DNA of 64,000 nucleotides from Planococcus antarcticus DSM 14505 (lineage in GTDB: Bacteria; Bacillota; Bacilli; Bacillales_A; Planococcaceae), in NCBI RefSeq assembly GCF_001687565.2, contig NZ_CP016534.2, positions 2,546,501 through 2,610,500 on the forward strand, in the 5' to 3' direction. The position numbers and the translations under genes are program-made. Each line of letters begins with the position of its first letter. Position 1 is the stretch's first letter. The notes beneath the pieces were generated by a model that worked only from the letters and a program-made list of their open reading frames with translations, searched no databases and was not told the DNA's origin. Positions 1-64,000 of the stretch are shown piece after piece.

Positions 1-848
1 GCAGACAGCAGGACAGCCGGCTCTTCATTGGTTCTTGTTTCACTATTGCTTTCGCGTTCACTTACATTGACTTCCGCCACATCACCAATTGTGATATTAT
101 CGCCTTCTATCGGGTCAATGGTCAGAACCAAATCCCGGATTTCCTCTACATTGGTCAAGGTGCTGATAATCCGAGTTGTCAGGTTGCGTCCATCTTCAGT
201 CTCAATCGGTTCCCCAGGCAGCGAAATGTTGTTAGCTTGGATCAGCTGTACAACATCTGATTGCTGCAGACCCCGCTCTTCAAGTTCTGCCTGATCTAAC
301 TCGATTTGAATTTCTTCTATTAAAGAACCTGAAATGTTGACGCTAGCTACTCCATCAGTTTGGCGAAGTTCCGTTTCAAGTTCTTCTGCAATTACACGCA
401 CGTCGGCATCTGGATCACTTGAACGCAAAGATAATTGAAGAATCGGGAATTGAGAAGGATCAAACTTTAAAAACCGCGGATCATTTGAATCATCAGGAAT
501 TGGCGTCTGGTCGATCCTTTGGGCAATATCTGATTGGACATCGTCTATATTCGTTGACCAATCAAATTCCAGCAGGATAAAATTTGACCCTTCCTGGCTA
601 TTCGATTGAATTGATTTGATGCCTGGCAACGTCGCCAGGTTCGCCTCCAGAGGCTTGGTCACTTTTTCATTTACTTCTGTCGGGCTTGCACCTGGGTAGT
701 TGGTCACAACTACACCGATTGGCGGATTGAGTTCAGGGATTAACGTAATCGGGATACGAGTAAATGATACCGCTCCCAGAATAATGATCAAAAACATGAT
801 AACTAGTGTAAAGACTGGTCTTTTTATCGAAAAATCGCTTATTTTCAC
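1..848 (-). CDS. RND-family efflux transporter permease, N-terminal part (runs off window)
   Basis: This is the first ~282 codons of an AcrB/SwrC-type RND pump subunit, which exports drugs, lipids or surfactants by proton antiport. The gene starts at GTG 848 behind an AGAGGG-type ribosome site. The protein opens with the family pattern: a short cytoplasmic start (SDFSIKRPVFT), the first membrane helix (LVIMFLIIILGAV), then porter-domain sequence with NYPGASPTEV and ATLPGIKSIQS. The reading frame stays open to base 1 and the rest lies outside the window. An adaptor (MFP) protein would be expected nearby but is not on this side. Family assignment is firm; the substrate cannot be told. Confidence 0.88.
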   Translation of the reverse strand, partial: MKISDFSIKRPVFTLVIMFLIIILGAVSFTRIPITLIPELNPPIGVVVTNYPGASPTEVNEKVTKPLEANLATLPGIKSIQSNSQEGSNFILLEFDWSTNIDDVQSDIAQRIDQTPIPDDSNDPRFLKFDPSQFPILQLSLRSSDPDADVRVIAEELETELRQTDGVASVNISGSLIEEIQIELDQAELEERGLQQSDVVQLIQANNISLPGEPIETEDGRNLTTRIISTLTNVEEIRDLVLTIDPIEGDNITIGDVAEVNVSERESNSETRTNEEPAVLLS

Positions 849-949
849 TTGCTCAACCCTCTTTCCTTATTCTTCTATCATAAGAAAAATAACTTGCAAC
901 CGCAAACTTTACAGAGCTTGTTCACTTATCTGCCACTTTTTTGAAAAAA

Positions 950-978
950 ACAAAAAAACCTGCCAGTAGCAGGTTTTT
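950..978 (-). terminator. Rho-independent terminator after prfC
   Basis: An 8-bp stem AAACCTGC/GCAGGTTT (956-963 with 969-976) has a 5-nt loop and is followed on the minus strand by a T-rich run. It lies just beyond the prfC stop. Confidence 0.85.
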
Positions 979-982
979 ATTT

Positions 983-2551
983 TTATAACAGACTGTATAA
1001 TCGAATGTTCGGATTTTTATCTTGGAACCAGCGTGTCGCAAACTCGTTCTCGAATAAAAAGACATAGTTATCGAAACGGTCACGCACAAGCATCGAACGG
1101 CCGCTCGACATTGATTCTTTAACATCTTCTTCGTTTTCAATCCAGCGTGCGATCTTAGAACCGACTGGCTCCATTCGTACATCTACATTGTATTCATTTT
1201 TCATCCGGTGTTCGAATACTTCAAATTGAAGCTGCCCGACTGCACCAAGAATGACTTCTTCCAAATGAAGTGTTTTGTAATATTGGATGGCGCCTTCTTG
1301 CACAAGCTGAAGGATTCCTTTGTGGAAGTGTTTTTGTTTCATGACGTTTTTAGCGGTTACTTTAACGAAAAGCTCTGGTGTAAACTGTGGCAGACTTTCA
1401 AATCGGAATTTTTTCCCACTCGTAATCGTATCTCCGATTTGGTAATTTCCAACATCGTGAAGACCGATAATATCTCCTGCAACAGCTTCGTTGACCAGTT
1501 CGCGATCATCTGCTAAAAATTGTGTTGTCTGTGACAGTTTGATGTTTTTTCCAGTACGCGTCAAAGTCACGTTCATGCCTCGCTCGAACTTCCCGGAGAC
1601 AATCCGCACAAAAGCGATACGGTCTCGGTGAGCTGGATTCATATTGGCTTGAATTTTGAAAATAAACCCTGAAAACGGCATATCGATTGGGTCAATTATC
1701 TCTTCTTCCTGCGTAATACGTGGCTGCGGTGAAGGAGCAAACTGCAAATAGGTTTCAAGGAATGTTTCAACCCCGAAATTAGCCAATGCACTTCCGAAGA
1801 AAACCGGCGTCAATTGACCTTTTTTTACACGATCAATTGAAAATTCATTGCCGGCTTCTTCCAACAACTCAATATCATCCATTGCCTGTGTATAGTAAGA
1901 AGTCTTTTTCATTTCATGCTCTTCGATCATTTTTCCTTTTTCATCAAGTTCAAGGAAACGTTCTCCTTCTGAACGAAACGGTTCGATGCGTTTGTTGAAA
2001 CGGTCATAAATCCCAAGAAATTCTTTACCCATTCCGATTGGCCAGTTCATTGCGTAGGATTGGATACCAAGAACTTCCTCGAGTTCTTCCATTAATTCTA
2101 ACGGCTCTTTACCTTGGCGGTCCATTTTGTTAATAAAAGTAAAAATGGGAATGCCACGCATTTTACAAACTTTAAATAACTTGACGGTCTGAGCTTCAAT
2201 CCCCTTGGCAACGTCGATAATCATAACTGCACTGTCGACAGCCATCAACGTACGGTACGTATCCTCACTGAAATCCTGGTGTCCAGGAGTGTCGAGAATA
2301 TTGACACGGTGTCCCGCATAGTCAAATTGCATAACGGAAGAAGTAACAGAAATTCCGCGCTGCTTTTCAATTTCCATCCAGTCAGATGTTGCGAACTTGC
2401 CACTTTTTTTAGCTTTGACCGTTCCGGCATCACGAATAGCTCCACCGAATAACAATAGTTTTTCTGTTAAAGTCGTTTTCCCGGCATCCGGGTGGGAAAT
2501 AATAGCGAAGGTTCTTCTATTTTGAATTTCATTCTTTAATTGGTCTGACAT
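983..2551 (-). CDS. prfC: Peptide chain release factor 3 (RF3)
   Basis: RF3 is a translational GTPase that helps recycle RF1/RF2 from the ribosome after peptide release. The 522-residue length is typical. G1 is HPDAGKTT (about 20-27), the switch region RGISVTSS is near 66-72, G3 is DTPGH (87-91) and G4 is NKMD (141-144), followed by the RF3-type C-terminal domain. ATG 2551 has an AAAGGAG site at good spacing. It is the last gene of an M42 peptidase-murE-prfC run, with a terminator between murE and prfC, so some of its expression may be independent. RF3 is absent from Bacillus subtilis but present in staphylococci next to murE, as here. Confidence 0.96.
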
Positions 2552-2630
2552 GTTTATACGCTCCTTTAATCTACTCTCTTCATATTAGAGAAGGGGACTG
2601 AAAAAAACAAGGAATTTTAACGACTGCATA

Positions 2631-2657
2631 AAAAAGGAGCCTTTGGAGGCTCCTTTT
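2631..2657 (-). terminator. Terminator after murE
   Basis: The stem AAAAAGGAGCC/GGCTCCTTTTT (2631-2641 with 2648-2658) has a 6-nt loop and a T run on the minus strand, directly at the murE stop. Confidence 0.85.
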
Positions 2658-4118
2658 TTACTGAAACTTCTTCAAAGCTTCTTGTGTCGCGATTTCTTTG
2701 TCGCTATGCGGATATTTGGTAGAGCCGATAATCTGATAATCTTCATGTCCTTTTCCGGCAAGAATGACGATGTCGCCCGTCTCTGCTTGCTGCACAGCAT
2801 GCTTGACCGCTTCTTCTCTGTCTCCGATGCAGGCAAAATTGCTATGAGTCATGCCGATTTTCAGATCCCCTAAAATACTGTCATAACTTTCATCGCGCGG
2901 ATCATCCGTTGTCAGGACCACGTAATCTGCAACCGACGCTTTTTCAGCCATAATAGGACGCTTTGTTTTATCTCGGTTACCGCCCGTGCCTACCAGGAAA
3001 ATAATGCGGTTCTTTTTAAAATCCTGCACAGCCTCAATCGCTTTTTCGATGGCGTCGGGTGTATGCGCGTAATCAATAAAAACAGAAATCGGCGCCGTCA
3101 ATTCAACTTTTTGCATACGACCTTCAACCGGTTCGATCGCTGACAGAGCTGTCAGGATTTCACCCAGCTTATAGCCTTCCGCATACAAAGCGGCAATTGC
3201 TGCCAACGCGTTCGATACATTAAACTCACCAAGCAGCTTCATGGCCACCGAAAATTGTCCTTCTTTGCAATCTAGAGTAAATCTTGTTCCTTCATGCGTC
3301 AATTGAATGTCTTTCGCCTGGAACTGCGCGTTATTCTGAATCCCGTATGTGTACACCGGATGAGGAGTCATTTTTGCTATTTCATTGGACCATGGATCAT
3401 CAGCATTTAAAATCGCCTGTTTCCGGTTGGCAAGATCCTGACCAAGCTGAGAAAACAACAGGCTCTTGGCATGGCCGTATTCTTCCATTGTTCCATGGAA
3501 GTCCAGATGATCATGCGTTAGATTGGTAAAAATGGCGGTATCAAATTCTACTCCGGCTAGCCGACCCAAAATTAATCCGTGCGAAGAAACTTCCATAGTC
3601 ATGTGCGAACAATCTTCATCACGTGCGCGTGCAATCATCTGCTGTGTCGTCAATACATCGTTTGTCGTATTAGCTGATGGATGCACTTGGCCATTCAAGT
3701 TAAATCCGATTGTTCCTGTTAAAGCCGATTTCTCGCCAAGCTCCATGAGCATCGAGTGCAGGATCCCTGCTACACTGGTTTTGCCGTTGGTTCCTGTGAC
3801 GCCGATCATGTGAAGAAGCTTGGAAGGATAATCGTAAAATTTCGCAGCCAATAGTCCGAGCGTCCGCGAGGTGCTTTCGACAAGAACGACCGTCGCATTA
3901 TCAATCGTTAATGGTTTCTCTGCCACAATCACTGTAGCACCCTGATCTGCTGCCTGTTGTGCAAAATGATGGCCGTCCACTGTATAGCCTGCAATACATA
4001 CGAAAATCGAATCGGCTTGAATATCGCGGGAATCTATTGTCAGGTGCCCGATCGTTTCCGGCAATGTGCCGTTAATCTGCTTATTGGGAACTGCCGCAAG
4101 TAACTCTTTGCTGTTCAT
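2658..4118 (-). CDS. murE: UDP-N-acetylmuramyl-tripeptide synthetase MurE
   Basis: A cytoplasmic Mur ligase that adds the third amino acid (L-Lys or meso-DAP) to UDP-MurNAc-L-Ala-D-Glu using ATP. At 486 residues it is full length. The ATP loop TGTNGKTS is at 108-115, followed by the central-domain segment TNLTHDHLDFHG and the C-terminal domain with TGGNRDKTKRP and AGKGHEDYQ. The amino-acid-selecting motif reads D-D-P-R (405-408). DAP enzymes usually have DNPR and the Staphylococcus Lys enzyme lacks the Arg, so specificity is uncertain. ATG 4118 follows AAGGAGAGG. It lies 18 bp after the M42 peptidase gene, outside any dcw cluster, and precedes prfC as in Staphylococcus. Confidence 0.94.
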   Translation of the reverse strand: MNSKELLAAVPNKQINGTLPETIGHLTIDSRDIQADSIFVCIAGYTVDGHHFAQQAADQGATVIVAEKPLTIDNATVVLVESTSRTLGLLAAKFYDYPSKLLHMIGVTGTNGKTSVAGILHSMLMELGEKSALTGTIGFNLNGQVHPSANTTNDVLTTQQMIARARDEDCSHMTMEVSSHGLILGRLAGVEFDTAIFTNLTHDHLDFHGTMEEYGHAKSLLFSQLGQDLANRKQAILNADDPWSNEIAKMTPHPVYTYGIQNNAQFQAKDIQLTHEGTRFTLDCKEGQFSVAMKLLGEFNVSNALAAIAALYAEGYKLGEILTALSAIEPVEGRMQKVELTAPISVFIDYAHTPDAIEKAIEAVQDFKKNRIIFLVGTGGNRDKTKRPIMAEKASVADYVVLTTDDPRDESYDSILGDLKIGMTHSNFACIGDREEAVKHAVQQAETGDIVILAGKGHEDYQIIGSTKYPHSDKEIATQEALKKFQ

Positions 4119-4136
4119 GAAAACCTCTCCTTATTC

Positions 4137-5189
4137 TTAAGAAACCAAGGGAGACAAAACATATGCATGAAGCAATGCTGCCGCCGCTTTTAATGAATCT
4201 GTATGTGTGCGTTCGTATGAATGGGAAGCTTCAATCCCGGGACCAAACAAGGCATGCTTGACATCGTGTCCTGCACTGATGGCGGCTGACGCATCCGATC
4301 CATAATAAGGATAGATATCGACTTTGTAGTCGATATCATGGCGTTGCGCCAAAGAAATCAAATGTCGGGTCAATCCATAATGATAAGGACCACTTGAGTC
4401 TTTAGCACAAATGGAAACGGTGTATTCGTCTGATTCCTGACCGTCTCCGATGGCACCCATGTCAACAGCAATGTATTCCTGAGTTTCTGACGGGATGCTG
4501 GAATTTCCGCCGTAGCCGATTTCTTCATTATTAGAAATATAGAAATGAGTCGTATGAGGTAACTGCTCTCCAGTTTCGCTAAAGTGTTTGACCAACTGAA
4601 GCAACAAAGCTGTACTTGCCTTATCATCCAAATGGCGAGATTTGATATAACCAGACGCCGTAGCTTCAAATCTAGGCTGAAACGACACGAAATCTCCCAC
4701 TTCAATACCTAAATTTTGCACTTGATCTTTCGAGAAAGCTTTTTCGTCCAAGCGCACTTCCATGTTATCCGCATTGCGTTCTGCTGAGCCCGCATCTTTG
4801 TAGACATGGACTGTCGTCTGGTGCAACAGAATCGTTCCGGAGACAGTTGAACCGTCCGCTTTATGTATGAGGCAATTCTCCCCTTCGATGGCATTAAACT
4901 TAAAGCCGCCGACCAATGATAACTTTAAACGTCCGCTTGGTTTGATTTCTTTCACCATGGCGCCGAGTGTATCTACATGTGCCGTTAACAGGCGATGCTG
5001 CTGTTGATTTTTGCCTTTGATGGTGGCAATCACTGCCCCTTTGTGCGTTGTCCTATATTCGACGTTCCACTGTGCCAGTAAAGTACAAATTTTTTCCATG
5101 ACGTCCATGGTATAGCCAGACGGGCTCGGAATTTCCACTATTTCTTTTAATAAATCGATCGTTTCGCTGTGATTCCATTGGTAAGTCAT
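4137..5189 (-). CDS. M42-family metallo-aminopeptidase
   Basis: A cytosolic aminopeptidase of the M42 (glutamyl aminopeptidase/FrvX/YsdC) family that trims peptides using two metal ions in a large self-compartmentalised complex. Metal and catalytic motifs are visible in order: AHVDTLG, HLDDKA, NNEEIGYGG, VDMGA, YGSDA and SHSYERTH. Length is 350 residues. ATG 5189 is chosen because AAGGAG lies 8 nt upstream; the longer GTG start at 5198 overlaps that site. It is the first gene of a probable operon with murE and prfC, 18 bp before murE. The natural peptide substrate is unknown. Confidence 0.92.
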   Translation of the reverse strand: MTYQWNHSETIDLLKEIVEIPSPSGYTMDVMEKICTLLAQWNVEYRTTHKGAVIATIKGKNQQQHRLLTAHVDTLGAMVKEIKPSGRLKLSLVGGFKFNAIEGENCLIHKADGSTVSGTILLHQTTVHVYKDAGSAERNADNMEVRLDEKAFSKDQVQNLGIEVGDFVSFQPRFEATASGYIKSRHLDDKASTALLLQLVKHFSETGEQLPHTTHFYISNNEEIGYGGNSSIPSETQEYIAVDMGAIGDGQESDEYTVSICAKDSSGPYHYGLTRHLISLAQRHDIDYKVDIYPYYGSDASAAISAGHDVKHALFGPGIEASHSYERTHTDSLKAAAALLHAYVLSPLVS

Positions 5190-5769
5190 CTCTATCACTC
5201 CTTGGTCTTATAATCATATCAAAATCAAAGATGTTCGGACAGTCCTGTCTTATAGTATTATAGTATTTAGTTGAATTCATTCTATTCCGCTGAGTTATAC
5301 TCACTTACTGTTTTCCTCCATATCGGCTTTATTTACTTCAGGAGCAATACGGAAGATGATTTCTTTGATTGGACTTAAATTGATGAATACGTTGAACTAT
5401 CTAATAACGGTTGATGAAAAGCAAAGCTGAAGAAATCACTCGAAGCGGATGTTTTCTGCTTATATTTCCTTTGCTTCGTTCAGTCTAATGGGCGCAGCTC
5501 ACGCTATCCCGCAAGAGTTGCCGACTCCCTCTCTTTCTTCCAAGTTTCTCTGAACATTAAATGACGAATCAGTAGACATATGAAACAATCCAGCAGAGAA
5601 CCCCGATGGAACAGTGCAGCAACAGAGCAACAATCCACTCAGGCACTATGTGCAAATCCACAAAAAAGCGGAACTGGTTCATAGAATATCCGCAATAGAA
5701 CAGTACCTATTATAAATAATTTGTTCAACATATTATAGAGATTAGTAAGCAAAAAATTAGAGGTGACTA
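5190..5769. other. Intergenic region with a possible degenerate interspersed repeat
   Basis: 580 bp without a credible gene, between divergent transcription units. The stretch around 5500-5540 (CACGCTATCCCGCAAGAGT followed by a GCCGACTCC element) resembles a high-GC interspersed element often seen between genes in Bacillales. Only one diverged piece is visible, so this is tentative. Nothing else was recognised. Confidence 0.3.
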
Positions 5770-7338
5770 ATGGAAAGCAATCTGACCAACCGCAAAAGAA
5801 ACCAATTATTTATCCATTTATACGGATTTTCAAGCATCTTGCATTTTTTGCTCAATCAATGGGTTGAAATGAATTCGGCGGTGATTTCCCCATTTTTCGG
5901 TATAGCATCCTATCTGGTATTGTTGGTGCTATTTTCCAGCAATTTAAAAGAGCGATTGCTTCAATTCGCTATTCTGTTTGCTATGAACCTGTATGTCTTC
6001 ATTTTGAATTTCGAATCTTTATCTTCTGTAACACTTGTATTCTTTGTCGTGCCCATTATCGCTGCTGCTTTATACAACGACACGAAGCCAATTGTCCTGC
6101 TTGCCCTTGTCACTTCTTTTGAATTTTTTCTTTTGTTATTGGTATTTGACCGCTTTTCTGCAAGTGCCCCGCTGCCTTATATTCAATTGTCCATCATCGT
6201 TTTTTTTGTTGCGGTGTTGTCGATTACCTTGCTTCACAGTATTTATTTCAGCCGGTATTGGAAGCAATTGGAGATGAAAAATGTGTCAATGGAAATGGCA
6301 CTGATGTCAAAAGAAGGCTATCTACAGTTGTTTTTTGAAACAGCCAAAGATGCCATTGCTGTTTTCGATTCGAATAATAAAATCATCGCCGTAAACCCCG
6401 CTTTCGAAGAGCTGTACGGATGGACTTCTGAAGAATCCATTGGAAAAACGCTGCCGCTTTATCCACAGGATATGAAAGAAGCCGTCGAAATGCGAACATT
6501 GGAAGTCCAACAAGGGAAAAGCTATTCTCTTCTGGAAACTGTGGATGTCCGAAAAGACGGCAGCCGCTTTCACGCCCAGATTACATTGTCACCGATCTTT
6601 GACCAATCTGAAAAAGTTATAGCCACCTCGATCATATCGCGGGACATCAGTTATCAAAAAGAGTCAGAAAAACTGATTTTACAATCGGAAAAATTAAAGC
6701 TCGCTGGAGAAATTGCCGCGGGTGTTGCACACGAAATCAGAAACCCCATGACCGTTATTTCTGGGTTTGTTCAAATGATGCACCACGACCCAGACCATCG
6801 CTTTCCTGAATATACGGCTTTGATCCAGTCTGAGATGGAACGCATTAATTTGATTATTAGCGAATTTTTGGTTTTGGCTAAACCACAAGCTTCGTCATTG
6901 AAGAAATTCAGCATACAGAGTGCACTGGACGATATTTTGCTACTTTTCGGTCCAGAGCTTAATATGCATGGCATCAACATAAAAAAAGAGTGGCAAGAAG
7001 ATTTCCAGGTTAATGGAGAAGAACATCACATGAAACAGGTTTTCATCAACTTATTGAAAAATGCTATTGAATCGATGGATGAGCCTGGAGAAATTCGAAT
7101 ACGGCTGAAGGCTGAAAGTGACTCCATGCTGTCTATCAGCTTTAACGATTCGGGAGATGGGATTTCAGAAAAAGATCTGGGTGAAATTTTCCAGCCTTTT
7201 TATACAACAAAAGCAACTGGTACAGGATTGGGGCTGCTTATTTCGCAGAAAATCATTCAAGAACACAAAGGCGCTCTCACCATATCAAGCAAACTGGGAG
7301 TGGGAACAGTAGCCACCATTCTTTTGCCAGTAGAATAA
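5770..7338 (+). CDS. Membrane PAS sensor histidine kinase (orphan)
   Basis: A 522-residue sensor kinase that autophosphorylates on histidine in response to an unknown signal. It has about six N-terminal membrane helices (residues ~12-170), a PAS domain (~190-300, with ELYGWTSEESIGK), a dimerisation/phosphoacceptor box GVAHEIRNP with His321, and a HATPase domain with N box NLLKNAIES, DSGDGIS and GTGLGL. The layout resembles sporulation-type or NtrB-like kinases of Bacillales. No response regulator is adjacent, so it probably feeds a regulator encoded elsewhere. ATG 5770 has AGAGGTGA upstream. It is monocistronic, ending in a strong terminator. Confidence 0.9.
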   Translation: MESNLTNRKRNQLFIHLYGFSSILHFLLNQWVEMNSAVISPFFGIASYLVLLVLFSSNLKERLLQFAILFAMNLYVFILNFESLSSVTLVFFVVPIIAAALYNDTKPIVLLALVTSFEFFLLLLVFDRFSASAPLPYIQLSIIVFFVAVLSITLLHSIYFSRYWKQLEMKNVSMEMALMSKEGYLQLFFETAKDAIAVFDSNNKIIAVNPAFEELYGWTSEESIGKTLPLYPQDMKEAVEMRTLEVQQGKSYSLLETVDVRKDGSRFHAQITLSPIFDQSEKVIATSIISRDISYQKESEKLILQSEKLKLAGEIAAGVAHEIRNPMTVISGFVQMMHHDPDHRFPEYTALIQSEMERINLIISEFLVLAKPQASSLKKFSIQSALDDILLLFGPELNMHGINIKKEWQEDFQVNGEEHHMKQVFINLLKNAIESMDEPGEIRIRLKAESDSMLSISFNDSGDGISEKDLGEIFQPFYTTKATGTGLGLLISQKIIQEHKGALTISSKLGVGTVATILLPVE

Positions 7339-7340
7339 GT

Positions 7341-7388
7341 AAAAGACAGAAGGAGAAAAATCACTAGATTTTTCTCCTTCTGTCTTTT
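7341..7388 (+). terminator. Strong bidirectional terminator
   Basis: A perfect 22-bp stem (7341-7362 with 7367-7388) with a 4-nt loop, A-rich on the left and T-rich on the right. It separates the plus-strand kinase gene from the minus-strand PepSY gene and can serve both. Confidence 0.93.
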
Positions 7389-7423
7389 TTACCTTAGCTG
7401 TTTGTCGGGCGAACCGATTTTGG

Positions 7424-8086
7424 TCAATCCCAGTCATCATTATAGTCGTCGTCAGTCTCCGAATCGACTTTTAGGATAGAGCCGTCCTTGGCATTGACCT
7501 CGACATCATGCTCAGAACGTCCATCTTTAATTCCGATTTCATAATATGAAACACCATCGTCATTTTCAAGTTCGAAGCCTTCAACTGTACCATCTACCAC
7601 GGCTAGAGCCGCCTCAATCGCTTTTTCAGAACCAATCAGCCCTTCGCTTGATGGAGTGGTTTTGCTGTTTGAATTACTTACAGCTGAAGATGGATCGACC
7701 GATGAAACAGAGGTCGCTTCACTCGATTGCTCGGAATTGTTATCTCTGTCTTTTTCACATTTTTGCTCGAGTACTTCTCCTGTGTAGGCATCAAATTTAA
7801 AATCATATTCGTAACCATCAAAATCAACATCGACTTCGTAGTGGACTCTTCTGTCATCTTTGTCCAATTCAATATCGGTAATGCGGCCATTTGCCAATTC
7901 CAAAGCTTTCGTTGAAACTTCTTCAAAACTGAGCATTTCTTTAGCTGTTGAAGCTCCCTGTACTCCATTTGTCACCACTCCTGTTGCAGATGATGGATTT
8001 GTTGCAGGAGTTTGGGAGTTTGCCAATACAATTCCTCCAAAAACCAAAATCCCTACTGCTACCGGAATATAAATTAGTTTTTTCAT
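7424..8086 (-). CDS. Exported PepSY-domain protein (YkoI/YkoJ-like)
   Basis: A 220-residue protein with an N-terminal signal sequence (MKKLIYIPVAVGILVFGGIV) and two PepSY domains joined by a Ser/Thr-rich linker. The first domain is around residues 50-110 (ALELANGRITDIELD) and the second around 150-205 (ALAVVDGTVEGFELEN). The tail is very acidic (DDDYNDDWD). PepSY domains are thought to inhibit proteases or sense the envelope. ATG 8086 is preferred because GAGGAGGAG lies 7 nt upstream; the extended frame to 8104 overlaps that site. It lies 110 bp downstream of the two-component operon, in the arrangement of B. subtilis ykoGHIJ. Confidence 0.85.
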   Translation of the reverse strand: MKKLIYIPVAVGILVFGGIVLANSQTPATNPSSATGVVTNGVQGASTAKEMLSFEEVSTKALELANGRITDIELDKDDRRVHYEVDVDFDGYEYDFKFDAYTGEVLEQKCEKDRDNNSEQSSEATSVSSVDPSSAVSNSNSKTTPSSEGLIGSEKAIEAALAVVDGTVEGFELENDDGVSYYEIGIKDGRSEHDVEVNAKDGSILKVDSETDDDYNDDWD

Positions 8087-8196
8087 GTGATTTCTCCTCC
8101 TCATTTGTTGTTACTCTTACAATAACCTTCTCTTCTGAGTAGAAGGTTAAGGGTTTATGAGAATTTGATGAGAAATCCATGAAACTATTCTCAGCA

Positions 8197-8898
8197 TCAA
8201 TCGTTCCGCTCCACTGACATCGTATCGCCACGGATTGCATGGATTTGAATAGTTGCTTCTTGTTCAGTCTGGTCATTTTCAATTTCCACCAGGTAGTAAC
8301 CACCATCGTCTGTCTGCACAAATTCGACTTCTTGAAGTTCTCCATTTAGCGTATTTTTTGCCAGCCTGACCGCCTCATCGCGTGTAATGATTCGATCGGG
8401 TTCCTGCTCTGGTTCTTCTGCTGGCGCTGCCGCTTCGACCGGCTCTTGACTGATGCTTCGCACTTCTCCTGTAGCTGCGGATAAGACAATCGTCGACAAC
8501 TGCGTTTCTTCCATCACTTTGACGTCATATTCGTTACGTTCTTCGTTATAAGTAACTCCCTCAATCGTTCCAATTGCCCGTTCCAATGCAATCTCCTCTG
8601 CTTGCTGTTCCGTGAGTTCTTTTGCAGGCTCTGTTTTTTTTATCAATTCAATTGTTTCTATTTGCCCGTTCTGGCGGTTGACAAGCGCTAGATAAAGACC
8701 ATCCGGACGCAGAAATTCCACTTCATAGATATCTCCGGACTCTGTATTTTTCGTCACTTTTCCTCCATACTGGCTAATCACGGTTTCATTGGCTTGTTCT
8801 GCTGTAACTTCCGGTGAGGAACGCGGAAACAGTAGAAAAGCCAAAACTGCCACTCCAAACAAGATCGTTGTTGACGCCATTAACATCCATTTACGCAT
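8197..8898 (-). CDS. Membrane-anchored PepSY-domain protein, two-component partner
   Basis: A 233-residue protein with one N-terminal membrane segment (ILFGVAVLAFLLF), followed by PepSY-like repeats (TAEQANETVISQYGG, TEQQAEEIALERAIG and DEAVRLAKNTLNG) and a Pro/Glu-rich linker near 150-165. ATG 8898 overlaps the TGA of the upstream kinase gene by one base, so translation is probably coupled. AGGAGG lies 7 nt upstream. By position it matches YkoI of B. subtilis and is a candidate modulator of the adjacent sensor kinase. The function is inferred from context only. Confidence 0.85.
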   Translation of the reverse strand: MRKWMLMASTTILFGVAVLAFLLFPRSSPEVTAEQANETVISQYGGKVTKNTESGDIYEVEFLRPDGLYLALVNRQNGQIETIELIKKTEPAKELTEQQAEEIALERAIGTIEGVTYNEERNEYDVKVMEETQLSTIVLSAATGEVRSISQEPVEAAAPAEEPEQEPDRIITRDEAVRLAKNTLNGELQEVEFVQTDDGGYYLVEIENDQTEQEATIQIHAIRGDTMSVERND

Positions 8899-10268
8899 CA
8901 CAATCCCTCCTGATTTGAGTGTACATCATCAACATTAAAATTCTCTGAGAAAATGATGGATACCGTAGTCCCCAGCAGTTCGATACTTTCCAACTCGATT
9001 TCGACTTTCAACGAATCACTCAATTGTTTCGCCAGCGCCAGGCCTAAGCCGAAGCCACCTGTTTCTCTGTTTCGCGCTTTATCTACTCGGTAAAAACGTT
9101 CAAAGACCAAAGGTACGGCTTCTTTTGGAATGCCAATCCCCGTATCGCGGATTTGAATGACCGTATCTCCATTCTTTCTGGCCACCACTTCGACCTTGTC
9201 GGAGCTGTATTTCCGTGCATTGTCTAGCAGAATGTACAATAGTTGCTTGAACTTCGCAATGTCCGTAACGACTGGTAGCGACTGTTCGGTTGTGATCAGC
9301 TTGAATTCACGGTCATAGGATGCGTTCAGCGCTGTGACCGTTTGTTCCAACAACTCGAGTACATCCACTTTTTCCCACTCCATCTGGGATTCACTTCGGC
9401 GGGCAATGTGCAGCAATTGTTCAATCAATGCCTTCATTCGATCGGTTTCTGCACGGATGGCGGACACGCTTTCCTCTGCGATCTTTTTATCCTGCATGCC
9501 TTGTCGCTGCAGAAGTTTTGCATAGCTGCCGATTACTGTCAGCGGCGTCTTCAGCTCATGGGAAGCGTTGGAAACAAACTCCTCCTGCTTGGAATAATTT
9601 TCTTCCAGCAAGCCCATCATTTCATTGAACGTATTGCCCATTTGCGCCAGCTCATCTTGTGATTTTCCTTCTACCGGAAGCTTTTCAAATTGGCCGTTGC
9701 GCTGGATGCGCATCATAGTCTTTGTCAGGTTCGTAATCGGCAATGTAACGATTTTGCCCAGCACGATGCTGGAAATAATGACAGGAATCATGGCCAATAA
9801 GGTCCCCACTACCAGGACCAAGCGCAATGTATTCAAATTATTTGTCGTTTCCCTTAGAGACTGAGCAACTGTCAATTCAGCTACTTGGCCGTCTGTCCAG
9901 ATGATGGGCGCTTTACCATAGGCAAAGCGCTCTCCTTCAACTTCCACAGTTCCGGACTGGCCATCTAGTTCAGCGGGAAGCTCAACAGTCACTGACGGGG
10001 ATTGGATGGGTGACGGCTGATTACCTTCTGGTAGAGTTACCTTGACAAGTCCGTTAACCGGTAAATATGCCCGCAGCACAATTCCGGGATCTGCAGCTTC
10101 AGTTTCATTGAGTTCAGCCACCAGTGCGTTTGTTTCTGCCTGCAGCTGATCCACTTCTGTTGAATACGTCAATTGGCTGAAGGAAAAATAAATAACAATG
10201 GCCAATACTAGCAAAATGACCAGCATCAGCAATGCGGACGAAATGTAAATTTTATTTTTCAGCTTCAT
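8898..10268 (-). CDS. Two-component sensor histidine kinase (YkoH-like)
   Basis: A 456-residue OmpR-class sensor kinase. It has a first membrane helix (~9-31), an extracellular loop to about 150, and a second helix (~153-175). HAMP follows, then the phosphoacceptor box SHELKTPLTV with His237 and a HATPase domain (LLDNARKYS, RDTGIGIP, GGFGLGLALAKQL). It would phosphorylate the response regulator encoded just upstream, whose gene it overlaps by 17 bp. The start ATG 10268 follows AAGGAGC. Two PepSY genes follow, and the set mirrors ykoGHIJ. The signal is unknown; an envelope or divalent-cation cue is possible but unsupported here. Confidence 0.93.
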   Translation of the reverse strand: MKLKNKIYISSALLMLVILLVLAIVIYFSFSQLTYSTEVDQLQAETNALVAELNETEAADPGIVLRAYLPVNGLVKVTLPEGNQPSPIQSPSVTVELPAELDGQSGTVEVEGERFAYGKAPIIWTDGQVAELTVAQSLRETTNNLNTLRLVLVVGTLLAMIPVIISSIVLGKIVTLPITNLTKTMMRIQRNGQFEKLPVEGKSQDELAQMGNTFNEMMGLLEENYSKQEEFVSNASHELKTPLTVIGSYAKLLQRQGMQDKKIAEESVSAIRAETDRMKALIEQLLHIARRSESQMEWEKVDVLELLEQTVTALNASYDREFKLITTEQSLPVVTDIAKFKQLLYILLDNARKYSSDKVEVVARKNGDTVIQIRDTGIGIPKEAVPLVFERFYRVDKARNRETGGFGLGLALAKQLSDSLKVEIELESIELLGTTVSIIFSENFNVDDVHSNQEGL

Positions 10269-10950
10269 TGTCGTGCTCCTTCAATACATATCCGACTCCA
10301 CGGACAGTCTGGATATAGGTTGAACTTTCACCGGTATCTACTTTCCTCCGCAAATAACGGATATAGACATCTATAACATTGGTATCTCCGTAATAATCAT
10401 AGCCCCATACAGCATTCAGCACTTGTTCATGGCTCAGTACTTGCTGCGGATTTTTGATCAGGTACAGTAAGAGAGCGAATTCACGTGGTGTCAATTCAAT
10501 CAAGCGTCCATTGCGTTTGACATCACGCGTACTTTCGTTCATCTCCAGCTCATGGAAACGGTGCAGTGCTGAATTTCTGTTGCCGTTCGACAAGCGCAGG
10601 CAGGCACGGATCCGCGCCAGCAACTCTTCAATCTCAAATGGTTTGGTGACATAATCGTTGGCACCCAGATCCAGGCCGGCCACTTTGTCTTTCACTTCGT
10701 TTTTGGCGGTCAGCAAAACAACTGGAATCACCGCATCAGAAGAACGGATGCGTTTCAATACATCCAGACCATGAATTTCTGGCAGCATCAAATCGAGCAG
10801 AATCAAATCCCAGTCCTGCTCTCGAAATTGAATTAACCCTTCCGCCCCTGTATGGGCCACACCTGTTTCATATCCTTCAAATTTTAATTCCAATTCCAAC
10901 ACACGCGCAATGCTTTTTTCATCTTCGACAATTAAAATGCGTTCTGCCAT
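10252..10950 (-). CDS. OmpR/PhoB-family response regulator (YkoG-like)
   Basis: A 232-residue DNA-binding regulator. The receiver domain has the acidic pocket VEDE, phosphoacceptor Asp53 (LLLDLMLP) and the conserved Lys in VTKPFEIEEL. The C-terminal winged helix ends with the recognition region (NVIDVYIRYLRRKV) and the hairpin RGVGYVL. ATG 10950 is chosen because AGAGGTG sits 6 nt upstream; the longer GTG and ATG starts lie inside that site. It heads an operon with the kinase (17-bp overlap) and the PepSY gene, and probably autoregulates it. Targets are unknown. Confidence 0.94.
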   Translation of the reverse strand: MAERILIVEDEKSIARVLELELKFEGYETGVAHTGAEGLIQFREQDWDLILLDLMLPEIHGLDVLKRIRSSDAVIPVVLLTAKNEVKDKVAGLDLGANDYVTKPFEIEELLARIRACLRLSNGNRNSALHRFHELEMNESTRDVKRNGRLIELTPREFALLLYLIKNPQQVLSHEQVLNAVWGYDYYGDTNVIDVYIRYLRRKVDTGESSTYIQTVRGVGYVLKEHDNEAEK

Positions 10951-10991
10951 TGCCATCACCTCTTAATGTTTATAATAGCAGAATTTAGAAG

Positions 10992-11126
10992 AGCGCAGGC
11001 GCCCGTGTAGATTCGACAGCCACAAGTCAGACCAGCAGTGTGGCGTTCTTTGCCACGCAGCTGGGTTGGCTTATGACCCGAGAATCTGGGCGCCGGAGTC
11101 TGGACACCGACAAGCGCAGGCGCCTG
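10992..11126. repeat. Intergenic GC-rich repeat element with direct and inverted ends
   Basis: About 135 bp bounded by an exact 12-bp direct repeat AGCGCAGGCGCC (10992-11003 and 11113-11124). Inside is an imperfect inverted pair: GGCGCCC...GATTC near 10999-11014 and GAATCTGGGCGCC near 11081-11093. It is non-coding, more GC-rich than its surroundings, and resembles a dispersed element known from other Bacillales intergenic regions. Copy number in this genome cannot be judged from one window. Confidence 0.55.
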
Positions 11127-11133
11127 AAAACAG

Positions 11134-11158
11134 AAAAAAAGCGACCCGCAGGCCGCTT
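11134..11158 (-). terminator. Terminator after aldehyde dehydrogenase
   Basis: The minus strand reads AAGCGGCC-TGCG-GGTCGCTT, followed by seven Ts. The stem begins inside the TAA stop of the aldehyde dehydrogenase gene. Confidence 0.8.
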
Positions 11159-12545
11159 ATCTCAATACAGTCTTAATCCATTTCGCTTTATTTTTATAAG
11201 GCGGAAAGACCAGATTTGTCGATAATTTAGTTGATTTCTTCAAAATCGATTTGGCGTGTGTAAAGGTTTCAAAGCTGGATTTGCCATGATAGGAATTGAT
11301 TCCGGATGTGCCGATCCCGCCAAACGGCAGATAAGTGCTGCCAACGTGGGAAACTGTGTCGTTGATGCAGCCGCCACCGAACGGCAATTGGTCTAGGAAG
11401 AACCGAGTTGCACGATCATTTTCTGAGAACAAGTAAGCCGATAAAGGCTTTGGCAACTTACGGATTTGGCGTAGCAGCAGTGGCAGGTCCGTATAGCTGA
11501 TAACCGGCAAAATCGGTCCGAAAATTTCATCTTCCATCGACGGGTTATCCCACCCGATATTATCCAAAATCACAGGTTCAATGTACAGATCATTACGGTC
11601 CATATTGCCACCGTAAATAACCTGATTGGCTTCTTTTTGTACAATTTCCGCTAAGCGGTCAAAATGTTGAAGATTGACAATACGCCCGTAATCCGGACTT
11701 TTTTGTGCATCTTTGCCGTAAAAATTTTGTATTGTTTTTGTTAATTTTTTTAGGAATTCTTCTTTGACGGACTCATGTACGCAAATATAGTCAGGCGCAA
11801 CACAAGTTTGACCTGTATTCATCAATTTTCCCCAAGCAATTCGTTTTGCAGCAAGATCAAGATTCGCTGTCTGGTCCACAATTGCCGGGCTTTTGCCCCC
11901 AAGCTCCAACGTAATAGGCGTCAAGCGCTCCGACGCTGCTTTCATGATAACTTTCCCGACATTGACACTGCCCGTAAAGAAAATATAATCAAATGAAGCG
12001 TGGATCAAGGCTGTCACTTCTTCACGCTCTCCTTCGACCACTCGAATATAATAGGCAGGAAATGCTTCTTCAATGATAGTGCGGATGACTTTTGCCACAT
12101 GAGGCGTTGCTTCAGAAGGCTTGACTACCGCACAATTCCCGCCAATAACGGCTCCGATTAATGGCTCCATCACCAGCTGGAACGGGTAGTTGAAAGGCCC
12201 GATGATTAATACAGAGCCATACGGTTCACGAATGACAAAGCTTTTAGCGGGTTGAAGATGGATGGGTGTCTTGACTTGTTCAGGCTTCATCCAGTCTTCC
12301 AATTTTTTTGCCATGCTGCTGATGCTGTCGAGCACAAAACCGACTTCTGTCGCATAAGCTTCAAATTCGCTTTTGCCTAAATCTTTCTTCAAAGCATCGA
12401 TTACTTCCGCTTCATGGGATTGGATAACACTTTTCAACCGGTGCAATTGTTCAATCCGAAAATCTGCTGATTTTGTGTCACCTGTATAAAAATAAGTACG
12501 CTGTTCTTCTATCATTTGTTCTACGTCGTTTGCTGTAAAATTCAC
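11157..12545 (-). CDS. Aldehyde dehydrogenase, class-3-like
   Basis: A 462-residue NAD(P)-dependent dehydrogenase that oxidises aldehydes to acids. Family motifs are present: the glycine motif FTGSVNVGKV, general-base Glu in LELGGKSP, and catalytic Cys248 in NTGQTCVAPDY. The short length and the C-terminal segment FGGIGTSGINSYHGKSSF point to the ALDH3/YwdH type, which acts on medium or long-chain aldehydes. The start is GTG 12545 with AAAGGAGG 7 nt upstream. It appears monocistronic. The C-terminus is basic (FPPYKNKAKWIK), which may favour membrane contact; this is inference. Confidence 0.92.
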   Translation of the reverse strand: MNFTANDVEQMIEEQRTYFYTGDTKSADFRIEQLHRLKSVIQSHEAEVIDALKKDLGKSEFEAYATEVGFVLDSISSMAKKLEDWMKPEQVKTPIHLQPAKSFVIREPYGSVLIIGPFNYPFQLVMEPLIGAVIGGNCAVVKPSEATPHVAKVIRTIIEEAFPAYYIRVVEGEREEVTALIHASFDYIFFTGSVNVGKVIMKAASERLTPITLELGGKSPAIVDQTANLDLAAKRIAWGKLMNTGQTCVAPDYICVHESVKEEFLKKLTKTIQNFYGKDAQKSPDYGRIVNLQHFDRLAEIVQKEANQVIYGGNMDRNDLYIEPVILDNIGWDNPSMEDEIFGPILPVISYTDLPLLLRQIRKLPKPLSAYLFSENDRATRFFLDQLPFGGGCINDTVSHVGSTYLPFGGIGTSGINSYHGKSSFETFTHAKSILKKSTKLSTNLVFPPYKNKAKWIKTVLR

Positions 12546-12711
12546 TTTTCAACCTCCTTTGATTTTCTACATTATACCAATTAAGGGCTTGTATAAGCTA
12601 AGTTAATGATTTAGATTGTCGACATTCCGCAACGCAGCGGCAATGGTTTTTACGCAGCGGTATGTAAAGGCATTTCTTTGATCAAATCTGGTAAAGATTC
12701 AGAACTAAAGC

Positions 12712-13635
12712 TTACTCAGCTAATAAATGATCGATATAGCGTTGGACTACCAGGCCTTCTTCAAAATTGACCAAAAGAGTTGACTGGTTTTCCATTTCCT
12801 CAAAAAGCGATGGGACCTGTTCAAATTCAGTGATCAATTGACGATCTTCGCCTTTTCTTGATTCGTAGAGATTCGACCAATTTTCCAGCGTCATAACCCC
12901 TTGCTCCCCGTAAACCTTGAACTGTAAGCATTCTTTCTGGCCGATGCTACTGATACCCGTCAACAAGAATGGAATCTGTTCAGCGGTAAGCCCGTGGGCA
13001 ATCAGTCCAGTTTCACATTCTTCAGCCTGCTCTGGGTAAGTGATGTGATGGGACGTAAACGATAGCTCACCAAAGAGCCGGTTCATCAATTGGAAATAAT
13101 GGGGGAAAACTTCACGGACAAAGCCTCCTTGGCTTCTTGAACCGATCCATGGATTTTGCTGCCACAATCTTGGCCAATCCGGAAAGAAGGTTTGCAGTTC
13201 GATACGGATCACTTTTCCGATCTGTCCCCCTTTGATGCGTTTCGCCATTTCACGAACTGCCGGCTTATACATTAACGGGAAATGCATGGCCGTTTGGACA
13301 CGATTATCTTGCACGGCTACTGCCATCATTTCGCCGGCTTCTACATTATGTGCCAATGGTTTTTCACACAGGATATTGATCCCTGCACTGGCCGCAAGTT
13401 CAGCGATTTCTGCATGAAAGGCCGGTGGCGTCGCAATGTAAACCCAGTTGACATCTGCATGCAGCACTTCCTCTACTGATTTCGCCATTGGAATTCCGTA
13501 AGTTTCGCTGATTTCACTAAGACGTTCTGTCTGTTGATCATAGACCATCTTTATTTCCACATGGCTTTCCTGCTGAATTTGTTTAATGATTCGTTCTCCA
13601 ACAATTCCTGCTCCAATGATGCCGATTGAAATCAC
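12712..13635 (-). CDS. Gfo/Idh/MocA-family oxidoreductase
   Basis: A 307-residue NAD(P)-dependent sugar or inositol dehydrogenase family member. The Rossmann fold opens with IGIIGAGIVGERI, and the family Lys appears in CEKPLAHNVE. A C-terminal alpha/beta domain follows. ATG 13635 is preceded by GGGAGAG. Nothing in the neighbourhood names the substrate: no sugar transporter or kinase is adjacent, and the gene is divergent from a sigma-B-type promoter. Paralogues include biliverdin reductase-like and virulence-factor-like proteins, so the reaction is unassigned. Confidence 0.85.
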   Translation of the reverse strand: MISIGIIGAGIVGERIIKQIQQESHVEIKMVYDQQTERLSEISETYGIPMAKSVEEVLHADVNWVYIATPPAFHAEIAELAASAGINILCEKPLAHNVEAGEMMAVAVQDNRVQTAMHFPLMYKPAVREMAKRIKGGQIGKVIRIELQTFFPDWPRLWQQNPWIGSRSQGGFVREVFPHYFQLMNRLFGELSFTSHHITYPEQAEECETGLIAHGLTAEQIPFLLTGISSIGQKECLQFKVYGEQGVMTLENWSNLYESRKGEDRQLITEFEQVPSLFEEMENQSTLLVNFEEGLVVQRYIDHLLAE

Positions 13636-13681
13636 TAAAAATCTCTCCCTTTGTAAAACCTTTTGGCTTTTTTCGCCGTTT

Positions 13682-13708
13682 GTTTATTAGTGTAACCTGT
13701 AAGGGTAT
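13682..13708 (+). promoter_or_regulatory. Sigma-B-type promoter
   Basis: GTTTAT (13682-13687), 15-bp spacer, GGGTAT (13703-13708). This matches the general stress sigma-B consensus GTTTAA-N12-15-GGGTAT at 11 of 12 positions. It points at the 47-codon ORF starting 45 bp downstream. Confidence 0.7.
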
Positions 13709-13752
13709 AGAATAGTCAAACAATACCATTACACCCTCGAGGAGGAAATCAC

Positions 13753-13896
13753 ATGAATGAACAAAAAAATTGGTGGGAGCCTATCTTCACAGGCCAATTA
13801 GAAGTCGGCGTCAATAAAGAAAAGCTGGAAAGCACTACTGAGGAATCTTTCTTGTATTACGATGAAGCTGCATCAACAATGGAGTTAGCCCTTTAA
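13753..13896 (+). CDS. 47-residue hypothetical protein behind a sigma-B promoter
   Basis: A short ORF missed by usual length cut-offs. It begins MNEQKNWWEPIF and ends EAASTMELAL. The ribosome site GAGGAGG lies 8 nt before ATG 13753, which is as good as any in the window. The protein is acidic, with no signal peptide, membrane helix or Cys; two adjacent Trp residues near the start are unusual. It sits between a sigma-B-type promoter and a strong terminator, with about 100 bp of 3' untranslated sequence that can fold (ACTCCAC-CTA-GTGGGGT). I do not recognise the family. A general-stress peptide is a reasonable inference, not a demonstrated role. Confidence 0.6.
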   Translation: MNEQKNWWEPIFTGQLEVGVNKEKLESTTEESFLYYDEAASTMELAL

Positions 13897-13998
13897 TTGC
13901 TGAAGCTTGCCCGTTTTTGTTGCTTGGGTACATAAAGAGAAACTCCACCTAGTGGGGTTATTCCCTACTGAGTGTTAGTTGATCTAATCGGACTTTAG

Positions 13999-14036
13999 CG
14001 TCTTGTTCAATTTTTCGGATTGAACAAGACGTTTTG
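13999..14036 (+). terminator. Terminator of the 47-codon ORF transcript
   Basis: A perfect 13-bp stem CGTCTTGTTCAAT/ATTGAACAAGACG (13999-14011 with 14019-14031) with a 7-nt loop and the T-rich tail TTTTGTT. Confidence 0.92.
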
Positions 14037-14089
14037 TTATGCAAAATTTTAGAGATACCCCCGACAGAGTTCCGCAAACAATCGCCTGA

Positions 14090-14118
14090 TTGCAAGGAAG
14101 TTAGTTTGTTCATATAAT
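14090..14118 (+). promoter_or_regulatory. Sigma-A promoter of the nuclease gene
   Basis: TTGCAA (14090-14095), 17-bp spacer, TATAAT (14113-14118). Transcription would start near 14125. This rules out the upstream in-frame ATG at 14119 and supports the start at 14146. Confidence 0.75.
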
Positions 14119-14145
14119 ATGAAAGAGATGAAAGCGGGGATCCCT

Positions 14146-14877
14146 ATGAAACTAAAACTTATACTGCTGTGCCTATTCTTCCTATCAGGCTGCGGTATAT
14201 CGGATTCGACTGACACATCCGGCACGACCGATCAGATTCCAGTAGAAGTGACACAGGTCATTGACGGCGACACCATTAAAATCATCTACGAAGGCGAAGA
14301 AGTGACCGTGCGGTATCTGTTGGTGGATACGCCGGAAACCAATCACCCGCGACTCGGCGAACAGCCCCTTGGCAAGAAAGCTACTGAAGCGAACAAACGG
14401 CTGATTGAATCGGGTGATGTGTCGATCGAATTTGATGTCGGAGATCGTTTCGATGATTATGACCGGCTGCTGGCTTATATTTATGTTGATGGCGAAAGCA
14501 TCCAGGTGCAGATGCTGGAGTCTGGCCTGGCGAGAGTGGCTTATGTCTTCCCTCCAAACACTCGCTACCTCAGCGACTTCGAGCAAGCGGAACAAGTTGC
14601 CAAAGAAAATGAAACAGGCGTCTGGCAATACGAAAATTATTCGACTGAACGGGGCTTTGATTCGGAAGCGTACAGACAAAAATCTGCCGGAAATGCCAGC
14701 TCTTCCAACGAAGAGCAAGCGAACGGCGACTGTGACATTAAAGGCAATATCAATCGCAGCGGCAATAAAATCTATCACCTGCCAAGCGATTCTTCTTACG
14801 AACAAACCAATCCCGAAGAATGGTTTTGTTCGGAACAGAAAGCAAAGGATGCTGGCTTTAGAGGTGTGGGGCAGTAG
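14146..14877 (+). CDS. Thermonuclease-family lipoprotein with C-terminal Cys-containing domain
   Basis: A 243-residue staphylococcal-nuclease homologue anchored outside the cell. It has a lipoprotein signal with lipobox LSGC (13-16), then an SNase domain (about 35-165) with VIDGDTIKI, VRYLLVDTPET and the distal segment DRLLAYIYVDG. A C-terminal domain (CDIKGNI to EEWFCSEQKAKDAGFR) has two Cys and is found on many Bacillales SNase proteins. It would cleave DNA or RNA for nutrient scavenging or biofilm turnover. ATG 14146 is chosen because the TATAAT promoter lies at 14113-14118; the ribosome site GCGGGGAT is weak. Confidence 0.88.
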   Translation: MKLKLILLCLFFLSGCGISDSTDTSGTTDQIPVEVTQVIDGDTIKIIYEGEEVTVRYLLVDTPETNHPRLGEQPLGKKATEANKRLIESGDVSIEFDVGDRFDDYDRLLAYIYVDGESIQVQMLESGLARVAYVFPPNTRYLSDFEQAEQVAKENETGVWQYENYSTERGFDSEAYRQKSAGNASSSNEEQANGDCDIKGNINRSGNKIYHLPSDSSYEQTNPEEWFCSEQKAKDAGFRGVGQ

Positions 14878-14968
14878 GATGGTTAGCTCCACGAAGCAGT
14901 GTGGATTGCCAACACGCTACTAGTCGAATGACCCCAAATACGGGCAATTTTTTCTTCCTCGATAACTA

Positions 14969-14996
14969 TTGACTTTTTCTGTGGACAAGCTATACT
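14969..14996 (+). promoter_or_regulatory. Promoter of tRNA-Val
   Basis: TTGACT (14969-14974), 16-bp spacer, TATACT (14991-14996), 21 bp before the mature tRNA 5' end. Confidence 0.7.
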
Positions 14997-15017
14997 TATA
15001 TTTGTCCTGGAAATTGA

Positions 15018-15090
15018 GATTCCTTAGCTCAGCTGGGAGAGCGCTACCTTGACAGGGTAGAGGTCGCTGGTTCGAGCCCAGTAGGAATCA
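15018..15090 (+). tRNA. tRNA-Val (anticodon GAC)
   Basis: A complete 73-nt cloverleaf. The acceptor stem is GATTCCT/AGGAATC, the D arm GCTC...GAGC, the anticodon stem CTACC/GGTAG with loop TTGACAG (anticodon GAC), and the T arm GCTGG-TTCGAGC-CCAGT with one G-U pair. The discriminator base is A. CCA is not encoded (TAT follows). It reads GUC/GUU valine codons. It is a single gene with its own promoter and terminator. Confidence 0.96.
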
Positions 15091-15140
15091 TATCTAAAGA
15101 AACTCATTAAACCATTGGTATATCAATGTTTTAAAGAATT

Positions 15141-15178
15141 AGAGGTCTTGAAGCTATTATGCTTTGGGCCTCTTTTTT
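15141..15178 (+). terminator. Terminator after tRNA-Val
   Basis: Stem AGAGGTC/GGCCTCT (one G-U pair), then an inner AAGC/GCTT helix, followed by TTTTTT (15172-15177). Confidence 0.8.
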
Positions 15179-15456
15179 GTTGTGCTTTTTTCGTCAAGAT
15201 GCTAAGATATGATCGATTTTCAAACTGGTAAAAAACATTTTTATTCAATAACCTGTTTTGCGTGGTCTGCTTTTACAGTAGCAAATTGCTTAGAAATGGG
15301 GGCCTAGGTTTAAACTCCCTTCCGTTTTCTAAAAACTCATTCCAAATGCATTCTTACAATTCATGATGATGTACCACAAAAATTTCCTTCGATTTATGAG
15401 AGTAACCGCGCGCCCTTCAACGATTGCGCATTTTTTTCGGAGGCGCTGCCAGTTTT
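15179..15456. other. Intergenic region, nothing recognised
   Basis: About 280 bp between the tRNA terminator and the convergent yolD-like gene. No ORF with a ribosome site, hairpin of note or repeat was found. Confidence 0.5.
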
Positions 15457-15819
15457 TCAATCAACCATGACAATCGCAACAACTTCATCAATTCGTAACC
15501 TATACTTTTTTTCTGACTCCACGCAAATCAACATCCGACTTCTTACATCGATGCCCTCAATCGTTCCCCTGCGCTCATGGATTATGCCTTCCTTCCAACT
15601 TTGAATAACAACTTCGCATTGGCGCTTCAGCGCAATGTCCATCTCCTCCTGGAGCAACTGCAAATCGTCTTCAGTTAAATCTGGCTTCGGCACTTGTTCA
15701 TCTTTCGCGTACCATTCCCGAATCATCTCGACGTGCTCTGGCAGCATTAATGCTGTCCACTTAATTCGTCCGCGGTCTTTGATGTCACCTACTGTTTTGA
15801 AGTATTTATTGCGTTTCAT
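15457..15819 (-). CDS. YolD-like protein (partner of the Y-family polymerase)
   Basis: A 120-residue YolD-family protein. It shows the family start (NKYFKTVGDIKDRGRIKWTALMLPEHVEMI), here read as family-typical spacing rather than quoted in full, and a C-terminal small beta region (RGTIEGIDVRSRM). These small proteins are encoded directly after UvrX/YqjW-type polymerases and are thought to support translesion synthesis. The gene lies 12 bp after the polymerase stop, so it shares the LexA-controlled transcript. ATG 15819 follows GGGAGTGG. Confidence 0.85.
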   Translation of the reverse strand: MKRNKYFKTVGDIKDRGRIKWTALMLPEHVEMIREWYAKDEQVPKPDLTEDDLQLLQEEMDIALKRQCEVVIQSWKEGIIHERRGTIEGIDVRSRMLICVESEKKYRLRIDEVVAIVMVD

Positions 15820-15831
15820 CGGACCACTCCC

Positions 15832-17091
15832 TTATTCTTTATTGTGTCCGCCAATCAATTTCGTTCGTGCAATGGCGGTGCCTGCCCGTGTACCTGATAC
15901 GCCCCGGTAGATTGCCGAATAACCGTACCTTTTTCGGATCGTGTCCATCGCTTCTCCTAGGCTTCTGTTTTCGAACTTCCTTTCATCAAAAAGGCTTAAC
16001 TGCATCGATGATTCCTCTTCCAGGTTGCTGATGGCCAGTGAAATTTGCCGCACCGGTTTATGCTGGAAATGCTCACGAAAAATTTCCAGACAGACCTGGT
16101 ACATCTTTAACGTGTCGTTTGTGGCTTCATCAATGGACCGCGAGCGGGAAAATCCACCGCCAAAAGCCGTCTTGCTGTAGATGATGCTCAAGTGGATGGT
16201 CCGCCCTGCACGCCGGGCTTGGCGCGTCCGCATCGCAACATCTTCGCACATTTCCAGGATGATGGTCATGATGTCTTTTTCTTGTATATAATCCCGGTAT
16301 AGAATCTGCCCCTTCCCGTAACTGACCTGCCCCTCAATCAAGGGAGAACCCATATCCGACAAATCGATGCCATTAGCATGCTGGTGCAGTTGGTTGCCTA
16401 AAATGCCAAACTGATTTTCAAGGATGGAAACATCTGCACAGGCCAAATCGCCGACAGAATAAATCCCCATGTTATTCAAAGTCTTTTCTGTCCGGGAGCC
16501 GATACCCCACACTCTGCTTAAAGGCCTCACAAGCCACAATTTCATTGCCACATCGGCATAAGACCAATAGGCAAATCCCGTTCTTTTCGCTTCCAAATCT
16601 AATGCTAGTTTCGCCAGTAGCATGTTCGGTCCTCCACCAACTGAAGAAGGCAATTTAAAACAATCCAATATCTCTTGCTGAATACGGCGCATAGTGAATG
16701 TTGGTGGCCCCCATAGCTTTTCAGTTCCTGTAAGTTCGATAAAACTTTCATCCACACTATAAATATGGAGCGATTCTTTCGGCACATAGGCTCCTAACAA
16801 CTCAGTGATAGCCATGGACTTCTGTAAATAAAGCTTCATTTTCGGTTCAATTAACACAATATCCTTATGGTTTGGAATTTCAAAAAGCCGTGTACCGGTT
16901 TTTACACCAAACCTTTTTTTCATCATCGGCGAAGCAGCTAAGACCACACTTCCTTTCCGTTCCTGATTGCCGACAACCGCAAGACAAACTTCCAGTGGAT
17001 CCAATCCCAGTTCGACTGCAGAAACGCTGGCATAAAAGCCGCGCATGTCGATGCAAAATATATATCGTTCTGGTAATTCAAGAACTTTCAT
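15832..17091 (-). CDS. Y-family DNA polymerase, UvrX/YqjW type
   Basis: A 419-residue translesion polymerase of the UmuC/DinB superfamily. The palm motifs are FCIDMRGFYASV (first acidic residue Asp near 16) and SVDESFIEL (Asp-Glu). A helix-hairpin-helix segment follows (VWGIGSRTEKTLNNMGI) and then the little-finger domain. It bypasses DNA lesions at the cost of mutation. ATG 17091 is preferred: GAGAGGTGG precedes it and the GTG at 17100 falls inside that site. A LexA box overlaps the promoter just upstream, so it is expected to be SOS-induced together with the YolD-like gene. Confidence 0.93.
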   Translation of the reverse strand: MKVLELPERYIFCIDMRGFYASVSAVELGLDPLEVCLAVVGNQERKGSVVLAASPMMKKRFGVKTGTRLFEIPNHKDIVLIEPKMKLYLQKSMAITELLGAYVPKESLHIYSVDESFIELTGTEKLWGPPTFTMRRIQQEILDCFKLPSSVGGGPNMLLAKLALDLEAKRTGFAYWSYADVAMKLWLVRPLSRVWGIGSRTEKTLNNMGIYSVGDLACADVSILENQFGILGNQLHQHANGIDLSDMGSPLIEGQVSYGKGQILYRDYIQEKDIMTIILEMCEDVAMRTRQARRAGRTIHLSIIYSKTAFGGGFSRSRSIDEATNDTLKMYQVCLEIFREHFQHKPVRQISLAISNLEEESSMQLSLFDERKFENRSLGEAMDTIRKRYGYSAIYRGVSGTRAGTAIARTKLIGGHNKE

Positions 17092-17111
17092 AATTACCAC
17101 CTCTCAAAATG

Positions 17112-17154
17112 GAACGTATGTTCTTATTCTATACCACGAATATGCTGACGGCAA
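17112..17154 (-). promoter_or_regulatory. LexA box and promoter of the polymerase operon
   Basis: The palindrome GAAC-GTAT-GTTC (17112-17123) fits the Gram-positive LexA (DinR) core GAAC-N4-GTTC. It lies directly downstream of a minus-strand promoter with TTGCCG (17149-17154), a 17-bp spacer and TAGAAT (17126-17131). LexA bound there would block transcription until DNA damage. Confidence 0.88.
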
Positions 17155-17317
17155 TCCTTTTCGAGAAAATATAAAAATTTATCCTTTGATTCAGCAAGTC
17201 TGAATCAAGTTAAAAGTCATTTCCAAAAAAATCTTTATGGCTTTTCTACCTAATTTATCTGTCCGCAATTCAAAGAAGAGTTGATTTCTCTCTCAAAACG
17301 TCAAACTTTCTAACAAC

Positions 17318-17346
17318 TTTACATTTAGCCATTAACCATATATGAT
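17318..17346 (+). promoter_or_regulatory. Promoter of the orphan structured RNA
   Basis: TTTACA (17318-17323), 17-bp spacer, TATGAT (17341-17346) on the plus strand. No protein gene follows before a terminator at 17459-17486. Confidence 0.6.
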
Positions 17347-17352
17347 TCAATT

Positions 17353-17488
17353 AATAAGAAGTTCGACATCCATAGTTCTTATGATTTCTTGAAATCAGTA
17401 GGAATCATTGGGTGCCAAACCCACTGCAAGCTTTAGGAACAAAGTTTGCTTTGAAAAAGTCATCGCCTTCGGGTGATGGCTTTTTTCG
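17353..17488 (+). ncRNA. Candidate structured small RNA (unidentified family)
   Basis: A ~135-nt transcript is predicted between a sigma-A-type promoter and an intrinsic terminator, with no ORF. Five helices can form in a row: ATAAGAA/TTCTTAT (17354-17360 with 17376-17382); GATTT/AAATC with a CTTG loop (17383-17387 with 17392-17396); TGGGT/ACCCA (17409-17413 with 17419-17423); GCAAGCTTT/AAAGTTTGC with one G-U pair (17426-17434 with 17441-17449); and the terminator GTCATCGCC/GGTGATGGC closed by a TTCG loop (17459-17480), followed by six Ts. No plus-strand gene lies upstream or downstream, so it is not a leader or trailer. I do not recognise the family. Confidence 0.6.
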
Positions 17489-17515
17489 TTCTTCGATAAA
17501 CTAAAATTACAAAAC

Positions 17516-17553
17516 AATAAAAAAACCGGCCGGGCATCAGCCCAACCGGTTTT
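17516..17553 (-). terminator. Terminator after the TRAP transporter operon
   Basis: Stem AAAACCGG/CCGGTTTT (17522-17529 with 17546-17553) with an inner GGGC/GCCC helix, and a minus-strand T run after it. Confidence 0.85.
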
Positions 17554-17561
17554 GTCTTTCA

Positions 17562-19595
17562 TTAAGCTTCTGCTGTTTTAGCAGGTTTCTTATCGCGTGC
17601 CATCCATTGGATTCCGAACAGGATCACGAACAAAATTGAACCAATCGTATCAGACAAACCTTCTGGATAAATCAAAGCCAATCCGGTTGCAAATGTAATG
17701 ATGCGCTCAAACCAGTTGAGCTGCCGGTACCAATAACCGATAAGCCCTGCTCCGATGGCAATCATACCCGTCAAAGCAGTGATCAATACCCAGATCAATT
17801 CAGGCCAGGTCGTATCGATCATCAGGAGCGATGGAGACAGAACGAACATATACGGAATGATAAACGCCGCTGCTGCTAATTTGGCTGCAGTGAAACCAGT
17901 CCGTATCGGCTCCCCACCTGAGATGCCTGATGCGGCAAATGCTGCAAGCGCAACAGGTGGTGTAATATCTGCGATAATCCCAAAGTAGAAAACGAATAAA
18001 TGGGCAGATAAAGCGACCACAAGCGGCACAGCTGCTCCAACTGGCTCATCTAGCATCAACAGCGTGATAATAGCTGGTGCTGCTATCGTAGACGTGATGA
18101 CATAGTTAGCAGTTGTTGGAGATCCCATACCAAGGACAATTGCCGCTAGCATCGTGAAGAAAAGAGTCAACAGGATATTTCCTCCTGAAGCTGAAACCAG
18201 TCCATTCGCTAAACTCAATCCGAGTCCAGTCTTTACGACTACGCCGACAATAATACCGGCTGCTGCTGTTGCAGCTGCAACAGCCAAAGCCGTTCGCGCA
18301 CCGTCGACCAGCGCTAAAATGACGTCTTTGAAATTCAAGCGTGTTTCTTTATTGAAAGCACTGACGAAAATCGTCAAAAGAATTCCGTAAAGTGCCGCCT
18401 GCATAGTCGGAATGCCGATCAGCAAGAATACGATGATTGCGACAATTGGCAGCAGAAGATAAATCTTTTTCAATACTTCTTTGCGATCCGGCATCTCTTC
18501 CGGAGAAAGACCTTTTAGGCCGATCCGTTTCGCTTCGAAATGAGTCATGATCCAAACACCTGTGAAATACAAAAGAGCCGGTATTGTGGCAGCTTTGGCA
18601 ATTTCCCAGTAAGTCACTCCCCCGATAAATTCCACCATCAGGAAGGCTGCAGCACCCATGATCGGCGGCATTAACTGTCCACCTGTTGAAGCTGCTGCCT
18701 CTACCCCACCGGCAAATTCTTTTTTGTAGCCCAGTTTTTTCATCATGGGAATTGTATAAGAACCCGATGTGACGACGTTGGCTACCGAACTTCCCGAAAT
18801 GGTTCCTTGCAAGGCGCTGGAGAAAATCGCTACTTTTGCCGGGCCGCCTGTCAAATTTCCGGCCAGTGATACGGCCAAGTCATTGAAATACTGCCCTACT
18901 CCTGTTTTCACCAGGAATGAACCGAATAACAAGAAGGTGAAAATGAAAGTTGCCGATACGCCGATCGGAGTTCCCAGTATTCCGTCAGTAGTGTAGAACA
19001 TCAGTTGGACAATTGAGTCCAAATCCTGTCCCCTGTGACGTAAAAACCCAGGGAAATAGGGTCCGAAAAAGGCGTATGTCAAAAACAAACTGGCAATGAT
19101 TGTAATCGGCATACCTACTGCCCGACGCGTCGCTTCAAGCGTCAGCAGGATTGCTAAAATTCCGACGATCAAGTCCAATTCGGTAACCCGTCCAAGACGG
19201 AATACCAAATCTTCATACATAATTGGCCAATAGGCGGCTACACCAATTGACAGCAGCGCCAGTATGTAATCATACCAGGCAACTTTATGGCGAACGCCTT
19301 TGCGCTTTCTGGCAGGGAATAATAGAAAAATTAAGGACAAAGCAAACCCTAGGTGAATCGACCGCTGAATATAGGCGGTATACTGTCCGAAAATAGCGGT
19401 ATATAGCTGGAATAGAGAAAATGCCAATAACCCGAAAAAGACCACATGTTTAATCATGCCACTCAAATCGCGCGTGTTGGACTCAGGATCGTATTTCTGT
19501 AAAACCTCCTTTTGCTTTTCTTTTGAGATGTAAGATTCATCCTCAGGCGGAAGTTTTTGCTTTTCGCGTTCTTCTGGAGGCAACTTATCACTCAT
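17562..19595 (-). CDS. TRAP transporter permease, fused small and large subunits (TAXI type)
   Basis: A ~677-residue membrane protein with about 17-19 hydrophobic segments. It combines a DctQ-like N-terminal part (membrane helices within ~45-130) and a DctM-like large subunit. It would import an organic acid or related solute using an ion gradient, taking it from the TAXI binding protein encoded upstream. Typical segments are GTISGSSVANVVTSG, MPPIMGAAAFLM and GMGSPTTANYV. ATG 19595 is preferred (AAGGAG 9 nt upstream) over the adjacent TTG 19598. It overlaps the DUF1850 gene by 8 bp, so translation is probably coupled. The substrate is unknown. Confidence 0.92.
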   Translation of the reverse strand: MSDKLPPEEREKQKLPPEDESYISKEKQKEVLQKYDPESNTRDLSGMIKHVVFFGLLAFSLFQLYTAIFGQYTAYIQRSIHLGFALSLIFLLFPARKRKGVRHKVAWYDYILALLSIGVAAYWPIMYEDLVFRLGRVTELDLIVGILAILLTLEATRRAVGMPITIIASLFLTYAFFGPYFPGFLRHRGQDLDSIVQLMFYTTDGILGTPIGVSATFIFTFLLFGSFLVKTGVGQYFNDLAVSLAGNLTGGPAKVAIFSSALQGTISGSSVANVVTSGSYTIPMMKKLGYKKEFAGGVEAAASTGGQLMPPIMGAAAFLMVEFIGGVTYWEIAKAATIPALLYFTGVWIMTHFEAKRIGLKGLSPEEMPDRKEVLKKIYLLLPIVAIIVFLLIGIPTMQAALYGILLTIFVSAFNKETRLNFKDVILALVDGARTALAVAAATAAAGIIVGVVVKTGLGLSLANGLVSASGGNILLTLFFTMLAAIVLGMGSPTTANYVITSTIAAPAIITLLMLDEPVGAAVPLVVALSAHLFVFYFGIIADITPPVALAAFAASGISGGEPIRTGFTAAKLAAAAFIIPYMFVLSPSLLMIDTTWPELIWVLITALTGMIAIGAGLIGYWYRQLNWFERIITFATGLALIYPEGLSDTIGSILFVILFGIQWMARDKKPAKTAEA

Positions 19596-20109
19596 CAATT
19601 CTCACTCCTTCTCTTAGTTGCAATAGGGATAGGCGCTCTACTCGAAAAGTATACGACTTACCTCTTTCAAGCGTTCTTTTTAAATCCAGCTGATACCCTT
19701 TAGTAATAAATGACAAATTCGCATCAACATCTCCTACAAACAGCCGGAACTCTGGAAGTTTCCTTGTCATATTTTTGATAAAGTATTTCCCGTCCTTTTC
19801 GACAAAGGTCTCTCCTTCTCCTGCATTTGAGGGCATGCCGATGTTAAAATCTTCATACTCTAGCTCTGTCATCATCAAATCATCATTGTCTACTACTTTA
19901 TAGCTCTCGATAACTTCGGACAGATGGATTGAATGCGTATAATTTAGTTGAAAATATGGGCTTTCCAACGGCACATAAGCCGCAATGTCTTCAGTCTCAT
20001 TATCGATAAACACATAATACTTCTGGAAAGGGGTGAATGCGATCAAGGAGCCGATTAAGATGAGGGCAATGATTAACAGAAGAAATACTTGTATCCGGGT
20101 AAACCGCAT
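19588..20109 (-). CDS. DUF1850 protein of the TAXI-TRAP operon
   Basis: A 173-residue protein with an N-terminal membrane helix (VFLLLIIALILIGSLIAF) and an extracytoplasmic DUF1850 domain (YTHSIHLSEVIESYKV, then ERLSLLQLREGVRI near the end). DUF1850 proteins regularly lie between the TAXI binding protein and the TRAP permease; a role in assembly or gating is suspected but unproven. ATG 20109 with GGAGGAG 8 nt upstream is chosen over the longer frame to 20187, which would run back through the intercistronic hairpin. Confidence 0.85.
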   Translation of the reverse strand: MRFTRIQVFLLLIIALILIGSLIAFTPFQKYYVFIDNETEDIAAYVPLESPYFQLNYTHSIHLSEVIESYKVVDNDDLMMTELEYEDFNIGMPSNAGEGETFVEKDGKYFIKNMTRKLPEFRLFVGDVDANLSFITKGYQLDLKRTLERGKSYTFRVERLSLLQLREGVRIDE

Positions 20110-20141
20110 AGTCCATTCTCCTCCATCTGCAAAACAAATAA

Positions 20142-20171
20142 CTGACGGCAGAGCTTGCGCTTTACCGTCAG
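20142..20171 (-). other. Intercistronic hairpin after the binding-protein gene
   Basis: CTGACGG/CCGTCAG (20142-20148 with 20165-20171) without a long T run. Placed just after the binding-protein stop, it could stabilise that message or partly end transcription, giving more binding protein than permease. This is inference from position. Confidence 0.6.
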
Positions 20172-20187
20172 TCAATCGCTCATTCAA

Positions 20188-21162
20188 TTAATTTACTTCG
20201 TCGAAATATTTTTGCGCTCCCGGGTGAATATCGATGCCGATTCCATCAAGAGCTGTTTCTGCTTTGATGAATTCAGCTTTTGCATGCTGGATCTGATCTG
20301 TGTTTTCGTAAATTGCCTTCGTGATGTCGTAGACAAGATCTTCTGAAAGATCGTTCTGAACCACTAGCATAGCCAAAACAGAGACAGTTGGAACTTCCTC
20401 AGTCAATCCATAAATGCCTGACGGTACTACATCATTAGCATAGTATGGATATTTTTCGATCAGTTCGTCGGCCTTGTCCTGCTCTACAGGTACAATTACA
20501 ACGTCTGATGTCGCTCCAAGGCTTTCAACTGCGCCTGTCGGAGTACCGGCAGTAATGAATGCCGCATCAATTTGACCTGACTGCAGGCTTTCCTGTGACT
20601 CACCAAAGTCAAGATTCTGAGCATTGACATCATCCATTGTCATACCGTGGATTTCCAATAATTGTTCAGCATTAATATAAGTCCCAGATCCAGGTGCACC
20701 AACAGAGACGCTTTTGCCTGCTAAATCATCAAATGAGGCAATTCCGGAATTTGCAGTGGTAACCAATTGAATTGTTTCTGGATAAAGTGCACCGATAGCA
20801 GAGACATTATCGATTACTTCACCATCAAACATATTCGATCCTTCAGCAGCATAAAATGCTGTATCGGTCTGAACAAAAGCGATTTGTGCAGCTCCATCAG
20901 CAAGTGCCGTCATGTTCGCAGCAGAAGCCTGAGAAACTTCAGCAGTTGTATCCAAGCCTGTTTCGTTTTCAACGATTACTGCCATTGCACCACCAAGTGG
21001 ATAATACGTTCCTGTCGTTCCGCCCGTCAAGATGCTAAGGAATTCAGGATCAGATGCTCCGCCGCCTTCGCCTTCTGTTTCTGCGTCATCTCCGCAACCT
21101 GCCAAAAATACAGATCCTGCAAGAGTTGCTGCAACAAACAAGCCAAATTTCTTTTTCGACAT
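20188..21162 (-). CDS. TAXI-family TRAP transporter solute-binding lipoprotein
   Basis: A 324-residue extracytoplasmic receptor. The lipoprotein signal has the lipobox LAGC (about residues 20-23), followed by an acidic/Gly linker. The domain opens with the TAXI hallmark ILTGGTTGTYYPLGGAMA and contains FVQTDTAFYA and SVGAPGSGTYINAEQLL. It captures the solute for the TRAP permease two genes downstream. The glutamate/dicarboxylate class is commonly named for these proteins, but the ligand cannot be read from sequence. The start is ATG 21162 with a GGGAGGT site. First gene of a three-gene operon. Confidence 0.93.
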   Translation of the reverse strand: MSKKKFGLFVAATLAGSVFLAGCGDDAETEGEGGGASDPEFLSILTGGTTGTYYPLGGAMAVIVENETGLDTTAEVSQASAANMTALADGAAQIAFVQTDTAFYAAEGSNMFDGEVIDNVSAIGALYPETIQLVTTANSGIASFDDLAGKSVSVGAPGSGTYINAEQLLEIHGMTMDDVNAQNLDFGESQESLQSGQIDAAFITAGTPTGAVESLGATSDVVIVPVEQDKADELIEKYPYYANDVVPSGIYGLTEEVPTVSVLAMLVVQNDLSEDLVYDITKAIYENTDQIQHAKAEFIKAETALDGIGIDIHPGAQKYFDEVN

Positions 21163-21287
21163 AAAGTGACCTCCCTTTCCGATAATAGTTTTCTATGTTT
21201 CAACTTCATAATAGCATGCCTTTCTTACTAGTTTCAATGCATTTCAAAAAATACAACCGCTTACAGCGGGAACATTTAGAAAACTTC

Positions 21288-21872
21288 TTATGTTTCAGTA
21301 CCTTCTACGTATATTTCAGGCGTTGTATCTTCTGGAGCTAAGTCTTCAAAGGTTTTTCCCTGCTCTTCAAGGTCACGAGTCCGGTGGGCAATACGAGCTG
21401 ATGCACATGCAGCCACACTTGCTACCAAGTCATCCAGAAAGGTGTGGACTTGGCCGCCGTATTTCGTATCAAGCTTATGGATGATTCCCGTTTTGTTTTT
21501 GTCCAGATGCCCGAATGTCGTTACAGCAATACTGCCATAAGTCAATACCGCACCCAGTCCGATCATTTCATCAACGCCAAAGAGCCCTTCATCCGAGCCA
21601 ACGATCTGCTGAAGCGGGCGTGATAGTTTTCCTTGCTCTGCCAGTTCATCCAATTCGATTCCCACCAGCAGCGCGTGCTGTATTTCGCGTTTACGCAAAA
21701 CACTTTCAACCGATTCCATGCAGTGCTCCATCTTAAGTCCTTCATTAAAAGGCAGTTGCATATCCAAAACAATTTTGGCTATGTCTTCATTCGTGACTCC
21801 TCTGCGCTCTAGTGCTCCATGTGTCGCTTTTGTCACGTCATCTGAGTGAACTCGGAACTTTCCACCATCCAT
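21288..21872 (-). CDS. PgpA-domain phosphatase (YutG-like phosphatidylglycerophosphatase A family)
   Basis: A 194-residue PgpA-family protein. The family would dephosphorylate phosphatidylglycerophosphate in phospholipid synthesis. Recognisable features are the conserved GSDEGLFGVDEMIGLGAVLTYG block (quoted in part: DEMIGLGAV), TFGHLDKNK and HTFLDDLVASVAACASARIAHR near the end (DDLVA being the acidic core). It has an extra N-terminal helical segment (~1-75), as in Bacillus YutG. ATG 21872 follows AAAGGGG; the longer frame to 21944 is rejected because it lacks a ribosome site. It is divergent from yjcH. Confidence 0.8.
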   Translation of the reverse strand: MDGGKFRVHSDDVTKATHGALERRGVTNEDIAKIVLDMQLPFNEGLKMEHCMESVESVLRKREIQHALLVGIELDELAEQGKLSRPLQQIVGSDEGLFGVDEMIGLGAVLTYGSIAVTTFGHLDKNKTGIIHKLDTKYGGQVHTFLDDLVASVAACASARIAHRTRDLEEQGKTFEDLAPEDTTPEIYVEGTET

Positions 21873-21976
21873 TTCCAAAACCCCTTTCGCCTTAATAAGT
21901 TGGTGTTCTTTCCCATTATACCTTGGACATTCAATATGGTACAATTTTCTTACAGAACCTTAGAGGAGGCATATAA

Positions 21977-22699
21977 ATGACTACTGGAAAGGTAGAAGAT
22001 TTATCCATCTACAGCAAGGAACTCCAAGAAGACATGCAATTGCTCGTCTATCTTCCTTCCAATTTCACGCCATTATATAAATACACGCTGGTCATCGCTT
22101 CTGATGGCAAAGACTATTTTCAATTGGGCAGAATTCCGCGTGTTGTGGACGAATTATTGGAAAATCAAGACATCGAAAATATTATTGTAGTCGGCGTTCC
22201 CTACAAGAGCGTCGCAGATCGAAACAAAAAATACGAACCTACCGGTGAACAGCACGGCGCCTATCTGCGCTTCTTGGCACACGAACTGGTACCGTTCCTC
22301 GATGAAAAATATCCAACTTATCAAGTTGGCATGGGGCGCGCGTTAATCGGAGATTCATTGGCAGCGACGGCGTCATTGATGGCTGCTTTAAAATACCCAA
22401 ATATTTTTGGCCGTGTCATCCTGCAATCGCCAAAGGTCGGGGAAGAAATGCTGACAGCAGTGGAAGCATTCCAATCGGCCAACTCCTTCACGGTTTACCA
22501 TGTGATCGGAAAAGAAGAAACAGCTGTCAAACTGGGAAATGGGGAAACCGAGGATTTCGTTGAACCAAACCGGAAATTAAATAATTTAATGAAAAATAAA
22601 GGGTTTTCGATCTTTTATGAAGAATTTGAAGGAGACCATACTTGGAAGCACTGGCAACCCGATTTGCGGCGTGCCCTTATTCAAAACTTCGGCATGTAG
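21977..22699 (+). CDS. yjcH: Putative esterase (YjcH-like)
   Basis: A 240-residue alpha/beta-hydrolase of the esterase D/enterochelin esterase group. The nucleophile elbow is GDSLA (near residue 130), and the C-terminal His is in EGDHTWKHW. The first strands carry LLVYLP and LVIASDG. No signal peptide is seen, so it acts in the cytoplasm. AGAGGAGG precedes ATG 21977. It is followed by yjcG and yjcF in the same order and strand, as in B. subtilis, and probably forms an operon with them. The substrate is unknown. Confidence 0.85.
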   Translation: MTTGKVEDLSIYSKELQEDMQLLVYLPSNFTPLYKYTLVIASDGKDYFQLGRIPRVVDELLENQDIENIIVVGVPYKSVADRNKKYEPTGEQHGAYLRFLAHELVPFLDEKYPTYQVGMGRALIGDSLAATASLMAALKYPNIFGRVILQSPKVGEEMLTAVEAFQSANSFTVYHVIGKEETAVKLGNGETEDFVEPNRKLNNLMKNKGFSIFYEEFEGDHTWKHWQPDLRRALIQNFGM

Positions 22700-22772
22700 A
22701 AGTTGACAATATTCCAAAACATAGTTGGCACCACAACCATGAATGGTTATCACAGACAAGGAGGTCGTTAAG

Positions 22773-23291
22773 ATGAAATATGGAGTTGCAGCTTTTCCTT
22801 CAAAAAAATTGCAGGATCTTGCCAATTCATACCGAAAACGTTACGATCCGCATTACGAGCTAATTACCCCTCATATGACATTGAAAGAACCATTTGAGGT
22901 CGATGCAACAACAATTAAAGATGTCGCAGCAGAAATGCTGAACATCGCCAACCGTCATAAACCGTTTAAACTGCACACCACTCGTGTCAGTACGTTTTCA
23001 CCGATTACCAATACCTTGTATTTCAAGGTGGAAACGAATGCTGAAGTCGTCGCTTTACACGAAGATCTGCATTCTGATTTCTTCGGTGGCATGCCAAAAC
23101 ATTCTTTCGTGCCTCATATCACGATTGGACAAAAATTATCCGATACGGAACATGCCGATGTCTTTGGCCAATTGAAGATGGCCGGCATCGACCACGAAGA
23201 AGTTATTGACCGCATGCATCTGCTTTATCAACTAGAAGGTGGCTCATGGACGGTCTACGAGACATTCCGATTAACTGGAGATGATCAATAA
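22773..23291 (+). CDS. yjcG: 2H phosphoesterase superfamily protein YjcG
   Basis: A 172-residue protein of the 2'-5' RNA ligase/2H phosphoesterase superfamily, defined by two His-x-Thr/Ser motifs. These are seen as PHMTL (near residue 34) and PHITI (near 121). Such proteins hydrolyse or ligate 2'-5' or cyclic phosphodiester bonds; the real substrate of YjcG is not established. ATG 22773 with AAGGAGG 8 nt upstream is chosen over the frame opening at 22743. The stop TAA directly abuts the GTG of yjcF, so the two are translated together. Confidence 0.9.
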   Translation: MKYGVAAFPSKKLQDLANSYRKRYDPHYELITPHMTLKEPFEVDATTIKDVAAEMLNIANRHKPFKLHTTRVSTFSPITNTLYFKVETNAEVVALHEDLHSDFFGGMPKHSFVPHITIGQKLSDTEHADVFGQLKMAGIDHEEVIDRMHLLYQLEGGSWTVYETFRLTGDDQ

Positions 23292-23723
23292 GTGCTGAAA
23301 GTAAAAATTGCTGAAAACCAACTGGAAAAAGAACAGGCTTTTGATATTCGCAGAAAAGTTTTCGTAGAGGAACAACACGTTCCAATTCACATTGAAATGG
23401 ATGAATACGATGACACTGCGATTCATTTTGTCGGCTACCAGCTCGAACAGCCAATTGCTGCGGGGCGAATCCGTGAAGTGGAAGCAGGTCTTGGAAAGGT
23501 TGAGCGGGTATGCGTACTTTCTGAATACCGCGGCCAACACATCGGCGTTCTGATGATGAATGAGATGGAGGAGCATGCACGGGCAAACGGCATTTTTAGG
23601 CTCAAATTGAATGCCCAGACCCATGCTTTAGCTTTCTATGAGAAACTCGGCTATGACATCACATCCGATGAATTCATGGATGCTGGTATTCCCCATAAGT
23701 CGATGGAGAAAATCGTGAACTAA
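23292..23723 (+). CDS. yjcF: GNAT-family N-acetyltransferase YjcF
   Basis: A 143-residue acetyltransferase of the GNAT fold (ElaA/YjcF type), transferring acetyl from acetyl-CoA to an unidentified amine. The acyl-CoA loop is seen in VERVCVLSEYRGQHIGVLMM (Arg-Gly-x-x-Ile-Gly), and the C-terminal AFYEKLGYD block is typical. GTG 23292 immediately follows the yjcG stop. Last gene of the yjcHGF run, ending in a strong terminator shared with fabI. Confidence 0.9.
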   Translation: MLKVKIAENQLEKEQAFDIRRKVFVEEQHVPIHIEMDEYDDTAIHFVGYQLEQPIAAGRIREVEAGLGKVERVCVLSEYRGQHIGVLMMNEMEEHARANGIFRLKLNAQTHALAFYEKLGYDITSDEFMDAGIPHKSMEKIVN

Positions 23724-23739
23724 TGCGTTATTAAAAGAA

Positions 23740-23779
23740 AAAAGCAGCTCAGCCGAGTTATCGGTTGAGCTGCTTTTTG
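23740..23779 (+). terminator. Bidirectional terminator between yjcF and fabI
   Basis: An 18-bp stem (23740-23757 with 23762-23779, one G-U pair) with a 4-nt loop, A-rich left arm and T-rich right arm. It serves both convergent genes. Confidence 0.93.
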
Positions 23780-23785
23780 TATTTT

Positions 23786-24556
23786 CTATAGAATGTGGAA
23801 TCCGCTGTCTACATGAATGGTTTCACCAGTGATTCCTCGTGACATATCGCTGAATAGGAAAGCAGCTGTATCGCCAACTTCTTCAGGTGTCGTATTGCGG
23901 CGCAACGGTGCTTTCTCCTCGATTTCGTGAAGAATTGAATTAAAGTCGCTAACGCCTTTTGACGACAATGTCCGGATTGGACCTGAAGAAATTGCATTCA
24001 CGCGAATGCCGTGTTTGCCAAGATCAGCGGCTAAATAACGGACGGACATTTCAAGGGAAGCTTTCGCAACACCCATGACATTATAATTTGGCATTACGCG
24101 TTCGCCACCAATATAGGTCAGTGCTACGATGCTGCCGCCTTCAGCCATCAACGGCTTGGCGTTTTTCGCAATGTTCGTCAATGAGTAGGCGCTGATATTA
24201 TGCGCCAATAAGAATCCGTCTCGTGAGGTATCTGAAAAATCACCTGCAAGTTCTTCACCTTTTGCAAAAGCGATACAATGGGCGAGTCCGTGGATCGTTC
24301 CTACCTGGTCGTTAATGGTCGTGAAACACGTAGCCACAGCTTCATCATTTGTTACGTCACATGGCAAGATCAGTTCATGGTTGCCATCAAGTGTCGCCAC
24401 CAAATCACGCACCGATTTTTCAAAGCGTTCACCTGCATACGTAAAAATTAGATTTGCTCCGGATTGATCCAACGAACGTGCAATTCCCCAAGCAATGCTT
24501 CGCTTGTTGGCTACGCCCATAATGACAAAAGTCTTTCCTTTTAATGATATTGACAT
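23786..24556 (-). CDS. fabI: Enoyl-[acyl-carrier-protein] reductase FabI
   Basis: A 256-residue short-chain dehydrogenase that reduces trans-2-enoyl-ACP, the last step of each fatty-acid elongation cycle and the triclosan target. It has the cofactor motif GVANKRSIAWGIA and the FabI-type catalytic pair Tyr158-x6-Lys165 (YNVMGVAK) with Tyr148 before it. The C-terminus ends HVDSGFHIL. The start is ATG 24556. It stands alone here, but a FapR-type palindrome upstream links it to fabH-fabF at 54-55 kb. Confidence 0.96.
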   Translation of the reverse strand: MSISLKGKTFVIMGVANKRSIAWGIARSLDQSGANLIFTYAGERFEKSVRDLVATLDGNHELILPCDVTNDEAVATCFTTINDQVGTIHGLAHCIAFAKGEELAGDFSDTSRDGFLLAHNISAYSLTNIAKNAKPLMAEGGSIVALTYIGGERVMPNYNVMGVAKASLEMSVRYLAADLGKHGIRVNAISSGPIRTLSSKGVSDFNSILHEIEEKAPLRRNTTPEEVGDTAAFLFSDMSRGITGETIHVDSGFHIL

Positions 24557-24576
24557 GTCTATTCCCCCTGCGTCTG

Positions 24577-24599
24577 TTATTATTACCTGGTACTAATAA
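24577..24599 (-). promoter_or_regulatory. FapR-type operator upstream of fabI
   Basis: A palindrome centred at 24588, core TTACCTGGTACTAATAA, with one mismatch over 23 bp. It matches the FapR consensus built on TAGTACC-N-GGTACTA. FapR represses fatty-acid genes until malonyl-CoA rises. It lies 20 bp before the fabI start. Confidence 0.82.
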
Positions 24600-24612
24600 T
24601 ACCTCACAAAAA

Positions 24613-24637
24613 AGAAAAGTGCAATTCGCACTTTTCT
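24613..24637 (-). terminator. Terminator after mgtE
   Basis: A perfect 10-bp stem AGAAAAGTGC/GCACTTTTCT with a 5-nt loop, then TTTTTT on the minus strand. It begins in the mgtE stop codon. Confidence 0.88.
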
Positions 24638-26006
24638 AGAGCCGGCTTAGGAACGTAGTTGCTAAACCCAAATAAATTAAAATTGAAATGATGTCATTTA
24701 AGGTAGTTATAAAAGGCCCTGATGCTACGGCTGGATCAATTTTCATTCGGTGGATCAATAACGGAATGAACGATCCTGCCAATGTTGCCACGAAAATGGA
24801 GCTCATGACCGCTGTTCCGACCAGCATCCCAATCAGTAACTCACCTTTCCAGAAATAAACCAATCCAACAACGACGACTCCGCAGACAACACCTGTGATC
24901 AGTCCTGTACCGGCTTCGCGGAACAACAGTTTCATCTTGCTTTGTTCTTCAATGTCGCCCGTCGCAATTCCTCGGACAGCTACGGCCAATGCCTGTGTGC
25001 CGCTGTTCCCAGCCATCCCGGCAATAAGCGGGATAAAAACCGCCAGCAGTGCCACTTGGTCCAGTGTCGCTTCGAACATTCCCATCAAATTAGCTGTCAA
25101 CATCCCAAGAAATGTCAACAATAGCAACCAAGGCAGCCGTTTTTTCGCAGCAGTCAATGGTCCTTTATCAAACGTATCCATATCGGAGACAGCCGCCAAT
25201 TTGGAGTAATCGTCCGACGCCTCTTCTTCTAGTACATCAATTATATCATCGACCGTGATGATACCGAGCAGATGCTGCTGGAAATCGACAACCGGCAAGG
25301 CTAGGAAATCGTAATCTTTGATCATCCGCGCCACTTCTTCCTGGTCTTCACTGACAGAAACACTGACGACCCGTTCGTTCATGATGGAGCTGATGAGGGT
25401 ATCTTCCTCGGCAAGAATCAGATCTCTTAAAGTCACGATGCCCGAAAGCTTTTTATCATCATCAATCACAAAAACATAATAGATGGTTTCAGCATTCGGT
25501 GCTGCATTTCTTAGAATGTTCATCGCCGACCGGACCGTGGAGTTTTTCGGTATGGCCACAAATTCTGTCGTCATAATGGAACCTGCCGTATACTCTTCGT
25601 AATGTAGCAGGTCTTTGATTTGCTGTGCTGACTCTTTGTCCATGATTGTCAAATAACTGGCAACTTGTTCTTTATTTAATTCGTTTAAGACATCCACCGC
25701 GTCATCTGTATACATATAAGATAATAAATCTGAGGCATAACGGGCATCCATCTCATCGAATAAATCTTCGTATTCATCGTCATCCAATTCAATAGCTTCA
25801 AAAATATCCGCCATCTCTTTAGGAGAGAGATACTGATACAGCAACTGCCTGGTCTCAGAATTTGCCTTTTCATAAAAACTTGCTTGGTCGTATGGATGGT
25901 GGGACAAGAACTCATCGCGGAATTCCTTGACGTCCCCGCGGATAAGCAATTCAGTAAACAATGCGTCATTCAATTCTTCATCACGTACTACTTTTTCTTC
26001 CATCAT
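24636..26006 (-). CDS. mgtE: Magnesium transporter MgtE
   Basis: A 456-residue Mg2+ channel of the inner membrane. The N-terminal superhelical domain (~20-130) is followed by two CBS domains (~140-260; GSIMTTEFVAIP and ISSIMNERVV), a plug helix, and five membrane helices (~285-455) with the selectivity region IPLIAGMAGNSGTQALA. The cytosolic CBS/N domains sense Mg2+ and close the pore. ATG 26006 follows AAAGGAGGGAG. The leader is under 100 bp with no M-box visible, so control is probably at protein level. Confidence 0.95.
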   Translation of the reverse strand: MMEEKVVRDEELNDALFTELLIRGDVKEFRDEFLSHHPYDQASFYEKANSETRQLLYQYLSPKEMADIFEAIELDDDEYEDLFDEMDARYASDLLSYMYTDDAVDVLNELNKEQVASYLTIMDKESAQQIKDLLHYEEYTAGSIMTTEFVAIPKNSTVRSAMNILRNAAPNAETIYYVFVIDDDKKLSGIVTLRDLILAEEDTLISSIMNERVVSVSVSEDQEEVARMIKDYDFLALPVVDFQQHLLGIITVDDIIDVLEEEASDDYSKLAAVSDMDTFDKGPLTAAKKRLPWLLLLTFLGMLTANLMGMFEATLDQVALLAVFIPLIAGMAGNSGTQALAVAVRGIATGDIEEQSKMKLLFREAGTGLITGVVCGVVVVGLVYFWKGELLIGMLVGTAVMSSIFVATLAGSFIPLLIHRMKIDPAVASGPFITTLNDIISILIYLGLATTFLSRL

Positions 26007-26106
26007 GTATACTCCCTCCTTTCGAAGATCTTCTATGCTTGCTATAGTAGTCTATACGCTACACCATGGGTATGTATAGTAAATTTTAAATAAAGGGGTG
26101 TCTAAT

Positions 26107-26844
26107 ATGAAATATGATGTTATCGGTGATATACACGGTTGCTATCAGGAGCTGATCCAACTCATTCAACGTCTTGGCTACGAAAAGCAAGGCAATGGAT
26201 TCGTTCATCCGGAAAACCGGAAACTCGCTTTTGTCGGTGATGCCACGGACCGCGGCCCTGAGTCTCTCAATGTTTTGAGATTGTTGTTTGCGCTACAGGA
26301 TGAGGGCATTCTTTACTATTCCCCTGGAAATCACTGCAATAAACTTTTTCGATTTTTTAAAGGGCATGATGTCGAACTGGCTCACGGCTTAGAGATGACC
26401 GTAGCCGAATGGAAGCAGCTGTCCGAACCGGATAGACAGAAATTTAGAAACCGTTATATTCATTTTTATGAACAGCTTCCTCACTATCAACAGTTGGAAA
26501 ATGAGCTCATTGTCGCCCACGCCGGTTTAAAGGCTGAAATGATCGGAAAACCGCTCAGCAAAGGCATTGCAATTTTTGTGCTGTACGGCGACATCACCGG
26601 GAGGTTTCATGCCGATGGCACTCCCGTTCGGCGCGACTGGGCTAAATCCTATAGAGGTCAGAAATGGGTGGTCTATGGTCATACGCCGACTGAAACGCCT
26701 TATTTTATCAACAACACCGTCAATATCGATACTGGTTGCGTATTCGGTGGCTTATTGACTGCCTTCCGTTATCCCGAAAAAGAAATCGTTTCTGTGCCTT
26801 CCTTGCAACCTTATCAACCTGATCGTTTTCACAGGTTCAGTTAA
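26107..26844 (+). CDS. prpE: Bis(5'-nucleosyl)-tetraphosphatase PrpE
   Basis: A 245-residue metallophosphoesterase that splits Ap4A asymmetrically (and in Bacillus also acts as a protein phosphatase). PPP-type motifs are in order: GDIHGC, GDATDRGP, GNHCNK, VAHAGL and YGHTP. ATG 26107 is chosen, since AAGGGGTG lies just upstream and the GTG at 26098 is inside that site. It is convergent with the pseudouridine synthase gene, overlapping its stop by 4 bp, as in the Bacillus yjbO-prpE region but with opposite orientation here. Confidence 0.93.
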   Translation: MKYDVIGDIHGCYQELIQLIQRLGYEKQGNGFVHPENRKLAFVGDATDRGPESLNVLRLLFALQDEGILYYSPGNHCNKLFRFFKGHDVELAHGLEMTVAEWKQLSEPDRQKFRNRYIHFYEQLPHYQQLENELIVAHAGLKAEMIGKPLSKGIAIFVLYGDITGRFHADGTPVRRDWAKSYRGQKWVVYGHTPTETPYFINNTVNIDTGCVFGGLLTAFRYPEKEIVSVPSLQPYQPDRFHRFS

Positions 26845-27716
26845 ACCAATGACTGCATGTCTTTATTCAACGAAGAACTAAAAAACAGTGGATCTCCTGA
26901 AACTGGATGGATCAATTCCAATTTCGAACAATGAAGCGCCTGACGTCCCAACAGGTCTCTTTTGCCGCCATACAGATCGTCACCTAACAGCGGATAGCCG
27001 ATATGGGTCATATGAACGCGTATCTGATGGGTTCTGCCAGTATTCAATTGCAGGATGATATGTGAGTAGCCTTCTAGTCTCTGTAGTACACGGACTTCGG
27101 TTTCAGCAAATTGCCCGCCTTCACGGACTTCCCGTTCGATGATGCTCGTATTCTTTCGTCCGATGGGAGCAGTTATCGTAAATTCATCTTTGTCTATCAG
27201 TCCATGAACCAGTGCCTCGTACCGCCGCTTCATCTTTTTTTCCTGTTGCTGCAGCGAGATCATATGATGAATATGGCGGTTTTTTGCGATGCAGACAAGT
27301 CCAGAAGTGTCACGGTCAAGCCTGGTCGCGATATGCAAAGTAGAAGGAATGCCGTGGTCGTTGAAATGCTTGGCGACAATATTGGCCAAGCTGCCAAACG
27401 GATGCTCTCGCGATGGAATGGTATTTTGGAAAGGCGGCTTTTCAACGATTAACAGGGCCGCATCTTCATAGACAATTTTCAAGTCACCCTCTTCTGCAAC
27501 CAGCCCTTTTCCATGCTCTTCATTCGGAAAAATAACGGTCACAGCATCGCCTTTTTCCAAGGCATGCCTGACCGTTACTTCTGTGCCATTCACTAAAATC
27601 TGTCCGCCGCCGTACTTGACGGAAGCCAGTGTTCGTTTGGAAATGCCCCACTCCCCGAGTGCCTCGCGCAACAAGTTCGGAGCTTCAGCAGTATACGTCA
27701 GTTGGAAGGGTTTCAT
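26841..27716 (-). CDS. RluA/RluD-family pseudouridine synthase (YjbO-like)
   Basis: A 291-residue enzyme that isomerises uridine to pseudouridine in RNA, probably 23S rRNA. It has an N-terminal S4-like RNA-binding region (~12-75) and a catalytic domain with the family motif ATRLDRDTSGL (catalytic Asp) and TGRTHQIRVHM. ATG 27716 is preferred: it is 5 nt past the NAD kinase stop and probably read by coupling, since no strong ribosome site is seen. The longer TTG start at 27725 overlaps that stop. Fourth and last gene of the yjbL-M-N-O run. Confidence 0.92.
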   Translation of the reverse strand: MKPFQLTYTAEAPNLLREALGEWGISKRTLASVKYGGGQILVNGTEVTVRHALEKGDAVTVIFPNEEHGKGLVAEEGDLKIVYEDAALLIVEKPPFQNTIPSREHPFGSLANIVAKHFNDHGIPSTLHIATRLDRDTSGLVCIAKNRHIHHMISLQQQEKKMKRRYEALVHGLIDKDEFTITAPIGRKNTSIIEREVREGGQFAETEVRVLQRLEGYSHIILQLNTGRTHQIRVHMTHIGYPLLGDDLYGGKRDLLGRQALHCSKLELIHPVSGDPLFFSSSLNKDMQSLV

Positions 27717-27721
27717 GTCAT

Positions 27722-28528
27722 TCAATCTGAAAGCTCACTGTCAATAAAGGAATCGTGAACCCGCTGCCAAAACGGAAAGGCGCGGAACCTGGCAAATCGG
27801 ACTTTTTCATTTGCTACCTTGTATTCAATTGATTTGACATCTTTATGGAGCAATTGCAAATGATCAACAGTGACCATGAAATCAGGTGCTTTCACTGGCC
27901 GCAATGCACACCGGTGATGGCCAGGCAGAACCAGCGGTGATCCGACTGTACGGAAGACCCGATTGTTGATAGAGGCCATCTCCGTCAATTGCATCGCCTG
28001 CAGTGATGGGTGGATGATGGCTCCTCCTAACGCTTTGTTGTAGGCTGTACTGCCGGAAGGCGTAGACATGCACAAGCCATCTCCTCTAAAGCGCTCGAAA
28101 TGGCTTTCGTTCAAAAAGACATCCATGACCAATGTAACGTCCGGAGACTTGACAGTCGACTCGTTCAGCGCTAGGTAAACGGCTGGTTCATCTAAGTTCT
28201 GATAGTGAATACTGACTTCCAATAAAGGATATTCGATCACTTCATATTCCTTTTTAGCAATTGATAAAACCAGCTTCTCAATTTCAATCGGCTTCCAGTC
28301 GGCATAAAAACCTAAATGGCCTGTATGTATCCCAACAAAGGCCACATCTGCCAGTTTCTCGCTGTATTTATGGAATGCGTGAAGCAATGTCCCATCTCCA
28401 CCAATCGACAGGACAACATCAGGCGATTCTTCATTCCACTCCATCCCGAAATCCTCCAGGTAATTCTTTGCGGTGGACATCAATTCATTGGATAATTTGT
28501 CACTTCTCGATATGATAAAAAATTTCAT
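27722..28528 (-). CDS. nadK: NAD kinase
   Basis: A 268-residue enzyme that phosphorylates NAD to NADP, supplying reductive biosynthesis and redox defence. It carries the GGDGT motif ([12 protein letters not shown], near residue 43-54) and the second NAD-kinase block [14 protein letters not shown]. The start overlaps the alarmone-synthetase stop (ATGA), and GGGAGGT lies 11 nt upstream. It sits between relQ and the pseudouridine synthase gene in the order conserved in Bacillus and Staphylococcus. Confidence 0.95.
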
Positions 28529-29202
28529 CGTTCTGGTCGACCTCCCTCTCTGTCATTTCGAAAATGGGTTCCAGGCGATTCCTTGAACTCAGTGAAATAG
28601 GCTTGAGCTTCTTGAATTTCGTCCCGAATCTGCGACATTTCCTCATCCAGTTGAAACGCGGCTTCGGCGGCACGCTGAAGACGGTTCTTTATCTCCTCTG
28701 GAAAAACACCTTTATATTTGTAATTCAAGGAATGCTCAATGGACGCCCAGAAATTCATTGCTAAGGTCCGAATCTGGATTTCTGCTAAAATTAGCCGCTC
28801 TCCGTTGATGGTCTGAACCGGATATTCCACAATAACGTGGTAGGATCGATAGCCGCTTTGTTTTTCATGAGAGATATAATCTTTTTCTTCCACAATTCGC
28901 AAGTCTTTTCGCTGCCTCAGCAAGCCAATTACAGTCTCGATATCCCCAACAAATTGGCACATCATTCGAATTCCTGCAATATCCTGCAATTGGTGGGCAA
29001 GCTCTTTGGATGGCTCAAACGGAATACCTTTTTCCAAGGTCTTATCGTAGATGCTCGCCAAAGGTTTGACACGGCCGGTCACAAACTCAATCGGCGAATT
29101 TGTATTGTCGTTTTCAAATTGGCTTCGCATCCCCTTGAATTTTATCTTCAATTCATCTACTGCCTGTTTATAGGGTGCTAAAAATCGATTCCATTGACCC
29201 AT
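28525..29202 (-). CDS. relQ: Small alarmone synthetase RelQ (YjbM)
   Basis: A 225-residue (p)ppGpp synthetase without hydrolase or regulatory domains; the family forms tetramers activated by pppGpp. Conserved synthetase segments are [37 protein letters not shown] and [17 protein letters not shown], with a helical C-terminal end. Being next to NAD kinase identifies it as the RelQ/SasB paralogue rather than RelP/YwaC. It links nutrient or wall stress to translation. The start is ATG 29202 with GAGGA upstream. Confidence 0.94.
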
Positions 29203-29223
29203 GTCCGGTCCTCCTCACTTCTT

Positions 29224-29613
29224 TTAAGATCGTGAAGCAAGTGCCTCATGAAATGACTGTTCTACAGCAGTACGGAAAGCTTCCCCGTAGTTGTCGTTGC
29301 CCTCTATATTTTCTACCAGCATCCACAGCTCTTCATGGAAATTTGCCAGCGGCATGACTTGTTTACCCCAAGTCAGGAGCGGAACTTTTTCTTGCTGCAG
29401 CGCTTTGGTTAGGGCTGGCCATGTATGTACATCAAACTGAACGTATATATAGTCTGTACCCGTATCCAGCAAATAGACAAACGCTTGATTGTCGGAATCT
29501 GTCAGCATTTGCCCCGACGCTTCAATTGCTTCAGCCGGTTCGGTTTCTTCGATGAAAAATTCAATTTTGTTTTCAGTAATCTCGGTTCGGTTTATCGCCA
29601 CTAATTTATGCAA
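29224..29613 (-). CDS. yjbL: UPF0738 family protein YjbL
   Basis: A 129-residue protein of unknown function, placed immediately before relQ (21 bp) as YjbL is in Bacillus. Visible parts are a beta-rich N-terminus (IEFFIEETE), a central YIYVQFDVHTWP and a helical C-terminus. No signal or membrane segment is seen. The start is TTG 29613 with AAAGGAAGGA upstream; the next in-frame ATG is more than 30 codons inside. Assignment rests on context and length. Confidence 0.75.
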   Translation of the reverse strand: MHKLVAINRTEITENKIEFFIEETEPAEAIEASGQMLTDSDNQAFVYLLDTGTDYIYVQFDVHTWPALTKALQQEKVPLLTWGKQVMPLANFHEELWMLVENIEGNDNYGEAFRTAVEQSFHEALASRS

Positions 29614-29980
29614 ATTGATCCTTCCTTTCTAGCTTCTTAATAATGATATTTTAACACAGCTCTGTCATTCGTTGCAGTTTGCACGGAACTATCCGATAAT
29701 GAAGTTATGAATAAGTTGGACCAACGATTTTCATTAGTTACTATTCTGCAAAACAGCTGCGCTTTGCTACGGACTTGCCCCATGTCATTATGTAAACAGT
29801 GGAAAATGGAGGCTTCTCTCTAAATTCATTATTTTTTTGTGAAGGCACGTCCATAAAATGAGTCAAGCACGTAAACTGGCGTTCTTTTTTTAACTCTTTG
29901 CGGAAACCATAGCGCAAAAGGCCGAATCGATATATAACAGATAAAGTCTTTAGTTTAACTAATATGAAGAGGTGTTCGAC
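29614..29980. other. Divergent intergenic region, no gene seen
   Basis: About 370 bp between yjbL (minus) and yjbK (plus). It must hold promoters for both, but I see no clear consensus pair, operator, repeat or ORF. Confidence 0.5.
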
Positions 29981-30568
29981 ATGACAAAAGAACTTGAAAT
30001 CGAATTTAAAAACATGCTGACCAAAGAAGAATACAGACGCTTGCTAAAAGACTTCGCTGTTTTTCACAACGGCCCTGTCACACAGCACAATCATTATTTT
30101 GATACTAGTGATTTTCAATTGAAAAAACAGCGCAGCGCTCTGCGCATCCGAAATAAAAACGACCACTTCGAGTGCACGCTGAAAACTCCTGCAGCTATCG
30201 GATATTACGAAATTACCGATCAATTGACCAAAGAGCAAGCAGGCCGCATGCTCGAATTAAAAACCTTTGAAGCTGCTGAAGTATCAGATGCTATGCAAAA
30301 ACTTGATGTATCGGTTGCAGATTTGAAAGCGATTGGCACATTGACCACGCACCGTGTGGAATTCGACCACTTGGAAGGCTTGTTAGTAATCGACCATTCC
30401 GAGTATAACGGCCAGGAAGATTTCGAAGTAGAATTCGAAGTAACAGATGCTACTGCAGGCCATGAACGCTTCCTAGCTTTTCTGCAGCAGCGAGAGATAC
30501 CTGAACGTCCGGCTAACAAGAAAATCGCACGCTTTATGGACTCAGCTTCTGCTCGATCTGCAGAATAG
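29981..30568 (+). CDS. yjbK: CYTH-domain protein YjbK
   Basis: A 195-residue member of the CYTH/triphosphate tunnel metalloenzyme superfamily (adenylate cyclase CyaB, thiamine triphosphatase, inorganic triphosphatase). The signature acidic strand is ELEIEFKNM at the start; further tunnel strands are RSALRIRNK, FECTLKTPA and DFEVEFEV. The real substrate is probably an inorganic or nucleoside triphosphate. ATG 29981 with AAGAGGTG 6 nt upstream is chosen; the GTG at 29972 lies inside that site. Its placement next to the alarmone-synthetase cluster is conserved. Confidence 0.9.
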   Translation: MTKELEIEFKNMLTKEEYRRLLKDFAVFHNGPVTQHNHYFDTSDFQLKKQRSALRIRNKNDHFECTLKTPAAIGYYEITDQLTKEQAGRMLELKTFEAAEVSDAMQKLDVSVADLKAIGTLTTHRVEFDHLEGLLVIDHSEYNGQEDFEVEFEVTDATAGHERFLAFLQQREIPERPANKKIARFMDSASARSAE

Positions 30569-30668
30569 CATTTTTAAACCTAAATTCTACCAGCATTTCA
30601 ATCGATTTATTTGAGATATTTGTGCTGCGTTGTTAGAATGAAATGATAGCTAAAGCAAAGGAGACACG

Positions 30669-31070
30669 ATGATGACTGGAAAACCGATTATTCCGTACGA
30701 AGAGATTGGTGCGGAAACATTGTCACAGTTAGTCGATGCATTTTATGCTCGCGTAGGGGCACATCCAAAGCTGCAGCCCATTTTTCCAAATGATCTTTCA
30801 GAAACCGCCCGTAAACAAAAACAATTTTTAACCCAATACCTAGGTGGACCGAATCTTTATTCAGAAGAACATGGACACCCGAGACTAAAGGCAAGACATA
30901 ACCCGTTTGCCATCACACCTACTAGAGCTCAAGCTTGGTTGGAGTGTATGAGCGAGGCAATGGATGAAGTGGGACTGAATGGAATGTTCCGTGAAACCTT
31001 ATACAACCGACTTGTTTTAACTGCACATCATATGATCAATGAGTCTGATAGTGAGGAGGAGTTGGAGTGA
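30669..31070 (+). CDS. yjbI: Truncated hemoglobin YjbI (group II, trHbO)
   Basis: A 133-residue 2-on-2 globin binding haem, oxygen or NO. Conserved parts are YEEIGAETLSQLVDAFYARV, FPNDL, FLTQYLGGP (CD/E region) and the proximal-His segment HPRLKARHNPF. A distal WLECMSEAM (Trp G8) marks group II. Four bases overlap the spxH start (GTGA), so the two are co-translated. In S. aureus and Bacillus the same pairing links nitric-oxide/oxidant handling with SpxH. The start is ATG 30669 after AAAGGAG. Confidence 0.94.
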   Translation: MMTGKPIIPYEEIGAETLSQLVDAFYARVGAHPKLQPIFPNDLSETARKQKQFLTQYLGGPNLYSEEHGHPRLKARHNPFAITPTRAQAWLECMSEAMDEVGLNGMFRETLYNRLVLTAHHMINESDSEEELE

Positions 31071-31864
31071 GCAACCTAGACTTGGCTCAGGAAACTCGTG
31101 AGCCTGCGAATTCCTTTAAACCAATGGAATTGTATGTTTTCGTAGATCCTTTGAACTCAGAGTGTTGGGAACTTCAGGGGATTATCCGAAAATTACAGAT
31201 TGAATACGGTCATTATTTTTCCATGCGCATTGTGTTGAGTACGCAATTATTTAACTTAAATAAAACAACACCTTCATCAAATATTGACACGGATAACTTA
31301 ACCCATCCCGTCTTGCCTTCTGTAGCGATCAAGGCTGCAGAACTCCAGGGAAAACGTTCTGGGAACCGCTTCCTTCACAAATTACAGGAGCACCTGTTTC
31401 TTCAATCGAAAGATGTCTCTTCTTACAGCGTCTTACTGGAAATAGCGGAAGAAGCAGAACTAGATCAAGAAGAATTCAAATTGGATTTCCATTCTGTACA
31501 TACCGCAAAAGCGTTCCAATGCGATTTACAGATCACACGCGAGATGGAAATCAACGAAGTGCCAAGTATTGTCTTTTTCAATGAATGTATTGAAGACGAA
31601 GGCGTCAAAGTATCCGGACTTTATTCATATGATGTTTATCAAACAATTTTACAGGAAATGCTGGGAGAAGAAAGCCTGAATCGGCAAACCCCGCCATCCT
31701 TGGACGATCTCTTTACCAAATATTCAACTATGGCAACTAAAGAAATTGCTTCTATATACAATATTTCCGAACAAACAGCAGAATGCGAACTGAAAAAGCA
31801 GGTTCTGCAACAAAAACTCGAACGCATCTGCATGCCAAAAGAAACCTTATGGAAAGTAAAATAA
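31067..31864 (+). CDS. spxH: ClpXP adaptor SpxH (YjbH), atypical
   Basis: A 265-residue DsbA/thioredoxin-like adaptor that delivers Spx to ClpXP for degradation, ending the disulfide-stress response. The fold is recognisable by LYVFVDPL, ALKAAELQG-like VAIKAAELQGKRSG, and the later IVFFNE and GLYSYDVYQTIL. Unlike the B. subtilis protein, the active-site CPEC reads N30-S-E-C33, and the His/Cys-rich zinc-binding N-terminal stretch is absent. GTG 31067 overlaps the globin stop, with GGAGG upstream. Its client spx lies 5 kb away in this window. Confidence 0.88.
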   Translation: MSNLDLAQETREPANSFKPMELYVFVDPLNSECWELQGIIRKLQIEYGHYFSMRIVLSTQLFNLNKTTPSSNIDTDNLTHPVLPSVAIKAAELQGKRSGNRFLHKLQEHLFLQSKDVSSYSVLLEIAEEAELDQEEFKLDFHSVHTAKAFQCDLQITREMEINEVPSIVFFNECIEDEGVKVSGLYSYDVYQTILQEMLGEESLNRQTPPSLDDLFTKYSTMATKEIASIYNISEQTAECELKKQVLQQKLERICMPKETLWKVK

Positions 31865-31901
31865 CCTGTCTCCCAATTACGGGAGACAGGTTATTTTTTT
31901 A
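31861..31901 (+). terminator. Terminator after spxH
   Basis: A perfect 14-bp stem ATAACCTGTCTCCC/GGGAGACAGGTTAT with a 6-nt loop (31861-31894), followed by seven Ts. It begins in the spxH stop region. Confidence 0.93.
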
Positions 31902-31919
31902 GGCGTATAAGTGGCTTGA

Positions 31920-32024
31920 GAAAGTATTTGGAGATCTCCAGAAAGTATTTGATCTCTTTCGGAAAGTATTCTGCCTCAAACAGAAAGTATTTAGATGCAA
32001 TCAGAAAGTATATCCAATTAACTG
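31920..32024. repeat. 21-bp tandem repeat, five units
   Basis: Five units start at exactly 21-bp steps (31920, 31941, 31962, 31983, 32004). Each begins GAAAGTATTT or a one- or two-base variant, followed by 11 variable bases. The period equals seven codons, and one frame reads a heptad R-K-Y-L-x-x-x, but there is no ribosome site, so translation is doubtful. It lies between the spxH terminator and the RoxS terminator. Confidence 0.85.
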
Positions 32025-32065
32025 GCAAAAAAAGACCTCAGCATAGCTACTCACATTGTAGACAA

Positions 32066-32176
32066 AGTAAAAGACGCCTTCCACGTCCGGAAGGCGTCTT
32101 TCTATATTACACAAAGGGGATGGGAGAAATATTCACGCTCAAACAAAGGGGTGTATGTTTGTATGTGATTTATTTC
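32066..32176 (-). ncRNA. roxS: RoxS/RsaE-family small regulatory RNA
   Basis: A ~111-nt sRNA on the minus strand. It contains the family's C-rich seed regions ACCCCTTTGTTTG and ATCCCCTTTGTG (complements within 32107-32155), joined by an A/T-rich linker and TTTCTCCC. It ends in a perfect 13-bp terminator stem AAAGACGCCTTCC/GGAAGGCGTCTTT (32070-32101). Its place between yjbH (spxH) and pepF is, as I recall, where S. aureus RsaE lies. RoxS/RsaE base-pairs with mRNAs of central metabolism and adjusts NAD+/NADH balance. The 5' end is estimated from the promoter and family alignment from memory. Confidence 0.88.
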
Positions 32177-32213
32177 ACAAGATTATCTTATCACGGAATA
32201 ATAGTTAAATCAA
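32163..32213 (-). promoter_or_regulatory. RoxS promoter with Rex-like operator
   Basis: Minus-strand TTGATT (32208-32213), 17-bp spacer, TAAGAT (32185-32190). At the start point is TTGTGAAATAAATCACAT (32163-32180), a palindrome close to the Rex site TTGTGAA-N4-TTCACAA. Rex, the NADH sensor, represses RoxS in B. subtilis. Two further TTTCACAA copies lie at 32216-32223 and 32228-32235. Confidence 0.75.
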
Positions 32214-32300
32214 TATTTCACAAGCAGTTTCACAAACTTGTCATATTTGTAGTCAGAATGAAATTTTTTATCCATCTAATCGTTATTTAAAAATAATATA

Positions 32301-32336
32301 AAAAAGAAGCAACCCCATTAAGGCTGCTTCTTTTTA
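32301..32336 (-). terminator. Terminator after pepF
   Basis: Stem AAAAAGAAGCA/TGCTTCTTTTT (32301-32311 with 32325-32335), just past the pepF stop, T-rich on the minus strand. Confidence 0.85.
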
Positions 32337-32340
32337 TGCT

Positions 32341-34149
32341 TTATTTATTCAGCAATAATTTTTCGAGTTCGTTTAATTTTTGTTCGAACACCATGCAAGC
32401 TTCTTTAACAGCTTTTGATTGGGTCATGTCAACACCGGCTTTTTTCAGCACTTCTATTGGATAATCTGAGCTTCCTGCCTTGAGGAATTCATTGATGTAA
32501 CGATCGACTGCTGGTTGTCCTTCTTCCAAAATCACTTTACTTAATGCTGTAGCTGCGCTAAAGCCTGTAGCGTATTGGAAGACATAATAATTATAGTAAA
32601 AGTGTGGAATACGTGCCCACTCCATACCAATTTCTTCGTCAGCCGCGACGTCAGGTCCGTAATATTTTTGATTTAGCTCATAATAGACTTCTGTTAAGCG
32701 ATCTGCAGTCAATGCTTCACCGTCTTGGTCCATTTTGTGAATCAAGTGTTCGAACTCGGCAAACATCGTCTGGCGGAATACCGTTCCACGGAATCCATCA
32801 AGCCAGTGGTTCAGCAGGTAAATACGCTCCTGGTCATCTTGTGTAGAATTTACCATGTATTCGTTTAGTAATGCTTCATTGGTCGTCGAAGCCACTTCTG
32901 CTACAAAAATCGAATAATCTCCGTAGACGTATGGCTGATTGGCGCGGGTATAGTAGCTGTGGACACTGTGTCCGAATTCGTGCGCCAAAGTAAATAGATT
33001 GTCTACATTGTCCTGCCAGTTCATCAGGATATAGGGATTAGTTCCATAGGCGCCCGATGAATATGCCCCGCTGCGCTTTCCTTTGTTCTCTTTCACGTCT
33101 ACCCAGCGATTATCGATGCCTTCTTTGACAATGCCTACGTATTCCTCACCAAGTGCTCCAAGCCCTTTAAGCATAAGTTCTATAGCTCTTTCATACGGAA
33201 TTTCCATTTTTACTTCTTTGACCAAAGGTGTATGCATGTCCCACATATGAACTTTGTCGATTCCAAGTACTTCCTTGCGCAGTGCTGCGTAGCGGTGTAA
33301 AAGATGCAGATTGTTGTTGACGGTCTCCACTAGGTTATCGTATACCGCTTCCGGAATATGATCGTCAGCTAATGCTGCCTGGCGCGCCGATTCAAATTTA
33401 CGAATTCTTGCATCAACATTATCACGCTTGATGTTGCCGGATAGCGTTGAAGCGAATGTATTACGAAACTTGCCATAGGTTGCATAAACTGCTTTAAATG
33501 CATCCTCACGCACGCGGCGATCCTTGCTTTCCAGAAATCGGATATAATTGCCATGCGTAATCTGTACTTTTTCACCCGACTCATCTTCTATTTCCGGAAA
33601 CTCTAAATCTGCATTGTTCAGCATACCGAAAGTTTCTGAAGACGCTCGGCTTACTTCGGACATCTGCGCCAGCAGGGATTCCTGCTCTGCGGGCAACACG
33701 TGCGGACGGAGCGCATTCAATTCCTCAAGCGCTTGCTTGTATAAACTGAGACCTTCATGGCTTTCCACATAGCCGTTTAATACAGATTCCTCCAAAGCCA
33801 AAATTTCAGGCGTCAGAAACGACAAGCCAGCCGATACCTTTGCAAATAAAGATTTCACACGGCTATCCATCGCCTGGTATTTCGAGTTTGTCGTATCTTG
33901 ATCGTAGCGCATATGCGAATACGTATAAAGGCGTCTTAGGCGCTCGGTCAATTCATCTTTGTAAACCAGCACTTCGTAAAGGGATTCAGCGCTTTCCTGT
34001 AGTTTTCCTTGATACGACTCTGCTTTGTCTCCGATAGCTGCAACTTCGACAAACTCTTTTTCCCAAAATGCATCGGTTTCAAATATATCTTCCAATTTCC
34101 ACGTTAGTTCTGTCGGAACTTCTTCTCTTGCCAATACTTTGTTCACCAT
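32341..34149 (-). CDS. pepF: Oligoendopeptidase F
   Basis: A 602-residue cytosolic M3 zinc endopeptidase that cuts peptides of roughly 7-17 residues. The zinc motif HEFGH is in TLAHEFGHSVHSYY, with the downstream Glu in FVAEVASTTNEALLNEY. Length is standard. ATG 34149 has GAGGAGG upstream. It lies between RoxS and coiA, in the same order as Bacillus yjbG-yjbF. It probably recycles peptides imported by the two Opp-type systems in this window; this is inference. Confidence 0.96.
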   Translation of the reverse strand: MVNKVLAREEVPTELTWKLEDIFETDAFWEKEFVEVAAIGDKAESYQGKLQESAESLYEVLVYKDELTERLRRLYTYSHMRYDQDTTNSKYQAMDSRVKSLFAKVSAGLSFLTPEILALEESVLNGYVESHEGLSLYKQALEELNALRPHVLPAEQESLLAQMSEVSRASSETFGMLNNADLEFPEIEDESGEKVQITHGNYIRFLESKDRRVREDAFKAVYATYGKFRNTFASTLSGNIKRDNVDARIRKFESARQAALADDHIPEAVYDNLVETVNNNLHLLHRYAALRKEVLGIDKVHMWDMHTPLVKEVKMEIPYERAIELMLKGLGALGEEYVGIVKEGIDNRWVDVKENKGKRSGAYSSGAYGTNPYILMNWQDNVDNLFTLAHEFGHSVHSYYTRANQPYVYGDYSIFVAEVASTTNEALLNEYMVNSTQDDQERIYLLNHWLDGFRGTVFRQTMFAEFEHLIHKMDQDGEALTADRLTEVYYELNQKYYGPDVAADEEIGMEWARIPHFYYNYYVFQYATGFSAATALSKVILEEGQPAVDRYINEFLKAGSSDYPIEVLKKAGVDMTQSKAVKEACMVFEQKLNELEKLLLNK

Positions 34150-34194
34150 TTAATTTCCTCCTCTGTCCCGTTCTTTCGGGAAACGAACTACATC

Positions 34195-35301
34195 TTATTT
34201 TCTCAATTTTCGCAAGCTTTTGCAATAGTTATCATAGGCGATATCCAAAAGTTTGAAATCTTTCGAAGAATGATCCTTCGAAATCAGATATAAGGCCAGG
34301 TAATCTGACACCAGTACTGTCGCTTGAGTTGCTCGGGCAGGATTGGATAACACCAATTTTCCGGAAGCAATCAGCATATCCACCGAAATACCTTTCTCCC
34401 AGCCAGCAACTGCCTGTAATTGCCACAATACCGCAGGCTGCTTCAAACATTCAGCACCGAGTATAGGAATCCCAAACCAAGCCGGCAAATTCGTCATATC
34501 CAGACGCAGTTCATAGCATAGGCGACAATATAAACTTTTTATCCGGTTGTCGAAATACAGCTGACTTCGGATGTATTGCTGTCTGGCATTCCGAAAAATT
34601 CCCAACACCACATTAAATTCCTCTTTTGTCAGTGCTTTTGGTACAGCGAAAGGAAAAACCTGTTTGTTCGTCCCAATCGATTTGGTTTTCCCCACCCAAC
34701 GATTCGTACTCACATAAAACAAATTTGAATGATAATAAAATCGATTACTTGGTGGATAAAACAAAAGAAGAAAAGAAACTTGCTCAGTACTTCTTCTCAT
34801 CTCTACTTCATGTGTCTTTAGATGCAACATCCCAATTTCTTCACGACAAGGCGCTTTTAAGCCTTTTATCCAAATGGCACGTATATTCAGCTTGCGATAA
34901 CCTTCTGACCGCTGTTTAAGTAGTGGGACTGGTATTGTGCTACATTGAAATTCAATCGCAAACTGCCCATTGACCAAAAGGTCCGCACGCTGACGGATTT
35001 GAGGAATATAGCTTTCTAATTCGACTTTTAAGTCTAACCGTTGAAAGAATTGATATAGAAGAAGTTTTCCTTGAAGATGTAGAGAGGATTCAGGTTCACT
35101 GAAATGATCGCAGTCTGAACGAGTTTGGTGCGCAAAATGAGGGATATTAATTTCTCCGATTTTCAAAAGCAGCGGCGCCTTGCAGGAAGGACAGAAGAAT
35201 TTCTCCCGCAAACGAATCTCCTTAAGTTCTGCCCGAGCATGTTTTCCGGTCAAATAGAACAATTCCTGTTGTCTAGTTTTGGCCACTAATATAGTAATCA
35301 C
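34195..35301 (-). CDS. coiA: Competence protein CoiA-like nuclease
   Basis: About 368 residues. CoiA promotes recombination of DNA taken up during transformation. It has an N-terminal zinc-finger-like part (FFCPSCKAPLLLK, then HFAHQ) and a restriction-endonuclease-like core with QRADLLVNGQFAIEFQCS (Asp and Glu-x-Gln). The start is uncertain. The open frame reaches 35439, but that crosses the mecA terminator and stop, so the gene must begin after it. GTG 35301 is given, though AAAGGAG is very close; GTG 35286 or a rare ATT/ATA start between them are alternatives. Competence in this organism is not otherwise shown. Confidence 0.82.
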   Translation of the reverse strand: MITILVAKTRQQELFYLTGKHARAELKEIRLREKFFCPSCKAPLLLKIGEINIPHFAHQTRSDCDHFSEPESSLHLQGKLLLYQFFQRLDLKVELESYIPQIRQRADLLVNGQFAIEFQCSTIPVPLLKQRSEGYRKLNIRAIWIKGLKAPCREEIGMLHLKTHEVEMRRSTEQVSFLLLFYPPSNRFYYHSNLFYVSTNRWVGKTKSIGTNKQVFPFAVPKALTKEEFNVVLGIFRNARQQYIRSQLYFDNRIKSLYCRLCYELRLDMTNLPAWFGIPILGAECLKQPAVLWQLQAVAGWEKGISVDMLIASGKLVLSNPARATQATVLVSDYLALYLISKDHSSKDFKLLDIAYDNYCKSLRKLRK

Positions 35302-35342
35302 TCTCCTTTCTTCTAGTTTATGGAACGAGAGTGACTTTGGCA

Positions 35343-35373
35343 ATAAAAAAAGACCTCCTCGGAAGGAGATCTT
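35343..35373 (-). terminator. Terminator after mecA
   Basis: On the minus strand AAGATCTCCT-TCCG-AGGAGGTCTT (one G-U pair), then seven Ts. It sits exactly at the mecA stop. Confidence 0.88.
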
Positions 35374-36028
35374 AGCCAAAATAATGAAGTACGTTTGAGA
35401 GCGCGTCTTTTTTGAAAATTGGTTTTCCGTATTCCTCAAGACGGTGCACCGTTACCGGTGATGTGCGCAAATATTCTGAGATGATGCTGACATTATTTTT
35501 AATATCTTCTTCTGAATGAAGGATTTCATCAAAATTTGTATAAAGGTAATACTTGTTGTCGAAATGATAAACTGCGGATTCGATTGGAACATACATCAAC
35601 CGGCGCGCAATCGGCAACAATTCTTCCACTTCAGAGAAAACAAACGTATATTCAAGTTTCTTAATATCAGGTTCATCGAAAACCGGTTCGAACTCATCAA
35701 ATTCCGGAGTGGCCGCGTCTTCACTTGCAAACATTTTACGACGTTCTTCTATATCATCAGGCATATCAAGCTTCTGCCCATCTTTAGTTAATTGAGCACG
35801 TGTGACAGTAACTTCAAGACCTTTGTCCATAGCCTGGACTTGGATCCAAAGCGGACCTTCCATTACGAAATCTGCTTCTTCATTGACTTCATCCATCATT
35901 TCCCAAAAAAGCTCTTCGCTCTTATCTCTGTTAAACCAGATTTCGTCACGGCTAAACCCTCGCTCTTCAACGTCGAGATAGGAAATGTAAAATTTAACTG
36001 TGTTGTCGTTGATACGTTCTATTTCCAT
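35372..36028 (-). CDS. mecA: Adaptor protein MecA
   Basis: A 218-residue adaptor that binds ClpC and presents clients such as ComK for ClpCP degradation. The N-terminal target-binding domain begins MEIERINDNTVKFYISYLD, followed by an acidic linker and the C-terminal ClpC-binding domain (LEYTFVFSEVEELLPIARRL). ATG 36028 is chosen: GGAGAGGTG lies just upstream and family members start here; the longer frame to 36151 is not credible. It lies between coiA and spx, as in Bacillus. With Spx, SpxH and ClpB it makes this a proteolysis-control locus. Confidence 0.94.
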   Translation of the reverse strand: MEIERINDNTVKFYISYLDVEERGFSRDEIWFNRDKSEELFWEMMDEVNEEADFVMEGPLWIQVQAMDKGLEVTVTRAQLTKDGQKLDMPDDIEERRKMFASEDAATPEFDEFEPVFDEPDIKKLEYTFVFSEVEELLPIARRLMYVPIESAVYHFDNKYYLYTNFDEILHSEEDIKNNVSIISEYLRTSPVTVHRLEEYGKPIFKKDALSNVLHYFG

Positions 36029-36211
36029 TTTACACCTCTCCTTTACGGTTTGGACTAAGAGAACATTCCTCAGAGCCGTGCTATGTTTCTTTTCACAAGT
36101 ATAACTTTTTTCACGGACAAAGAAAAAGTTTATGCCTATACCCAAAGACAAGTTTCAAGTACATAGAGTTTAATCTACTCAACTGATTTTTGCAACTAAT
36201 TTAAAATAAAG

Positions 36212-36262
36212 AAAAGCTGTCCCAGATCTCTTATGAAATACCATAAAGACCGGACAGCTGAT
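36212..36262 (-). terminator. Probable terminator after spx
   Basis: AGCTGTCC/GGACAGCT (36215-36222 with 36252-36259) encloses a long loop. On the minus strand the 3' side is followed by TTTTCTTTATTTT. Confidence 0.65.
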
Positions 36263-36272
36263 GTGCTTATTG

Positions 36273-36668
36273 TTAGTTCACCATTCGTTGAGCTTCGAGC
36301 AATTGATAAGCTCTAACTTTACGTGGTAGGAATCGACGGATTTCATCTTCATTGTAGCCAACCTGCAGGCGTTTCTCGTCCATAATGATCGGGCGACGCA
36401 ACAGTCCTGGATGCTCTTGAATTAACTCATATAGGCGCTGAAGCGGTAAACTCTCAACATCTACATTCAATTTTTGAAATATCTTAGAACGGGTAGAGAT
36501 GATTTCATCTGTGCCGTCTTCAGTCATGCGTAAAATTTCTTTAATTTCACTGATTGTCAAAGGTTCAGAAAAAATATTGCGTTCTGTATACGGGATCTCG
36601 TGTTCCTCAAGCCAAGCTTTTGCTTTTCTGCAAGATGTACAGCTCGGAGAAGTGAATAATGTAACCAT
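36273..36668 (-). CDS. spx: Transcriptional regulator Spx
   Basis: A 131-residue ArsC-fold regulator that binds the RNA polymerase alpha C-terminal domain to switch on thiol-stress genes and block activator-dependent ones. It starts [20 protein letters not shown] with the redox switch C-T-S-C at 10-13. The alpha-binding and Arg92 region is HPGLLRRPI. The frame contains two adjacent ATGs (36671 and 36668); the second gives the family's standard 131 residues. AAAGGAAG lies upstream. It is the substrate of SpxH-ClpXP encoded at 31 kb. Confidence 0.96.
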
Positions 36669-37172
36669 CATAATGGAGCACTTCCTTTCGGATTCTTGAA
36701 AATTAGTGTAATTCATTTTTCAAATTAGAATCATTATAGTTTAGAGGCTCTACATTCATTATACAATGTATCTAGGAGTTTTAATAGTATTTATCAAGAA
36801 AAAAAATAAAAACTACCCTTTTTGTCACAAAATAGCTATATATTCTTTATACTTTCATGACTATATAACTTAATTTACCCCTTTTTCTTTTGTCGTAAAC
36901 TTCCAAACTGGATTTATTTATTCTCAGTTACAGCTTCCTTTTGAAAATCCTATACATAAATCCTTTACATATATATTACGTTTCAAAAAGAAAATAGTTT
37001 CATACAAACCACAAATACATACTGAACAAATCGTTTTGACCGAACAGATCGCCTTGCACTTTCTACTAACAAGATCCGTTTTGAGGTTAGCGCTAAGCGA
37101 TTTATTTGAAGACCCCTTTTGTGCATGTGGAAAAACTATTTTTAATCCTAAGACCGATTTCTCCACGAAAGG
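36669..37172. other. AT-rich intergenic region with the spx promoter area
   Basis: About 500 bp without a credible gene. Two minus-strand TATAAT hexamers upstream of spx (complements near 36731-36736 and 36760-36765) suggest several promoters, but their -35 boxes are weak. A 10-bp palindrome TTAGCGCTAA lies at 37087-37096. Nothing else was recognised. Confidence 0.4.
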
Positions 37173-38381
37173 TCAAGGTGTATAATCCACGCCTGGTGAA
37201 TAGGAATTGCTCGCGTTCCAAAGAAGGAATTCATCAATTCCATTATCATTCAAGGCTTTGATTTGAGCTTCTACCTCCGTTTTGCCGTATCTCATGTAGT
37301 TGCCGCTCCCAAGGTAACTCGCTGTGAAGTCCTGTAGCCACGGTCGTGAGACAGGTGGATTGTCCAAAGTGGATAGTACTTGGTTTTCCACCTTGGCATA
37401 CTCAGCCACCAGCTGGTAAGGTTCAAGATCCGGTTTGGCGATCCCAAAATAAGAGGTCCAATGACTAGGATAAATCATAGATGAAATGACATCCACATTC
37501 CCGGAGATCTTTGAGAAATTTTGTCCGATGCCTGGTGCTTCCTTTAAAGTTGCAGCATAACCGAAAATGTCTACCGACACTTCAACTCCGTAAGGCTCTA
37601 ATTGCTCTCTTGCATAAGCAACAAAATCAGTGACTGCTTCGACTCTTCTCTGTACAGGATCAACTTCAGAATCTGCATAGTCGCCAAGTGAATAGCTTAA
37701 ATCATCAGCACGGTTTTCAAATCCTTCGGGGAACCGGACATAATCGAATTGAATTTCTTTAAACCCTAGTTTAGCCGCTTCGATAGCAATCTGGACGTTA
37801 TGATCCCATACCTCCTGGAGAAACGGATTAACGAATGATTCTCCGCGGTTATTTTTCCAGACCTGATCACCATCCATGAATGTTAGTTCCGGCTTGCTTT
37901 CCGCCAGAACTGTATCTTTAAAAACAACAACACGGGCAATCGGGTAAATTTCTTTATCCTCTAATCGTTCCAGCATTGCTCTCGGATCCTTTATTAAAGC
38001 TTTTCCCATTCCAAGCTCTGCCAAGGCGGAACTTTCTTCAGGTATGTATGTCAAGTGGCCAATATCTTCTTTTATGTCAATGACCATAGTATTTAAATCT
38101 GTTTCATCGACCAGGTTAATCAACGAGTCAAACCGTTCTCCTCCAGCAGAATTGGCTGTTACGAAAATTCCGCGGACAGCATCCGGATAGGCAAATTCCA
38201 ACCCTGAATCAAACTTATATAGCTTCGATGTTGCCAGTACCCGTGAGTCCATTTCAACGGTATGGTAAGCTCGTGGTGTAAAATCTGGAGCCTTGTCTTC
38301 CTCAGCAGCGTATACGTTGCCTGCACTTGCTATATTGATACTTGCTGCAAAAATTGCCAGCCATTTCCAAGATTTTGCCAT
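37173..38381 (-). CDS. Secreted putative glycoside hydrolase, DUF4015 family
   Basis: A 402-residue exported protein with a signal peptide ending near NVYAAEE. A TIM-barrel-like putative glycosidase domain (DUF4015) follows, with VRGIFVTANSAGG, DLNTMVIDIKEDIGHLTY, GFKEIQFDYVRFPEG, SVDIFGYAA and DVISSMIYPSHW. Acidic residues in QFDYVRFP and SVDIFG are candidates for catalysis. Substrate and role are unknown; cell-wall or capsule polysaccharide is a guess. ATG 38381 is chosen because AAAGGGG lies 8 nt upstream; the GTG at 38390 overlaps it. No terminator is obvious downstream. Confidence 0.85.
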   Translation of the reverse strand: MAKSWKWLAIFAASINIASAGNVYAAEEDKAPDFTPRAYHTVEMDSRVLATSKLYKFDSGLEFAYPDAVRGIFVTANSAGGERFDSLINLVDETDLNTMVIDIKEDIGHLTYIPEESSALAELGMGKALIKDPRAMLERLEDKEIYPIARVVVFKDTVLAESKPELTFMDGDQVWKNNRGESFVNPFLQEVWDHNVQIAIEAAKLGFKEIQFDYVRFPEGFENRADDLSYSLGDYADSEVDPVQRRVEAVTDFVAYAREQLEPYGVEVSVDIFGYAATLKEAPGIGQNFSKISGNVDVISSMIYPSHWTSYFGIAKPDLEPYQLVAEYAKVENQVLSTLDNPPVSRPWLQDFTASYLGSGNYMRYGKTEVEAQIKALNDNGIDEFLLWNASNSYSPGVDYTP

Positions 38382-38659
38382 CCTCTGCACCCCTTTAACT
38401 TGCTTTTGCGGTCAACAAAACATTCATTTCTCCAAGCGGAGACTCTACATCGCAAAAGTTCAATTGGATTTCCTAGCAATCAACCAGGGTTGAAGAATCT
38501 TTATCAATCAAAGCTCCCTTATATCCATTGTTCTTCCATTCTATCATTTATTTGACTAATTGAAATAAGAAAATTGTCGATACATGGGCCATTCTCGAAA
38601 GAAACACCATGGACACTGTAAACATAGCCTCCGGCGCAGAAAGAAGGATGCTAGCCATC
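38382..38659. other. Intergenic region, nothing recognised
   Basis: About 280 bp between the DUF4015 gene start and the oppF terminator. It should carry the promoter of the DUF4015 gene; no clear consensus, operator or repeat was seen. Confidence 0.5.
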
Positions 38660-38688
38660 AAAAAAACGATGTCCCAGAGGACATCGTT
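38660..38688 (-). terminator. Terminator of the opp operon
   Basis: Perfect 10-bp stem AACGATGTCC/GGACATCGTT (38665-38674 with 38679-38688), followed on the minus strand by seven Ts. Confidence 0.92.
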
Positions 38689-38694
38689 CTGCTA

Positions 38695-39633
38695 TTAAAG
38701 GGTCACTGAAGCCGCTTTGATCGATTCTAGTTCGCGTTCTGAACATTGTACAAAATGGCCAGGGCTGATTTCTCTCATGCGAACATCATCAGCTTTTGTA
38801 TAGTCGTGTACTGCCGGATCGTAGGATTTACGGATCCGGTTGCGCTCATAGTTTGGATCTGGCAGTGGAATCGCCGACAATAAAGATTGTGTATATGGAT
38901 GCAACGGGTTATTGTATAGCTCTTCAGCAGGTGCAAGCTCCACTAATTTGCCAAAATACATAACACCGATGCGATCTGAAATGTATTTAACCATTGATAG
39001 ATCATGGGCGATAAACAGGAAAGTCAATCCTTTTTCCTCTTGAAGTTCCTTCAATAGGTTAACAACCTGTGCCTGGATAGAAACATCCAATGCAGAGATC
39101 GGCTCATCCGCAATGATAAAATCTGGTTCTACAGCTAAAGCACGAGCGATGCCAAGACGCTGCCGCTGTCCGCCGGAGAACTCATGCGGGTAGCGGTTGG
39201 CGTGCTCTTTGTTCAACCCAACTGTCTCGAGTAAATCATAGACCATCTGTTTACGTTCAGTCTGGTTTTTTGCTAAGCCATGGATATCGATACCTTCAGC
39301 AATAATATCCATTACTTTCATACGCTGGTTTAACGAAGCATACGGATCTTGAAAGATCATCTGCATTTTACGGTTGAATTTTTTCAAGTCCTGCTTTGAT
39401 TTCTTGCCGTGAACATTTTCGCCTTCATAGAAAACATCGCCATCCGTTGCATCATATAAACGAATAATGGAGCGTCCAGTTGTGGATTTTCCACAACCTG
39501 ATTCGCCAACTAACCCCAAAGTTTCTCCCCTGTAAATATCAAAGCTGATATCATCTACCGCGCGGACTTCATTCGCTTTACCGATATTGAAATATTGTTT
39601 TAGGTTTTTAATTTCGAGTAATTTCTCAGCCAT
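38695..39633 (-). CDS. oppF: Oligopeptide ABC transporter ATP-binding protein OppF
   Basis: A 312-residue ATPase subunit. Walker A is GESGCGKST (about 41-49), the signature [15 protein letters not shown], and Walker B FIIADEP. The C-terminal oligopeptide/dipeptide-transporter region has HPYTQSLLSAIPLPDP and a Cys near VQCSERE. It pairs with OppD to drive peptide import. ATG 39633 overlaps the oppD stop by one base (TAATG). Last gene of oppABCDF. Confidence 0.94.
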   Translation of the reverse strand: MAEKLLEIKNLKQYFNIGKANEVRAVDDISFDIYRGETLGLVGESGCGKSTTGRSIIRLYDATDGDVFYEGENVHGKKSKQDLKKFNRKMQMIFQDPYASLNQRMKVMDIIAEGIDIHGLAKNQTERKQMVYDLLETVGLNKEHANRYPHEFSGGQRQRLGIARALAVEPDFIIADEPISALDVSIQAQVVNLLKELQEEKGLTFLFIAHDLSMVKYISDRIGVMYFGKLVELAPAEELYNNPLHPYTQSLLSAIPLPDPNYERNRIRKSYDPAVHDYTKADDVRMREISPGHFVQCSERELESIKAASVTL

Positions 39634-40688
39634 TACACCGCGCCCCCTTCATAATATCTGCTTCCTGGGAATTTTTTCATGCGTTCAATAACAGTTAAAG
39701 GCGGTTCTACCTGAGGCGCATCCGGATGCAACAACCATGTTGCAGCTGAATGTGTATCACTGACTTTAAAGAATGGAGGATTTTGTTCCATATCGATTTT
39801 CAGTGCATACTCACTTCGAAGAGCAAAGGCATCTCCCTTCGGTGGATCCAATAAATCAGGTGGTGTTCCTGGGATTGCATATAATTTTGCATCTTCAGTG
39901 TCCAATGATGGCATCGAGCTCAATAAGCCCCATGTATAAGGATGTTGCGGATTATAGAAAATTTCATCAACCGTACCGATTTCAACAATTTTCCCACCGT
40001 ACATAACAGCTACACGATCTGCTACGTTCGCCACAACACCAAGATCGTGTGTGATGAAAATAATAGATGTATCGATTTTTTTCTGTAAGTCTTTCATCAA
40101 TTCCAAAATTTGCGCTTGAATTGTTACATCAAGAGCAGTTGTAGGCTCATCTGCAATCAAGATTTTCGGATTGCATGCCAGTGATATGGCGATAACGATC
40201 CGTTGGCGCTGTCCGCCTGAAAATTGGTGAGGGTATTGTTTCATCCGCAATTCAGGTTTTGGCATACCGACTAGACGCAACAAGTCGATTGCTACTTTTT
40301 TCGCTTCGCCTTTGCTAATTTTCTGGTGCTTCAGCAAAGGTTCTGTCAATTGCCGGCCAATCGGCATCGTTGGGTTTAAGGAAGTCATCGGATCTTGGAA
40401 AATCATTGAAATTTCTTTTCCTCGGATTTTCTGCATCTCCCGATCACTCAATTTTGTCAAATCTCGACCACCAAATAAAATTTCACCACTTTTAAATTCT
40501 GCCGATTGTTCTGGCAGTAAACGCATAATGGATTTTGTCGTAACAGATTTCCCTGAACCCGACTCTCCTACGATTGCTAAAGTTTCACCTTTATATAGAT
40601 CAAAGTTGACCCCACGTATCGCTTTAACTTCCCCGCCTTGGGTGTTAAAGGAAAGTTCAAGGTCTTTTACTTGTAAAATTTTCTCCAT
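39633..40688 (-). CDS. oppD: Oligopeptide ABC transporter ATP-binding protein OppD
   Basis: A 351-residue ATPase subunit with Walker [10 protein letters not shown], signature [14 protein letters not shown], Walker B ILIADEP and the C-terminal [15 protein letters not shown]. Opp-type ATPases often carry a C-terminal cysteine cluster; here this region lacks it ([16 protein letters not shown]), a small deviation. It lies 15 bp after oppC and overlaps oppF by one base. Confidence 0.94.
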
Positions 40689-40703
40689 TATTAACTTTCC
40701 TCC

Positions 40704-41732
40704 TTAATCTTTCATCTTCGGATCGAGGGCATCACGAAGTCCATCACCGATCAAGTTAAATGCAATCATAATTAAGCTCAACAAGACGGCCGGGAATGCT
40801 AGAATATGCGGTGCAAATTGAATTAACGCATAACCGTCGTTAATCAAGGTTCCGAGCGAAGCATCCGGCGCCTGAAGTCCAAGTCCGATAAAGCTTAGGA
40901 AAGCTTCAAAGAAAATAGCACTTGGGATGGTGAACATCGTATTGATGATGATTACCCCTAAAACGTTCGGCATTAAATGCTTCCAGATAATGCGGCTATC
41001 GCTCGCACCTAAGGTACGGGCAGCCAAAACGAATTCCTGGCTCTTATATTTGAGGACTTGTCCACGAACGACTCGGGACATTCCCGTCCATCCGGTGATG
41101 GTCAAAGCGATGATAATGGCTAGTATCCCTGGGTCCATAATTAAGATAAAGAGGATTACCACAACCAGGTTTGGAATTCCTGTTAAAATTTCAACGATCC
41201 GCTGCATAAAGTCATCAATACGTCCGCCGAAGTATCCTGAAACTCCTCCGTAAATGACCCCAATTAGCATATCAATTGCTGCCGCAACGAAGGCAATAAA
41301 TAAAGATACTTGAGTCCCTTTCCAGACACGCGAGAACATATCGCGTCCAAGTCCATCTGTCCCGAACCAATAGTTGACTTCAACATTTTTCATCTCATAT
41401 AAGTCAACTTCTTCACCAGCCAAAGTACCGACACCATTAAGAATTCCCAAGTTCTCAATGACTGGAATTTTTGGCGGCAGATTTGCATGAGTGATGGTTT
41501 GATCGTTTGGTTCGTACGGACTGATGACCGGTCCTAAAAATGCCATGATAACGATCAAGCCAAATAGGATCATGCTAAACAACGCACCTTTGTTTTTACG
41601 GATGCGATACCAGGCATCTTGCCAAAAGCTGACACTTGGTTTTGTGATACGTTCAGCCTGCTGAGAATCCAATGTAATCCGCTCAAACGAACCTTTTGGC
41701 AATTCTGGAATTTTATCAATTTTCTGAGTCAT
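40704..41732 (-). CDS. oppC: Oligopeptide ABC transporter permease OppC
   Basis: A 342-residue inner-membrane permease with six main helices. The N-terminal cytoplasmic tail is about 45 residues, the OppC-type first helix is ALFSMILFGLIVIMAFLGP, and the family segment FGTDGLGRDMFSRVW precedes the core. The EAA loop reads KYKSQEFVLAARTLGAS. It forms the channel with OppB, with which it shares a 1-bp overlap. Confidence 0.94.
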   Translation of the reverse strand: MTQKIDKIPELPKGSFERITLDSQQAERITKPSVSFWQDAWYRIRKNKGALFSMILFGLIVIMAFLGPVISPYEPNDQTITHANLPPKIPVIENLGILNGVGTLAGEEVDLYEMKNVEVNYWFGTDGLGRDMFSRVWKGTQVSLFIAFVAAAIDMLIGVIYGGVSGYFGGRIDDFMQRIVEILTGIPNLVVVILFILIMDPGILAIIIALTITGWTGMSRVVRGQVLKYKSQEFVLAARTLGASDSRIIWKHLMPNVLGVIIINTMFTIPSAIFFEAFLSFIGLGLQAPDASLGTLINDGYALIQFAPHILAFPAVLLSLIMIAFNLIGDGLRDALDPKMKD

Positions 41733-42667
41733 TAACTTTTACCTCCTGAAAGACGGATACGGGGATCAATGACACCATACAAAATGTCTACCAGCAAGAT
41801 AATCACAATCAGAAATACTGAGAAGAAAATAGTGGTTCCCATAATGATGGAGAAATCGCTGACGATAATCGATTTAACAAACTGTTCCCCGATGCCTGGA
41901 ATTGCGAAAATCTGTTCGACAACGAGTGATCCTGTAAGAATAGCTACAGCCATCGGTCCTAAAACCGTAATTAACGGGATTAATGCGTTCCGGAATGCAT
42001 GTTTGAATGCGATTTCTGATCCACTGGCACCTTTAGCTTTCGCTAGTGTAATATAATCCGAACCAAGAACTTCAATCATTTCAGTACGGATGAAACGTGC
42101 TGCCGTAGCGAGTGGGAACATTGCTAGCGCAACAGATGGCAGGACGCTGGACATGAAGCCATCCTTCCATAAAGCTACCGGGAACAAATCCCATTTTAAT
42201 CCGAACCAATATTGCAGCAGTGAAGCAAAGACGAAAGAAGGAATCGATATTCCGACAATCGCTACAAATGTGCTGGTGTAGTCAATCCATGTGTTTTGCC
42301 TTAGAGCTGCAATCATTCCCAACAAAATTCCCAAAACGGTTCCCAAAACCATTCCCTGAAAACCTATTTGAGCTGAAGGACCCATTCGGCTTAAAATGAC
42401 ATCTGTAACTTCCGCTCCTTTAAACTGGTTAATGGAAATTCCTAAATCACCTTGTAATAGCCCAAACATGTAATCAAAATACTGAACCGGAAGTGGTTTA
42501 TCCAATCCATATCTGGCTTCTACGACTGCCCTTTGTTCTGGAGATAATTTATCTGCGGAAGCGACGGGGGACCCTGGTAAAACTTTTATTAAGAAAAAAG
42601 TAAAAGTAGCGATCAGTGCTAAAGTGATCACCATATAAATTAAACGCTTGCCAATATACTTCGCCAT
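41732..42667 (-). CDS. oppB: Oligopeptide ABC transporter permease OppB
   Basis: A 311-residue permease with six membrane helices. It starts with the OppB/DppB-type helix (LIYMVITLALIATFTFFLIKVLPG) and carries LSPEQRAVVEARYGLDKPL and an EAA loop around SDYITLAKAKGASG. The C-terminus ends VIDPRIRL. ATG 42667 has GGAGGTG upstream. A hairpin in the 190-bp gap after oppA probably makes oppA more abundant than oppBCDF. Confidence 0.94.
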   Translation of the reverse strand: MAKYIGKRLIYMVITLALIATFTFFLIKVLPGSPVASADKLSPEQRAVVEARYGLDKPLPVQYFDYMFGLLQGDLGISINQFKGAEVTDVILSRMGPSAQIGFQGMVLGTVLGILLGMIAALRQNTWIDYTSTFVAIVGISIPSFVFASLLQYWFGLKWDLFPVALWKDGFMSSVLPSVALAMFPLATAARFIRTEMIEVLGSDYITLAKAKGASGSEIAFKHAFRNALIPLITVLGPMAVAILTGSLVVEQIFAIPGIGEQFVKSIIVSDFSIIMGTTIFFSVFLIVIILLVDILYGVIDPRIRLSGGKS

Positions 42668-42782
42668 AGTGCACCTCCAAAATGATTCTATTTAACAAAT
42701 CCAACATATCGAAAATGCAGACTTGCAGCATTCATTATTTAGCGAAAAAGTGTTAATTTTCCGTCAATTACTCAGCATTAGA

Positions 42783-42823
42783 AAAGAGAGTATATCGATC
42801 CATAAATGCGATATACTCTCTTT
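42783..42823 (-). terminator. Partial terminator/attenuator between oppA and oppB
   Basis: Perfect 15-bp stem AAAGAGAGTATATCG/CGATATACTCTCTTT (42783-42797 with 42809-42823), 33 bp past the oppA stop; the minus-strand 3' side reads TTTTCTAATG. Read-through would supply oppBCDF. Confidence 0.75.
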
Positions 42824-42856
42824 CTATTTTGTTTTCACAGTAGCGGGATTAAATTA

Positions 42857-44554
42857 TTATTTGCCCGAAATGTATGCCCATTTGTAAGAGAAGTCTCCAC
42901 CAAATGTATGTTTGATAATGTCGTTAACATAAGGTTGTTGAAGAGCCATTGCTCCACGCTGATAGATTGGCGCGATTGCAGCGTCATCTTCCAAAAGGAT
43001 TTTTTCAGCCTGTGCCATTGCTTCCCAACGTGCTGCAGGGTCTGTTGCCAATTCACCTTTAGCTGATTCAACTAAAGCATCATACTCTGGGTTAGAGTAA
43101 GACATTTTGTTTTGTGCAGATCCAGTAACAAACAAGTCGATGAATGTCATAGGATCTTGGTAATCTGGTCCCCATCCAGCAGTTTGGATATCATAATCCT
43201 GTGATTCGTCAAGCTCTAAGCGAACTCCGAAAGGAACAGCTTTAAGGTTGATCGTCAAGCCTTCAAGATTCGTTTCAAGTTGTTCTTTCAAGTATGCATC
43301 CATGTTTTTAGCAGTTTCAGTGTCGCCGCCTAGGATTTCAAGCGTAACTTCTTCTACTCCTAGTTCTTCAAGGCCAGTAGCAAATAATTCTGCTGCTTCC
43401 TCAGCGTCAAATTCGATTAGATCTCCATTGACTTCGCGGAAATCGGCATTGCTTTCATCGATAGTGAATTCAGTTGGTACCAAGTAGTTGGCAGGCAATG
43501 AACCGTTAGCCAAAACTACGTCAACTAGATCTTGTTTATTAAAGCCTTTTGCAATTGCTTTACGAATGTTAACGTTCGAAAGTGCATTTTCTTCACCGTT
43601 ACGTTCTTGGTTAAGTTTGAAGTAGAAAACTGTTGGCTCCAAATCAGTAATCAGGTTTTCGTCGTTTGCATATTGTCTAGCAAATTCTCCGCTCAAACCA
43701 GCGCGGTCTTTTTCACCAGAGTTGTAAAGGTTAACCGCAGTAGCAGGTTCTTTTACTACGTCTACGTTGATTGTTTCAAGTTTAACTGTTTCTGCATCCC
43801 AGTACTCAGGATTTTTTTGCATTTTCCAAGTTAAACCAGTTCCGTCCCAATCAGTTAATGTGAATGGTCCGTTAAAAATCAAGTTTTCAGAGTTAGAAGC
43901 ATAAGCGTCGCCTTTTTCAGTTACGAAAGCTTCGTTCTGCGGATAGAAAGTTGGGAAAGACATTAGTGACATGAAGTAAGGTACTGGACGCTCAAGTTTT
44001 ACTTCAAGAGTGTTATCGTCTACAGCAGTCACTCCAAGTTCAGATACTTCCATTTCGCCGGCAGCAATTTCAGTAGCATTAACAATTGAACCAGCCATCA
44101 TGTAAGCTCCGTATGGAGAACCTGTGTCAGGATCAATTGAACGTTGCCAAGAGTAAACGAAATCGTTGGCAGTAACTGGAGTACCATCTGACCAGTTAGA
44201 ATCGCGCAATTTGAATGTGTAAGTTAATCCATCTTCGCTGACTTCAGGTTCGCCATCAGCAAGTGCTGGTTTAGCAATATTTTCTTGATCTAAGCGGAAT
44301 AAACCTTCGTTAACATTGTTGAAAATGTTAAACGCAACCGCATCCTCAGCTAAAGAAATATCCATTGTAGGAATTTCTGCAGTTTCCATCAAGTTAAGGA
44401 CTTGCTCTGAGTCTAAATCCCCAGCTGTTTCTGTACCTTCTGCGTCGTCTGTAGTATCAGTCCCTGTGTCAGTATCTCCACCGCCACATGCTGCTAGAAA
44501 AGCACTTAGAACTAAAACTAGGCTTAATAGCCAAAAAATCTTGCTGTTCTTCAC
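42857..44554 (-). CDS. oppA: Oligopeptide-binding lipoprotein OppA
   Basis: A 565-residue extracytoplasmic peptide receptor. The signal peptide has lipobox LAAC (about 19-22), then a Thr/Asp-rich linker. Family 5 binding-protein features are DGLTYTFKLRDSNWSDGTPV, NDFVYSWQRSIDP and GTGLTWKMQKNPEYWD. It hands peptides to OppBC. The start is GTG 44554 with AAGGGGGT upstream. A perfect CodY box lies 16 bp further upstream. Confidence 0.95.
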   Translation of the reverse strand: MKNSKIFWLLSLVLVLSAFLAACGGGDTDTGTDTTDDAEGTETAGDLDSEQVLNLMETAEIPTMDISLAEDAVAFNIFNNVNEGLFRLDQENIAKPALADGEPEVSEDGLTYTFKLRDSNWSDGTPVTANDFVYSWQRSIDPDTGSPYGAYMMAGSIVNATEIAAGEMEVSELGVTAVDDNTLEVKLERPVPYFMSLMSFPTFYPQNEAFVTEKGDAYASNSENLIFNGPFTLTDWDGTGLTWKMQKNPEYWDAETVKLETINVDVVKEPATAVNLYNSGEKDRAGLSGEFARQYANDENLITDLEPTVFYFKLNQERNGEENALSNVNIRKAIAKGFNKQDLVDVVLANGSLPANYLVPTEFTIDESNADFREVNGDLIEFDAEEAAELFATGLEELGVEEVTLEILGGDTETAKNMDAYLKEQLETNLEGLTINLKAVPFGVRLELDESQDYDIQTAGWGPDYQDPMTFIDLFVTGSAQNKMSYSNPEYDALVESAKGELATDPAARWEAMAQAEKILLEDDAAIAPIYQRGAMALQQPYVNDIIKHTFGGDFSYKWAYISGK

Positions 44555-44570
44555 TAAATTGACCCCCTTA

Positions 44571-44585
44571 AATTTTCTGAAAATT
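44571..44585 (-). promoter_or_regulatory. CodY box upstream of oppA
   Basis: AATTTTCTGAAAATT matches the 15-bp CodY consensus (AATTTTCWGAAAATT) at every position. It lies between the likely TATAAT (complement at 44600-44605) and the start codon. CodY with GTP and branched-chain amino acids would repress oppABCDF in rich conditions. Confidence 0.92.
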
Positions 44586-44798
44586 TTGGTACACTGCTAA
44601 TTATACATATTATTTTTTTCTTGTACAGAACTTTTTTTGGAAATTTTTACACTCTTGTAACAATTCCGTTACATTAACATTACAGGACACCGCACGAATA
44701 TTGGATTTGTAAGCGTTTTCGGCGTCTACGATAAATGAAGATTTTTTTGATTTTTTTTTATATTTCTTCTACAATTGATAAGAATCGAGGTGCAAAGT

Positions 44799-45140
44799 TT
44801 GAAAAAATTTGTTTTTTCCATAGGAATCATTCAAATCTTAATTTTTACTACTATATTTTTTCGAGAAGAAAATCTCTCGCTACTGTCATATATTAATAAC
44901 TCATTTATGTATGGCGGAGTTTTACTGTTTTTAGGTTTGTGGGTTTTCGTCGTACGGACAGGTGTATTTGATATATTTACGATTAGCATGAGAAAAGCCT
45001 TCAGGTTAAAAACCACATTAGAAAATGATGAAATGCGTCCACCCTCCGAAGCACTAGGATTTTCAAGTTCTCTATTGCTTGTTACTGGAACTGTCACCTT
45101 ACTGTTAATGGTGATTTGTCTAGTAATTTACGGTTTCTAG
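44799..45140 (+). CDS. Small membrane protein, DUF3899-like
   Basis: A 113-residue membrane protein with three hydrophobic segments: ~3-20 (FVFSIGIIQILIFTTIF), ~38-55 (GGVLLFLGLWVFVVRT) and ~92-113 (LLVTGTVTLLLMVICLVIY). A charged cytoplasmic-type loop lies between the second and third. This pattern fits DUF3899, of unknown function, found near trpS/opp in Bacillales. TTG 44799 is chosen since GAGGTG is 5 nt upstream; the longer frame from 44775 overlaps that site. Confidence 0.75.
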   Translation: MKKFVFSIGIIQILIFTTIFFREENLSLLSYINNSFMYGGVLLFLGLWVFVVRTGVFDIFTISMRKAFRLKTTLENDEMRPPSEALGFSSSLLLVTGTVTLLLMVICLVIYGF

Positions 45141-45189
45141 TATTGCTTCTTAAATTGCTTATGTATTATAATAATAAGATATATTAATG

Positions 45190-45425
45190 AGCGATGAAAA
45201 AGATAAGTAAATGCAGTTCCTTCTATAAAGAGAGTCTGTGGTTGGTGAAAACAGACGAAGTGCTGCATTGAATGGACTTTTGAGCTGAACCGGTGAATGA
45301 ACAGTAGCCGGTTCCGTGTTCTTCACGTTATGAAGAAAAGTGGCCGTTTACGGCAACTAGGGTGGTACCGCGGAAAACACATCATTCGTCCCTTTTTTAA
45401 GGGATGTGTGCTGTGTTTTTTATTT
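45190..45425 (+). promoter_or_regulatory. T-box riboswitch (tRNA-Trp) upstream of trpS
   Basis: The leader has the hallmark T-box sequence AGGGTGGTACCGCG at 45359-45372, which pairs with the uncharged tRNA 3' end. The specifier codon TGG is at 45273-45275 in the stem I loop (GAATGGACTT), identifying tRNA-Trp. It ends in a terminator hairpin around TCCCTTTTTTAAGGGA with a TTTTTT tail near 45416. Uncharged tRNA-Trp favours antitermination and trpS expression. Confidence 0.95.
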
Positions 45426-45428
45426 TGA

Positions 45429-46430
<1,002 letters not shown>

Positions 46431-46433
46431 CAT

Positions 46434-46466
46434 AAAAAGGAGCTGCAAAATCGCAGCTCCTTTTCC
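46434..46466 (+). terminator. Bidirectional terminator between trpS and the app operon
   Basis: 12-bp stem AAAAGGAGCTGC/GCAGCTCCTTTT (46435-46446 with 46453-46464) with a 6-nt loop, usable from both sides. Confidence 0.92.
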
Positions 46467-46474
46467 TTTGGTTG

Positions 46475-48298
46475 TTATTTTGCAGTGACTGGTGATTCTG
46501 CACTAACTGCAAGTTCATTCAAGTAAACTTCGGTGCCATCGCCGATTGCATAGTTTAATACACGATCGTTAACCGGGCTTAAGACTGCACGGTACAATGT
46601 CGGGAATACTGGCACTTCGTCGACCATCAACTGCTGCCATTCGTTGTAAACTTCCTGGCGGTATGCAAGGTCAAACGATTCTGCTGAGCGCCCTTCTGCA
46701 AGAAGACGTTCGTTGTCTTCATTTTCCCAACGCGCAAAGTTGTAGATGGCGTTCGCTCCGTATAGTCCTGAAGGATCTACGTCAATGCCAACTCCCCATG
46801 CTGCCTGGAAGACATCTACAGTTGGATCATCTTCTCCACCGTTTCCGACGCGGTCATAAAATGAGTTGAACTCGAGCATTTCCAAGTTAACTTTCAACCC
46901 AACCGCTTCCCACGACTGAACATAATATTGTGCCAATGGTTCTGCTGTATCGCCGCCAGTCATTGAAATGAAGTTGATTTCAAGCGGGTTGCCTTCCGGA
47001 TCTTCACGCAAGCCATCTCCGTCTGTGTCAACGTATCCCGCATCTTCCAAGAGCTGATTTGCTGCTTCAGGATCGTACGTTCTTCCTTCATTGCTGTCAT
47101 CATGGAATTCAGGATGGGATGGTGGAATCAACGTTGTTGCATTCCAACGCAAACCGTTGTAGAAACGTTCACCAACTGTTGCATTGTCCACCGCATGCCA
47201 CATTGCTTGACGGAGCGCCACATCGTTCATTTTCGCTTCAGGATCGTAGGCAACTGTGTTGCTTTCAGCATCCCATGTTCCCAATTTAAAGCCAATATAA
47301 GTATAGGCGCGATCAATCGCTCCCAAATATTCTACATTCGACATTTCAGCATTGTCAGGGAATTGATCCACTGGGAATTCGCTGATCAAGTCAACTCCTC
47401 CAGTTTCCAGCTCCTGAACTACTGTTGAACTGCTGATTACTTTGATCGTGACGCCATCAAGATTTGGTTCACCGCGCCAGTAGTCTTCGTTCTTAGTAAG
47501 AGTTACAGACTCACCAGGTACGATGCTATCCACTTTGAATGGTCCAAAACCGATTGGATTTTCACGAACTTCAGGTGAAGAAGAGATATCGGCAACTGAC
47601 ATGTCTCCAAAAATGTGCTTAGCCAATGGATAAGACCAGATACTTCCTGTCAATAAAGAAGGCGTTGACTCGATATACGTAATTGATAATGTCTTATCGT
47701 CAATAACTTCAATACCAGAAATCGTATCAGCCGATCCGCTGTTATACTCTTCCATTCCTTCAATATTGGTAAAGTCCGAATTATAGCGTGGGCCGTCGTA
47801 ATCAGGGTTACCGATTACTTCGTGTGCAAACAACCAATCTTCTGCTGTCACAGGTTCACCGTCATGCCAGTTGACATTATCACCAATCTTGAAAGTGAAG
47901 GTACGGCCGTCTTCTGAAACTTCATAGGTTGCAGCTCCATCATTTGTGTAAACGTAGTTTTCATCCCAAGTTAGTAACCCTTCATCAAACCATTCCAAAA
48001 TTTCTGCATCAGGTGCACCAGAGTAGAAATTCCAGTTTAATGTTCCTTCAAACACTGTATCTGATACTAAACCAAATGTAATAGTTCCGCCATCAATGGC
48101 TTCTCCTTCATTTGTTTTCACATTGCTGAAGTCATCAATTGAATACATACCACCGTTCTCAAGTTCCTGCCCACCATCAGTGCCCGTTTCTCCGCCACTT
48201 TCTTCAGTGGACGTATCATCACCAGTACAAGCTGCCAAGATCAACACAAAAGACAACATTGGTAAAGCTAAATGTCTAGACCATTTATTTTTCGGCAT
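46475..48298 (-). CDS. Oligopeptide-binding lipoprotein (AppA-like)
   Basis: A 607-residue family 5 solute-binding lipoprotein. Lipobox LAAC (about 20-23), then an acidic Gly/Glu linker. Domain features include GRTFTFKIGDNVNWHDGEPV, AEDWLFAHEVIGNPDY and DVALRQAMWHAVDN. Insertions make it longer than OppA of this window, as with AppA of Bacillus. It is the last gene of the second peptide transporter, 118 bp after the OppC-like permease. AGGAGG precedes ATG 48298. Confidence 0.92.
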   Translation of the reverse strand: MPKNKWSRHLALPMLSFVLILAACTGDDTSTEESGGETGTDGGQELENGGMYSIDDFSNVKTNEGEAIDGGTITFGLVSDTVFEGTLNWNFYSGAPDAEILEWFDEGLLTWDENYVYTNDGAATYEVSEDGRTFTFKIGDNVNWHDGEPVTAEDWLFAHEVIGNPDYDGPRYNSDFTNIEGMEEYNSGSADTISGIEVIDDKTLSITYIESTPSLLTGSIWSYPLAKHIFGDMSVADISSSPEVRENPIGFGPFKVDSIVPGESVTLTKNEDYWRGEPNLDGVTIKVISSSTVVQELETGGVDLISEFPVDQFPDNAEMSNVEYLGAIDRAYTYIGFKLGTWDAESNTVAYDPEAKMNDVALRQAMWHAVDNATVGERFYNGLRWNATTLIPPSHPEFHDDSNEGRTYDPEAANQLLEDAGYVDTDGDGLREDPEGNPLEINFISMTGGDTAEPLAQYYVQSWEAVGLKVNLEMLEFNSFYDRVGNGGEDDPTVDVFQAAWGVGIDVDPSGLYGANAIYNFARWENEDNERLLAEGRSAESFDLAYRQEVYNEWQQLMVDEVPVFPTLYRAVLSPVNDRVLNYAIGDGTEVYLNELAVSAESPVTAK

Positions 48299-48416
48299 TC
48301 TCTGTTTCCTCCTCTTTCCTCTTAGATAAAGCTCTTTCGGACTGCTGTTGCACGTGAATAGAGTTGTTTTTTTCTGGTACCGAGAACCCTAATCCCCCTT
48401 TTCCCCCACTTTTTTG

Positions 48417-49328
48417 TTACCCTCTGCGCTGTCGAGCATCGGTAGCGCGCTTTAAGGCCTGCCCGACATTATTTATACTAAGCATCAACACAAAAATTAG
48501 AATTGATGCAGGTAACCAAATCCACCATCTTAATTCCAGTGTTTGAGGATTTCTTGCATAACTTATCAAGGTCCCTAAACTCGGAGTCGATTCCGGAAAG
48601 CCAAATCCTAAAAAGGACAGCCCTGACTCAATTCCGATATTACCTGCCAAATTTAACGTCATCGTAACGATGATGATCGAACTTAAATTCGGCAAAACTT
48701 GGAAAAACATAATTTTGAAATCGGATGTCCCTAATGTCTTAGAGGCTTTTACATAATCTAATTCTTTTTCCTGAAGCGCTTTTGAACGAATCAGCCGTGC
48801 AATCCCCATCCATAAGAAAGCAGTCATAATTAACGAGAAAGACACGATGCTGTATCCAGGTACAGCTGTTACAAACGCGATGACGATCATCAATATTGGC
48901 AAAACCATAAAGAAATCAACAAGGCGCATGAAAACATTGTCCACGGTGCCACCATAATATCCAGAAATTAGTCCGACCAATATGCCAATAATTCCTGTCA
49001 ACAGCGTGACCAAAAAACCAATGGCTAATGAATTGCGTGTCCCAATGATCAATTGACCAAAAATATCCCGCCCACCGTAATCCGTGCCCAGCCAATAAGT
49101 GGCCGATGGCGGTTCATAAAGAGCGAAAAGATCGACTTTGATGATTTCAGATTGATCCATGATAAGCGATGTACCAAAAACACCGACAATGATCAAAAAC
49201 AGGAACAGCAGGGAAACAAATGCTATCTTGTCCCTTATTAACTCTCTTAGTAATATACTGAATCCAGATAGGCTTTTGCCGAGATCCACATCTGGAATTT
49301 GTGTTCCGCTGTCTTTGTCAATTCTCAT
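48417..49328 (-). CDS. Oligopeptide ABC transporter permease (AppC/OppC-like)
   Basis: A 303-residue permease. After a ~30-residue tail, the first helix is IAFVSLLFLFLIIVGVFGTSLI, then the family block YWLGTDYGGRDIFGQLI. The EAA loop is ELDYVKASKTLGTS. It pairs with the OppB-like permease immediately upstream (25-bp gap). GAGGTG precedes ATG 49328. Confidence 0.92.
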   Translation of the reverse strand: MRIDKDSGTQIPDVDLGKSLSGFSILLRELIRDKIAFVSLLFLFLIIVGVFGTSLIMDQSEIIKVDLFALYEPPSATYWLGTDYGGRDIFGQLIIGTRNSLAIGFLVTLLTGIIGILVGLISGYYGGTVDNVFMRLVDFFMVLPILMIVIAFVTAVPGYSIVSFSLIMTAFLWMGIARLIRSKALQEKELDYVKASKTLGTSDFKIMFFQVLPNLSSIIIVTMTLNLAGNIGIESGLSFLGFGFPESTPSLGTLISYARNPQTLELRWWIWLPASILIFVLMLSINNVGQALKRATDARQRRG

Positions 49329-49353
49329 ATTTACACCTCAAAATTATCATTTA

Positions 49354-50316
49354 TTATTTAATCCGGATACGTGGATCTACCAAACTCAAGATGATATCAG
49401 ATAATAATGCGCCAATAATTGCTGCAAGTCCGAACAACAGAACAAGGGCCGTCATTACACTGTAATCACGCAAGCTGATGGAAGAAAGGAACAATTCACC
49501 CATTCCTGGATAGCCAAAAATGTTTTCGATGAATATGGTTCCGCCAATCAGCCCTGTAATCTCGTAGCCAAAGAAAGCAGCTATTGGAAGCAAAGAGTTT
49601 CGCAGCACGTGGCGATTATAGACTCTTGACTCAGAAGCCCCTTTAGCACGGGCTGTTACGATAAAATCTTTTTGTTTTGTATCAATGATCTCACTTCTTA
49701 AATACTGGACAGTAGAGACAGTTGTAATCAATGCCATAGACAACGCCGGCAATAATAAATGATTCAGTTTGCTGATGAAATATGCGAAGGTACCCGGTTC
49801 TGTGCCGGGGGCAACACTGCCACTTGTCGGGAACCACGCCAGCTGGAATCCAAAAATGAACAGCATAACCAATGCAAAAATAAATAATGGAGCTGCAAAG
49901 CCAATATACGTATAGCCTGTAATAGCACGGTCCAACCATGTATCATTAAAACGGCCGCTGATGATTCCTAAAGGGATGGCGATTAGGTATGTCAGGACCA
50001 ACGTTGCCAACGATAGCCACATTGTGTTAATGATACGTTCACCGATCAATTCAGATACCGGCATCTTAAAGCGGAATGACTGGCCGAAATCTCCCTGCAA
50101 AACTCCTTTGACCCACTCGAAATACTGTACATACCAGGGGTTATTCAATCCAAGACGCTCTCGCATCGCTTCAATCGTTGCTGGGTCAATACTTGGATCA
50201 ATCAGCCCGGTCAATGCATCTCCGGGCATTGCTTGAGCTAAAATAAATACCAAAATGCTCAAGACAATAATTTGCGGAATTGTTATGAGTGTTCTGCGTA
50301 CAATTAATTTCCACAT
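49354..50316 (-). CDS. Oligopeptide ABC transporter permease (AppB/OppB-like)
   Basis: A 320-residue permease starting MWKLIVRRTLITIPQIIVLS, with DPSIDPATIEAMRERLGLN (periplasmic), the core helices and an EAA loop QKDFIVTARAKGASE. It ends LSLVDPRIRIK. ATG 50316 is preferred because GAGAGG lies about 9 nt upstream; TTG 50325 overlaps the ATPase stop. Confidence 0.92.
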   Translation of the reverse strand: MWKLIVRRTLITIPQIIVLSILVFILAQAMPGDALTGLIDPSIDPATIEAMRERLGLNNPWYVQYFEWVKGVLQGDFGQSFRFKMPVSELIGERIINTMWLSLATLVLTYLIAIPLGIISGRFNDTWLDRAITGYTYIGFAAPLFIFALVMLFIFGFQLAWFPTSGSVAPGTEPGTFAYFISKLNHLLLPALSMALITTVSTVQYLRSEIIDTKQKDFIVTARAKGASESRVYNRHVLRNSLLPIAAFFGYEITGLIGGTIFIENIFGYPGMGELFLSSISLRDYSVMTALVLLFGLAAIIGALLSDIILSLVDPRIRIK

Positions 50317-50321
50317 ACCAT

Positions 50322-51257
50322 TCAACCTCTCTCAGGCAACGCTACTTGATGGGTGGCTGAAATTGATTTTAACGAGAAAGGCAAACCTTCTTCATCAAAA
50401 AATTCGTTTTCCAGCTTGTCATACTCGGTTTTCACCAGTTTGCGATTTTCGTAATGCATTTCCCGATTGCGCGGATTGCTATCCGGAATTGCCGCAATCA
50501 AGCGTTTTGTGTAAATATGCTGCGGGTTGTTGAAAATCTCCTGTGAAGTGCCGTGTTCGACATACCGCCCTTTGTACATGATGCCGATATGATCACACAT
50601 ATGCTGGATAATACCTAAGTCATGACTGATGAATAAATACGTCAAGTTCAGTTCTTTTTGGATTTCCCGCATAAAGTTCAAAACCTGAGCCTGAACGGAT
50701 ACATCTAGAGCAGAAACCGGTTCATCCGCAATAATCAATTTCGGGTTCAGCGCAATAGCACGGGCAATACCAATCCGTTGCCGCTGTCCCCCAGAAAATT
50801 CATGCGGGTACTTATAAATTGCTTCCGGACTCAGCCCCACCAACTCCATCAATTCCTGAATACGGATCCGTTCTTCTTTGGGAGATAAGTTTTCATAATT
50901 GCGAAGCGGTTCAGCAACAATATCCGCTACCCGTTTTTTCGGGTTCAGCGATGAAAATGGATCTTGAAAGATCATCTGGATATCTTTTCGCACATCAATA
51001 TATTCCTTTTTGCTGACAGAAGCCAAGTCCCTGCCTTCAAACATGACTTTTCCTGAAGTTATATCATTCAATCCGATAATCGCACGGCCTGTCGTCGTTT
51101 TTCCTGATCCAGATTCCCCTACAAGCCCATATGTCTGGCCTTGTTCAATCGAGAATGAGACACCATCAACTGCTCTAACATGGTCTTTCACTGTCTGAAA
51201 GACACCTCCACGAACCGGAAAATGGACTTTCAGATTTTCGACTTCAATTAGTGGCAT
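50322..51257 (-). CDS. Oligopeptide ABC transporter ATP-binding protein (AppF/OppF-like)
   Basis: A 311-residue ATPase starting [19 protein letters not shown]. Walker A GESGSGKTT, signature [15 protein letters not shown], Walker B LIIADEP. ATG 51257 is chosen, since GAGGAGG lies 9 nt upstream. The frame open to 51455 only reads back through the preceding ATPase gene. It overlaps that gene by 14 bp. Confidence 0.93.
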   Translation of the reverse strand: MPLIEVENLKVHFPVRGGVFQTVKDHVRAVDGVSFSIEQGQTYGLVGESGSGKTTTGRAIIGLNDITSGKVMFEGRDLASVSKKEYIDVRKDIQMIFQDPFSSLNPKKRVADIVAEPLRNYENLSPKEERIRIQELMELVGLSPEAIYKYPHEFSGGQRQRIGIARAIALNPKLIIADEPVSALDVSVQAQVLNFMREIQKELNLTYLFISHDLGIIQHMCDHIGIMYKGRYVEHGTSQEIFNNPQHIYTKRLIAAIPDSNPRNREMHYENRKLVKTEYDKLENEFFDEEGLPFSLKSISATHQVALPERG

Positions 51258-52260
51258 AGGTGAGTTCCTCCTCGGCTTGTTCTGGGAAGTAAAAGTCCTT
51301 ATAGCATGTGCACCGCACAAAGTGGCCAGTACTAATTTCGTGAAGTTCCGGTGAAGCCTCGTGGGCCGATTCTTCGATCCAGGGAATTCGAGAAGCAAAC
51401 CGGCACCCTGTTCGTGGCAAGTTCTGAAGTGACGGCACGACGCCTTGGATAACATGGAGGTCGGATTTCACTTCAGACAAGGTCGGTATAGAATTCAACA
51501 GCGATCGTGTATATGGATGCTGGGGATTTTCCATTAATGAGTAAATATCTGCAATTTCAACAATCTGCCCCGCGTACATCACAGCTACTCGATCTGCCAT
51601 TTCAGCAACTACGCCTAAATCATGCGTAATCAGGATAATGCCAGCATGAATCGTTTCTTTTAATTCTTTGATTAAATCTAGAATCTGTGATTGGATGGTC
51701 ACATCCAAAGCAGTAGTCGGTTCATCCGCAATCAGAAGCTCAGGCTGGTTTGAAATTGCCATTGCGATGACAATGCGCTGACGCATCCCTCCTGATAGCT
51801 CGTGCGGATATTGGTAAAATGTTTTTTCAGGCCGCGGAATACCTACCTGATTCAGTAAGTTAATAACTTGCTTTTTTCTCAGACTTTTTGAACTTTTCGG
51901 ATTGTGAAGGAAGATCGCTTCATCAATCTGAGCACCCACTACCATAAGCGGATTAAGCGCTGAAAGGGCATCTTGAAAAATCATTCCCATCTCACTGCCT
52001 CGTAACTTTTTCATTTGATTAGGATTTGCTGCGACCAAATTATTGCCCTTGTAATTGATTTCTCCTTCAATTTTAGCTCTCGTATGAAGCCCCATAATAG
52101 AAAACGCAAATGCGCTTTTTCCAGAACCCGATTCACCCACAATCGCCAATACCTCATTTTTTCTGACTGTTAATGAAACGTCATCAACCGCAGCGTAATG
52201 TGCATCTTTAATTCTGAAGGACGTTTTTAGATTTTTGATATTCAGTAAAACCTCATTCAC
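51244..52260 (-). CDS. Oligopeptide ABC transporter ATP-binding protein (AppD/OppD-like)
   Basis: A 338-residue ATPase with Walker [10 protein letters not shown], signature [14 protein letters not shown] and Walker B LLIADEP. The C-terminal Cys-containing oligopeptide region has [12 protein letters not shown] and VRCTCYKDF. It is the first gene of the five-gene operon D-F-B-C-A, the order of B. subtilis appDFABC. A likely minus-strand promoter (TTGATA-N17-TAATTT) lies about 80-110 bp upstream. In B. subtilis App transports longer peptides. Confidence 0.93.
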
Positions 52261-52904
52261 AGTTATCCCCCCTCAACATAGAGCCATTCTATGGCTGTCT
52301 TCTCGTTACAATTGGTTTTTAAATCAAAAAAATTAAATCTTCTGATTTATTGTATCAAAAAAAGAAATAGGAACTGGTCCACCGTGCCTACGCAACACTG
52401 CAACTAAGCTACACTACTTTTTTTAGGAAACTAGTTTCTTTGATTGATTTTATTACAATGAAATCAAAGAAAAATTTTCAATTTTGCAAAAATTAAATTT
52501 GTACAAAGCTTATTTTTCATCGCTTAAATCCAATTCCATCGACAGTCTTCGCTTTAATTCATTTTGTATAAGTTGAAGTAAAGAGCAAGCTTTTTTGGGA
52601 CTTTTAAAGAGGAGCAAGTTTGAAGAAATCGCTTAATGCAGAAGCATTCCATTCTTTCTTCTGAGAGTTCGACGGTTACTAGCTAATGGAAAATAATTTG
52701 TTTTACTGGCAAATAGGTATGAACACTTTTGATGCTGGTTTTTCGCGTAGTCGGTATTATTTACATAACTTGTAATGTACATCCAAATAACTCAATACTA
52801 TTGCTCTTATTTAGAATAACATAAGATAATCAGCAATCGGAAAACTTTTTCAATTTTTATAAAATTATGGGTTCATCCCCTAATGATTTACTTTCAAAAA
52901 ATAA
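52261..52904. other. Long AT-rich intergenic region with overlapping palindromes
   Basis: About 640 bp with no credible gene. A 12-bp palindrome GAAACTAGTTTC (52427-52438) overlaps an 11-bp inverted repeat TTTCTTTGATT/AATCAAAGAAA (52435-52445 with 52462-52472, 16-nt loop), without a T run. No RNA family or operator was recognised. Confidence 0.5.
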
Positions 52905-52940
52905 AAAAGACAACTTGCAGAAAAAAGCTGCAAATTGCCA
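52905..52940 (-). terminator. Terminator after fabF
   Basis: On the minus strand GGCAATTTGCAG pairs with CTGCAAGTTGTC (52928-52939 with 52909-52920; some G-U pairs) over a 7-nt T loop, followed by TTTTTT. Confidence 0.82.
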
Positions 52941-52956
52941 TTTTTAACAAGTAGTC

Positions 52957-54192
52957 TTACACTTTCTTGAATACTAGCGAAGCGTTATGTCCACCAAATC
53001 CAAGTGAATTACTCATTGCAAATTCAAATTCTGCTTTCCGTGCTTCGTTTGGAACATAATCCAAATCACATTGTTCATCAGGCGTTTCATAATTGGTTGT
53101 CGGAGGCATAATGCCTTCCTTCAACGCCAATGCGGTGAAAATCGCTTCGACTCCACCGGCAGCGCCAAGCAAGTGGCCCGTCATGGATTTGGTTGAGCTC
53201 ATTCCTAATTTATAGGCATGTTCTCCAAATACCGTTTTAACCGCCATGGTCTCGTATAGATCATTATAGGCTGTACTTGTACCATGTGCATTAATGTATC
53301 CGATATCCGTTGTTTCAATTCCTGCATCTGCCAAGGCTTGTGCCATTGCACGAGCTGCACCTTCTCCACCTTCAGCAGGAGCAGTAATATGATAGGCGTC
53401 TCCAGTTGAACCATATCCAACAATTTCGGCATAAATCTTGGCACCTCGTGCTTTTGCGAATTCATACTCTTCAAGGATAACAATTCCTGCACCTTCTCCA
53501 ATGACAAATCCATCACGGTTTTTATCGAATGGACGAGAGGCTGTCGCTGCGTCGGTATTTGTCGTCAATGCCGTGTTCGCTGTAAATCCGGCTACTGACA
53601 ATTGTGTGATAGGTGCTTCTGCTCCGCCGGAAATCATAGCATCTGCATCTCCGCGTTGAATAACTTTAAAAGCATCGCCTATCGAGTTTGTGCCTGAAGC
53701 ACAAGCTGTTACTGAACAAGAGTTGATCGCTTTGGCGCCAAAGTAAATCGAGACCTGACCTGATGCCATATCTGGAATAATCATTGGAATTAAGAATGGA
53801 CTGATGCGGCGAACGCCTCTCGTATTCAGCACGTTCATCTGGTTTTCAATTGTCTCCATACCACCAATACCTGAACCGATCCAGACACCTGTCCGTAGAG
53901 CTGTTTTTTCATCCAGTTCAAGCTTGGCATCTTTCATTGCCATGATCGAAGCAGCAAGTGCATAATGCGTAAAGCGGTCCATTTTCCGAGCATCTTTCTT
54001 TTCAATATAATCTTCTATCGAAAAGTCATTTACTTCTGCGGCAACTTTCGCTGAATATAAATCTGCATCCAATCTGGTTAAAGGACCAACTCCGGATTTC
54101 CCACTTTTGACAGCTTCCCAAGTTGTTTCAATATCATTGCCTAAAGGTGTGACAGCACCAATTCCTGTAATAACTACACGACGATTTTCCAT
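52957..54192 (-). CDS. fabF: 3-oxoacyl-[ACP] synthase II FabF
   Basis: A 411-residue elongating condensing enzyme of type II fatty-acid synthesis. Catalytic Cys164 is in VTACASG; the two His are in [11 protein letters not shown] and [15 protein letters not shown] 54192 is chosen with GGAAGAAG upstream; the frame from 54213 adds seven residues without a ribosome site. It lies 27 bp after fabH and shares its FapR-controlled transcript. Confidence 0.97.
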
Positions 54193-54219
54193 TCTATCTT
54201 CTTCCTTTCGCATACCTGA

Positions 54220-55158
54220 TTATTTACCCCACTTCATAGCAATCGCGCCCCATGTCAAACCGCCGCCAAATCCGACCATGACGATGACATCATCGTCTTT
54301 AACACGGCCCTCTTCGACGTCTTCGACGAGAGAAACCGGAATCGATGCGGCTGAAGTGTTTCCATATTTATGGATTGTTTTCGACATTTTCTCAACCGGA
54401 AGGCCTAAACGTTCTCTAGACGCCTCCATAATGCGGATATTGGCTTGATGCGGGATGAGAAAATCGACATCTTCTTTTTGTAATCCCGCTTTTTTGATAA
54501 CATTTATCGCTGACTCACCCATTTGGCGTACAGCAAACTTGAATACTTCTCTACCATTCATCTGTAAATGGTCTTCTTCGTCCTGGTAAAGGTGTTTTCC
54601 CCCTGAACCATCTGCCCCAAGTTCAAAAGATAGGATTCCTCGTCCTTCGGAAACTTTTCCGATTACTGCAGCTCCTGCACCATCACCGAACAGCACAGCA
54701 GTGTTACGATCTTCCCAGTTGGTGATTTTCGATAATTTTTCGACACCAACAACCAGTACATATTTATAAACATCAGAATCAATGAATTGTTTTGCAGTAA
54801 TCACTCCATACATGAATCCTGCGCATGCAGCAGAAATATCCATGGCTGCAGCATTAACAGCTCCAATTTCCTGCTGAATCACGCAAGACATCGATGGAAA
54901 GGGCTGATCGGGTGTGACTGTCGCCACTAAGATCAAACCGATTTCAGCAGGATCGATGCCAGCATCTTCAATCGCTTTTTTTGCAGCTTCCCGTGACATG
55001 TCAGAAGTATCCTGATCGTCTTTTGCAATTCGGCGCTCTTCTATGCCTGTCATTGTACGGATCCACTCGTCACTGGTATCCATGCGCTGCTCTAATTGAA
55101 AGTTCGTCAATATATCTTCCGGAAGGCATCTACCCAAACCGATAATTCCAGCATTCAT
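54220..55158 (-). CDS. fabH: 3-oxoacyl-[ACP] synthase III FabH
   Basis: A 312-residue initiating condensing enzyme joining acetyl- or branched acyl-CoA with malonyl-ACP; its specificity sets branched-chain fatty-acid content in Bacillales. The catalytic triad is Cys112 (ISAACAG), His in IPHQANIRI and Asn in YGNTSAAS. The start is ATG 55158 after GAGGGA. First gene of fabH-fabF. Confidence 0.97.
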
Positions 55159-55188
55159 CTTATATCCCTCATTTCAGTTATCATCATA

Positions 55189-55209
55189 TATTAGTACCTG
55201 GTATTAATA
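55189..55209 (-). promoter_or_regulatory. FapR-type operator upstream of fabH
   Basis: TATTAGTACCTGGTATTAATA is a near-perfect palindrome around ACC-T-GGT. It shares TTA-N-TACCTGGTA-N-TAA with the site before fabI. It lies about 30-50 bp before the fabH start. Confidence 0.85.
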
Positions 55210-55345
55210 ATACGCCACCATGTCTGTAATTTCAACTAACTGACATAATTTCGACAAAAATTCTTCATTGTCTGGAATCTTTCTTTCTGTCCGTTGAGGC
55301 TTGTGCTATGATTAGGCTAGATATTCTATGTAGAGGTGAAACTAG

Positions 55346-55531
55346 ATGCAATATATTGGAACATTTTTATGGTCATTTTTATTGATTTCATTGGTTAACT
55401 ACGTGGTAAGTGCAGTACAGAACGTACCTTTCGATTTCATGATCGGCGTTTACATTTCAGTCGGAGTTTCAATTCTGATTTTTGTTATGTCGGCCATTAT
55501 TCCAGAAGGACCTGCTCCTGAAAAGCATTAA
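55346..55531 (+). CDS. Small two-helix membrane protein, DUF2929-like
   Basis: A 61-residue protein of two membrane helices: ~4-25 (IGTFLWSFLLISLVNYVV) and ~31-52 (FMIGVYISVGVSILIFVMSAI), with a short polar loop and tail (PEGPAPEKH). It matches the DUF2929 pattern found in Bacillales next to fatty-acid genes. Function is unknown. AGAGGTGA precedes ATG 55346. It is monocistronic and ends at a terminator shared with clpB. Confidence 0.8.
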   Translation: MQYIGTFLWSFLLISLVNYVVSAVQNVPFDFMIGVYISVGVSILIFVMSAIIPEGPAPEKH

Positions 55532-55535
55532 TAAG

Positions 55536-55577
55536 AAAAGAAGCGCAATCCGGAAATCCGGATTACGCTTCTTTTTT
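55536..55577 (+). terminator. Bidirectional terminator between DUF2929 gene and clpB
   Basis: Stem AAAAGAAGCG-C-AATCCGG with CCGGATT-A-CGCTTCTTTT (55536-55553 with 55558-55575), one mismatch, 4-nt loop, T-rich both ways. Confidence 0.9.
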
Positions 55578-57704
55578 GTTGATGATGATTTGTTTATTTT
55601 CTCCCATAGTCAATTCCAATTCCGAATTGGCGACAATTCCGCCTTTAATCAATTCACGTGCAATATTCGTTTCAATATTCCGCTGAATAAAACGTTTTAA
55701 CGGACGTGCACCAAATAATGGATCGGTTCCAGCTTCTACAATATAACTGATGACTGAATCATCTACAGTAAGTTTGATGTGCTGCTGGCTGATACGGGCA
55801 GCAAGTTCCGCGATCATTTTCTTGGCAATGCCATAAAAATGACGATTATTGAGCGCATGGAATATGACGATATCGTCGATGCGATTCAACAGTTCCGGTT
55901 TAAAATGCCGGCGCAATTCCCCCATAACAATGTCTTCAATATCATGTTCGCTACTGGTATCGTTGATGTAAGCCGATCCGATGTTGGAAGTCATAATCAC
56001 CACGGTGTTCGAGAAGTTGACCAGCCGCCCTTGGCTATCGGTAATGCGTCCATCATCTAATATCTGCAACAGAATATTTGCGACATCCGGATGTGCTTTT
56101 TCAATTTCATCAAGCAACACAACGGAGTAAGGATTGCGGCGCACCGCTTCTGTCAGTTGACCCCCTTCTTCGTAGCCAATATAGCCAGGAGGTGCTCCAA
56201 TCAGACGGGAAACACTATGTTTTTCCATATATTCGGACATGTCGATCCGGATAAAATGATCTTCTGAGTCAAATAGATTGGCTGCCAGAGATTTGGCCAA
56301 TTCCGTTTTACCAACGCCTGTTGGCCCAAGGAAAATAAAAGAACCGATTGGTTTTCTTTCGTCTTTGATGCCTGCGCGTGCTCTCCATACTGCTTCAGTG
56401 ACTAGCTCAACTGCTTTGTCTTGACCGATTACCCGTTCTTTCAGGGTTTCATCCAAACGAAGCAGCTTCTCCCGCTCACCTTCCACCAATTTTGTCACTG
56501 GAATGCCGGTCCATCTGCCTACGATTCCTGCAATTTCTTCTTCGGTGACTTCTTCACGCAGCAAGCGCTCAGCACCACCTTTTTCCAGATCCGCTTCTAG
56601 TGCCACCAACTCTTTTTCCAATTCTGGAATCTTACCATGCTGCAAAACAGCAGCTGCGTTCAGATCATACCGGTTTTCAGCATCTTCCAGCTGTCGGCGG
56701 AATTGATCTAGCCGCTCACGCTTTTCCTGAATTTTTTTCAATGACTCTTTTTCTTCGGTCCATTGATTTTTCATTCCGGCCGAAGAGTCACGCAGGTCGG
56801 TGATTTCTTCGCGCAAGGTTTTCAATCGAATTTTACTCGCCTCATCTTTTTCTTTCATTAGAGCCTGCTCTTCAATTTCGAGCTGCATAAGGCGACGTGT
56901 CACTTCATCAAGCTCCTGAGGCATCGAGTCGATTTCCGTGCGGATCATTGCACAAGCTTCATCTATCAAGTCAATGGCTTTGTCCGGCAAAAATCGCTCT
57001 GTAATATAACGGTCTGACATTGCAGCTGCAGCTACAATCGCCCGGTCATGAATCCGAACAGCGTGATGCAATTCAAAGCGTTCCTTCAACCCGCGTAAAA
57101 TGGAGACCGTATCTTCGACCGAAGGCTCTCGTACCATCACCTGTTGGAAACGACGCTCTAATGCTGGATCTTTTTCGATATGCTTCCGGTATTCGTCCAG
57201 AGTGGTTGCTCCAATACAATACAATTCCCCGCGCGCAAGCATCGGTTTCAGCATATTCCCTGCATCCATCGCCCCTTCTGTTTTACCGGCTCCGACAATG
57301 GTGTGGATTTCATCGATAAAGAGAATAATCTGTCCTTCACTGTCTTTGACCTGCTTTAGGACACTTTTCAAACGCTCTTCGAATTCACCACGGTACTTGG
57401 CTCCAGCAATCAATGCGCTCATATCAAGCTCGTAAATAGTCCGGTTTTTCAAGCCTTCCGGGACATCATTACGGACAATCCGCTGTGCCAGCCCTTCGAC
57501 AATCGCCGTTTTACCGACACCAGGTTCTCCGATCAATACTGGATTGTTTTTGGTCTTCCGTGACAAGATCCGGATAACGTTGCGGATTTCTTGGTCTCTG
57601 CCGATAACAGGGTCCATTTTCCCCGCTTGCGCCTGTTCCACCATATTTCGTCCAAACTGCTCCAACGGGGATTTTTGATCTGTGTTATTCGGGAATTGAA
57701 CCAT
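55563..57704 (-). CDS. clpB: ClpB-type disaggregase lacking the N-terminal domain
   Basis: A 713-residue AAA+ chaperone that, with DnaK, pulls proteins out of aggregates. It begins almost directly at nucleotide-binding domain 1 ([20 protein letters not shown]); Walker A is GEPGVGKTA (59-67). A long coiled-coil M domain (~265-390) of ClpB type follows. Domain 2 has [14 protein letters not shown] and ends like ClpB. The usual ~150-residue N domain of full-length ClpB (~860 residues) is missing. ATG 57704 follows AAAGGTG, and a perfect CtsR box plus promoter lie just upstream, so the short form is native rather than a broken gene. No ClpP-binding loop was recognised. Confidence 0.9.
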
Positions 57705-57726
57705 AATAATCACACCTTTCAAATTG

Positions 57727-57778
57727 TTTGACTATCTTTGACTAATTAAATTATAGTCAATTTTTCAGGAATAATCAA
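57727..57778 (-). promoter_or_regulatory. CtsR operator and promoter of clpB
   Basis: Minus-strand AGTCAAA-GAT-AGTCAAA (57727-57743) matches the CtsR heptad direct repeat with its 3-bp gap. Upstream is TTGATT (57773-57778), 17-bp spacer, TATAAT (57750-57755). Heat would relieve CtsR repression. Confidence 0.94.
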
Positions 57779-58001
57779 TTATTATGACCCAAATTTATTG
57801 TTCTTTCAAATTGATATATTATTTAAAGAAATCACCCCAAGCAAACGCTTTCGAAAAGACACACCTAAAGTTTTTTGGAACACCTCTTTGTGATTAAGCT
57901 GGCGCAGCGATGAAGGAAAAGGGGTTCGTCAAAACGCCTGCTCGGACAGGTGCCATCATCTGCTCCTTCTTCTAAGGATTGTGCATATCATTAGCGAACA
58001 G
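57779..58001. other. Intergenic region, nothing firm
   Basis: About 220 bp between clpB and yitW transcription. A 21-codon plus-strand frame (from 57910) lacks a ribosome site. A weak hairpin around CGCCTG/CAGGTG (57936-57953) is seen. Confidence 0.4.
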
Positions 58002-58038
58002 AAAAGCCTTGCCGGAATAAATTTCGGCAAGGCTTTTT
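58002..58038 (-). terminator. Terminator after yitW
   Basis: 13-bp stem AAAAGCCTTGCCG/CGGCAAGGCTTTT (58002-58014 with 58025-58037), T-rich on the minus strand. Confidence 0.9.
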
Positions 58039-58047
58039 GAATATCGA

Positions 58048-58356
58048 TTATCGGACGCCAAGCGCCATTTTTGCATAACGTGACATATGGTCTTTGCCCC
58101 ATACTGGTGTCCAGACGATTTTAACATCGACTTCTTCGACTTCAGGCAATTCATACAAGGAAGCTTTGACCATTTCCACGATTTGAGGTCCCATTGGACA
58201 TCCCATCGACGTTAAGGTCATAGTAACAACCGCAAAGCCATCTTCAGTCACCATTACATCATATACTAGCCCGAGATTGACAATATCTACTCCCAATTCG
58301 GGATCGATTACTGTTTCCAACGCACCCATCATGCTGTCTTTCATATCTTGATCCAT
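58048..58356 (-). CDS. yitW: Iron-sulfur assembly protein, MIP18/SufT family (YitW)
   Basis: A 102-residue DUF59 (MIP18/PaaD-like) protein that helps mature Fe-S clusters. Signature segments are VIDPELGVDIVNLGLVYDV and the reactive-Cys loop LTSMGCPMGP. GGGAGGG precedes ATG 58356. It lies 67 bp downstream of the yitV-like gene on the same strand, as in Bacillus. Confidence 0.92.
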   Translation of the reverse strand: MDQDMKDSMMGALETVIDPELGVDIVNLGLVYDVMVTEDGFAVVTMTLTSMGCPMGPQIVEMVKASLYELPEVEEVDVKIVWTPVWGKDHMSRYAKMALGVR

Positions 58357-58423
58357 TTAGAATCCCTCCCTTTACTAATAATACTATCTTAACAAACTTC
58401 GTACAGAATTGAAATTGACACGC

Positions 58424-59191
58424 TTACTCGATTAAGTATTTTGCGAGCCAGTCTGTGGCCTCGAGCATTCCGTTTCGACTTACCGCGTGTCCAGCTTCTC
58501 TTTCACGGGTAAAGTTAATTTTTTCAGGTACTGCTTCGTACTGATTCTTAAGCTCTTTAAACAGACGATAGGTCGGTTCAAATGGCACCGTCACATCCTG
58601 TTCCCCATGCCAGAAATAAATCGGCCGTCCGTTGAATTTCGGCTTGTTCCGGCCACTATCAAAAATAGCTAAAGTCGAAAGCATGCGTTCGCGTTCTTCT
58701 GCACTGATTGGCAACTGGAAACCTCTCGATTCATATTGAGCCATTTGCGCCTGCGCCAACTCTACGTAATTTCCTGCGCCCATCATAACGGCCGCCGCTT
58801 GGATCCATGGATAAACCGTCATTGCCCCCAGAGTGGTGATGCCGCCCATGGAAGTTCCACCTATCCCCGGTTCACCAGTGACCAGCTCACGCTTATGTAG
58901 TTCTTTATGCAGAAATGCTAGCTCTTCTATTGAAGTAAGCACGATTTCCCAAAACCGCAAGCTTATTTGAACTTCATCCAATCCTTCGCTGCGTTCTCCG
59001 TGAAGATGCGCATCCGGCAAAATTACACGAAGTCCTTTTTCAGCCAACTGGTAGGCATAATGCAAATTATGCTCTTTGGCACTCATATGACCATGAAAAA
59101 AAACAACTGTTGGCAATGCTACTTCCGCATCCTGATTCGGAGTTATATGAAGCAAAGGGATATGTCCCCAAATTTGTCGTTGAACTCTCAA
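58424..59191 (-). CDS. yitV: Alpha/beta hydrolase YitV-like
   Basis: A 255-residue dienelactone-hydrolase-like esterase or peptidase. The oxyanion region is FFHGHMSAKE, the nucleophile elbow GGTSMGG, and the acid/His region HGEQDVTVPFEP and AGHAVS. No signal peptide. TTG 59191 is used, with GAAGGA upstream. It is divergent from yitU, with yitW downstream, which supports the name. The substrate is unknown. Confidence 0.88.
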   Translation of the reverse strand: MRVQRQIWGHIPLLHITPNQDAEVALPTVVFFHGHMSAKEHNLHYAYQLAEKGLRVILPDAHLHGERSEGLDEVQISLRFWEIVLTSIEELAFLHKELHKRELVTGEPGIGGTSMGGITTLGAMTVYPWIQAAAVMMGAGNYVELAQAQMAQYESRGFQLPISAEERERMLSTLAIFDSGRNKPKFNGRPIYFWHGEQDVTVPFEPTYRLFKELKNQYEAVPEKINFTREREAGHAVSRNGMLEATDWLAKYLIE

Positions 59192-59291
59192 CTGAATTCA
59201 CTTCCTTCATCATCAATCGTACCAATCTTCCAGATACCTGGCAAACACCAATTCCTTTCCAATTAAAGTCTTTTGATTTACTTAAATTTTT

Positions 59292-59321
59292 TTGACGAAT
59301 CCCTTGCTTTATCGCTACACT
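59292..59321 (+). promoter_or_regulatory. Probable promoter of the yitU-degV-cdr operon
   Basis: TTGACG (59292-59297), 18-bp spacer, TACACT (59316-59321), 31 bp before the yitU start. Confidence 0.55.
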
Positions 59322-59351
59322 AGTAATATATAGAAAGGAGATGGCTATTTT

Positions 59352-60158
59352 ATGAAACAACATTTAATCGTTCTTGATTTAGATGGAACCTTATTGACAG
59401 ATCAGAAAGTCATTTCACAAAAAACGAAACTGACTTTAAATAAAGCACTTGAAGCAGGGCATCAGGTAATGATTGCAACTGGCCGGCCCTATCGTTCGAG
59501 TGAAACCTATTACAAGGAACTGGGGCTAACGACACCAATCGTCAACTTTAACGGTGCATTTGTCCATCATCCGACCAATCGGCATTGGGGGACGCATCAT
59601 ACGCCTATCGGATTGGACGTAGTCCACGAAGTGGTGGAATCAATGCACGATTACGATTTCCACAATATCGTCGCTGAAGTTCTGGATGATGTTTATGTTC
59701 ACCATCATGATGAAAAATTGATGGATATTTTCCGTTTTGGAGATCCGACCATCACAACGGGGGATTTGCGTAATTATTTAAAAACTGACCCGACGTCTAT
59801 TTTAATCCACGCACCATTTGAGCGAGTGCAGGAAATCCATGATCATTTGTCTTCCGTCCACGCCGAAATGATCGACCATCGCCGCTGGGGAGCTCCTTGG
59901 CACGTTATTGAAATTGTCAAAAGCGGCATGAGTAAAGCTGTTGGACTAGACCGTGTTTCCAAATCACTGGGCATTTCGCGGGAAAACATCATTGCTTTTG
60001 GCGATGAAGATAATGATCTTGAAATGATTGATTTTGCAGGAGTTGGTGTGGCCATGGGCAATGCCATCGATCCTTTAAAAAATATCGCCAATGAAATCAC
60101 TTTAACAAATAACGATGACGGTATCGCAGAATTGCTGATTGACAGATTGAAACTGTAA
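59352..60158 (+). CDS. yitU: Cof-type HAD hydrolase YitU
   Basis: A 268-residue HAD phosphatase with a C2 cap. Motif I is LDLDGTLL (nucleophile Asp near 9), motif II IATGRP, motif III Lys near SKAVGLDRV, and motif IV FGDEDNDLEMI. In Bacillus YitU is one of the phosphatases acting on a riboflavin precursor; sugar phosphates are also possible. AAAGGAG precedes ATG 59352. It starts an operon with degV (19 bp) and cdr. Confidence 0.92.
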   Translation: MKQHLIVLDLDGTLLTDQKVISQKTKLTLNKALEAGHQVMIATGRPYRSSETYYKELGLTTPIVNFNGAFVHHPTNRHWGTHHTPIGLDVVHEVVESMHDYDFHNIVAEVLDDVYVHHHDEKLMDIFRFGDPTITTGDLRNYLKTDPTSILIHAPFERVQEIHDHLSSVHAEMIDHRRWGAPWHVIEIVKSGMSKAVGLDRVSKSLGISRENIIAFGDEDNDLEMIDFAGVGVAMGNAIDPLKNIANEITLTNNDDGIAELLIDRLKL

Positions 60159-60177
60159 ATAAAAAGGGGGATTACCT

Positions 60178-61047
60178 ATGAGATTATTCGCTGACAGCGC
60201 ATCGGATTTGCCAAAGGATTTTTTCGAAAACGAAAATGTTGTTTTATTCCCGTTGCGTGTCCACATTGGAGACCAGGATTTTGAAGACATAAGAGGCATT
60301 CAATCGATCAAAGTGTACGATAATATCCGGAATGGCAACCATCCAAAAACATCGCAGGTTTCACCTGAGGAAATGCTGTCTGCCTTTGAGCAACTGGCAA
60401 AAGACGGCGATGAGGGCTATTACATTGCCTTCTCTTCTGAACTGTCGGGCACATACAGCACTGCGGTGATGGTTGCAGATCAGGTACGCGAAGAACATCC
60501 TGATTTAAAGCTTACGATACTGGATTCAAAAGCCGCATCACTTGGCTATGGGCTACTGGTTAAAGAAGCGGTAAAATTGCGGGATGCCCAACAGCCACTG
60601 GATAAAATTATTGAAAAGACCCGTTTTATGGCCGATCATTTGGAAAGTCTCTTTACCGTGGAAGATCTCGACTATATGGCTAAGGGGGGGCGTATCTCCA
60701 AAGGCAGTGCTTTTGTTGGGGGGTTACTGAACATTAAACCATTACTCCATGTAGAAGACGGCAAATTAGTGCCGATCGAGAAACTGCGTGGACGCAAAAA
60801 AGTCATTAAACGCATGATTGAACTAATGAAAGAACGTGGCACTGACTTGGACCAGCAAATAATCGCCATCAGCCATGGTGACGATGAAGAGTTCGCCAAT
60901 GTCCTGAAGCAGGAAATAGAAGAGAATTTCCATCCCCGTAGTGTTGAAATCCATATGATTGGCTCTGTCATTGCCGCACATACCGGACCGGGTACTTTGG
61001 CTTTGTTCTTCTTTAATCAGATTGATCAGGAGCTGATTGGGCTTTGA
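60178..61047 (+). CDS. DegV-family fatty-acid-binding protein
   Basis: A 289-residue DegV-fold protein (FakB-like) that holds a fatty acid for phosphorylation by FakA. Conserved parts are DSASDLP (4-10), the Thr/Ser region KTSQVSPEEM, SSELSGTYSTA, DSKAASLGYG and IGSVIAAHTGPGTLAL. It probably presents exogenous or recycled fatty acids to lipid synthesis. GGGGG precedes ATG 60178. Its stop overlaps the cdr start (TTGA). Confidence 0.92.
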   Translation: MRLFADSASDLPKDFFENENVVLFPLRVHIGDQDFEDIRGIQSIKVYDNIRNGNHPKTSQVSPEEMLSAFEQLAKDGDEGYYIAFSSELSGTYSTAVMVADQVREEHPDLKLTILDSKAASLGYGLLVKEAVKLRDAQQPLDKIIEKTRFMADHLESLFTVEDLDYMAKGGRISKGSAFVGGLLNIKPLLHVEDGKLVPIEKLRGRKKVIKRMIELMKERGTDLDQQIIAISHGDDEEFANVLKQEIEENFHPRSVEIHMIGSVIAAHTGPGTLALFFFNQIDQELIGL

Positions 61048-62378
61048 AAAAAATAGTCATTGTAGGTGCAGTAGGTGGAGGAGCCACAGCCGCTGGCCAA
61101 ATTCGATTCTACGATCCGGAAGCACGCATCGTTGTGTTTGATCGTGATTCAACAATGTCCTACGCAGCGTGTGGAACACCATACGTTATAGGCGATGTCA
61201 TTGAAGATGAACGCTCAATCATCATGACGGATCCCGAGCAATTTAAGAAAAAGCGAGATATTGATGTTCATTTGCGACATGAAGTGCTGGAAATCGATAG
61301 AGCAGCTAAGAAAGTCCGTGTGCGGAACCTGGAAACAAGCGAACAATTTGAGGAGCCCTATGATGCTTTAATCTTGGCTCCAGGCGGTTCTGCCATTGTG
61401 CCTAAAGTCGAGGGACTGGATTCTTCAAAGGTCTTCACTTTACGCAATTTTGATGATATGCAGCAGATTGATCAGTTCATTAAGGACGAGCGGCCTAAAA
61501 ATTGTGTGGTTTCAGGCGGCGGATTTATCGGTCTTGAAATGGCTGAAAACCTCAAAAACCTGGGCTTGGACGTATCGCTGGTGCACAAATCTCCGACTAT
61601 CATGTCCATTTTGGACACCGATATTTCGGTGATCATCGAAAAAGAACTGTCACAACACGGCGTCAAGCTTATTACTGGAACCACGATTGAAAAGACTGAA
61701 GGCAAAACCATTAAATTACAGAATGGCATTGAGCTACAGTCTGATTTCATCATTATGAGCATTGGCTTGCGCCCTAATACCGGCCTTGCTGTGAAAGCCG
61801 GGTTGAAAATCGGTGAAACCGGCGGCATTCAAACCAATGAATTCATGCAGACAAATGATCCATCAATTTATGCAATCGGTGATGCTTCAGAGAATTTTGA
61901 TATGGTAACGGGAGATCCAAAGAGAGTGCCTCTTGCGTCCCCCGCTCATCGTCAAGCATTCGTCGCAGCACGTCATCTGACGGGAGATAAAATAGCGAAA
62001 AAAGGATTACTCGGAACTTCTGTCTTAAAGATTTTTTCGTTGACCGCTGCGATGACCGGGTTGAACGAAAAAGCCATTCAGGACAAAAATCTGGCTTTCG
62101 CAACAGTTACACATACCGGCAACTCGAATGCAGGCTATTATCCCGAGCATGCGAAACTCACATTAAAGGTCCATTACGATCCACAGACTCGAAAGATTCT
62201 TGGAGCGCAATGCATTGGCGGCAAAGGGGTTGATAAGCGAATAGATGTTATCGTTACAGCTATTTACGGCGGATTGACAATTGACGACTTGCAGGCACTC
62301 GAGCTCTGTTATGCACCGCCTTATTCTTCACCCAAAGATCCGATCAATATGGTTGGCTATAAGGCCATCACCAAATAG
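61044..62378 (+). CDS. cdr: Coenzyme A disulfide reductase
   Basis: A 444-residue FAD/NAD(P)H-dependent flavoprotein that keeps CoA reduced in organisms using CoA-SH as a main thiol. N-terminal FAD motif VGAVGGGATAAGQIR, single active Cys near 43 in SYAACGTPYVIG, NAD motif SGGGFIGLEMAE, second FAD motif YAIGDASE, and the C-terminal Tyr-rich AYAPPYS-like CYAPPYSSPKDPINMVGY. This matches S. aureus Cdr. TTG 61044 overlaps the degV stop, so translation is coupled. It fits the thiol-stress theme (Spx) of the window. Confidence 0.92.
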   Translation: MKKIVIVGAVGGGATAAGQIRFYDPEARIVVFDRDSTMSYAACGTPYVIGDVIEDERSIIMTDPEQFKKKRDIDVHLRHEVLEIDRAAKKVRVRNLETSEQFEEPYDALILAPGGSAIVPKVEGLDSSKVFTLRNFDDMQQIDQFIKDERPKNCVVSGGGFIGLEMAENLKNLGLDVSLVHKSPTIMSILDTDISVIIEKELSQHGVKLITGTTIEKTEGKTIKLQNGIELQSDFIIMSIGLRPNTGLAVKAGLKIGETGGIQTNEFMQTNDPSIYAIGDASENFDMVTGDPKRVPLASPAHRQAFVAARHLTGDKIAKKGLLGTSVLKIFSLTAAMTGLNEKAIQDKNLAFATVTHTGNSNAGYYPEHAKLTLKVHYDPQTRKILGAQCIGGKGVDKRIDVIVTAIYGGLTIDDLQALELCYAPPYSSPKDPINMVGYKAITK

Positions 62379-62388
62379 TACCCACACG

Positions 62389-62434
62389 AAAACAGGCAAA
62401 GAAAAAGCGAATCGCTTTTTCTTTGCCTGTTTTA
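62389..62434 (+). terminator. Bidirectional terminator after cdr
   Basis: A perfect 21-bp stem (62389-62409 with 62413-62433) with a 3-nt loop, A-rich and T-rich ends; convergent with the amylase-like gene. Confidence 0.93.
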
Positions 62435-62448
62435 TTTTGATAAAACTA

Positions 62449-63912
62449 TTATACCGTTTTTTCATTTGCCTTTTGTTTTGCTGCGTCTGCTTTACGCTGC
62501 TTGCCTTTGCGCCAAACAACCCACAAAAACAGCATGAACACGACATACATGATAGCAAGAACCGCAATGTAAGCGGAATTTAGTTTAGTTTCTTCGGTCA
62601 CATGGAAAACTTCTGCAATTTCACGGTCCTGCGTCAAACGGTATTCTCCATTGTCTTCTTGGCGGATAATATCGCTTTCAAACAAACCGCGCATTTCCTG
62701 TCCTTCTCCAATAACCTCAGCAGGTAGGTTAATATTCTTAGTTACTGAAGAATTGTTGATGGCGATAATCCACGTTTCTTCATCATTGGAGCGTTTGTAG
62801 ACCAGCCAGCCATCTTCGTCATGTAGAATTTCCAATTCGCCTGTCCGTAAAGCCTCAGATGAATTGCGCAATGATGTCAAGTCCGTGATATGATCAACTA
62901 GTTCTTTGTCCACAGCTAAATCCAAAATTTGATGTGATTCGGGCAGCTCAGTGCCGTTCATTGCTGATTCGGAGCCATACTGGACGACTGGGATTCCGGG
63001 CATTGTCAATAACTGAGTCAACAGCAGTGTCCAGCGTGTTGGTGGAAAACCATTTTCTTCGACAATATCGGCTGTAAACCGAGATCCTATTAAAGAATCC
63101 ACTTGAATGAGGTTGTCTTCGCTTTCTTCCATGATAGAAGAAATTCCAGTCAAATCCTGGTCGAAATTCTTATAAGCCGCACGCAGGGTTTCTTCTACTC
63201 CTGGCAAGACCACTGCATCAACCCCAGGCATCTCTGCCATTTCTCTGTCGCTTAAGATGTAGCTGTCCCGGACGTCTTTAATGGCGTCAGAAAAATCACT
63301 TACAAATGACTCATCCAACTGGTCTGCATTCTGCAGACGGAAGCCATCAATTTCATAAGTCTCACTAAATTCCGTAAAAGTGGAAATCAATGCTTCCTGT
63401 GCTTCTAGATTCGAAGTATCCAAAGCCAGGCTGCCATCTTCATTTTCCGTAAACCAATCTGGATTTTCAGCTACCCAAACATGTTCCTCACTTACTTGCT
63501 GCGTTGGGACATCCACAATCACTTTCATATCCTGATCATGGATTTCAGCTACCAATTCTTCAAATTCTTCTTTTGTTCCAAAATGGCGCTCAAATTTGGT
63601 GTAGTCCAATACTCTTTTCCCATCATATGTAGCTGTCGAAAACACAGGTCCTATCGAAAGAGCGGTAAAGCCCATTTCTTTCACAAATAATAGTTCACTG
63701 GCCATGCCATCAAAGTCGCCTCCATTGAAACTTGCAGGATCCAATGCATTTACTTCGTAATCATTATCGATCTTTTTATTGAAATAACGGTCAACCAGTA
63801 CATCATAGATGAGCTCATCTTTTAGTTCGCGCTCGTCTGCAGCAAAAGCCGGATTAACGAGTGTTAACACTAGTACGCTTGATATGATGCTTAAAATCCA
63901 TTTTGCCTTCAA
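62449..63912 (-). CDS. Membrane-anchored GH13 (alpha-amylase-like) protein with degenerate active site
   Basis: A 487-residue exported protein with a signal peptide (cleavage near FAADE, residue 24), an amylase-type barrel, a beta C-domain, and a C-terminal membrane helix (~446-466, AYIAVLAIMYVVFMLFLWVV) with a basic tail. The barrel is recognisable by FNGGDFDGMASELLFVKEMG, EIDGFRLQ and MPGIPVVQYGSE. However, region I reads DVPTQQ instead of DxVxNH, the nucleophile position in GFRLD is Gln194, and the NHD of region IV is replaced (VDSLIG, 271-276). It is therefore probably not a working hydrolase. TTG 63912 is chosen, with AAGGAGG 8 nt upstream; the frame from 63975 lacks this and hides the signal peptide. 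Confidence 0.85.
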   Translation of the reverse strand: MKAKWILSIISSVLVLTLVNPAFAADERELKDELIYDVLVDRYFNKKIDNDYEVNALDPASFNGGDFDGMASELLFVKEMGFTALSIGPVFSTATYDGKRVLDYTKFERHFGTKEEFEELVAEIHDQDMKVIVDVPTQQVSEEHVWVAENPDWFTENEDGSLALDTSNLEAQEALISTFTEFSETYEIDGFRLQNADQLDESFVSDFSDAIKDVRDSYILSDREMAEMPGVDAVVLPGVEETLRAAYKNFDQDLTGISSIMEESEDNLIQVDSLIGSRFTADIVEENGFPPTRWTLLLTQLLTMPGIPVVQYGSESAMNGTELPESHQILDLAVDKELVDHITDLTSLRNSSEALRTGELEILHDEDGWLVYKRSNDEETWIIAINNSSVTKNINLPAEVIGEGQEMRGLFESDIIRQEDNGEYRLTQDREIAEVFHVTEETKLNSAYIAVLAIMYVVFMLFLWVVWRKGKQRKADAAKQKANEKTV

Positions 63913-64000
63913 TCTGAAATCCTCCTTCAATGAGGTTGCTATTGCGTGCCACACGGTTAATTTTATCAAATTCAAGCTACCGCTGCCATGTTAAGTTAGG
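63913..64000. other. Upstream edge of the amylase-like gene
   Basis: The last 88 bp hold the leader of the amylase-like gene. No complete promoter or other gene is visible before the window ends. Confidence 0.5.

Follow-up and report, generated by a model that had tools for sequence, protein, structure and literature searches.

A probable conserved small-RNA gene of tRNA-trailer origin in Planococcus antarcticus

Background

The closest described counterpart of the RNA presented here is 3'ETS-leuZ of Escherichia coli, a tRNA 3' external transcribed spacer that acts as an sRNA sponge (Lalaouna 2015, as cited in PMC7154689). In both cases the sequence of a tRNA 3' trailer constitutes an RNA in its own right. 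The present trailer differs in that it is conserved over several families, in that it follows tRNA-Val(GAC), and in that the copy in the window (the whole stretch of 64,000 nucleotides of Planococcus antarcticus DSM 14505 that was analysed) has its own promoter and lies outside any tRNA gene; a sponge role would here be an analogy. The sequence corresponds by homology to a tRNA 3' trailer, and the window copy still carries the tRNA end CAGTAGGAATCA. Release from a tRNA precursor does not apply in the window, where 2.3 kb with two minus-strand genes separate the RNA from the tRNA; in the tRNA-linked relatives it is the gene arrangement that fits such a release.

Two other systems invite comparison. 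RsaE/RoxS is likewise a free-standing small RNA of Gram-positive bacteria that ends in an intrinsic terminator, and it is encoded in the same window, but the RNA described here has no Rfam match at 17318-17488. The attL/attR sites that arise in tRNA genes resemble the locus in that an insert is flanked by a repeat of the tRNA 3' end. The present locus departs from them in its conserved promoter and secondary structure, and in having free-standing counterparts among other neighbouring genes.

We propose that positions 17318-17488 constitute the gene for a non-coding RNA of about 136 nt that derives from a tRNA trailer and would act in trans via a GGAAC loop. Taken as a whole we consider this reading likely, and its parts differ in strength. 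Comparison of sequences makes it very probable that the locus is a genuine small-RNA gene, that it is conserved and that it originated from a tRNA trailer. The mode of action, a trans-acting RNA of which the GGAAC hairpin would be the active part, is a guess by analogy and a somewhat doubtful one.

Comparison with known RNA families and literature

The first-pass annotation had not recognised the RNA as tmRNA, 6S, SRP RNA, RNase P, RoxS or a known riboswitch, and as far as Rfam goes this was correct. None of the covariance models (families including tmRNA, 6S, SRP, RNase P, RsaE and T-box) reached its gathering score at 17318-17488, and a permissive cut-off yielded low-scoring matches only, such as RNAI with 19.9 bits against a cut-off of 47. 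No Rfam family was found for the conserved tRNA-Val(GAC) tail, and plasmid and phage records contained no similar DNA at E 0.01. Elsewhere in the window the Rfam models located the RsaE/RoxS gene (RF01820; 32070-32178, minus strand) and a T-box leader (45185-45396, plus strand). The RsaE of the window was rejected as a duplex partner, since 145 of 300 shuffles were equally good.

Literature searches returned no report of a tRNA-trailer RNA in these bacteria, a provisional outcome given that most subscription papers fall outside their coverage. In the main text of the structured-RNA discovery papers that were consulted, a word look-up did not find the names Exiguobacterium, Lysinibacillus, Solibacillus, Sporosarcina or Planococcaceae. 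Public small-RNA reads exist for P. halocryophilus and E. sibiricum, generated for another purpose (PMC11354880; BioProject PRJNA1077126). The P. halocryophilus reads are from strain DSM 24742; a free-standing copy is present in strain HM12 (L234). The Illumina small-RNA adapter given there happens to include GGGTGCCAA (PMC11354880). An adapter artefact was nevertheless rejected, because 108 of the 261 family genomes have the module, with covarying stems.

The locus and its predicted transcript

The promoter-like site at 17318-17346 (TTTACA, 17 nt, TATGAT) proposed in the first-pass annotation was borne out with a match of 10/12, as was the terminator, which has a stem 17454-17467/17472-17485, a TTCG loop and a T-run at 17481-17486. 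The terminator was absent from the first scan listing, but it formed in the fold and was found by a custom script. A plain promoter scan by itself gave 3 sites in 2 kb versus 4.0 expected, i.e. no excess over chance. It is the combination that stands out: when 26 promoters and 13 terminators on both strands of the 64-kb window were scanned, a promoter of at least 10/12 followed by a perfect-stem terminator 60-200 nt downstream on the same strand was unique to this locus.

The RNA 17347-17490 folds at -47 kcal/mol versus -29 (sd 3.77) in shuffles (z -4.77; none of 200 shuffles equal), and the terminator adds to this stability. The helices of the fold are partly nested and not the five consecutive ones that had been claimed. 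More specifically, P1 (CAUCCA:UGGGUG) encloses P2 (UUCUUAU:GUAGGAA, topped by GAUUU:AAAUC), and the GGAAC hairpin and then the terminator follow 3' of both (Table 1).

As had been stated, the protein genes on either side are encoded by the minus strand and the RNA contains no convincing ORF. GTG, TTG or ATG frames of 15-45 codons are found in most of 43 related RNAs, with a frame, start and end that vary between genera. A peptide product was rejected as there is no frame common to all genera. A GTG frame of 19-24 codons is recurrent in the Psychrobacillus and Solibacillus types; no ribosome-binding site is visible upstream, and the frame recurs because the underlying bases recur.

Table 1. Features of the tRNA-Val(GAC) and small-RNA region (window positions)
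Feature	Position	Strand	Basis or remark
Intact tRNA-Val(GAC), presumed ancestral 5' neighbour; now with a different trailer and terminator	15018..15090	+	ARAGORN, Rfam tRNA
Direct repeat CAGTAGGAATCA, left copy (tRNA 3' end)	15079..15090	+	sequence
Inserted DNA: yolD-like gene, uvrX-like Y-family polymerase gene, promoter and 5' part of the putative RNA	15091..17395	.	tblastn synteny; Pfam YolD and IMS
Block TTTCTAACAACTTTACATTT including the -35 hexamer (17318-17323)	17307..17326	+	identical in 12/12 Planococcus loci
-10 hexamer TATGAT	17341..17346	+	TATGAT in 10/12 loci, TAAGAT in 2/12
Putative small RNA, about 136 nt	17353..17488	+	start deduced from the -10
P1 5' strand CAUCCA in motif UUYGACAUCCA	17367..17372	+	motif resembles free-standing copies elsewhere
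P2 stem-loop: 17376-17382/17398-17404, upper stem 17383-17387/17392-17396	17376..17404	+	predicted fold
tRNA-Val 3'-end remnant CAGTAGGAATCA, right repeat copy	17396..17407	+	sequence
P1 3' strand UGGGUG	17409..17414	+	alignment and predicted folds
Second module hairpin, loop AGGAAC (17435-17440)	17426..17449	+	alignment and predicted folds
Intrinsic terminator, UUCG loop	17454..17486	+	fold, script, covariation

Relation to tRNA-Val(GAC) and the yolD-uvrX insert

The RNA had been called an orphan that is neither leader nor trailer of its neighbours. This holds for the protein-coding neighbours but not for the locus as a whole: over its 3' two-thirds (17396-17488) the RNA matches tRNA-Val(GAC) genes at their 3' end and in their trailer, and 2.3 kb upstream on the same strand there is an intact tRNA-Val(GAC). 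The intervening genes, of the yolD family and the uvrX type, are both on the minus strand. As expected of an attR target repeat, the 12 bp of the tRNA 3' end, CAGTAGGAATCA, are present at both ends of the insert (13 bp when the next T is included).

Synteny by tblastn is in line with this arrangement. In one genome (G037) the gene order is nuclease, tRNA-Val, module and DctM-type permease, with no yolD-uvrX in between; in the window and in three other genomes (G002, G020 and G038) yolD-uvrX parts the tRNA from the module, and in G041 uvrX-yolD also adjoins the module. The comparison makes for a strong case that an insertion separated the tRNA gene from its trailer, and the identity of the RNA as well as its tRNA-trailer origin are well supported. 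In Planomicrobium stackebrandtii (G020; L039, 5904-8160) the tRNA-Val and the small RNA are on opposite strands, which looks like the inversion of a short segment; tRNA and RNA are therefore independent of each other in that genome. The 13-nt sequence GGAACGTATGTTC upstream of uvrX (17111-17123) resembles an SOS box, which would fit a damage-induced polymerase.

The same repeats raise the alternative of an integration scar, in which an element that had inserted into tRNA-Val(GAC) and then decayed left the locus as its attR, the fold consists only of leftover tRNA end, trailer and terminator, and the promoter is accidental. tRNA-Val(GAC) does look like an integration hot spot, with a 6-kb integrase element in one genome and copies behind a tRNA half among the module hits (see below). 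Besides yolD and uvrX, the insert has as ORFs of at least 60 aa only small frames that overlap; on reading 15091-17395, with Pfam applied to yolD and uvrX, no integrase-like ORF was noticed. A scar, however, would not be expected to retain a -35 and a -10 over 12 loci while the spacer drifts, nor to acquire compensatory changes, nor to have free-standing equivalents beside other genes in other genera. We regard this explanation as quite unlikely.

Conservation and covariation

A blastn search of the locus against 100 genomes, its own included, gave matches in 31, 28 of which are among the 46 of the genus. The whole or nearly whole query was matched in 9 genomes (again including its own); in three more (G012, G038 and G041) the match is broken by a longer insert in P2 and the unit is present, which brings the total to 12 Planococcus loci. 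Their mean pairwise identity, with gaps scored as mismatch, is 1.00 in the -35 block (17307-17326), 0.41 in the spacer (17327-17340) and 0.95 in the -10. It amounts to 0.76 in the 5' part (17353-17395) and to 0.95 in the tRNA remnant, module and terminator (17396-17488), with 0.36 in the upstream flank (17130-17302) and 0.49 downstream (17495-17530); the 0.67 for the first 110 nt of uvrX is depressed by a ragged alignment end. The conserved promoter and the intrinsic terminator that mark an independent small-RNA gene are both in place. This conservation, together with the covariation and the equivalent genes in other genera, supports the earlier suggestion that the structure is kept and that the RNA has a promoter and terminator of its own.

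Alignment A3 comprised 43 free-standing RNAs, a part of the free-standing matches of the family search; L150 (identical to L149), L104 and L160 (no 5' motif) and L444 were left out. With a structure of 24 pairs, 91.6% of its cells were paired versus 37-49% in slid versions, and 14 pairs were double-changed, a number reached in none of 500 shuffles; 8 of the 9 terminator pairs contribute much of this signal. P1 taken alone over all genera gives a weak signal relative to shuffles (81.6% versus 80.3% of cells paired, reached by 17 of 500), and its slid versions are far lower at 29-51%. The longer P1 of 15 RNAs of the Solibacillus/Lysinibacillus type has 6 double-changed pairs (0 of 500 shuffles; slid versions 0-3). 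Within the module both sides have changed in 6 of 14 pairs, and within the 12 Planococcus loci alone double changes occur in 2 of 39 predicted pairs. The stem of the first hairpin changes from UGGGU:ACCCA to UAGGU:ACCUA with retention of the loop GCCAA (L104, L436-440 and L447); in L030 and L119 this hairpin is disrupted, and L441 has a changed loop.

Distribution of the module

In the 18 other loci that were read, outside the clade of 12, the match starts around window position 17396. In 13 of them the module comes immediately after an intact tRNA-Val(GAC) and in 4 after a tRNA 3' half; in L019 ARAGORN called no tRNA. Covariance model R2 (46 positions) located the module in 108 of 261 family genomes and 10 of 19 genera at E 0.001, under stricter filters by which some weak matches were lost; at class level, with E 0.05, it was present in 30 of 299 genomes. 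The broader model R3 matched 49 of 398 genomes and 14 of 145 genera at E 0.01, the weakest of these matches being partly due to chance. A search limited to the 5' part found this locus in 10 genomes at E < 1e-6; matches with E 0.002 and above were regarded as chance. The matches L442, L443, L202, L226, L274-L276 and L162 were also chance-like.

Named genomes scanned with a sequence pattern yielded 97 stretches, of which 80 were listed. In Exiguobacterium a whole tRNA-Val directly precedes the module in 9 of 9 loci, and the same holds for an intact tRNA-Val(GAC) in 10 of the 12 loci read from Bacillaceae, Neobacillus and Sutcliffiella included. Only a tRNA half is found before the module in both Neobacillus loci and in the second copy of Sutcliffiella. 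The direct linkage in Exiguobacterium and in most Bacillaceae loci is the reason to take the tRNA-linked state as ancestral. The module appears to be dispensable, because 18 of the 46 genomes of the genus are without it; these have kept tRNA-Val, with other trailers. Many module-less Planococcus genomes (L380-L397) share another tRNA-Val trailer around ATGCATGCTACGCGCTGCAC; this trailer may represent a further conserved tail. In another family (L432, L433 and L434) the first hairpin, UGGGUGCCAAACCC, follows tRNA-Lys(CTT) in 3 of 3 loci, and the second structure differs.

tRNA-linked, tRNA-half and free-standing copies

In 40 regions, which like a further 20 were hand-picked for variety from the family matches of R2, 43 module hits were classified: 15 follow an intact tRNA-Val(GAC), 13 follow a tRNA 3' half and 15 are free-standing. 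The tRNA halves mostly start near the anticodon, and would be the expected leftovers of site-specific integration at that place. Across Bacillales, tRNA-Val(GAC) seems to be a favoured site of integration. In P. glaciei (G006; L031, 4336-10502) a 6-kb element with a phage-type integrase is situated in tRNA-Val(GAC), flanked by two full copies of the module.

The free-standing copies are those of Psychrobacillus, Paenisporosarcina, Solibacillus and Lysinibacillus. They are without a complete tRNA, in most cases -10-like boxes can be made out upstream by eye, and their common 5' motif is close to UUUGACAUCC(AAUAAU). Some of them retain a remnant of the tRNA 3' end and L116 has a decayed tRNA half, as if these had been caught in mid-transition. 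Their 12 settings vary between genera, with genes for an ammonium transporter, a sodium:solute symporter and glutamine synthetase among the neighbours. In a Psychrobacillus genome (G172; L141, 5815-9957) the TniQ, TniB-like and rve-type genes of a Tn7-like element adjoin the free-standing copy. A minimal form in G158 and G159 starts at the first hairpin, directly after a TATAAT box.

A further reading is that of a mobile-element RNA: the promoter and 5' half would belong to phages integrating at this site, as their right end, and the RNA would serve the element, the host tRNA tail doing no more than completing it. The yolD-uvrX pair is known from the SPbeta prophage. Moreover, a viral contig (L273, 1-160), which encodes terminase, portal and major head proteins, has the same tRNA half and module at its end; shortly before them it has TTTGACATCTATAGTTCTT, which is nearly the TTCGACATCCATAGTTCTT of the window. 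This one case suggests that the 5' half of the RNA may have arrived with an element. Two free-standing copies are near transposition genes, namely L141 and L136, the latter with an IS3-type transposase nearby. Other free-standing copies, however, lie near ordinary genes such as those listed above. In addition, L273 is the only one of 22 copies behind a tRNA half (two of which represent the same place) that has TTYGACATC within 260 nt, and the arrangement was found as a pattern in 1 viral contig and in none of the 261 family genomes. An RNA that serves a mobile element is considered unlikely. A scan of viral contigs for the 16-base 5' motif gave 103 stretches, all taken as chance.

The preferred reading, that of a trailer-derived small RNA, would imply the following course of events. 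From an ancestral tRNA-linked state, an insertion would have split tRNA-Val from its trailer and brought in the promoter and the 5' half of the RNA. The new 5' half would pair with the old trailer in P1 and thereby open the first hairpin of the trailer, and the resulting free-standing RNA would be transcribed on its own. More broadly, and tentatively, the tRNA-Val(GAC) tail of Bacillales and Exiguobacterium may be a conserved regulatory RNA that is repeatedly severed by insertions, this tRNA being a landing site for phages, and an insertion-borne promoter and 5' half may have freed a gene that is half mobile element and half tRNA. What gives the locus its interest is that the birth of a small-RNA gene can be traced, as the tRNA-linked, tRNA-half and free-standing states are all extant in related species, and that a conserved non-coding tail on tRNA-Val(GAC) is indicated in these bacteria.

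Loops and possible mode of action

Nearly all free-standing RNAs retain the two loops of the module. The folds predicted for 43 of them leave GGAAC open in every case (43 of 43), with a mean unpaired probability of 0.99 and a lowest value of 0.87. L161 is without GGAAC. The invariance of this loop is partly a matter of ascertainment, since the pattern scan and the selection of modules required GGAAC; the same applies to alignment A6, with 54 of 83 distinct modules all collected by a pattern that demanded it.

According to the proposed mode of action, the exposed GGAAC loop may act in trans, either by pairing with a GUUCC-bearing RNA or by binding a protein, in the manner of the spacer RNAs from tRNA trailers. 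In the tRNA-linked relatives every synthesis of tRNA-Val would also produce the module, which 3' processing of the tRNA would then set free, and the copy in the window would be uncoupled from tRNA-Val. If the tail indeed regulates, its co-production would tie control to tRNA synthesis, and the species with a free-standing RNA would reveal the effect of cutting that tie.

The module might instead be an aid in processing or termination for the 3' maturation of tRNA-Val, with the free-standing gene as a by-product. Its position directly after tRNA-Val(GAC) across families would suit such a role, as would the recurrence of the first hairpin after tRNA-Lys(CTT). Yet RNAs that lack a complete tRNA have kept the two loops, and the 18 genomes of the genus that lack the module do have tRNA-Val. 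We hold a mere processing aid to be very unlikely. Pairing of the GGAAC loop with the acceptor strand of tRNA-Val was dropped as a general rule: the GAUUCUG of Exiguobacterium offers at most 4 pairs, one of them G-U, and yet the loop is retained.

The two forms of the module would differ in the state of the first hairpin. In the tRNA-linked form UGGGU (17409-17413) would pair with ACCCA (17419-17423) around the loop GCCAA. In the predicted folds of the 43 free-standing RNAs the mean probability of P1 is 0.72 versus 0.18 for the first hairpin, and the latter is preferred over P1 (>0.8) in 6 of the 43, all of the Solibacillus type.
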